Below are positions 1 through 34,611 of a DNA stretch of 34,611 bases, piece after piece. This DNA comes from Candidatus Scatousia excrementigallinarum (lineage in GTDB: Bacteria; Cyanobacteriota; Vampirovibrionia; Gastranaerophilales; Gastranaerophilaceae). The notes under the pieces are model-generated. The model searched no databases. It was not told the DNA's origin and was given only the letters and a program-made list of their open reading frames with translations. Location of the stretch: the NCBI GenBank assembly GCA_018711035.1, contig DVIU01000111.1:1-34611 (forward strand). Reading direction: 5' to 3'. The position numbers were made by a program, and so were the translations under genes. The first letter of the stretch is position 1. The number at the start of each line of letters is the position of its first letter.

Positions 1-452
1 CCGTTCGTTACCCAGTTCTTCCAGTCTGAACCCCAGATTGATGTCGCTTTATCTATATACGCAGGGTTATCTTTTTCCTGATCTTCTACTTTCGCTACTC
101 CGTATTTCTCAAGAAATTCGCCCATTGTTGCGCTTTCCAGATAATTATTAGCATCTGTTTCCGATACCATTATCTGACCGTCCGTGTTTATTATTCCGTA
201 TTGGTTCTTCAAGCTCCCGTACTCTGTCAAGCTCGTGCCGGTTAATTTCTGCAATGTCTTATTGCCATCTGCATCATATGTTGAAAACATTAGTTGTGTC
301 TGATTTAATGCATCCAAATATGCCGAGCTTGCTTCACTTGTTTTGCTGGCAAGTGACATTTTCGCCGTTGTTATCGTTTGTGAACGCAGTTCATTATCCG
401 ACAATCGCGCCGTTATGCTTAATAATCTCGCTTGTGATGCACTCAGGCCCAT
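1..452 (-). CDS. Uncharacterised protein, N-terminal part (3' end runs off the window)
   Basis: Read on the minus strand from ATG at 452: MGLSASQARLLSITARLSDNELRSQTITTAKMSLASKTSEASSAYLDALNQTQLMFSTYDADGNKTLQKLTGTSLTEYGSLKNQYGIINTDGQIMVSETDANNYLESATMGEFLEKYGVAKVEDQEKDNPAYIDKATSIWGSDWKNWVTN... open to the window edge. Not in the ORF track because it is truncated. Confidence 0.85.
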   Translation of the reverse strand, partial: MGLSASQARLLSITARLSDNELRSQTITTAKMSLASKTSEASSAYLDALNQTQLMFSTYDADGNKTLQKLTGTSLTEYGSLKNQYGIINTDGQIMVSETDANNYLESATMGEFLEKYGVAKVEDQEKDNPAYIDKATSIWGSDWKNWVTN

Positions 453-549
453 AAGGGTCTTTTTTCCTTTCTCATTATAAGTCGTCAATACAAACTAACG
501 GTCTCAGGACAACCATTCTTTAAAAAAAATCGGGTTTGTAACAAAAGCT

Positions 550-1881
550 TTACATATTATATTGTATTTCTTTATGTAAAACAGCAGATACAATCGCTAC
601 CATAGTCCAGAAAACAAATTGAATTTGAGGTCTAAAAAATACAGTATCAACAAAACCGTGTATCATAACCGCACAAATTGATATTATTGCAGATGAAACA
701 AAAATGACATGTGTAATATTTTGAGATTTTAGTATAAATTTAAAAGATTTTTTAATTAATACGAAAAGAAACCCCAAAAATGCAATCAGAGCAAAAATAC
801 CGCTTTCAACAGCAGTTTCAAGAAATATATTATAAGCACTCAGTGCGTCAAATCCGGTACGCATATACAAGCCGTAAATTTCACGAAAATTTTTATTACC
901 GACACCTATCCCTAATAACCAGTTATCTTTGAACATTTGAATAGATGATTGATAAACATTAAATCTAAAAGAATTGGAAGAATCGTGTCTCATCGCAAAA
1001 ATAGATATAACCCTTGCTCTTAATGAAGTTATGAATAATATTGCTGACGTAAACAGAGCAAAACACAAGCCTGCAAAAGAAAGGTATATATTTTTATAAT
1101 TTTTCCATAAATATTTTGCCGAAACCGCAAAAAAACCGGCAAAAATCACCATACATCCAATATAGGAGCCTCTGCAACCAGTTAAAAAGAGTGCAATCAC
1201 TGAAATTAAAGTAAAAATAAGAACAAAAGCAGCCGATTTAATCTTTCTCTCCACTGAAAAATAAGCGCACAATCCGAACAATGCCGGAATACCGGCAACA
1301 AAATATCCGCCGAGCAGATTAGGGTTATATGGTTTTAAAGTTCCGTAAACTCTTGTCATAACTTCTTCCGGATTTAAATTAGAAACATCCTGCCAGGTTG
1401 AAATTTCTTCCACATGCGCGAAATTCTGCATTAATCCGACCAGACCTTCAAAACTTACGCACATACCAATTGCTGCCAGAATATACGGAATTTTAGCAGT
1501 ATTATTTTTTAAATAATGTGCCACTGAAACGTAAAAGCCAAGATACGTAAAGGTTTTCATAAACCCTTTAAAACTTAATGCAAAAAGTGTCGAACCTGCA
1601 AGACTCACAACTACTAACATAAAATATGCAAGCAGCCAGATTTCAAAAGTATCAGGTTCAAACTTATCGCCTTTTTTAGTAAGAATTTTCAGTAAGGTTA
1701 AGAATATTGTTATCAGGGCAAGAAATCCGATTCCGTCTGATGAAAGTACTGTCGATGCCAGAATTACAGAAATAATTGATATGAAAATCAGTTTGTCAAT
1801 GCACTGCAAAAACAAACTGTTTTCATATAAAAATTGTAGCTTATTTTGTGTAAAATTTAATATACTATTGAATATCATCAC
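550..1881 (-). CDS. O-antigen ligase / polymerase (Wzy/IctB-like) polytopic membrane protein
   Basis: 443 aa polytopic protein with NPNLLGGYFVAGIPALFGL and LTGCRGSYIG motifs of the O-antigen ligase superfamily. The start overlaps the end of the upstream gene. Confidence 0.8.
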   Translation of the reverse strand: MMIFNSILNFTQNKLQFLYENSLFLQCIDKLIFISIISVILASTVLSSDGIGFLALITIFLTLLKILTKKGDKFEPDTFEIWLLAYFMLVVVSLAGSTLFALSFKGFMKTFTYLGFYVSVAHYLKNNTAKIPYILAAIGMCVSFEGLVGLMQNFAHVEEISTWQDVSNLNPEEVMTRVYGTLKPYNPNLLGGYFVAGIPALFGLCAYFSVERKIKSAAFVLIFTLISVIALFLTGCRGSYIGCMVIFAGFFAVSAKYLWKNYKNIYLSFAGLCFALFTSAILFITSLRARVISIFAMRHDSSNSFRFNVYQSSIQMFKDNWLLGIGVGNKNFREIYGLYMRTGFDALSAYNIFLETAVESGIFALIAFLGFLFVLIKKSFKFILKSQNITHVIFVSSAIISICAVMIHGFVDTVFFRPQIQFVFWTMVAIVSAVLHKEIQYNM

Positions 1882-2419
1882 TATGATTCATAATTTCAGA
1901 GTCTGTACTAACTTGCAGATTTGAAACCGTTCCGTTAAATTTATAATTTTTACCTTCCAAAGTAATAGGTAGCCCTATTTTTATTTTGTTTCCGCCGACA
2001 ACAGCACCGTCTTTTGTTATTTTTGCGGTATCTGTGAGTGAAACCAGAATATCATAAACATGTGCCTGAGAAGGGTCTTCTACAACGAGCACAGTTTTTT
2101 TAATATCGCTTTTTGTTGATGTAGTTAATCTAGGTAAAACAACTTTTCGCTTCTCAGCTTTAACAGAAACTATCTGTAAATCAGAATAAGGAACGTTTCT
2201 TATACTGATAAAAGTTGTTTCGCCGGCCTTTACAGGTAATTCATTACCGGTATATGTAATTCCTCTTATAAATACATCAAAATATATTTGAGAAGTTGCT
2301 TCAATTTGCTTAGAAGCAGTTTGGCGAAAATTTTTGTATGTAAAGAAACCTACAATCAAAGCCAGAATTACACCAACAATAATAATAAAATCGACCGTTT
2401 TAAATTTAAAATTTTCCAT
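1865..2419 (-). CDS. DUF4330-like membrane-anchored protein
   Basis: Likely start MENFKFKTVDFIIIVGVILALIVGFFTYKNF at 2419, preceded by an AAGGAG-type RBS. One N-terminal TM helix, then a beta-rich domain resembling DUF4330. The track start at 2488 is probably too far upstream. Confidence 0.65.
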   Translation of the reverse strand: MENFKFKTVDFIIIVGVILALIVGFFTYKNFRQTASKQIEATSQIYFDVFIRGITYTGNELPVKAGETTFISIRNVPYSDLQIVSVKAEKRKVVLPRLTTSTKSDIKKTVLVVEDPSQAHVYDILVSLTDTAKITKDGAVVGGNKIKIGLPITLEGKNYKFNGTVSNLQVSTDSEIMNHSDDIQ

Positions 2420-2432
2420 ATTAGTCTCCTTT

Positions 2433-3437
2433 TTAGAGTTTATCAACGGCGGAAAGCAGTTCCTCAACCGTAGTTGTAGCACAGCCATACTGTCTTACGA
2501 CAATACTGGCCGCAACATTACCTATAATAGCGGCATACGCAGGCTCTGCACCCGCTGCAAGCGCAAGAGTGTAGACTGCTGTTACCGTATCTCCGGCACC
2601 TGTAACATCAAATACTTCGGACTTATTGAATACAGGAATTTTCGTATATTTTTTATCGGGTTCTGCCACAAACATACCATCTGCACCACAGGTAATAAGT
2701 ACAGCTTTTGCAAAGGTTTTATATAAAAGCTTATCTCCCGCACGCTGCAAATCTTCTTCCGAACATATAGGAAAACCCACAGACTTTTGTGTATCAGGAA
2801 GATTAGGTGTCATTGAGGTTATATCTTTGTATTTTCCCAAATCTTTCTGCGCATCGACAACTATAATTTTATTATATATATTTGCAAGTTCTATCGAACG
2901 TTTTACAATTTTATCGGTTAACGTACCTATATGATAGTCAGACAGAATTATTGCATCATGTTTTGGAATAGCTTTTTCAATTTCAGCAATAACCTTATCT
3001 TCGGTCTCTTTTGATACAGGGCAGTTGGTTTGTCTGTCAACACGCACTATCTGCTGTGTAATTGAGGTTGTAATAGAACCTGAAATCCTTGTTTTGGTAG
3101 TGGTTTTTCTTGTTTTATCTTTAATCAGATATTCAGAATTTATACCGGCTTTTTCAAATGTTTCCATAAGCTGGCCGGCTTGATAATCATCACCTATAAC
3201 TCCCACAACACTAACATTTCTACCGTTCAAAGTCGCCACGTTATGAGCGGCATTGGAAGCTCCGCCCAGAATCAGCTTTGTATAAGTATGCTGAAGTATT
3301 AACACCGGAGCTTCTCTTGAGATTCGTTCGGCATCGCCGTATATCATTTCATCAAGAGCCATATCTCCTATTACAAGGACTTTTGGTTCGGCTAACTTCC
3401 TAATATAAGATACAAGCTTTTCTTTATCAATATTCAT
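2433..3437 (-). CDS. rfaE1: PfkB-family sugar kinase, D-glycero-beta-D-manno-heptose-7-phosphate kinase-like (HldE N-domain / RfaE1)
   Basis: VLVIGDMALDEMIYGDAERISREAPVLI, GGASNAAHNVATLN and DVTGAGDTVTA motifs. Single kinase domain without the nucleotidyltransferase half. Confidence 0.85.
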   Translation of the reverse strand: MNIDKEKLVSYIRKLAEPKVLVIGDMALDEMIYGDAERISREAPVLILQHTYTKLILGGASNAAHNVATLNGRNVSVVGVIGDDYQAGQLMETFEKAGINSEYLIKDKTRKTTTKTRISGSITTSITQQIVRVDRQTNCPVSKETEDKVIAEIEKAIPKHDAIILSDYHIGTLTDKIVKRSIELANIYNKIIVVDAQKDLGKYKDITSMTPNLPDTQKSVGFPICSEEDLQRAGDKLLYKTFAKAVLITCGADGMFVAEPDKKYTKIPVFNKSEVFDVTGAGDTVTAVYTLALAAGAEPAYAAIIGNVAASIVVRQYGCATTTVEELLSAVDKL

Positions 3438-3493
3438 AAAAATTACTCTAAAATTTCAAAGATAATTTAACACAAACAAAAATTATAATCAAA

Positions 3494-4231
3494 TTACATA
3501 TGTCTTATAAGCGGAACAAGCAACTGGTCTGCAATCTGGTCACAGCCTTCAAACTCTCTTACTCGCATCAGCTCGGACGCTGTTTTACAATCATACTCTA
3601 TTTCTTTATGAGTTACCGTAAAAGTTCCATTGTCAAACTCAATTATCGCGTAACACGCTTTTGGAACTCCTGTCATAGGCCGGCCTACACTACCGACATT
3701 CACAACTGTTTGTTTTGTTAAAGTCTGATACCCGCACGGAACATGTGTATGTCCGCAAAGAATTAAGTCTGCGATTTCTCCCTCAATAATTTCCTGAACC
3801 TGAGATAATTTCATATTTGGAAGAATATCTTCGTTCATTCTTCGCGGTGAACCGTGAACAAGTAAAACCGATACTCCCTCAACCATCATTTCTTTTCTGA
3901 CCGGAAGTGATTTCAAAAAGTCTTTCTTATCCTGTTCGATAATATCATTATCATCTAGCAAAGCATTCGCCATTACCGGCATTTTTTGCTGTAATTTATT
4001 ATAAATATCAAGGGAAAAGTCTGCAATAAGTTTATCGGTATTACCCTGAATTATAGTCCAGTCATATCCGTGTTCCATAATATATGATAAAACCATTCTC
4101 GGTTGAGGCCCTGCCATCGCAAGATCGCCAAGACACCATATTTTATCACATTTTTCTTTCGCAATATCGAGTATAACACTTTCCAATGCCTGATAATTAC
4201 CATGAATATCCGATATAACTGCAACTTTCAT
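3494..4231 (-). CDS. YfcE/MJ0936-type metallophosphoesterase
   Basis: MKVAVISDIHGNYQALE, CLGDLAMAGP, IQGNTD and LCGHTHVP motifs. Start placed at 4231 after an AGAGAGGAAAG RBS. Confidence 0.88.
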   Translation of the reverse strand: MKVAVISDIHGNYQALESVILDIAKEKCDKIWCLGDLAMAGPQPRMVLSYIMEHGYDWTIIQGNTDKLIADFSLDIYNKLQQKMPVMANALLDDNDIIEQDKKDFLKSLPVRKEMMVEGVSVLLVHGSPRRMNEDILPNMKLSQVQEIIEGEIADLILCGHTHVPCGYQTLTKQTVVNVGSVGRPMTGVPKACYAIIEFDNGTFTVTHKEIEYDCKTASELMRVREFEGCDQIADQLLVPLIRHM

Positions 4232-4309
4232 TAAACTTTCCTCTCTTCCTGCATTCATAAAAATAAAAACTGCACAAGCAAATATTTTTATTTATGCTAA
4301 CATGATTAT

Positions 4310-5365
4310 ATGATAAACAGAAGAAAATCAAAAGAAATTTCAATTGGAAACATTAAAATAGGTAACGGAAATCCTATTAGTGTTCAGTCTATGTGCAATA
4401 CGGACACACGTGATGTAAATGCAACCTGCAATCAAATTAAAGAACTTGCGGATAAAGGCTGTGAAATCATAAGATTGGCTGTTCTTAATACAGAGGCAGC
4501 CGATGCAATAAAAGAAATTGTCAAAAAATCAACAGTTCCGCTCGTCGCCGATATTCATTTTGATTATAAACTTGCAATTAAATGTATTAACAACGGCATT
4601 AACGCTCTAAGGCTTAATCCTGGTAATATAGGAAAACGTGAAAATGTCGAGGCAGTTGTAAGACTTGCAAAACAACAGCAAATCCCTATTCGTATAGGAG
4701 TAAATGCAGGTTCTTTAGAAAAAGAACTGCTTGAAAAAAATATTCCGCTTTCTGAAAAAATGGTTATAAGCGCACTGAAACACATTCAAATTCTTGAAGA
4801 TCTTAATTTTGATTTAATAAAAGTTTCACTTAAATCATCGGATGTAATGACAACAATTGAAGCATACCGTTCAATAGCCGAAAAAATCCCTTACCCGCTC
4901 CATCTGGGAGTGACGGAAGCAGGCACTCTTAGAGGAGGACTGATTAAATCTTCCGTGGGGCTCGGAACTCTGCTTGCAGAAGGTATCGGCGATACGATAA
5001 GAGTTTCATTAACAGAAAATCCGGTTGAAGAAGTAAGTGCGGGTTTTGATATTTTAAAAAGTCTTAACCTGAGAGAACGCGGCGTAAACTTTGTATCCTG
5101 CCCTACATGCGGCAGAACACAGATAGACTTAATATCTTTAGCCAAAAAAGTTGAAGAAAAATTTAAAGACCTACCTTACCCTATAACTATTGCAACAATG
5201 GGCTGTGCCGTAAACGGCCCGGGAGAAGCAAAACATGCAGACTTCGGGATTGCCGGCGGTATAAATGAAGGTCTTGTATTCAAAAAAGGTGAAATTGTCG
5301 CAAAAGTTCCTGAAGACATGCTTCTTGAAAAGTTGGAGGAGATTATAACAAAATCATACAAATAA
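4310..5365 (+). CDS. ispG: 4-hydroxy-3-methylbut-2-en-1-yl diphosphate synthase (flavodoxin/ferredoxin)
   Basis: 351 aa full length. IGNGNPISVQSMCNTDTRD, LVADIHFDYKLA, SCPTCGRTQIDL and MGCAVNGPGEAKHADFGIAGG with the conserved Fe-S cysteines. Confidence 0.97.
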   Translation: MINRRKSKEISIGNIKIGNGNPISVQSMCNTDTRDVNATCNQIKELADKGCEIIRLAVLNTEAADAIKEIVKKSTVPLVADIHFDYKLAIKCINNGINALRLNPGNIGKRENVEAVVRLAKQQQIPIRIGVNAGSLEKELLEKNIPLSEKMVISALKHIQILEDLNFDLIKVSLKSSDVMTTIEAYRSIAEKIPYPLHLGVTEAGTLRGGLIKSSVGLGTLLAEGIGDTIRVSLTENPVEEVSAGFDILKSLNLRERGVNFVSCPTCGRTQIDLISLAKKVEEKFKDLPYPITIATMGCAVNGPGEAKHADFGIAGGINEGLVFKKGEIVAKVPEDMLLEKLEEIITKSYK

Positions 5366-5451
5366 TTCATGTCATTTGTTTGTAAAGAATTTATAATAAA
5401 TTTGTAACTATTTAAAAAAGTATTATCATAATATATATAATGAGGTGAGTT

Positions 5452-5763
5452 ATGAAAAAAAGTTTAATCTTAAGCGCAATGATGTTAATGACCGCAGTTC
5501 CGGTACTTGCCGGTGTTGATATTCATGAAACAACAAGTCCGCAATATCTTTATAATGGCGGCTATTCAGATGAAGCCATTCGCTTGATTCAGTACAATAA
5601 AGCTTACGCTAACGGCGAAAACCTTAGAGCGGAAGAAGAACAAAAGGCCAGAAGCAAAGGTTGGGGGTCAAAGTTTTTAGACTACCTTGACCCTAGCAGA
5701 GATGACGGAAGGTTCTTCAATAGAAGCATACAAATGTCAACTCCGACTTATGAAGATTTGTAA
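5452..5763 (+). CDS. Small secreted protein of unknown function
   Basis: Signal peptide MKKSLILSAMMLMTAVPVLAGV; GAGGTGAG RBS. Overlaps the next CDS start by a few nt, so probably co-transcribed. Confidence 0.75.
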   Translation: MKKSLILSAMMLMTAVPVLAGVDIHETTSPQYLYNGGYSDEAIRLIQYNKAYANGENLRAEEEQKARSKGWGSKFLDYLDPSRDDGRFFNRSIQMSTPTYEDL

Positions 5764-6418
5764 TTTAAAAATTTTACCTGTTATATTTACAATTTTCATA
5801 ATCACCTCTTTTTGCAATGCTAAGGTATTTGCTTTGCAAAAAGGTTCGTTGGAGTATCTGGAAAACCGGTTTGATTATTCAAATCTTAATCCCTATGAGC
5901 TTATTCAAGCCGGTGATGCTTATTTTGAACAAGCCTTAAATACAAAAAATAAAATCAGACGGGATAAACTCTTTCGATATGCAATGGGAAAATATTTTCT
6001 GACATCCAAGGCTGATGCAAAAAATGTCTATCCTTACGTACAAATGGGGCGCATATATGATAAGATTAACGAAGACAGATATGCTAAAGAATCATTTTAT
6101 AAAGCAACAAACTTAGATTATTACAATCCATACGCAAATTTCTACTTTGGAGAATATTATTTTTACAGAAGGGACTATCACAGAGCATTAAGATATTATA
6201 TTATTTCATACCAGAACGGCTACGAAAATAATTTTGAACTTGTTGCCAAAATCGGAGTTATATACGAAAAACTAGGGGATTTAATAAACGCAAAAGACTT
6301 TTATAATAAATCATATGAATTAAATCCTGAAAAAGCAGCAGAATATCAGAAAAAATTACAACAAATAGACAGTTTACATTACGATGAATCCGAATACTAT
6401 TATATTATCAGGGAGTAA
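5750..6418 (+). CDS. TPR-containing exported protein
   Basis: Likely start MKICNLKILPVIFTIFIITSFCNA at 5750 (signal sequence), followed by TPR-like helices (YPYVQMGRIYDKINEDRYAKESFYKATNLDYYNPYANFYFGEYYF). Confidence 0.75.
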   Translation: MKICNLKILPVIFTIFIITSFCNAKVFALQKGSLEYLENRFDYSNLNPYELIQAGDAYFEQALNTKNKIRRDKLFRYAMGKYFLTSKADAKNVYPYVQMGRIYDKINEDRYAKESFYKATNLDYYNPYANFYFGEYYFYRRDYHRALRYYIISYQNGYENNFELVAKIGVIYEKLGDLINAKDFYNKSYELNPEKAAEYQKKLQQIDSLHYDESEYYYIIRE

Positions 6419-6420
6419 AA

Positions 6421-8316
6421 ATGAAATTCAGGCAAATCATTACGGCACTAACAGCATTAATATTTATAGGGACACCGTTCGCCGCAGCAGCAAATAATAA
6501 TAATATGCTGGAACCTTACACTTTAAAAAAAGGAGAAATATTATTCAGTCAATCAAAACGCTCTGTTAATGCGGTAAATCCTACGCCATACTCAAATAAA
6601 GCAGGGAGCTTTTTCCCCGGTGCAAGAGGTGCGAACCAGCTTGTAATTTATACGCATGATTACGGGGAAAGAACACATACAAACGAATTCGGTACAGAAG
6701 CGATTATTGACGGAAATACAGTAACTGATTTGAGCGGAGCTGATTCTTTTATTCCAGAAAACGGTGCCGTCATAAGCGGGCACGGAACGGCTAAGAATTG
6801 GATAACCTCTAATATTTCTGTCGGCACAAAAATATACTATGACGAGCTCTCAGGCGTAATTACGACTTTTACGACATCTGACAGCCTGATGTATGAAGCT
6901 AAACACAAAATTGATGAAGCCAAAAACATGATAAGCTATTATAAAAGCAAAAACCCTGATTATGATGTTGCTTCACCCGAGGATTACATTAAAGCCGCAG
7001 AAAATTATCTAAAAAAAGCGGAAAAAAATCCTCAAGATATTCAAAAATACTCCCAACTTGCTATAAAATCAGCTAATTCTGCATTAAAAAGCGTTATCCC
7101 TTTTAAAAATACAGAATTCAAAGGAGTCTGGCTTAGACCTACAGAAACAACAGAGGCTGCAATAGTTGCTTCTGTAAAAAAAATAAAGAACTCCGGAATT
7201 GATAATGTATTTATTGAGACATATTTTCACGGCAGAACTATATTTCCCAGTAAAACTATGGCAAAATATGGTTTTATCTCCCAAAATGAAAAATTTAACG
7301 GTATAGACCCGTTAAAAATATGGATTAGAGAAGCTCACAAAAATAATATCAAAGTCCACATCTGGTTTGAAACTTTTTATGTTGGAAATCAGAAACCAAA
7401 TACGCATCCGCAGAATATTCTTTCCGTAAAACCATCCTGGGGAAATAAAACAAAACAGTTTTATGAATCAGCGGCCGCTACCCCTTCAGTATCAGAACAT
7501 AACGGTTATTTTATAGATCCGGCAAACCCTGAAGTACAAAAATTTTTAGAAGAACTTCTTACCGAAATAATTACAACATACAAACCTGACGGTATAAATC
7601 TTGATTATATAAGATATCCGCAGGCTGTAAGCAATTCTGCCGTAAGCAACTGGGGATATACGGAGTTTGCAAGAAGTGAATTCTATTCAAAATACGGAAA
7701 AGATCCGGTTCAGATGAATAATACAGATCCTCTCTGGCAGCAATGGGGAAATTACAGAAGACAGAAGATTAATGATTTTGTAGCAAAAATAGGAAAATTA
7801 GGCAGAGCGCATAATATATACGTAAGTGCTGTTATATTCCCTGATATTAAGGGGGCATATTCTTCAAAATTGCAAAATTGGCAGTACTGGTCAGTTAATA
7901 ATTATATTGACGGTTTTACTCCGCTGTTCCTCACCTGCAATGCGAAAACGCTTAACTCAATGGTAACGGAAGTTTTACAGCATAAAACACCTAAAACCGA
8001 CCTGTTTGCCGGCTTGTTTGTAACATTTATGGGAGGAAGCGAGGAAGATTTAATAAGAGAAATCCATGAAACAAGAAAACTCGATATTAATGGAGTAATA
8101 CTTTTTGATTTTGCGCACCTTGACGATAAGTACATTAATGCAATATCAACAAGAGTTTTCAGTTCTAAACAGAAAAATGCACCGGTTCCTTCATCAACTT
8201 CATCAACTTCGCTGCCAAAAATTGACACAAAAGGCAATGTTTACCAAAACACACAAAAACCTTCGGCACAGCCCTCTTTAGCTCCGTCAAAGAGACGTAA
8301 AGGATGGTTTAAATAA
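6421..8316 (+). CDS. Secreted family-10-like glycosyl hydrolase (GHL10/DUF187, YngK-like)
   Basis: Signal peptide; FKGVWLRPTETTEAAIVASVKKIKNSGIDNVFIETYFHGRTIFPSKTM, VHIWFETFYVGNQ and DGINLDYIRYPQ motifs. The N-terminal extension has GTEAIIDG...VISGHGTA. Confidence 0.85.
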   Translation: MKFRQIITALTALIFIGTPFAAAANNNNMLEPYTLKKGEILFSQSKRSVNAVNPTPYSNKAGSFFPGARGANQLVIYTHDYGERTHTNEFGTEAIIDGNTVTDLSGADSFIPENGAVISGHGTAKNWITSNISVGTKIYYDELSGVITTFTTSDSLMYEAKHKIDEAKNMISYYKSKNPDYDVASPEDYIKAAENYLKKAEKNPQDIQKYSQLAIKSANSALKSVIPFKNTEFKGVWLRPTETTEAAIVASVKKIKNSGIDNVFIETYFHGRTIFPSKTMAKYGFISQNEKFNGIDPLKIWIREAHKNNIKVHIWFETFYVGNQKPNTHPQNILSVKPSWGNKTKQFYESAAATPSVSEHNGYFIDPANPEVQKFLEELLTEIITTYKPDGINLDYIRYPQAVSNSAVSNWGYTEFARSEFYSKYGKDPVQMNNTDPLWQQWGNYRRQKINDFVAKIGKLGRAHNIYVSAVIFPDIKGAYSSKLQNWQYWSVNNYIDGFTPLFLTCNAKTLNSMVTEVLQHKTPKTDLFAGLFVTFMGGSEEDLIREIHETRKLDINGVILFDFAHLDDKYINAISTRVFSSKQKNAPVPSSTSSTSLPKIDTKGNVYQNTQKPSAQPSLAPSKRRKGWFK

Positions 8317-8345
8317 TATATTTATGATACCATCAGTACGTTATT

Positions 8346-10748
8346 ATGATGCGAAATGAAATAATCGGATTTTTTCAGAACAAAAACACGATAATGTTCA
8401 TAACCACAATCTTTTTTATGCTGGGAATATTGTCGTACTTTAACAACTGTTCTTTAATATGTGCCGGTATTATTACAGGAATAACGATTTATACTCTTTT
8501 TAAAAAATATGTCTCATACAAGTACATCTTATTCTGGGTATTAATCTTTTACTTAGGATTCTTTAATTCGTATTTTAGAATAAAAACGACTGACCCACTG
8601 TTAGAAATTTCACCGCAAAAGGGCACTATTACCGGCCAGATAGTATCTATCCCTAATAGTAATACAAAGGACAAAATCAAGTTTTTCTTTAAAGTAAATG
8701 AATTCAACAATGAAAAAATCAGCGGAAAAACTCTTGTAACATTGAGCAGTGAAGAAGGTGATTTTTCAAGCCTCAATATTGGAGACCGGTATAAAATTAC
8801 CGGAAAACTCAGAACGCCTTTCCGTGCAACAAACCCGTCACAGTTTGATTATTCAAAATATTTAAGAAATTTTTCTATTTATACAACGTTTTATGCAAAC
8901 CTTGAAGACAGTCAGAAAATAGAAAAACCATTAACTAAAAAGTGGAAATTTCTGCAAGAATTAAATAATGTGAGAAACAGAATTTTACAAACTCATGCCC
9001 GCTATTTGCAAAGCCCGAATCTTGAAATTTTAGGCGGAATTGTATTCGGAGATGATGCAGTAGCTCCGCCGGATTATATAAAAAATTCATTTGTTAATTC
9101 AGGATTATTACACATTCTGGCCGCATCCGGAATGAATGTAGCCTTCATATACGGCTTCTGGTATTTTATATTAAGAAAACTTCGCGTTCCGTTTAGGATT
9201 ACTGTAATCAGCGGAATGGTTGTTGTGATTCTATATACTCTTATGACAGGGTTAGGCCCATCGTTAATAAGAGCTGCACTTATGTTGATATTTATTCTTA
9301 TTGGTAAATTAATTGATCGCGACGCCCATAGTGTATCGTTACTCTCGCTTGTTGCCGCGCTTATGCTTTTATATAACCCAGCATACATTAATGATGTCGG
9401 ATTTCAACTGTCATTCCTTGTTACATTTGGAATTTTAATAAGTGCGGAAGCGGTTATAAACAAGTTTAAAAACAGCAAAATTCCGGATTGGCTGAGTGCT
9501 GGAATACTAATACCTGTTATTGCACAGGTATGGGTTGCACCTATTCAGATGTTTTATTTTAATACATTTTCTACTTATTCTGTACTTGCAAATGTTTCTA
9601 TTATGCCATTTTTGAGTGTGATAAGTTTCGGCGGATTTATAAGTTCCGTACTTGCTGTTTTTACACCTGTAGCAAAATATGTTTGTGCAGCCGGCGACTT
9701 TGTTCTGAAATATTTTCTTGATGCTCTTGTCTGGATATCGAATTTTTACTCAAATCTTCCTCACTCTATGATAACAACAACTCACCCGGCAATATACCAG
9801 ATTGTTCTTTATTATGTAATTGTTCTTTTTATAACATATATGTTTAAAAAAGGATTTTCAAAAAAGGGTATCTTTACTGCAATAATATTATGCATAATTT
9901 TACTGCTCACAACTATAAGTATTCCGGATAAAAACCTCGAGATTATATCATTTGATGTGCAAAACGCTGACGCATTTCTTATAAAAACACCTGAGAACAA
10001 ATACTTTATAATTGATACGGGTAAATCTGCTTATAAGAGCGGAAGTTCTCAAGCAAAAATCATAATTTTAAAATATTTAAAAGACAGAGGAATAAAAAAT
10101 ATAGAAGGTCTTATAATAACGCACTTTGATAATGATCATTCAGGCGGAGCCGTCGATTTAATTAATAATCTTAATGTTAAAAATGTGTATATTAATTCTT
10201 ACTCAAACAACTCTTATACTTCAAAAAAGATTTATAAAACGTTAAAAGAAAAAGGTATTAATACACATCTTGCAAAGAATAACAATGAAATATACAAAGA
10301 AACAAATCTCGCGTTTAAAACATTCAAAGCAGAAATGCAGGATGATAATGAAAATTCAATAATAACTCTATTGAAATACAAAAATTTTGACACTCTTTTT
10401 ACCGGTGATGCAGGAATTGAAGCCTTTAATACTGTTAAAAAAGATATTCCGCATAATATTGAAGTTCTAAAAGTGGGACACCACGGTGCAAGAGGAGTTG
10501 TAGATGAAAAAATGCTTGAACATCTCAACACGCAAGTTTCAATAATATCAACCGGCTTAAACACTTTCGGACATCCAAATAAAGGAACGCTGGATATATT
10601 ACGAAAAACATATGTTTACAGAACAGACAGAAACAATTCAGTCAAAATAAGTACAGATGGAATTACGTACAACATTTTTACATTTGACCGAATGAAGCAT
10701 AAGTACCAGTTAAAACAAACTATTCAAACCCTAACTGACGAGCCTTAG
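8346..10748 (+). CDS. comEC: ComEC/Rec2-family DNA internalisation protein
   Basis: 800 aa with DUF4131-like N-terminus, competence domain (LLHILAASGMNVAFIYGFWYFIL, GLGPSLIRAALML) and C-terminal metallo-beta-lactamase domain (LIITHFDNDHSGGA, LKVGHHGARG). Confidence 0.93.
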   Translation: MMRNEIIGFFQNKNTIMFITTIFFMLGILSYFNNCSLICAGIITGITIYTLFKKYVSYKYILFWVLIFYLGFFNSYFRIKTTDPLLEISPQKGTITGQIVSIPNSNTKDKIKFFFKVNEFNNEKISGKTLVTLSSEEGDFSSLNIGDRYKITGKLRTPFRATNPSQFDYSKYLRNFSIYTTFYANLEDSQKIEKPLTKKWKFLQELNNVRNRILQTHARYLQSPNLEILGGIVFGDDAVAPPDYIKNSFVNSGLLHILAASGMNVAFIYGFWYFILRKLRVPFRITVISGMVVVILYTLMTGLGPSLIRAALMLIFILIGKLIDRDAHSVSLLSLVAALMLLYNPAYINDVGFQLSFLVTFGILISAEAVINKFKNSKIPDWLSAGILIPVIAQVWVAPIQMFYFNTFSTYSVLANVSIMPFLSVISFGGFISSVLAVFTPVAKYVCAAGDFVLKYFLDALVWISNFYSNLPHSMITTTHPAIYQIVLYYVIVLFITYMFKKGFSKKGIFTAIILCIILLLTTISIPDKNLEIISFDVQNADAFLIKTPENKYFIIDTGKSAYKSGSSQAKIIILKYLKDRGIKNIEGLIITHFDNDHSGGAVDLINNLNVKNVYINSYSNNSYTSKKIYKTLKEKGINTHLAKNNNEIYKETNLAFKTFKAEMQDDNENSIITLLKYKNFDTLFTGDAGIEAFNTVKKDIPHNIEVLKVGHHGARGVVDEKMLEHLNTQVSIISTGLNTFGHPNKGTLDILRKTYVYRTDRNNSVKISTDGITYNIFTFDRMKHKYQLKQTIQTLTDEP

Positions 10749-12456
10749 CATATATTTTTTCAGCTTCTGCCTTTTTACCGAGATTGCTCAGAGCAACACT
10801 TTTATAATAATATGCATTGCCGCAATTTCTATCAAGCATTATGGCTTTATTTGCGAATTCAAGTGCTGAAAAATTCTCTTTCTTATCAAGAAATACTCCT
10901 GTAATTCCAAGATAATTATAAATATCAGTAGGATCAAGTTCTATTGCTTCAATATAATCATCAATAGCTTCATCAAATTTACCCATATTATGCAAAGCCC
11001 ACGCTTTTCTGTAATGAGAATATGCGTAATCTTTATTTACCATAATTGCTTTATTTGCATAAAGGATAGACTTTTTAAAATCTTTCAGCTTTGAATAACA
11101 GAATGATATATTCGCATAGGCATCAACAAAAGTACTGTCACATTCTATACATTTTTCGTAACATGAAATAGATTCATTATACTTTTCCATTTCCTGAAGA
11201 GCCCATGCTTTTCTGAAATAGGAATATGCACTGTTTTTATCAAGAAAAATTGCTCTGTTTGCGTATTCAAACGACAGCTCAAGCTGACCGGTCTTAGAAT
11301 AACAGTAGGAGATAGAATGGTAATAGTCCAAATCCTCAGGCTCAAGCTCTATACACTTCTTGAAAACCTCTGCCGCTGCATCATAACGTTCTACAGCCAG
11401 CATAACATTTCCTTTACGATAATAAGAATATGCTGATTTATCATTAATTATAATTGCCATATCCGCATATTTATCCGCGAGTTTATAATCCTTAATCATT
11501 GAATAACAATATGAAATATTTAATAGTATATCATCATCAAATCTGTTAAATTTTAAGGCTTTTTTATAGAAATCCAATGCGGCATAGTAATCCTTTTTAG
11601 CCTCATAAATTTCACCGGCAAGTTCATAAAGATATTCTGTCGGGTCTGTAGTGTAATAAGCAAAACGAAGATATCTTAATGCTTTATTATAAAGCCCTCT
11701 TGATTTAGCGGTAATGGCAAGAAATATTAAAACCTGCTGTTTATCATCTGTTTTTCGGTATAGTTTACGAGATAAGTCGTCTGCTTCATCATATCTTTCA
11801 AGATAAATCAAGCACTGAATTTGTCTTTCTAAAAGAGATTGTGTTTCGTGAATAGCAAGACATTTTTCCAGATACTCAAGTCCCTTATCTATATTATCCA
11901 ACACGCCAAAGGACTCCATCATCTTATAATATAGATTATATTTATCTTTGTACTCTTTAGCTTTTTCGAAATATTCAATAGCTTTTTCATGCTTTTCAGG
12001 AATAATTGCATAGTAGGCAAAACCCACATTATAAAAATAATCAGGAGAATTTACTTGATTTTCTAACAATTTTGACAGGTAATATTCTGATTTTTCAAGA
12101 TTTTCTGTATAGTTATAAAGGTATGCAAGAAATGCCTGTATGAACCAGTCATCACGCCCGAATTGTTCAGCAAGCTCAAGATTTTTAAGACACTCTTTTT
12201 TCTTAGCTTGCTTGCCATATGCAAATGCAAGCCTTATATAACCATAAGCATAGCCGGGATTAAGCTTAACAGATTTCTTTGCATATTTTACAGCTTTCTT
12301 ATAGTCATGAAAAAACACATAAGCTTTTGATAAGTATGCACATTGTTCTGCGGTCAAATGCTTTTCTTTTTCCAGCATTTTTATAACATTCTCAGCAGTA
12401 ACACTGTTTATGAATATTTTTGCATCTTCATACTTTGTATAAAAGTTATCGTACAT
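10720..12456 (-). CDS. TPR repeat protein
   Basis: 578 aa almost entirely TPR units, e.g. AYSYFRKAWALQEMEKYNESISCYEKCIECDSTFVDAYANISFCYSKLKDFKKSILYANKAI. Convergent 29-nt overlap with comEC. Confidence 0.9.
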   Translation of the reverse strand: MYDNFYTKYEDAKIFINSVTAENVIKMLEKEKHLTAEQCAYLSKAYVFFHDYKKAVKYAKKSVKLNPGYAYGYIRLAFAYGKQAKKKECLKNLELAEQFGRDDWFIQAFLAYLYNYTENLEKSEYYLSKLLENQVNSPDYFYNVGFAYYAIIPEKHEKAIEYFEKAKEYKDKYNLYYKMMESFGVLDNIDKGLEYLEKCLAIHETQSLLERQIQCLIYLERYDEADDLSRKLYRKTDDKQQVLIFLAITAKSRGLYNKALRYLRFAYYTTDPTEYLYELAGEIYEAKKDYYAALDFYKKALKFNRFDDDILLNISYCYSMIKDYKLADKYADMAIIINDKSAYSYYRKGNVMLAVERYDAAAEVFKKCIELEPEDLDYYHSISYCYSKTGQLELSFEYANRAIFLDKNSAYSYFRKAWALQEMEKYNESISCYEKCIECDSTFVDAYANISFCYSKLKDFKKSILYANKAIMVNKDYAYSHYRKAWALHNMGKFDEAIDDYIEAIELDPTDIYNYLGITGVFLDKKENFSALEFANKAIMLDRNCGNAYYYKSVALSNLGKKAEAEKIYAKARQLGFE

Positions 12457-12583
12457 TATTACCCGTTCTTGCAGGTTGTAATAAAACCCGCAAAATTTTT
12501 CTAACCTTATTACAAAAGTATTTACGGCAGTGTAAGAAAAAAACTTTAGAAATTTTGCACAAAAATTTACATAAATTTAAATT

Positions 12584-13348
12584 TTAAACAAGAGCTTCAT
12601 TTTCTTTATCTTCGAGAGCGGTCGTAATTTCATCAAGTATTAATCTGGCAGCAGCGACCCTGTTTTCGGCAGTAGTAATAGGACGGCCTATAACCATATA
12701 ATCAACACCGGATAAAATAGCACCTCTTGGAGTATCTACTCTTACCTGATCATTAACAGACGACCATGTAGGGCGTGTTGCAGGGCAGACAATTATAAAA
12801 TCTTTATCAGGGATTTGCTGTCTGATTCTTCTGGCCTCATCAGCACTTGCGACAACACCGTCCAGACCGGAGTCATAGGCAACCTGAGCTAATTTAGAAA
12901 CATAATCTTCAATACTTTTTTCAACACATAATTCTTCGGTTAATGTTCTCTGTCCGAAACTTGATAAAAGGGTAACACCCAGAATAACGGGAGGCTCTTT
13001 TTCAAGACGCTTACAGCAGGCGTTAACGGCTTTAACTGTTCCGGCAATCATCTTAGATCCGCCTTGGATATGAATATTAAAAAAATGGATATTATTTTTA
13101 ACAAGATTGATACAGGCTTTTTGAACAGTATTTGGAATATCATGGAATTTACTGTCATAATAGCAGCGGCCGCCTAATTCTTCGATAAGACGTACAGCTT
13201 CAAAACCGTAAGTAACAATAAGCGGCAGACCTATCTTAAAATAGCCGACATAATCTTTTAATTCTAATACAAGCTCTTTAACTTCTTCCAGTGTATCAAC
13301 ATCAAGAGCCAAAATAATTCTGTCTTTCGGACACTCAGGTTTAATCAT
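12584..13348 (-). CDS. pyrF: Orotidine-5'-phosphate decarboxylase
   Basis: RIILALDVDTLEEV, YFKIGLPLI, YYDSKFHDIPNTV, GLDGVVASADEARRIR, DYMVIGRPI. ATG at 13348 with an upstream AGGTGG RBS preferred over the track's GTG at 13363. Confidence 0.93.
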   Translation of the reverse strand: MIKPECPKDRIILALDVDTLEEVKELVLELKDYVGYFKIGLPLIVTYGFEAVRLIEELGGRCYYDSKFHDIPNTVQKACINLVKNNIHFFNIHIQGGSKMIAGTVKAVNACCKRLEKEPPVILGVTLLSSFGQRTLTEELCVEKSIEDYVSKLAQVAYDSGLDGVVASADEARRIRQQIPDKDFIIVCPATRPTWSSVNDQVRVDTPRGAILSGVDYMVIGRPITTAENRVAAARLILDEITTALEDKENEALV

Positions 13349-13503
13349 ATTTAAAAATCCCACCTATGCTATGCCGTTTATTACTTGAGACTCAGAGGTT
13401 CTCGCAAGATTCCCGACACCATATAACAGAAATATTTTACTACTAAAATAAATGAAAATCAATAGTCAACAGTAGAGTAATAAGTCAGCCGTAAGAAAAA
13501 AAA

Positions 13504-13526
13504 AGAGACTTTCGATGAAAGTCTCA
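13504..13526 (-). terminator. Rho-independent terminator for the prepilin gene
   Basis: GAGACTTTC-atc-GAAAGTCTC followed by a T-run on the minus strand, just downstream of the prepilin stop. Confidence 0.8.
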
Positions 13527-13574
13527 TAACAAAAAGATTCATTTAGATTTTACTTTATTAGAAAAGTAAACTTG

Positions 13575-14270
13575 TTATTTACCTGCGCCGTATAAAACAG
13601 CCTCACCGGCACGTGTGGCAGGTAGAATAGTTTGATCATACATAACTACAGGGTAGATATCAGTTGGATTAGAAACTTTACAGTTGTCACCATCGGAACC
13701 GGTATCACAAACAACTAACTTGTTAGGATTTTTTTCGCCATTAACGTCAATTACACCATAGCATAAAGATTCATCCGTCGTTGAATTACCTTCTGTACAA
13801 GCACCTGCATCTTTAGGAAATGTAAATGTAATCCCATCATTAAAATACAAAGTATAATTTCCAGAAGCTTTACTGCCAAATTCTGCTTTGGTTGTTTTTG
13901 CATCTTCTCCTGACCCCCTTGTCATAGAAGCTTCCCAACCGGTATCACCAGATGCTCCATCACTTGTTTTAACAACATTCATACGGTTGTTAAACAAATT
14001 ATATAAGGTTGTATCACCACTCGCAGCAGTAACTTCACCATCATCTTCACTACCTTTATTAGTCTGAGACAAATCATAGTCATCAAGAGCAACGTTCAAA
14101 ACTACAGCCTGTGATAATACTGATAATGCTTTTTTATAAGCTGTTTTGTACTGTGCACCGTTTGTTGAGTTCATCAATGTTGGCATTGTCATTGCTGCTA
14201 CTACCCCGATAATACCGAGTGTAATTAACACTTCGGCAAGCGTAAAGCCTTTTTTAAAACTTCTTATCAT
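13575..14270 (-). CDS. Type IV pilin-like / type II secretion prepilin
   Basis: Class III prepilin leader KKGFTLAEVLITLGIIGVVAAMTMPTL with Gly-Phe cleavage site and Glu+5. Confidence 0.92.
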   Translation of the reverse strand: MIRSFKKGFTLAEVLITLGIIGVVAAMTMPTLMNSTNGAQYKTAYKKALSVLSQAVVLNVALDDYDLSQTNKGSEDDGEVTAASGDTTLYNLFNNRMNVVKTSDGASGDTGWEASMTRGSGEDAKTTKAEFGSKASGNYTLYFNDGITFTFPKDAGACTEGNSTTDESLCYGVIDVNGEKNPNKLVVCDTGSDGDNCKVSNPTDIYPVVMYDQTILPATRAGEAVLYGAGK

Positions 14271-14316
14271 CTATGTACCTCCATTATAATAGTTCCATTA
14301 TTATAATACCATATGT

Positions 14317-14372
14317 ATATCATTTTGTCAATATAAATGATATTTATATCATTAATGTAGTGCTATATCATT
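14317..14372. promoter_or_regulatory. Cluster of ATATCATT/AATGATAT motifs, candidate regulator operator
   Basis: ATATCATT at 14317-14324, AATGATAT at 14336-14343, ATATCATT at 14346-14353 and 14365-14372, between a prepilin gene and a divergent XRE regulator. Confidence 0.5.
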
Positions 14373-14399
14373 AATATACTTTTCTTGAAGGGAGATATC

Positions 14400-14717
14400 G
14401 TGGATAAAGTACTTATCGGCAAAAAGCTAAAACAAATCCGTATTTCCAGAGGAATTTCTCAGGAACAGCTATCTGAGATGATTTCTTTATCTCCCAGACA
14501 GATGAGCATTATTGAAACAGGCAACTCTTACCCTTCTCTTGATACATTTATCAGAATTGCCGAAAAACTTGAATTTAACATTAACGAATTTTTTAATATA
14601 GATATAAAAAAAGGCGACGAAACCCGCGACCAAGTAATTGAACAGATTAAAACTCTTGATAAAAAACATCTGTACCTTGTTAGCGATATTATTACCGCTA
14701 TTGAAAAAAACTCCTAA
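14400..14717 (+). CDS. XRE-family helix-turn-helix transcriptional regulator
   Basis: GKKLKQIRISRGISQEQLSEMISLSPRQMSIIETGNSYPSLDTFIRIAEKL is a canonical HTH_3. GTG start at 14400 preceded by GAAGGGAG, preferred over the track TTG at 14385. Confidence 0.9.
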   Translation: MDKVLIGKKLKQIRISRGISQEQLSEMISLSPRQMSIIETGNSYPSLDTFIRIAEKLEFNINEFFNIDIKKGDETRDQVIEQIKTLDKKHLYLVSDIITAIEKNS

Positions 14718-14735
14718 TTATATTAAAAATCTAAT

Positions 14736-15692
14736 ATGACAGTAAAATATTTTATTCTTAAAAATATAAGAAAAATTGTAACCCGGATTCTAAAAACAAA
14801 TCCAAACAAGGAATTAATTTGTGAAACCAGATTAAATCTTTTCGAAAACTATATCAATAATAATGGTTTTATAGAAAGTATAAAAGAAATATTCAGAGCT
14901 TATTCAAATATTTCACCACCAAAATATTTTGAAACAGAGCTTGCCATAACCGCAATTCTAAAAAATGAGGCTCCTTATATTAAAGAATGGATTGAATTTC
15001 ACAAACTTGTCGGAGTCCAAAAATTCTTTTTATATGACAACGAAAGCAATGATAACATTAAAGAAATTCTACAGCCATATATTGAAGCAAAAGAGGTTAT
15101 TTATACCTACCTGCCCGGAGAAAAACAACAGTTCATTGCATATCAGGATTCAATAAGAAAAAATGCAAACAAAGTAAAATATATGGCATTCATTGATATT
15201 GATGAATTTATTACCCCTGTAAAATATGATACCATAACCGAATTTTTAAAATACGCTGAAAGTAAAGAGAAACACATAGGTGCTATAGGGATAAACTGGG
15301 TAATGCACGGATTCAACGGGCACAAAACAACACCTGAAGGTCTGGTATGTGAAAATTTTTCTCGATGTGACTTTGACACCGACAGAAATAAACATATTAA
15401 ATCCATAGTAAATCCGCGCACAGTTATCTTTGCAAACCACCCGCATTATTTTGTTCACAAACTCGGAGTAAAAATCATAAACTCCTGCGGAGAAGAAACT
15501 TACGGCCCCTTCTCTGAACAGGATTATGAGCACATTATAATTAATCACTTCTGGACTAAATCATATGAAGAATATTTAAAAAGGTGTAAAAAAGGAAAAG
15601 CCGACGGTGCTGAACCTATAAAAATCGCATACTTCCGGACTTCTTATCAAAAGATGAAAACAAATCAATGGAAAGATTTATACCTCTATTAA
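14736..15692 (+). CDS. Glycosyltransferase family 92 (DUF23-like) protein
   Basis: TAILKNEAPYIKEWIEFHKLVGVQKFFLYDNESND, MAFIDIDEFI, and HFWTKSYEEYLKRCKKGKAD motifs. Confidence 0.85.
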   Translation: MTVKYFILKNIRKIVTRILKTNPNKELICETRLNLFENYINNNGFIESIKEIFRAYSNISPPKYFETELAITAILKNEAPYIKEWIEFHKLVGVQKFFLYDNESNDNIKEILQPYIEAKEVIYTYLPGEKQQFIAYQDSIRKNANKVKYMAFIDIDEFITPVKYDTITEFLKYAESKEKHIGAIGINWVMHGFNGHKTTPEGLVCENFSRCDFDTDRNKHIKSIVNPRTVIFANHPHYFVHKLGVKIINSCGEETYGPFSEQDYEHIIINHFWTKSYEEYLKRCKKGKADGAEPIKIAYFRTSYQKMKTNQWKDLYLY

Positions 15693-15708
15693 AAGAAAAA
15701 ATATCTTT

Positions 15709-16797
15709 TTAATCTTCGGGAATTTCCTCTTTTAAATCGTCAGGCAGTTCCGGAATTTGTTTTGAAACAACGCCTCCCAGCTTTTCAATCTTTTTAATTT
15801 GATTTAGAATATTTCCGGTACCGTTAAGCTTTTTAAGAGCTGTATCAAGATTAGAACGGACTTTAAGCAAATCAGCAAGTAATGCAGCAAACTTATCAAG
15901 CATTGCAGAACAAAGTCTGGAAATTTCTACAGCGTTCTTATTCTGCCTGTCAACGACGTGAAAAGAATTTATAATCTTTAACGCCGCAAGAAGGGTTGAT
16001 GGAGAAACCGGCATAACCTTGTTTTGCCATGCGTAATTCCAGAGCTTGCAGTCTTCACAAAACATCATAGAATAACAGCTTTCAATAGGGATAAACATAA
16101 GAACATAATCAGGGGATTGTCCTTCTGATGAATAATCACGTTTCGAAAGTCCGGTAATATGAGCCTTAGTTGAATCCATAAAATGTTTTAAATGAATATC
16201 TTTTTCAGCTTCATCTTCACAATTAACATACCCGTCCCAGGATGAAAGAGACGTTTTAGCATCAATATATACGTTTCTGCCCTCAGGTAAAAAAACTGTT
16301 GCATCAGGTCTTCCCTCTCCTGTTCCGAACTGAATTTTATATTCCTCATCTTTTCTCAGTCCGGAAGCTTCAAGCACACGTTCTAACACAATTTCTCCCC
16401 AGTGCCCCTGTCTTCGGTTATCAGAACGCATTACATTTACAAGAGAATTTGTATCCTGTGAAATTCTGTTACCTGCCTCCAAGAAACTTTTGATATTCAT
16501 ATCAAAACGTGTAAATTTCTCAGCTTCAACTTTGAAATTTTCTTCCGCTCGTTTTTCAAAATCCTCTATTCGTTCTTTAAATCTTTTATAAAATTCATCA
16601 AGTTTTTCACGATTTTGTTCGCTTAATTCTTTAGAACCATCTTTTAATAATGCATTTGCAGTACTTTCAAACGAAAGTTTCATCTGTTGAAGCATTGCCT
16701 CTCTTGCTGCCGTTTCACTCTTTTTACTCAAGAAAAAAGGTACATAAACAGCAGCAGCACCTATCACAAATCCCGCAATAAATATAAAAATTTCCAT
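15709..16797 (-). CDS. rmuC: DNA recombination protein RmuC
   Basis: N-terminal TM, coiled coil, then GHWGEIVLERVLEASGL, GRPDATVFLPEGRNVYIDAKTSL, YVLMFIPIE and SPSTLLAALKII. Confidence 0.92.
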   Translation of the reverse strand: MEIFIFIAGFVIGAAAVYVPFFLSKKSETAAREAMLQQMKLSFESTANALLKDGSKELSEQNREKLDEFYKRFKERIEDFEKRAEENFKVEAEKFTRFDMNIKSFLEAGNRISQDTNSLVNVMRSDNRRQGHWGEIVLERVLEASGLRKDEEYKIQFGTGEGRPDATVFLPEGRNVYIDAKTSLSSWDGYVNCEDEAEKDIHLKHFMDSTKAHITGLSKRDYSSEGQSPDYVLMFIPIESCYSMMFCEDCKLWNYAWQNKVMPVSPSTLLAALKIINSFHVVDRQNKNAVEISRLCSAMLDKFAALLADLLKVRSNLDTALKKLNGTGNILNQIKKIEKLGGVVSKQIPELPDDLKEEIPED

Positions 16798-16900
16798 TAA
16801 CTCTCCTTATATCCCGTCCGATTTACGGATAATCTATTTATAATATACCACAATAAAATTACACTAAAAAGATTATATAAAAAATATCAATCTAAAAAAT

Positions 16901-17012
16901 CAACCATGCCTAAAAGCATGGTGTAGAGCATGGTTGAGATGTTTTCTACATCCATGGATTTAAATCAATAATTCATGCTTTACATACACAAACATCAATC
17001 AAGGCATGGATG
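16901..17012. repeat. Cluster of CATG-centred inverted repeats upstream of the response regulator
   Basis: CAACCATGC (16901-16909) / GCATGGTTG (16928-16936); alternative partner GCATGGT (16916-16922); CATCCATG (16949-16956) / CATGGATG (17005-17012). Confidence 0.6.
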
Positions 17013-17087
17013 AATACCACCCTCTAAAAGTTGTAGTATATACAGTGTAGAGGACAGCAATCAATAAAAGTTTAAGAGGGGAATAAG

Positions 17088-17786
17088 ATGAGAGAGTTCA
17101 AGAGAAAAGCAAGAGTTTTATTAATTGATGACAATGCAGATCACTTAAGAGGTATTAAAGAGTTAATCAACCTTGAAACAGGATATGACATTGTAGGCAC
17201 AACAACAAGCGCAAATATGGGTATCAACCTGATAAAAAAATACCAGCCTGATTTAGTCTTAATGGATATAAATATGCCAGAAAAAGACGGTTTACAGACA
17301 ATTCAGGAAGTAGAAAAACTTGAACTCGGAACTAAAATTATAGCACTTAGCGGGTATGATGATGCAGATTTGATTTTTAGAGCAATGAAGATTGGAGCAA
17401 AAGGCTATGTATTAAAAACAATGGCCTCAGCACAGTTAATCTATGCTATTGATGAAGTTTTAAGCGGAAAAGTATATCTGCCTTCAGCCCTTTCTTCAAG
17501 ATTCTTTGAATATTTCCAACGTACATTCAAAGAAGAATCTGCAAGCCAGAGCGAAGAAAATCTCTTAAACTATCTTACTTCCCGCGAAGAAGAAGTTCTT
17601 GACCTGCTCACTCAGGGTAATAACTACAAGGCTATTGCAGCTAAATTATTTATATCCGAAACTACTGTTAAAACACACGTTAATAACATTTTCCAAAAAC
17701 TACAGGTTAATGACAGAACCCAGGCTGTTCTATATGCATTAAATAACGGCTTTGCAAATAAAGTTCGTGCAAAGATTTCAGCATAA
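17088..17786 (+). CDS. NarL/FixJ-family response regulator
   Basis: REC domain (LLIDDNADHLRG, LVLMDINMPEKDGL, KGYVLK) and LuxR-type HTH (LTSREEEVLDLLTQGNNYKAIAAKLFISETTVKTHVNNIFQKLQVNDRTQAV). Confidence 0.95.
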   Translation: MREFKRKARVLLIDDNADHLRGIKELINLETGYDIVGTTTSANMGINLIKKYQPDLVLMDINMPEKDGLQTIQEVEKLELGTKIIALSGYDDADLIFRAMKIGAKGYVLKTMASAQLIYAIDEVLSGKVYLPSALSSRFFEYFQRTFKEESASQSEENLLNYLTSREEEVLDLLTQGNNYKAIAAKLFISETTVKTHVNNIFQKLQVNDRTQAVLYALNNGFANKVRAKISA

Positions 17787-17807
17787 ATAACAGTTATTAA
17801 AAATTTA

Positions 17808-17839
17808 AAAGGGTTCAGCCATAATACTGAACCCTTTTT
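17808..17839 (+). terminator. Rho-independent terminator after the response regulator
   Basis: AAAAGGGTTCAG ... CTGAACCCTTTTT stem with T-run. Confidence 0.85.
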
Positions 17840-17860
17840 ATTTAACAGGAGAAAGATGAA

Positions 17861-18523
17861 ATGCCGTCAGAATTATTAAAAGAACAATCACGCTGTATAG
17901 CTCATGAAATAAGAAATCAGGTTTCAATTTGCGATGTTTACTGTGAAATAATAAAAAAACATATGAACAAAGACGGCATCAAAAATGAATCCATTGACAA
18001 TGCTCTCGACTGCATCCAAAAAGCAGTTAAAATGATTAACAATTCACTTATTGATTTAAAATCTCTTGATAACATTAAACCTTCAGTATGCAGTATAAAT
18101 GATTTAATAGAACAGAGCATTAATTTAGGAAAGGTTTACATCTCAGATAAACAAATCACTATAACACCTAACCTGAAATCTGATGTTCAAATTTATGCTG
18201 ACGAGAATAAGTTTTTAGCATGCATGATAAATTTAATAAAAAATGCTATAGAAGCAATAGATTCAAAAGGCGAAATTATAATAACCTCCGATATTGATAG
18301 AGAATATGCAGTTATAAGGGTTTCAAACACCGGTAAGCCAATATCGCCATCTTCACAAAAAGAGCTTTTTAATGAAGGATTTACAACAAAAAAAACAGGA
18401 AGCGGCCTCGGGTTATATATTTGTAAAACCAATCTCCATTTACAAAATGCTGAACTTTCGCTTGTGCAATCTACAGGTAAAAAGACAGAATTTGAAATAA
18501 AAGTTCCGCTGATTGGAAAATAG
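17861..18523 (+). CDS. Soluble sensor histidine kinase (dimerisation + HATPase_c only)
   Basis: IAHEIRNQVSI H-box, NLIKNAIEAI N-box, GLGLYICK G2 box; no TM or recognisable sensor domain in 220 aa. Confidence 0.85.
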   Translation: MPSELLKEQSRCIAHEIRNQVSICDVYCEIIKKHMNKDGIKNESIDNALDCIQKAVKMINNSLIDLKSLDNIKPSVCSINDLIEQSINLGKVYISDKQITITPNLKSDVQIYADENKFLACMINLIKNAIEAIDSKGEIIITSDIDREYAVIRVSNTGKPISPSSQKELFNEGFTTKKTGSGLGLYICKTNLHLQNAELSLVQSTGKKTEFEIKVPLIGK

Positions 18524-18566
18524 CAAAAAATATTTTTTAAGAATTTTATAATAGACGGAGAAATAT

Positions 18567-19922
18567 ATGATATTACCCGTCAAAAATTCGATAAATAACA
18601 ACTCTTTCTGCGGCAAAACCCATATTCTGCCAAGACACTCCAGACAGACTCTTGAATCTATTTTAAGCGGATACAAACAACTCCGCTCATCGCTGGATAC
18701 ATTGCCCCAGAATGAATTAAAAAAATACAATATTGAATTATCACGGAGTATACAGATAAAAAATCCGGATTCTACTGCCTCCATAACATTTAAGGAACCT
18801 TACGGAGCAATAATTACAAGGACAGAAGCACAGGGAAAATCAGAATCGTATTCATTTAAAAACTTTGAATTCTGTGAAACATCAGAAAAAACTGTGTTTA
18901 ATGAAGAACTGCTGCAAAACTTACTGAGCCGGATTGACGAGCACATTTGCAGGCTAAGACAGGGGCTTTCTGTATTTAAAGCAGGGGCATTACAAACTGA
19001 AACGACACTTCAGCTTGAAAAAATTCCTGAAATAAACAATAAAATAAATAATATTTTAAAAGCCAAAACAAGGTACGCTTCCGATAAACTTAAAGACGGA
19101 TTTGAAAACTATTACAGACTCTCAGGTCAATCAGTTCTAGTGTTTAAAGACAAAGATTTAAAGATAAGCTGTGCTGAATTAATTAATAAACAGCATGGAA
19201 AATTTTTAAGATTAATAGTCTGGGATAAAAATAATGAAATAAAAGATGCCTTTTTAATACATGGCAATAAATTAGTAAAAAATTATAATCCTAAGTTCTA
19301 TTCTGTAATACCAGATAACCTGCTTTATTACAACAGACAGGAAATTCCGGACAAAGAAAAAATACTTAATACTTATCTGGAGAGTTACAGTACAAATCAG
19401 GCAAAATTTTTGACTTTTATAACATCTGCACAACGCCAGGGAAAATTAAGTTCGGAAATTTTCAAACAGTTAATAAATCTGAAAAAATTATATGATGAAA
19501 CAAATATGCTTTTTTCAAAAATTCCTGTAAGAAAACAGGCAGAAGCAAAAAAGACCTTTTCATTTTTTGATAAAACATCCTGCCGCGGCAGATTAAGGTT
19601 TAACAAAGTAACCACTGACGGAGACAGTATTAGTTATTACCCTGTTCTGGAACGAATTTATCCAGAGTGCATAAGACTTGAGATTACCGATAGAGATAAA
19701 CATATTACAAACGCCTTTTTGATACATAAAAATGAATATATTGTAAAGAATTACACACCTGAATTTCAAAGCCAAATCCCTAAAAAAATGGAATATATGA
19801 ATGAAGCACAAATACAGGAGGCATTACCGGTTCTTGAATTTTATTTACCAGTATTGTATAAAAACATGATTCTATTTAAAACGTTTGTAGAAATGTACTG
19901 TAAAAAACTGCATATTTTATAG
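18567..19922 (+). CDS. Protein of unknown function with an internal duplication
   Basis: 451 aa; DAFLIHGN-KLVKNYNPKFYSVIPDNLLYYNRQEI repeats as NAFLIHKNEYIVKNYTPEFQSQIPKKMEYMNEAQI. Confidence 0.8.
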   Translation: MILPVKNSINNNSFCGKTHILPRHSRQTLESILSGYKQLRSSLDTLPQNELKKYNIELSRSIQIKNPDSTASITFKEPYGAIITRTEAQGKSESYSFKNFEFCETSEKTVFNEELLQNLLSRIDEHICRLRQGLSVFKAGALQTETTLQLEKIPEINNKINNILKAKTRYASDKLKDGFENYYRLSGQSVLVFKDKDLKISCAELINKQHGKFLRLIVWDKNNEIKDAFLIHGNKLVKNYNPKFYSVIPDNLLYYNRQEIPDKEKILNTYLESYSTNQAKFLTFITSAQRQGKLSSEIFKQLINLKKLYDETNMLFSKIPVRKQAEAKKTFSFFDKTSCRGRLRFNKVTTDGDSISYYPVLERIYPECIRLEITDRDKHITNAFLIHKNEYIVKNYTPEFQSQIPKKMEYMNEAQIQEALPVLEFYLPVLYKNMILFKTFVEMYCKKLHIL

Positions 19923-19924
19923 AT

Positions 19925-19954
19925 AAAAAGACCGCTTAAAAAAAGCGGTCTTTT
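19925..19954. terminator. Bidirectional Rho-independent terminator
   Basis: AAAAGACCGCTT ... AAGCGGTCTTTT between convergent genes. Confidence 0.85.
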
Positions 19955-19964
19955 GAGATAAAGC

Positions 19965-20576
19965 CTATTTAGCTTCGTCATTATGAGGAGCTGGCGGTGG
20001 AGGCGGGAAATCCGGTCTGTCACCATCTGCCGGAGGAGGCCCGAATGGAGGTCTCATAGAATTTCCATGGTGTTTTTTAAATTCTTTTTCAAATCTTTTA
20101 CGACCTTCTTCTTTCATTTTCTTCAATTCTTTTAACTGTTTTTTAGTAAGAATTGATTCAAACTCCTGCATATTTTTCATACGAAGTTCATGAGCCTGTT
20201 TTTTTAATTCTCTTATTTCAGCTTTAAGTTTATCAATTTTTTCCTGCTGCATTTGAGGAGCTATTCTTGAAAGTTTAACAGTCTCAATTTCCTGACGTTT
20301 TGCTTTAATTGCTTCCATAACAGGTTTCATTTCTTCATGACCTTTCATTCTAATTTCTTTAGCTTTAGCTTTTTGTTCGTCAGTAAGTTTAAGACGTTTT
20401 TCAAATTCTGCTTTTTTACAATCCGGTTTTCTAGGTGGTCTGTGCATCTCCGGCGGAGCAGGTCTTTCAACGCTCTGAGCAGGTTTTACAACTTCAGCAG
20501 GCTGAGTTTCTGCGGCAAAGCATTGTGTTGAAACGGCAAATGCCAGCAAACTTGCTAAAATTAAAGTTTTTTTCAT
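19965..20576 (-). CDS. Spy/CpxP-family (LTXXQ) periplasmic protein
   Basis: Signal peptide MKKTLILASLLAFAVSTQCFA; two LTxxQ motifs (LTDEQKAKAKEIRMKG, LTKKQLKELKKMKEEG); Pro/His-rich tail. Confidence 0.8.
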   Translation of the reverse strand: MKKTLILASLLAFAVSTQCFAAETQPAEVVKPAQSVERPAPPEMHRPPRKPDCKKAEFEKRLKLTDEQKAKAKEIRMKGHEEMKPVMEAIKAKRQEIETVKLSRIAPQMQQEKIDKLKAEIRELKKQAHELRMKNMQEFESILTKKQLKELKKMKEEGRKRFEKEFKKHHGNSMRPPFGPPPADGDRPDFPPPPPAPHNDEAK

Positions 20577-20615
20577 AAGAGTGTTTCCTTTCTTCTTGAT
20601 TACGCCTTAACGGCA

Positions 20616-21113
20616 TTATAATAAATCATGTAATTGTTCTGCCAGTTCCTTTTTAGCATTATAAATTCTTGATTTAACGGTACCTACAGGACATTTTAAC
20701 TTTTTGGAGCATTTTTCATAAGTATAACCGTAGATTTCCGTATATATTATTACTTCTTTGAACTTAGGTTTAAGTTGGTTTATAGCCTCCATAATTCTTT
20801 TTTTTCTGTCTGTACTGATTAACCTGAGTTCAGGAGAAGCCTTTGAGTCTTTTAAATTATCAAATGTACTATCATCTTCGACAGTTAATTGTTCATGTTT
20901 TCTGACAGAAGATTTCAGATAGTCCCTTGTTACATTTTTCGCAATAGTATTTACCCAGCTTTTGAAACAGCCTTTTTCTTTATATTTATCTGAATTTTTC
21001 CAAACTTTAAGATAAACTTCCTGTTCTAAATCTTCGTTATCTTCACCTGCAATAATTCTGATAATATTTTTTACATTAGCTCTGTTCTTCTTAATAATCT
21101 CGTTAAAATTCAT
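20616..21113 (-). CDS. ECF-type RNA polymerase sigma factor
   Basis: Sigma region 2 (DLEQEVYLKVWKNSDKYKEKGCFKSWVNTIAKNVTRDYLK) and region 4 (EVIIYTEIYGYTYEKCSKKLKCPVGTVKSRIYNAKKEL). Confidence 0.93.
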   Translation of the reverse strand: MNFNEIIKKNRANVKNIIRIIAGEDNEDLEQEVYLKVWKNSDKYKEKGCFKSWVNTIAKNVTRDYLKSSVRKHEQLTVEDDSTFDNLKDSKASPELRLISTDRKKRIMEAINQLKPKFKEVIIYTEIYGYTYEKCSKKLKCPVGTVKSRIYNAKKELAEQLHDLL

Positions 21114-21466
21114 TCATCCACCATGATTAGCCCGTAAGAATCAACCGGGAAACCGTAATCTTCTATACTGAGAACCTGACCGTATCTTATAGTATCAGAG
21201 ATGTCGGTATTCAAATTGATAACCCCGAGTGTAACCCCGCTGAGTAATATTGCAAAAGCAGCACAAGCCACTTTTAATTTTGCCGCAAATTTACGACGCT
21301 TCAAAATTTCCGGTTTTACCTCCTTTATTAATTCGGAAACCTTATCCATTTTAGCCTGCTCTATTCTGCAATCTTCACATGTTAAAATATGTTCTTTCAA
21401 TGTTTCTTCATCTGAAAATGTAAATAAGGCCTCGTATTTAGTACATTTTTTTCTCATGTTTTTCAA
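21110..21466 (-). CDS. Anti-sigma factor, putative zinc-finger (ZAS-like) membrane protein
   Basis: C..(H)xxxCxxC motif in CTKYEALFTFSDEETLKEHILTCEDC, one TM (LKVACAAFAILLSGVTLGVI), 4-nt overlap with the ECF sigma gene. Confidence 0.8.
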   Translation of the reverse strand: MKNMRKKCTKYEALFTFSDEETLKEHILTCEDCRIEQAKMDKVSELIKEVKPEILKRRKFAAKLKVACAAFAILLSGVTLGVINLNTDISDTIRYGQVLSIEDYGFPVDSYGLIMVDE

Positions 21467-21481
21467 CCTCTATATCATTAT

Positions 21482-21505
21482 AACGAATTTCAAAAAAATT
21501 TGTTC
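21482..21505 (-). promoter_or_regulatory. Candidate ECF-type promoter upstream of the anti-sigma/sigma operon
   Basis: Minus strand: GAAC-AAATTTTTTTGAAATT-CGTT, i.e. AAC...CGT-type spacing (16 nt between GAAC and CGTT). Confidence 0.4.
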
Positions 21506-21591
21506 ATTTTTCTTTATGAAATGTTGAAAAAAAATTTTTTTGGTTTTAATATATGCAGGTCGAAATATAAATATTTAAATAACCGGACAAA

Positions 21592-22212
21592 ATGGGATTT
21601 CAAAATTTTTTAAGAAATGTATGCTCCAAATTGGGGGAAAATAACAAACCTACTTATGCAGTAGTAGCGATTGCCGCCGTAAAGGGTATCTGCCGTCCTA
21701 CTTTCACGATGATGGATAAGACAGAAAAACCTGAAACGAAAAAGTACACAGCATTAAGAGAAGGTTTAACCGAACTTATTGCAATACCTGTGTATCTAGC
21801 ATGCGGTTATCTCGCCGGGAAATGCTCGCCACTCTTTACAAAAAATGTCACTAAAGAAGATTTCCTTAATAATAAGGTTAAACAGGATATTGCTAACGGA
21901 ATAAATAACGACAAAATCACCAGTGCGGTTAAATCCGCTGAAAAACAGCTTGAAAAATATAAAATGAGAGCTACAAATAATTTAAGATTTATAGGGGTGT
22001 GTGCAGCAGCACTTGTTGCCATTCCTGCATTATGCTCGGTAACAATAAAACCTGTTATGTCAAAAATATTAAAAATACCATCAGAAACCCCTAAACCGGA
22101 ACAAAAAACAACATCTGCCGATATAAGACCGGTTTATAACAATAAACCTGCTGTTAAACTCAAATCTTATATTGCAGCTCCGCAAACAGGAATGAAAGTA
22201 GGTGGCGTATGA
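21592..22212 (+). CDS. Uncharacterised membrane protein (family member 1)
   Basis: 206 aa; AAVKGICRPTFTMMDKTEKPETKKYTALREGLTELIAIPVYL; a second TM near the C-terminus. ATGA overlap with the next gene. Confidence 0.75.
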   Translation: MGFQNFLRNVCSKLGENNKPTYAVVAIAAVKGICRPTFTMMDKTEKPETKKYTALREGLTELIAIPVYLACGYLAGKCSPLFTKNVTKEDFLNNKVKQDIANGINNDKITSAVKSAEKQLEKYKMRATNNLRFIGVCAAALVAIPALCSVTIKPVMSKILKIPSETPKPEQKTTSADIRPVYNNKPAVKLKSYIAAPQTGMKVGGV

Positions 22213-22841
22213 TAGGTCCGCTCACAGGTGCTCTTACAAACTCAGGATTAACTAATCTTGTTCAAAGTACAAGTTCTTCTGTCACAACAGAAACAGTTTT
22301 AAAAGCTATAGGCAGACCGGGATTTATACTTATAGACAATAATATATCACCTGATACAAAAAAATATGCCGCAGCAAAAGAGTTTTTATATCAGGCAACC
22401 TGCCTTCTGGTATACATGGCTCTAGTAGTACCGGTATTTAGAAAAGGAGCATTTAAATACGCTAAAAATCACCTGTTTAAAGACATGCCCGAAGCTGGAT
22501 TCAATAAGTTTAAAGATTTAAAAACATATGACTTATATCGAAAGCTCTCCGATAAATCTATTGAAGACAGACAGCATATTCTTAATATCAACAAACTTCA
22601 AGACAGATTTACACCAGAGATAAGGAATGAATTATTAACAAAAGATGAGCCGGATTCATTCTCTAAAATTAAAGGCAGTATTGAAACAGGTTCATTACTG
22701 GGTTCTGTGCTGGGATTAGCAATTCTTGCGCCTCAGGTAAGTCATGCTTTCATTCACCCGGCATTACGACTTATCGGTATGGAAGAAAAAAAGCCTAAGG
22801 AACAGCCGGCAGAGCAGAAGAAATTAGACAAAGCCGTTTAA
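22209..22841 (+). CDS. Uncharacterised membrane protein (family member 2)
   Basis: 210 aa; VLKAIGRPGFILIDNNISPDTKKYAAAKEFLYQATCLLVYM aligns with the neighbouring protein; C-terminal TM and charged tail. Confidence 0.75.
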   Translation: MIGPLTGALTNSGLTNLVQSTSSSVTTETVLKAIGRPGFILIDNNISPDTKKYAAAKEFLYQATCLLVYMALVVPVFRKGAFKYAKNHLFKDMPEAGFNKFKDLKTYDLYRKLSDKSIEDRQHILNINKLQDRFTPEIRNELLTKDEPDSFSKIKGSIETGSLLGSVLGLAILAPQVSHAFIHPALRLIGMEEKKPKEQPAEQKKLDKAV

Positions 22842-24125
22842 AGCTTCAATAGCGCGTTTTACAATATATTCAGCCTTTAATTTTTTATTTTTACGTTCTT
22901 TTTTCGGTAATTCCACAGGCGGAACAATTCCCCAATTTGAATTAATAGGCTGGAATTTTTCATGCTCCGGATTAGAAATATAGCGGGTCAATGCACCGAG
23001 CATTGTCTCTTGAGGAAGCTGCAAGAGTCCTTCACCGTATAAATATCTTGACATATTTATACCGGCAAGCAGACCTGATGCAATAGATTCTGTATAACCT
23101 TCCGTTCCGGTAATTTGTCCGGCAAAGAAAAGGTCTTTGCGCTTACGTGTTTGTAAAGAGGCATTTAAAAGTTTAGGCGAATTTATAAAAGTATTCCTAT
23201 GCATTACGCCGTATCTAACGATATTTACATTTTCAAGCCCCGGAATAGATTGAAGCAATTCTTTTTGAGCACCCCATTTTAAGTTAGTTTGAAATCCGAC
23301 CAGATTAAAGAGAGTTTTTGCGGAATTATCCTGCCTTAATTGAACCACCGCATAATTTTCCACGCCTGTACGCTTATCAACCAGTCCGACCGGTTTCATA
23401 GGGCCGAAACGCAGGGTATCTACACCGCGAGAAGCCAGAACTTCAATAGGCAGACAGCTTTCAAAAAATTTTGCATTCTTTTCAAATTCTTTTAACTCTA
23501 TCTTAGGTGCATTTATTAATATATTATAAAACTTTTCATACTGTTCCTTATTCATAGGACAATTAATATACGAAGCCTCCCCTTTATCATACCTGCTTGC
23601 CCAGAAAGCTTTATCAAAATCGATACTGTCTTTTTCTACAATAGGAGCTATAGCATCAAAAAAGTATAAATGCTCACTTTCCGTAAATTCTCTTATAGAT
23701 TCGGCGAGGAAATCAGAAGTCAAAGGGCCTGATGCAATAATAACATTCCCCTCAGGAATTTCCGCTACTTCCTCCTTAATAACTTCAATATTAGGTTCCG
23801 CCTTTATTTTATCAGTGACAGTTTGTGAAAAAAGCTCTCTGTCTATAGCTAGTGCATTGCCTGCCGGAACAGAACAATCTCTTGCAATTTTTATCAACTC
23901 ACCGCCAAGCAGTTCCATCTCTTTTTTTAGCAGTCCTGAAGCATTTGTACAATCAGCCGCTCCAAGACTGTTTGAGCAGACGAATTCCGCAAAATTATCT
24001 GTTTTATGCGCGCCTGTTGATTTAACAGGACGCATTTCGTATAATTTAACTTTTATTCCTCTTTTTGCAAGCTGTAAAGCGGCTTCACTTCCCGCCAGCC
24101 CTGCACCGATTACTTTAACTTCCAT
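22824..24125 (-). CDS. trmFO: Methylenetetrahydrofolate--tRNA-(uracil-5-)-methyltransferase
   Basis: VIGAGLAGSEAALQLAKRGIKVKLYEMRPVKSTGAHKTDNFAEFVCSNSLGA, CPMNKEQYEKFYNIL, FFAGQITGTEGYTESIASGLLAGIN. Confidence 0.97.
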   Translation of the reverse strand: MEVKVIGAGLAGSEAALQLAKRGIKVKLYEMRPVKSTGAHKTDNFAEFVCSNSLGAADCTNASGLLKKEMELLGGELIKIARDCSVPAGNALAIDRELFSQTVTDKIKAEPNIEVIKEEVAEIPEGNVIIASGPLTSDFLAESIREFTESEHLYFFDAIAPIVEKDSIDFDKAFWASRYDKGEASYINCPMNKEQYEKFYNILINAPKIELKEFEKNAKFFESCLPIEVLASRGVDTLRFGPMKPVGLVDKRTGVENYAVVQLRQDNSAKTLFNLVGFQTNLKWGAQKELLQSIPGLENVNIVRYGVMHRNTFINSPKLLNASLQTRKRKDLFFAGQITGTEGYTESIASGLLAGINMSRYLYGEGLLQLPQETMLGALTRYISNPEHEKFQPINSNWGIVPPVELPKKERKNKKLKAEYIVKRAIEALNGFV

Positions 24126-24238
24126 AAGTTGAGTTTAAAATAGAAAATATTTTATGTCAATTTTATATATAGTTTTTATTTAAAAATACGATTTATTGCG
24201 GGTTTTGTAAACTTATTGTTATATTTGTAGTAAATCAC

Positions 24239-24267
24239 TTGCAAAATTACTACATATTAAGTATAAT
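24239..24267 (+). promoter_or_regulatory. Sigma70-type promoter
   Basis: TTGCAA - 17 nt - TATAAT, 127 nt upstream of the next ATG. Confidence 0.5.
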
Positions 24268-24393
24268 AATTACACTTATTCAAGCCGAGTTTTGTTAATT
24301 ATTTTAAACAAACCCCTTAAATATGGCAATAAGTAGCAATTAATAGTTTTTATTAAATATGTGTAGATAGTTATAAAAAGTTAAAGTAGGGAT

Positions 24394-26517
24394 ATGGTAG
24401 TAAAAGCAGTAAATACACCGGTAAGTGATAATGCACGTCTGAAACGTCAGGAAAATAACAATAATAACAACAGTAAGCCTCGTAATAATCAAAATTATTC
24501 GCCAGCATTTAAAGGTAGCAACCCTGTTGTTATGCTTATGGATGCAATTGACAGAGGGGGATTTGCAGCATCATTTATCGCGCAAGATGGCATAGGTATG
24601 GTTGCCCCGCGTATTTATGAAGGCCTAAACCGTGGTAGAAAAGTTGACGAAAACGGTAAAAAACATGGCCCGCTTAACTGGGAGTTTGCCCGTAAAGAAG
24701 GTGTTCGAGAAATTCTGAGCGGCCCGAGTGCGTTTATTATTCCTGCTATTATGCTCCATTTTATCACCAAACATTCAGGTACAGCCAACAATGTATCTAT
24801 TGATACAATAAAAGGTCTGGGCCAAATGTTTGAAAAATACGCAACAGACAACAGAAATACTCTTTCTGATGTCGTAAAAACAAAAAAAGAATTTTATGAA
24901 CAGGTATTCACCAATATTTTAACTGAAACAACCACAATTAAAGAAGGTGAAAAAATAACAAAGCCCCTGACTGATGCAAAAATTGCTGAAAAAGCCCGGG
25001 AATTTACAGACAGGGTAATAGAAATTGAGAATGCCAAATCAAAAGGGTTTTTCAAAAAATTACTGGACATTAAAGTCGAAGGATCTGCAGAAGATCTTAC
25101 ACAAAGTCTTACTGAAGACTTCATGATGATAAAAAAAGAAAATCTCTCCCCGTCAGTTAATGAAATGCTGGCTCAGTTGAAAGTGGAAGGCCGTCAGGAA
25201 CCTGTAACAGAACCTTTCACAAAAATGCTTAAATCTATGAAACATTACACGGACGATGCGATTGAGTCCGTGAATAACAAACTTGCAAAAGACGGAACAA
25301 CTGATGTTGCCGATTTCTTAAAAACACACACCTCCAGACGTATCGGTTCGAGATTTACGACAATTATGTCAATGTTTCTTGCGGTTGTAGGGTTCTATAC
25401 AATTATTCCAAAACTCTATAACCTTGGCTTAAAAGGTAACCCTGCTTTGAAAGAGCAAGATGAAACGAATGCCACAGCAAAATCTGATACTCAGAAAGCC
25501 GATGATTCAGCTCAGGATAAGAAAAAAAATGGTAAAGATATTCCTTTCCAGGGTGCCGGTGTACAAAAAGTTATGGCTAAAACCGGCGACACGGTTATGA
25601 ATACAGGCTGGCTCAAAAAATTCGCCGATAAATTTGACTTTGACGGCCCATCAATGTCAGTCACAGCTATGCTAACTTTATTGTTCGGATTCTGTCTGCC
25701 TCCAAGATACATCAACGGACAGGATAAATACGACAAAAAAGAAATTCTTGTTCGTGATATAACAAGCTTCGCTGCTATTCTTTTCGGTGCCAAAGCCCTG
25801 TCAAGAGCATGCTCCGTAGCCTTCTCAAAACTCTCCGGACTTGCTCTGAATACCAAACCTGCCGACCATACCAAATCATTCCTGCATAAAGTCAAAAACT
25901 ACTTTACAGCAGGCGGCGGAGTTCATGTATTATCCAGTGAAGAAATTATTTCTAAATACACAAATATTGATAAATACAAAGGCGGTATAACCGGATTCTT
26001 TGAATTTATTGAACAAAACGGCGGAAACATTAAAAAATTGCTCAGCCTTGACAAAAACGTAAAAACAAATGCCGAAGCAATTATCGGTGAACCTTTAGAA
26101 AAGGCCTCAATAACAAAAATTAAAACCGCATTCCAAAATGTTGCAAAAGACAATACATCACTTGAAAATATTCATAAAGAATTCAGAAATGTCAAAGGCA
26201 ACAAGTATATAAATTACGCAAAAACAATGAACAGCACATTTGGAGCATTATCAACACTTGCACTTGTTCCGTTATTTATGATGTGGCTTGCTAGATACTG
26301 CGACAGAATGACAAAAAATGACAGAGCTAAAGATAAAATTGCTCAAACAACACCGCAGCAACAGCAGCAGCCCTCAGAACCAACTCAAAAACCTGAAATA
26401 AAAACTTCAGAACAACCAAATATGCAGACAACCACAGGCCCGTCACCGACTGTTTCTATTAATACAGCTGCCACTCAGGCTAAAAAACCAACAATGGAAG
26501 GCTTTTTACAAAAATAA
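24394..26517 (+). CDS. Large uncharacterised membrane protein (candidate family member 3)
   Basis: 707 aa; N-terminal NYSPAFKGSNPVVMLMDAIDRGGFAASFIAQDGIGMVAPRIYEGLNRG..., several hydrophobic segments, Q/P-rich C-terminal tail. Confidence 0.85.
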   Translation: MVVKAVNTPVSDNARLKRQENNNNNNSKPRNNQNYSPAFKGSNPVVMLMDAIDRGGFAASFIAQDGIGMVAPRIYEGLNRGRKVDENGKKHGPLNWEFARKEGVREILSGPSAFIIPAIMLHFITKHSGTANNVSIDTIKGLGQMFEKYATDNRNTLSDVVKTKKEFYEQVFTNILTETTTIKEGEKITKPLTDAKIAEKAREFTDRVIEIENAKSKGFFKKLLDIKVEGSAEDLTQSLTEDFMMIKKENLSPSVNEMLAQLKVEGRQEPVTEPFTKMLKSMKHYTDDAIESVNNKLAKDGTTDVADFLKTHTSRRIGSRFTTIMSMFLAVVGFYTIIPKLYNLGLKGNPALKEQDETNATAKSDTQKADDSAQDKKKNGKDIPFQGAGVQKVMAKTGDTVMNTGWLKKFADKFDFDGPSMSVTAMLTLLFGFCLPPRYINGQDKYDKKEILVRDITSFAAILFGAKALSRACSVAFSKLSGLALNTKPADHTKSFLHKVKNYFTAGGGVHVLSSEEIISKYTNIDKYKGGITGFFEFIEQNGGNIKKLLSLDKNVKTNAEAIIGEPLEKASITKIKTAFQNVAKDNTSLENIHKEFRNVKGNKYINYAKTMNSTFGALSTLALVPLFMMWLARYCDRMTKNDRAKDKIAQTTPQQQQQPSEPTQKPEIKTSEQPNMQTTTGPSPTVSINTAATQAKKPTMEGFLQK

Positions 26518-26532
26518 TAACTATCACACAAT

Positions 26533-26576
26533 AAACAGGGAGCCGGTGAGTTAAAACTCACCGGCTCCCTGTTTTA
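26533..26576. terminator. Bidirectional Rho-independent terminator with 20-bp stem
   Basis: AAACAGGGAGCCGGTGAGTT / AACTCACCGGCTCCCTGTTT perfect inverted repeat, flanked by A- and T-rich sequence between convergent genes. Confidence 0.9.
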
Positions 26577-26581
26577 AAAAT

Positions 26582-26788
26582 TTATTTGTTTTCAATTAAA
26601 GCATTAATATCAGCCACCATAGCATCAGGGTCAAAACCATGAACTCTGGCTCCTGCTTCAAGATTTTCAAATCTTGCAGCTGCACATCCTATACAGCCCA
26701 ATCCGTACTTCTGAAACACTTCAATGCTTTCAGGATAAGCTTGTACGATATCCATAATATTCATTTCTTTTGTCACTTTTTCAGCCAT
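26582..26788 (-). CDS. DUF1858 domain protein (redox/disulphide-type small protein)
   Basis: NIMDIVQAYPESIEVFQKYGLGCIGCAAARFENLEAGARVHGFDPDAMVADINALI. Confidence 0.88.
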   Translation of the reverse strand: MAEKVTKEMNIMDIVQAYPESIEVFQKYGLGCIGCAAARFENLEAGARVHGFDPDAMVADINALIENK

Positions 26789-26903
26789 AATATTATCTCC
26801 TTTTAATTTAGCCGGTACTGATAGACATTTTAATCAGCACTTTTTGTTGACTTTTTACACTATATCATTAAATAAATTATACACTAAAAAGAAGGATGTG
26901 TAT

Positions 26904-27065
26904 ATGGAATTATTAAAAAAACTTTTCAAAGATGATGAAAAAGTAATAGGTTTATGTGCATTCAAAAAACAGCCGCAAAAGGTTTACTCATATGAACCAA
27001 AGTTTAATGCTGCAACAAAATTATATTACTGTACCAATACAAAAAATAATTTCTTTTTATTGTAA
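26904..27065 (+). CDS. Putative small protein (53 aa)
   Basis: AAGAAGGATGTGTATATG: RBS-like sequence before ATG at 26904 giving MELLKKLFKDDEKVIGLCAFKKQPQKVYSYEPKFNAATKLYYCTNTKNNFFLL. Confidence 0.5.
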   Translation: MELLKKLFKDDEKVIGLCAFKKQPQKVYSYEPKFNAATKLYYCTNTKNNFFLL

Positions 27066-27805
27066 GCAAAAGAGTTTATAAAGTATTACAGCGCAAGAAA
27101 CACTTAAATTAAGAGATTCAACAGAGGCAGCCATTTCGATTTTGACCTCGCGATTCGCAAAATCAACCAGTTCCCGGCTAAGACCGTCGGCCTCGCTCCC
27201 GAACATTAAAACACACGGGTAAACAGTTTTAAAATCTTTCAAATAACTATTTGCTTTTGGCAGGGTGGCAACTCTGCAAAAATCATTGAATACAGACAGT
27301 TCATCAAACTCCTTAAATTGCACCACAGGAATTTTCCACAGATTTCCGACAGATGAACGCACGCATTTAGGATTATACAAATCGGCACATTCACCATACA
27401 AAACAACTGCATCTGCACCAAATGCAACAGAGGTACGGAGGATTGTGCCGAGATTTCCTAAATCGCGTATATTTTCCAGCAACACAACCTTTTTACATGA
27501 CTTTAAAATATTTTTGTCATACTGTTTTTGAACTGCAACCGCAACAATTTCAGGCGGAGTATCTGTTGTAGAAATTTTTTTTAAAACAGCTTCATTTGTT
27601 AAAATCAGTTTATCTTTTAAATAGCCATATTCATTTGCCTTTTCCTGCAAAACAAACGCATAATCAATTAAAATTCCGTATTGACAAGCTTCTTCAACAG
27701 ATTTTCTTCCTTCCAGAATGAACTTGCCGGATTTATCGCGATATTTTTTTGCTGTAACTTAACCGTATCTTTTACTAGTTCATTATTTACGCTTGTAATC
27801 TCCAT
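27057..27805 (-). pseudogene. TrmH/SpoU-family RNA 2'-O-methyltransferase with a frameshift at an A7 tract
   Basis: Downstream frame contains SpoU motifs (NIRDLGNLGTILRTSVAFGADAVVL, MFGSEADGLSREL, VESLNLSVSCAVILY). Conserved N-terminus MEITSVNNELVKDTVKLQQK is in a different frame; KYRDKSGKFILEGRKSVEEACQYG resumes after the A7 (27744-27750). Confidence 0.8.
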
Positions 27806-29370
27806 TACAACACCTCAAAATCTTTCAGCCACTCTTTTTCCTGCTCTGTCAGAATGTCAAAATCAATTAGCTTTTTCTCATAATTCATTTTAACAAAGGA
27901 ATTTATTTTACCATTTTTTAAATAACAGGAATTCTCCAGCCTTACACCGAATAAATCCTTATTATACAACCCCGGTTCTATAGTAAAGCACATATTTTCT
28001 TTTAGCGGAACCCGCGCAATCTCATTGTTTGAAAGGTTCGGCGGACATTCGTGAACACTTATCCCAATCCCGTGTCCGAGTCCGTGATTGAAGACAAAGC
28101 CTTCAACAGGATTTTCATTTATAACTTTTCTTGCAAGCGCATCAATATCAAATCCGCTAAAATTTTCTGTTGCCTGAAAATTAAAAGCATGCAGAAAAAC
28201 CTTCAACACAGTGGTATAAATCTTCTTGTGAATGTCAGACGGCCGGCCTTTTACAAAAACCCTTGTAATATCTGTTGCAAGACCGCCTTCATAGTATGCC
28301 CCGCAATCTATCAGGATAAGACTTCCGTCTGCAATAATCTCATCTTTTGAGGATTTGGAATAATGAGCCAGAGCAGAATTTTTATCTTTAGCGACAATAG
28401 ATTTAAAACTCAGACCCTTTGCCCCGAAACGGATAAATTCTTCTTCAAGTTTTTTTGAAATATCAAATTCCGATATATTATTGTTATTTTCTATATAATC
28501 CCTAATTGCACGAACGGCCGAATCTGTTTTTTTAAACGACTCTTTATAATGTTGAAGCTCCTCATCAGTTTTGACTGAACGCATAAGCTGCACAGGGTTT
28601 TCTTCAACAGGTACTGCCTGATTTTTTAAAATAGAATAATCATAAGCATTAACAGACTTTTTATCAACAAAAACTCTGCCATTAAAAGATTTCAATTTTT
28701 GTTCAAAATCATTAAGTTTATCTCTCGTAAAAAATTCTGCATTATTTTTGGTAACAAAGGCTTTTGCTGTAATTTTGGAGGCAAAGGGTTTTGAAAAATC
28801 ACGTTTATTAAAAAGATAAGAAACCTCCTCTGCGTTTGTAAGTAATATAGCTTCATCTGCAGCTAAATTTGATGTTATCAGAGAAAATTTCTCTTTAAAA
28901 GCTAAGCCCGAAAATCTTATATCAATATCTTCAATTTTATCTTCAGGAAGTTCAAATGCAGGTTCTGCGATATCATAATCCAATAAACGGACGTTAAAAT
29001 ATTTTTGTAAAAGCTCTACGCGTGCCTGAGAATTTTTCTTTGAAACGACTCCCAAAATAGAATGGTCAGGTAAAAGAAACCTCATTTTTTCTATCATCTT
29101 TTCGCCGTTATGGAGCTTAACAACAGTTACAAAACTGTGATCAACCTCCAAATCAGCCTGAATATGGTATCTGCCGTCAACAAATAAATAAACCTTATCT
29201 TTAGTTACAACAGCATCACCCGCAGAACCGGAAAAACGCGTTAAATTATATCGTGAATTTTCCGCTAATGAATTATACTCCACCAAAAACTCATTGGTGG
29301 AGTTAATTAGTAAGCAATCCAAACCGTTATCCGACATAAAAGAACGGATCTTTTTAATTAATTCAGCCAT
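27805..29370 (-). CDS. Xaa-Pro aminopeptidase, M24 family
   Basis: DCGAYYEGGLATDITRVF, HGLGHGIGISVHECP, FTIEPGLY motifs of metallopeptidase M24; N-terminal creatinase-like domain. Confidence 0.92.
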   Translation of the reverse strand: MAELIKKIRSFMSDNGLDCLLINSTNEFLVEYNSLAENSRYNLTRFSGSAGDAVVTKDKVYLFVDGRYHIQADLEVDHSFVTVVKLHNGEKMIEKMRFLLPDHSILGVVSKKNSQARVELLQKYFNVRLLDYDIAEPAFELPEDKIEDIDIRFSGLAFKEKFSLITSNLAADEAILLTNAEEVSYLFNKRDFSKPFASKITAKAFVTKNNAEFFTRDKLNDFEQKLKSFNGRVFVDKKSVNAYDYSILKNQAVPVEENPVQLMRSVKTDEELQHYKESFKKTDSAVRAIRDYIENNNNISEFDISKKLEEEFIRFGAKGLSFKSIVAKDKNSALAHYSKSSKDEIIADGSLILIDCGAYYEGGLATDITRVFVKGRPSDIHKKIYTTVLKVFLHAFNFQATENFSGFDIDALARKVINENPVEGFVFNHGLGHGIGISVHECPPNLSNNEIARVPLKENMCFTIEPGLYNKDLFGVRLENSCYLKNGKINSFVKMNYEKKLIDFDILTEQEKEWLKDFEVL

Positions 29371-29372
29371 AA

Positions 29373-29654
29373 CTATCTTTTATCAGTTACGATAATTAAG
29401 TGCCATCCGAACTGTGTTTGTACAGGTTTTGAAAGAACACCCTTTTCCAATGCAAAAGCTGCATCCTCAAAAGGCTTAACCATCATGCCTCTGCCAAAGA
29501 AACCTAAATCCCCGCCATTTGCACCGGATGGACATTCTGAATACTCTGCGGCTGCATCGGCAAAAGATTTTCCGTTTTGAATTTCGTCATACAGTTTATT
29601 AGCTTCATCTTCAGTTTTTACAAGAATATGACTTGCTCTTACTTCATCTGTCAT
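29373..29654 (-). CDS. Parvulin-type peptidyl-prolyl isomerase
   Basis: RASHILVKTEDEANKLYDEI, YSECPSGANGGDLGFFGRGMMVKPFEDAAF, VQTQFGWHLI. Start at 29654 after GAGGAGTG. Confidence 0.93.
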   Translation of the reverse strand: MTDEVRASHILVKTEDEANKLYDEIQNGKSFADAAAEYSECPSGANGGDLGFFGRGMMVKPFEDAAFALEKGVLSKPVQTQFGWHLIIVTDKR

Positions 29655-30053
29655 AAGAAACACTCCTCAATTAGATATTACACAAACAATTATACCCGAA
29701 ACACAAAAAAAGAAAACCTGCCGGTATGCAGCGACAGGCGTCAAGTATATCAAACGTGAAAACCATTATAAAAAGTGTACATAGCTTTTATAGGGAATAA
29801 GCTCACCGTATTTTAAACCAAACCCGCTAAAGAAAAATCTTATCGCAACCCCGAAAAAGTGCCTGGATACAGTAAGCTTACTTAATTATAATAACGCTTT
29901 TTCAAGGGTATTTCACCCTCCCCGAGAATAGATTTTGTCAAATAAAAATAACATTCAATGATTAATTCTAAAGAATTAGATAAAAACTCTTGCAAAAAAA
30001 TTTTTTTTATATTAAATTGAAAAATGTAGCAGGGAACTGCAACAGTAAAATAG

Positions 30054-30082
30054 AATAAAGTTAAGCGGAAGTAGCTCAGTTG
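30054..30082 (+). repeat. 29-nt duplicate of the tRNA-Gly 5' flank and 5' end
   Basis: AATAAAGTTAAGCGGAAGTAGCTCAGTTG identical to 30153-30181, 99 nt upstream. Confidence 0.95.
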
Positions 30083-30163
30083 CCGCAGTGGAGTCGGAGA
30101 CGAAACGTATTTCATAATAGGCTCTACCAACTGAGGTTCCTCCAAAAAATTTAATAAAGTTAA

Positions 30164-30236
30164 GCGGAAGTAGCTCAGTTGGTAGAGCTTCTGCCTTCCA
30201 AGCAGAATGTCGCGAGTTCGAGTCTCGTCTTCCGCT
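30164..30236 (+). tRNA. tRNA-Gly(TCC)
   Basis: GCGGAAG TA GCTC AGTTGGTA GAGC T TCTGC CTTCCAA GCAGA ATGTC GCGAG TTCGAGT CTCGT CTTCCGC T forms a full cloverleaf with anticodon TCC. Confidence 0.96.
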
Positions 30237-30382
30237 TTTTTAGTACTTTCTCAACAGAACATACGACTCGAACTACGTTCTTGGCACGCACGCAGATTTG
30301 TAAAGCTCACTATCGCTTGCTTACAAATTCTAGCTGGCTGCATACACAATTCTACGCAATCAAGATTGCTTGAATTGTTGTA

Positions 30383-30409
30383 TCTCGTCTTCCGCTTTTT
30401 TAGTACTTT
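30383..30409 (+). repeat. 27-nt duplicate of the tRNA-Gly 3' end and its flank
   Basis: TCTCGTCTTCCGCTTTTTTAGTACTTT identical to 30223-30249, 160 nt downstream. Confidence 0.95.
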
Positions 30410-30457
30410 TTAACCATTTTACTCAGCACTATTCATATTAATTAGGGATTTGCATTT

Positions 30458-31303
30458 ATGCTCAACGAAATTTTAGATTATTTAGAAAAAATACAAAGAG
30501 TTCTGGCAACAATTCATTTTGACATTATTGTAGAAGTTATTGTCAACATAGTTATTCTTGGAATTTTATTTAAAGCTGTTGATATTTTCGAAAACAAAAT
30601 GAAGAAAAAATTTACTGATAAAAAAAGCTCACAACTGGTAAAATTTATTCCGATTTTAACTAGAATTTTAAAATTCATTGTATTTTTTATTCTCATCGCT
30701 GCATTATTACAAAATCATGGATATTCAGTGTCTTCATTAATTGCAGGTTTCGGAATTACCGGTCTGGCAGTCGGGTTTGCTGCTAATGCTACTATTGCAA
30801 ACGTTTTCGGCACAATTGCTATTCTTTCCGATAAAGCGTTCGAAGTCGGTGATTATATTAAACTTGGAACTATTGAAGGTACAGTTGAAGATATTAATCT
30901 TCGCTCTACCAAAATAAGAACTCTCGATAATGCTTTAACCATAATTCCAAACAGTAAAGTTGCAGACGGAGAAATTGTAAATGTTACTAAAGCTCATAAG
31001 AGAAGAATCTTAGAGACTTTCGGAGTTACCTACGATACATCAGACGAAAAATTAAAGCGTGCAATTGAAATTATTGAAGAAGTTTTAAACTCAAACAGCG
31101 ATATATACAGTGACTATGTTGTATTTCTAGATACACTTGCAGACAGTTCCATTAACATTAAAGTGAGTGCTTATGTAAAAACCAATAACTATGTTAAATA
31201 TTTAAAGATAAAAGAAATTATTCTACTTAACGTAATTAAACGTTTCCGTGAAGAAGGCATTGATTTTGCATTCCCATCAAGAACATTGTATATGGCAAAA
31301 TGA
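30458..31303 (+). CDS. MscS-family mechanosensitive ion channel
   Basis: AGFGITGLAVGFAANATIANVFGTIAILSDKAFEVGDYIKLGTIEGTVEDINLRSTKIRTLDNALTIIPN. Confidence 0.94.
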   Translation: MLNEILDYLEKIQRVLATIHFDIIVEVIVNIVILGILFKAVDIFENKMKKKFTDKKSSQLVKFIPILTRILKFIVFFILIAALLQNHGYSVSSLIAGFGITGLAVGFAANATIANVFGTIAILSDKAFEVGDYIKLGTIEGTVEDINLRSTKIRTLDNALTIIPNSKVADGEIVNVTKAHKRRILETFGVTYDTSDEKLKRAIEIIEEVLNSNSDIYSDYVVFLDTLADSSINIKVSAYVKTNNYVKYLKIKEIILLNVIKRFREEGIDFAFPSRTLYMAK

Positions 31304-31770
31304 AAATTAAAATAATTGCACTTGGAAAAATTAAAGAAAAATTTTTAAAAGACGGCATTGACGAATTTCTGAAACGTTTAACGCCATATGCAAACGTTGA
31401 AATAATCGAACTTACACCTGTCGAAATAAAAAATGAACATCTTACAGAGCGTGCTCTTGATGAAGAAGGTGAAAAAATTTTATCGCTGATAAAATCACAA
31501 TCCTACGTAATAACAATGGAAATCAACGGAAAACAGTTTTCATCGCAAGAATTTGCAAAACGTATAGACGAATTAACAAATGAAGGTCAGAGTGAAATTA
31601 TATTTATAATAGGTTCCTCCTGCGGAATCTCACAAAGAGTTTCGGCAAGGGCAAACTTAAAAATGAGTATGTCAAGAATGACATTTCTGCACCAGTTCGC
31701 ACGCTTAATACTTGTAGAACAAATCTATAGAGCATTCAAAATTATAAAAGGCGAAACTTACCATAAATAA
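31300..31770 (+). CDS. rlmH: 23S rRNA (pseudouridine1915-N3)-methyltransferase RlmH
   Basis: MKIKIIALGKIKEKFLKDGIDEFLKRL, FIIGSSCGIS, MSMSRMTFLHQFARLILVEQIYRAFKIIKGETYHK; ATGA overlap with the mscS-like gene. Confidence 0.96.
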   Translation: MKIKIIALGKIKEKFLKDGIDEFLKRLTPYANVEIIELTPVEIKNEHLTERALDEEGEKILSLIKSQSYVITMEINGKQFSSQEFAKRIDELTNEGQSEIIFIIGSSCGISQRVSARANLKMSMSRMTFLHQFARLILVEQIYRAFKIIKGETYHK

Positions 31771-31810
31771 GCGTATTGATTTAACGCAAAAAACTGCTAT
31801 AATAAAGCCA

Positions 31811-33703
31811 ATGGACATCAATCAAATCTCAATCAACAGATTTAAACAGAAATATTTTATTAATCGAAACCCGGCACCCCCGGCGGTTTCTAAGACTTAT
31901 ACAGTAACAAGTACAAATTTATTAATGAAGGAGCTTTATAAAATGGCAAATAATAACAGTGTATATTTAAACAAAGATTTCGGCCTTAATCTTTCAACCG
32001 AAGAATTACAAAAACGAACCCATAAAGATTATTTAATAACAAAAAAAATGTTAAAAACTGACGCACCGGAGTATCTTGAACTTGCAGAAGGGGACAAACA
32101 GGCTCTAAAACATCTCGTGAAAGCCGCATACATATTAGAAAAAATTAATATGCAGCTTGACAATCCTCATAACATTGAATTCAAAGAATATCTTGAAAAA
32201 GAAATTGACAAAGGTAACAAAGATGCTGAAATGACAAAAATTCTTTTTGACGCACAAAAAGGAATTAATGCCATAGATTCAATGTCGCAAAAAATTTATC
32301 TTGCAAAAGGAATAGGCGAACTGCCCGGCAAGGGTGTTTATCCTGAAGATTTAACAAAAGAAGAATTTCATCAAATACTCACAAAAATGCTTAACGAAGG
32401 CAAAGACGAAGATGTAAGAAAAATCCTGACTCAGCGTTCCGTTGTTATCCGCAAAGGGGATGAACTGGCAGGAATTGATTATATTGATAAATTTAAAGAT
32501 GATTTTGCAAAAATGGCAGATGAATTGGATAAAGCAGCAGAGACATCTACAAATACAGATTTTAATGAATATTTAAAGCTACAGGCAAAAGCTCTGCGTA
32601 CGGCAGACCCTATGCTTGATGCCTATGCTGACAAAAAATGGGCAACCTTACAGGATACCCCTCTGGAATTTACCATAACAAGAGAAAATTATGAAGATGA
32701 GATGACCGGTACAATTGTTGAGAATAAAGAACTCAGTAAAATGCTTGAAGAAAGAGGTATTTCGGCAATCCCAAAGGACTTTCTCGGCGGCCGTGTAGGA
32801 ATAGTTAATAAAAAAGGCACCGATGCCTTAACGTCGATTAAGCAATATCTTCCGACATTAGCTCAAAACATGCCTTACAATAACGAATATGAACAGAATA
32901 TTTCCACAACAGGAGACGCAAAACAAACAATGGTAGATGTGGATCTGGTTGCTGTAACAGGAAATGTAGGAGAATACAGAGGCGGAATTACATTAGCGGA
33001 AAACTTGCCTAACGACGACAAACCATCTTTAAAAATCGGCGGCGGCAGACGCAATGTTTACCATAGACAAATCAGATTTATCAGTGATAAAGCAAAATTG
33101 CAGGAAAGACTTGATGAGATTTTAGATAAAGAACAACACCAATATTATCTTGATGAGGCTGACCACTGGTTCACTATCGGTCATGAAAATGCACATTCTC
33201 TCGGGCCTAAAAAGGGCGGAGAAACTCTCGGTAAATACAGAAATATTATCGAAGAAAACAAAGCCGATATGGGTTCACTTGCATTTGTCGACCTATTGAC
33301 AGAACTGGGAATGTATACGCCACAGCAGCGTAAACAGATTATCGTTACAACAATTACCGATAATTTCCTGAAATCAAAACCAACGCTTTCACAGGCGCAC
33401 AGAGTCAGAACTGTCATGCAGAATAAATACTTTGCCGAAAGAGGCGCATATGAAATTACGCCGGAAGGAAAAATTCACGTGAATATTGATAAAGTCGTTC
33501 CGATTGCAAAAGAAATGCTTGCCGAAATTGTCCGGATTCAAATCGACGGAGATTTTGACAAAGCTGAAAAATATGTGAAAGACAATTTTATCTGGACAGA
33601 CAATATGGAGCTTATAGCGAAGAAACTCCAGAAAGTAAACAAAACTCTCAACGGACGAACCGAGTCAGAGCTGGCGGAAAAGCTTTTAAATGAAGAACTT
33701 TAA
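31811..33703 (+). CDS. Putative zinc metallopeptidase, M49 (dipeptidyl peptidase III)-like
   Basis: HExxH (GHENAHSLGP) followed by EENKADMGSLAFVDLL, consistent with an M49-like gluzincin pair. Confidence 0.65.
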   Translation: MDINQISINRFKQKYFINRNPAPPAVSKTYTVTSTNLLMKELYKMANNNSVYLNKDFGLNLSTEELQKRTHKDYLITKKMLKTDAPEYLELAEGDKQALKHLVKAAYILEKINMQLDNPHNIEFKEYLEKEIDKGNKDAEMTKILFDAQKGINAIDSMSQKIYLAKGIGELPGKGVYPEDLTKEEFHQILTKMLNEGKDEDVRKILTQRSVVIRKGDELAGIDYIDKFKDDFAKMADELDKAAETSTNTDFNEYLKLQAKALRTADPMLDAYADKKWATLQDTPLEFTITRENYEDEMTGTIVENKELSKMLEERGISAIPKDFLGGRVGIVNKKGTDALTSIKQYLPTLAQNMPYNNEYEQNISTTGDAKQTMVDVDLVAVTGNVGEYRGGITLAENLPNDDKPSLKIGGGRRNVYHRQIRFISDKAKLQERLDEILDKEQHQYYLDEADHWFTIGHENAHSLGPKKGGETLGKYRNIIEENKADMGSLAFVDLLTELGMYTPQQRKQIIVTTITDNFLKSKPTLSQAHRVRTVMQNKYFAERGAYEITPEGKIHVNIDKVVPIAKEMLAEIVRIQIDGDFDKAEKYVKDNFIWTDNMELIAKKLQKVNKTLNGRTESELAEKLLNEEL

Positions 33704-33727
33704 AAGGAGCGCAAACGCTCCTTTTTT
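33702..33727 (+). terminator. Rho-independent terminator
   Basis: AAAAGGAGCG-CAAA-CGCTCCTTTTTT directly after the stop codon. Confidence 0.88.
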
Positions 33728-33800
33728 ATTAATAAAACTTTACGAAGGCTTGCAAAACACAAAAATTTAATTAATAATAATTCCGAAAAGGAGAATAAAA

Positions 33801-34611
33801 ATGGAAGAAACTAAAAAACCACTGAATCGTAAAGTTAAAAAATTCTACATTGTCCTCGGTTTGTTAATGATTTTATTAATACCAATAGGCTTTTTATTCG
33901 GAATTGTAAGTGACAGGCAGTCTTACAAAGAACAGGCAATTAATGATATAAAAATTTCCTGGGGTGATACTCAGAGAATCAAGGCTCCGGTGCTTAATCT
34001 GATTTTTATCGGAAAACAAGAGAGTACTATGAAAACAGCAGCACTTAACGAGTATAATGTATCAATTAATACAAAAACCGAATTGAGAAAAAAAGGCATA
34101 TTTACAGTTCCTGTGTATACAGCAGACGTAAGTTTAAAAGGGGATTTTAAAAACAATTTCGGAGATTTAAAAAATATAAAAGCGAATTTATCATTTGATG
34201 TTTCAGACCCGAAAGGCTTTGTCTCCCAGCCTGAATTTAAACTCTTAAACAAAGATTTTAAATCTACCGGCGGCAAGGAATATTCCGAAAACATAACTAC
34301 AAAAAATAGTAATATTCCTTTTGAAATACATTATAAGATTAGAGGAATGAACGAAATTTATGTATACCCGGAAGGTCTTAATAATAATATCAAAATAAGC
34401 AGCAATTGGGGTAATCCTGAGTTTAAAGGACATTTTCTGCCGTCACAAAAAAGTATTACATCAGAAAGCTTTAGTGCAGAATGGAATATTCCGGCTATTG
34501 CAGTAAGTTCATCCGCATTAGATTCGGTCGCCGGAGTATCTTTTCTGCTTCCTGTAGATAATTATCGTATGGCAGAAAGAGCTGTCAAATACGCATTTCT
34601 ATTCCTTGCAC
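33801..34611 (+). CDS. creD: CreD-family inner membrane protein (3' end runs off the window)
   Basis: AAAAGGAGAATAAAAATG; MEETKKPLNRKVKKFYIVLGLLMILLIPIGFLFGIVSDRQSYKEQAINDIKISWGDTQRIKAPVLNLIF...SVAGVSFLLPVDNYRMAERAVKYAFLFLA. Not in the ORF track because it is truncated. Confidence 0.82.
   Translation, partial: MEETKKPLNRKVKKFYIVLGLLMILLIPIGFLFGIVSDRQSYKEQAINDIKISWGDTQRIKAPVLNLIFIGKQESTMKTAALNEYNVSINTKTELRKKGIFTVPVYTADVSLKGDFKNNFGDLKNIKANLSFDVSDPKGFVSQPEFKLLNKDFKSTGGKEYSENITTKNSNIPFEIHYKIRGMNEIYVYPEGLNNNIKISSNWGNPEFKGHFLPSQKSITSESFSAEWNIPAIAVSSSALDSVAGVSFLLPVDNYRMAERAVKYAFLFLA

Follow-up and report, generated by a model that had tools for sequence, protein, structure and literature searches.

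Mobile GC clusters and double-hairpin elements of mitochondria are small hairpin DNAs that are scattered, some of them in RNA genes. In bacteria, REP elements and the REP-associated tyrosine transposases (RAYT, TnpA-REP), which are related to IS200/IS605, are the closest described system. According to PMC2817692 and PMC3733652, REPs are short palindromes of several families that lie within and between genes, and the inserts reported here resemble them in these respects. Rickettsia palindromic elements (RPEs), some families of which are called REP-like in PMC3733652, are likewise short palindromic repeats of bacterial genomes. Phages, ICEs, and islands that integrate at tRNA genes are also comparable, since partial tRNA copies bracket the insert and an intact tRNA is kept (PMC9897764). 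Here I describe an arrangement at tRNA genes of Gastranaerophilales that is real, recurrent in this order, and apparently undescribed; no description of it was found in the literature searched, in which most subscription journals were not covered.

Direct and inverted copies of tRNA ends at a tRNA-Gly gene

The window, i.e., the whole stretch of 34,611 nucleotides analyzed in this study (contig DVIU01000111.1 of Candidatus Scatousia excrementigallinarum), has a tRNA-Gly(TCC) gene at about 30163-30237 (ARAGORN; Rfam RF00005, 73 bits). The intact tRNA spans 30164-30236 on the forward strand, and both of its flanks hold one tRNA-end unit each. On the 5′ side, a repeat search revealed a partial copy on the same strand (30047-30082), which consists of a leader (30047-30064) and tRNA nucleotides 1-18 (30065-30082) and stops in the D-loop (..CTCAGTTG). 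The initial annotation had reported a 29-nt duplication of the 5′ end. This core (30054-30082 and 30153-30181) is exact and is part of a longer direct repeat of 36 nt, of which 34 are identical (30047-30082 versus 30146-30181). Inside the D-loop of the partial copy lies an insert of a family designated F1 (CCGCAGTGGAGTCGGAGACGAAAC + GTATTTCATAATAG; 30083-30120, forward strand). It is followed by a segment (30121-30143, reverse strand; repeat search) in which the D-arm of the intact tRNA and some of its acceptor strand recur in inverted orientation. This inverted arm is 23 nt in length, is 87% complementary to the D-arm at 30166-30188, and matches its own tRNA at 16/18 positions. A second leader copy (30144-30163, forward strand; sequence and repeat search) stands immediately ahead of the intact tRNA. 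The 5′ insert is predicted to form a stem-loop, and folding of the whole 5′ unit has z = -2.3.

On the 3′ side, the repeat search located two forward-strand copies of the tRNA 3′ end with its T-run, the first including the flank (30223-30249) and the second being terminal (30383-30409). The 27-nt repeat noticed earlier is thus exact (27/27), and it can be extended to 34 nt at 91% identity. In the segment between the two copies, an inverted T-arm (CGACTCGAACT, about 30264-30274) and then the T-arm start GTTC in direct orientation (30277-30280) were recognized by eye within 30263-30280. Next comes an insert of another family, F5 (TTGGCACGCACGCAG .. CTAGCTGGCTGCATAC .. TTGTA; 30281-30382, forward strand), for which a multi-hairpin structure is predicted. 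The inverted T-arm matches its own tRNA at 12/20 positions, no better than it matches some other tRNAs. The inverted arms between the direct copies had escaped the initial annotation. In an Rfam search of the window stretch and six unit-bearing loci, with T-box included in the test, the tRNA alone scored above the gathering score.

Empty and filled sites at the same gene

Is the same tRNA-Gly gene filled in related genomes? As the initial annotation had proposed, the locus was compared among relatives, and empty sites were indeed found. Two genomes of the same genus, G012 and G002, have an identical tRNA whose leader and 3′ end are single copy, meaning that both sites are empty. The tRNA-flanking sequence and the start of the downstream gene in the window contig are common to these two genomes. 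At the orthologous gene, four 5′ units were found in G011 and three each in G003, G005, and G008; the window genome (G000), G004, and G009 have a single one, and there is none in G001, G002, G007, G010, or G012. Six same-genus assemblies besides that of the window accordingly carry one to four tandem 5′ units. Since independent assemblies share this architecture, which also recurs at many tRNAs, both chance and the assembly artefact that had been a concern are excluded. The distribution is uneven, the number of units ranging from 0 to 4 within a single genus, rather than being an identical arrangement conserved in distant relatives with no sign of insertion.

Several contigs end inside unit arrays, so longer arrays probably exist. 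In G011, the ends of contigs C4, C8, C10, and C12 fall inside tRNA-Leu(CAA) and tRNA-Met arrays, and the last 62 nt or so of C10 recur at the start of C8, indicating that the arrays are longer than assembled. Both tRNA annotation and short-read assembly can fail at such units. The window genome amounts to 2.81 Mb, split over 304 contigs; its contamination is 7.8%, and it gave five matches to reverse transcriptase. Its relatives are about 2 Mb.

Units at other tRNA genes

Nearly all tRNA genes of the well-assembled G011 and of the window genome were scanned for partial self-copies. In G011, these were found 5′ of 6 and 3′ of 7 of the 42 tRNA genes, versus 1.2% and 0.1%, respectively, when the flanks were exchanged between tRNAs as a control. 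The window genome has them at 2/37 (5′) and 1/37 (3′) tRNA genes. A strict 5′ pattern (D-arm start, 22-52 nt, and inverted D-arm) matched 13 of 193 genomes of the order. It also matched 12 of 387 genomes sampled throughout the phylum, all 12 belonging to the same order. The reversed pattern, which served as the control, gave zero matches, and the 5′ pattern had no match in viral contigs.

Units were found at Gly, Val, Lys, Arg, Asp, Trp, Ala, Pro, Met, Tyr, Glu, Leu, and other tRNAs. In addition to the tRNA-Gly gene of the window, a tRNA-Pro gene of G074 is flanked by units at both ends. Their anatomy is recurrent, with a period of about 100-200 nt. A 5′ unit runs from the leader and tRNA nucleotides 1-18 through the insert in the D-loop, a short loop, and the inverted D-arm and acceptor to the second leader and the intact tRNA. 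A 3′ unit starts with the intact tRNA, a terminator or T-run, the inverted T-arm, and a short loop; the T-arm start, the insert in the T-loop, and the remaining tRNA 3′ end with its flank follow. In most cases the 5′ inverted arms match their own tRNA at 15-17 of 18 positions, and for Arg, Trp, Asp (locus L041), Ala, and Pro-CGG the own tRNA ranks first of about 72. The 3′ inverted arms fit their own tRNA poorly and are often non-specific. Every unit keeps an intact tRNA, as expected from the earlier suggestion of a miniature element that restores the tRNA end.

Insert families inside and outside tRNA units

Homologues of the F1 insert were found in 5′ units of Gly, Val, and Lys tRNAs, and similar hairpins in those of Arg, Asp, Trp, Ala, and Pro; F1 was seen at tRNA 5′ units only. 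The F5 insert of the window is 85% identical to an insert 3′ of tRNA-Gly(TCC) in G038, which belongs to another family of the order, and in both cases the flanking duplicate is local to each genome. The F5 core is also present 3′ of tRNA-Pro in G074. In the window genome, the F1 and F5 inserts are single copies. The T-loop of tRNA-Gly(TCC) contains inserts of different families from one genus to another, which indicates that this site was struck more than once. Together with the empty and filled sites, this bears out the hotspot proposed initially.

A third family, F2 (CCTCTC..stem..GATACTYAATC..stem..GGCAGAGT), is about 41 nt in length and was found in 10 of 13 genomes of the genus, with one to eight exact-pattern copies per genome. 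Its stems show compensating changes. F2 is located in tRNA 5′ and 3′ units and in unrelated places, including the start of pilin-like genes. At L139, L150, and L153 of G009, type IV pilin-like genes have F2 and other short palindromes just ahead of their GFTLAEV start, and some of these sites are near long poly-G tracts. The palindromes and poly-G tracts suggest phase-variable or hypermutable pilin leaders in G009.

The remaining family, F3 (GCGGATTTGCG..GGAGCAAATCCAAGA), occupies T-loops of 3′ units at Glu, Asp, Lys, and Gly tRNAs. Outside tRNAs, it was found in one hairpin loop, after two stop codons, and within F2. An alignment of 16 F3 sequences gave a branched structure with compensatory changes in 14 of 29 pairs. 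F3 has no matching Rfam family, and no target duplication was seen at the junctions that could be read. At L170, L177, and L175 (~1500), F3 starts where a protein-coding gene ends, right behind its TAG stop codon; judged by inspection, that gene is ssb-like in two cases and encodes a ribonucleotide-reductase-like C-terminus in one. The idea that F3 is an intron of coding genes was rejected, as no reading frame supports it.

RAYT genes and other candidate enzymes

Proteins of PF01797, about 179 amino acids in length, are encoded in 102 of 289 genomes of the order, and their closest solved structure is TnpA-REP (4er8, E 7e-24). Among the 31 best-scoring RAYT loci, 10 are near a tRNA versus 1.8 expected from one genome (P ~6e-6). 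A tRNA is present in nine of the 31, and the tenth locus adjoins a tRNA-Met array across a contig break. In G011 and G005, RAYT genes lie beside F2-bearing units of tRNA-Met and tRNA-Leu, and one RAYT gene of G011 has F2 on both flanks. In G095, the F2 of a second tRNA-Phe unit contains a RAYT gene and a GTAG-type palindrome. A palindrome of this type (GTTGGGC..CCCAACCTAC) also lies within a tRNA-Arg unit of G101. RAYT genes adjoin tRNA units at L213:183-719, L214:1463-1999, L215:846-1349, and L243, and GTAGGTTGGGG..CCCCAAC palindromes occur in and around the RAYT genes of these four loci.

It is likely that RAYT mobilizes F2. By hypothesis, it might also mobilize the window's own inserts. F1, F3, and F5 are not GTAG-type REPs. 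Y1 transposase (Y1_Tnp) was not detected in the window genome, nor in several other unit-bearing genomes of the genus. Reverse transcriptase was rejected as the mobilizer, since the five in the window genome have no counterpart in the unit-rich G011, G003, G005, G008, and G004. Ten window proteins scanned around the tRNA have no integrase domain, and inserts of about 100 nt are too short to encode one.

Possible origin of the units

What generated these units? In the explanation I consider best, and to which I give roughly even credence, REP/MITE-like palindromic elements accrete at tRNA genes and the tRNA end is rebuilt locally, the enzyme and the rebuilding step being inferred. In this view, each unit consists of a small, structured, palindromic mobile element that sits in the D-loop (5′ unit) or the T-loop (3′ unit) of a partly duplicated tRNA end; the arm usually recurs next to it in inverted orientation, and the duplicate rebuilds the gene, leaving an intact tRNA. 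The inserts may move as single-stranded hairpins via a RAYT/IS200-like Y1 transposase. Where an insert enters one strand of a tRNA arm, repair would proceed by fold-back copying, leaving one arm with the insert and an inverted arm without it. The resulting direct repeats would allow gain or loss of units through slippage or unequal recombination. Mobility is here read from between-species comparisons. In favor of this explanation are the direct and inverted copies, the empty sites and tandem arrays, the recurrence at many tRNAs, the own-tRNA fit of the 5′ inverted arms, the insert families with their covarying stems, and the RAYT genes near tRNAs; against it stand the missing Y1 transposase of the window genome, the inserts that are not GTAG-type REPs, the confinement of F1 to 5′ units, and the poor fit of the 3′ inverted arms. 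It is possible, but rather doubtful, that RAYT-type hairpins insert single-stranded into tRNA-arm loops and that fold-back repair both duplicates and rebuilds the end in an unrecognized mode of transposition, for which essential single-copy tRNAs would be safe landing pads and in which the 5′ unit would act additionally as a competitor of pre-tRNA folding.

Such folding competition is the core of another reading, in which the 5′ units act as leader-RNA switches that control maturation of the tRNA. Of three strands, namely the partial copy (1), the inverted arm (2), and the 5′ half of the real tRNA (3), the second would pair with either the first or the third, so that the 1:2 and 2:3 helices exclude each other. 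The hairpin insert would sense or bind something. All the 5′ units lie between an apparent promoter and the tRNA and should therefore be transcribed, the 5′ inverted arm matches its own tRNA well, and compensating stem changes in the hairpins were seen by eye between loci. In a model restricted to equilibrium folding, the predicted cloverleaf falls from 0.81 for the tRNA alone to 0.22 with the native window unit, versus 0.67 with both arms shuffled, and similar shifts are predicted in most of 29 cases. The 5′ unit is thus predicted to compete with the cloverleaf at equilibrium, and a regulatory role is possible. A switch is nevertheless unlikely to explain the units as such, given that units built in this way are also found 3′ of tRNAs, often past a terminator, that the insert sequences are poorly conserved and interchangeable, F2 and REP elements included, and that units are missing in close relatives and vary in number from 0 to 4. 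The idea that the inverted arm neutralizes the partial copy was unsupported at equilibrium, where the predicted cloverleaf usually goes up once that arm is shuffled.

The two remaining readings appear improbable. A full tRNA flanked by partial copies is the usual mark of integration (PMC9897764), and arrays ending in one intact tRNA resemble accretion, so that the units might be miniature elements of a tyrosine recombinase at tRNA att sites, left as scars or accreted in tandem. A plain attB scar, one of the options raised by the initial annotation, was not supported, however: the periods of about 100-200 nt compare with 9-23 kb in PMC9897764, the ten scanned proteins lack an integrase domain, integration does not produce inverted arms, the insert lies inside a loop of the partial copy, and units lie on the 5′ side as frequently as on the 3′ side. 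A purely mutational origin, equally improbable in my estimate, would be template switching at the palindromic tRNA arms with fold-back duplication and expansion by slippage, the inserts being incidental filler. Template switching does leave inverted and direct partial copies, and direct repeats readily give tandem copies, but the inserts belong to recurring families common to tRNAs, genomes, and non-tRNA sites, one of them with a covarying structure.

Comparison with known systems

Small palindromic elements appear to exploit essential tRNA genes from either side, and the gene survives. How do these elements compare with those already described? Like the units, integrative elements have a partial copy of the tRNA at the distal end of the insert and keep the tRNA intact. 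They differ in having an integrase gene in or beside the element; the units here have neither genes nor an integrase, are far shorter in period, use 5′ ends as often as 3′ ends, and have inverted arms. The D-arm sequence CAG^TTGG is similar to integron attC, a folded hairpin whose AAC/GTT ends are conserved, but by inspection the tRNA-Pro unit has no GTT. The mitochondrial elements belong to other organisms, and the likeness to them is by description alone. RPEs, to which the position of F2 at the start of pilin-like genes adds a point of resemblance, are set apart by the tRNA-end duplication, the tandem arrays, and the inverted target arms of the units.

The REP/RAYT system is alike in that RAYT genes exist in the order, beside or inside some units, and in that a GTAG-type palindrome is found in a tRNA-Arg unit. 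On the other hand, the inserts at most tRNA units have no GTAG head (by inspection, F1, F2, F3, and F5 are without an unpaired head of this type, which only the palindrome of the tRNA-Arg unit has), they reach about 120 nt with a branched structure, and F1 and F5 in the window genome are far below the usual REP copy numbers. The inserts also lie within partial tRNA ends accompanied by an inverted arm, an arrangement that does not appear in the accessible parts of PMC2817692 and PMC3733652. How REPs choose their targets is an open question in REP biology, for which the RAYT genes beside and inside tRNA units provide concrete loci. The arrangement is best filed under the known small palindromic mobile elements, as a variant of them.
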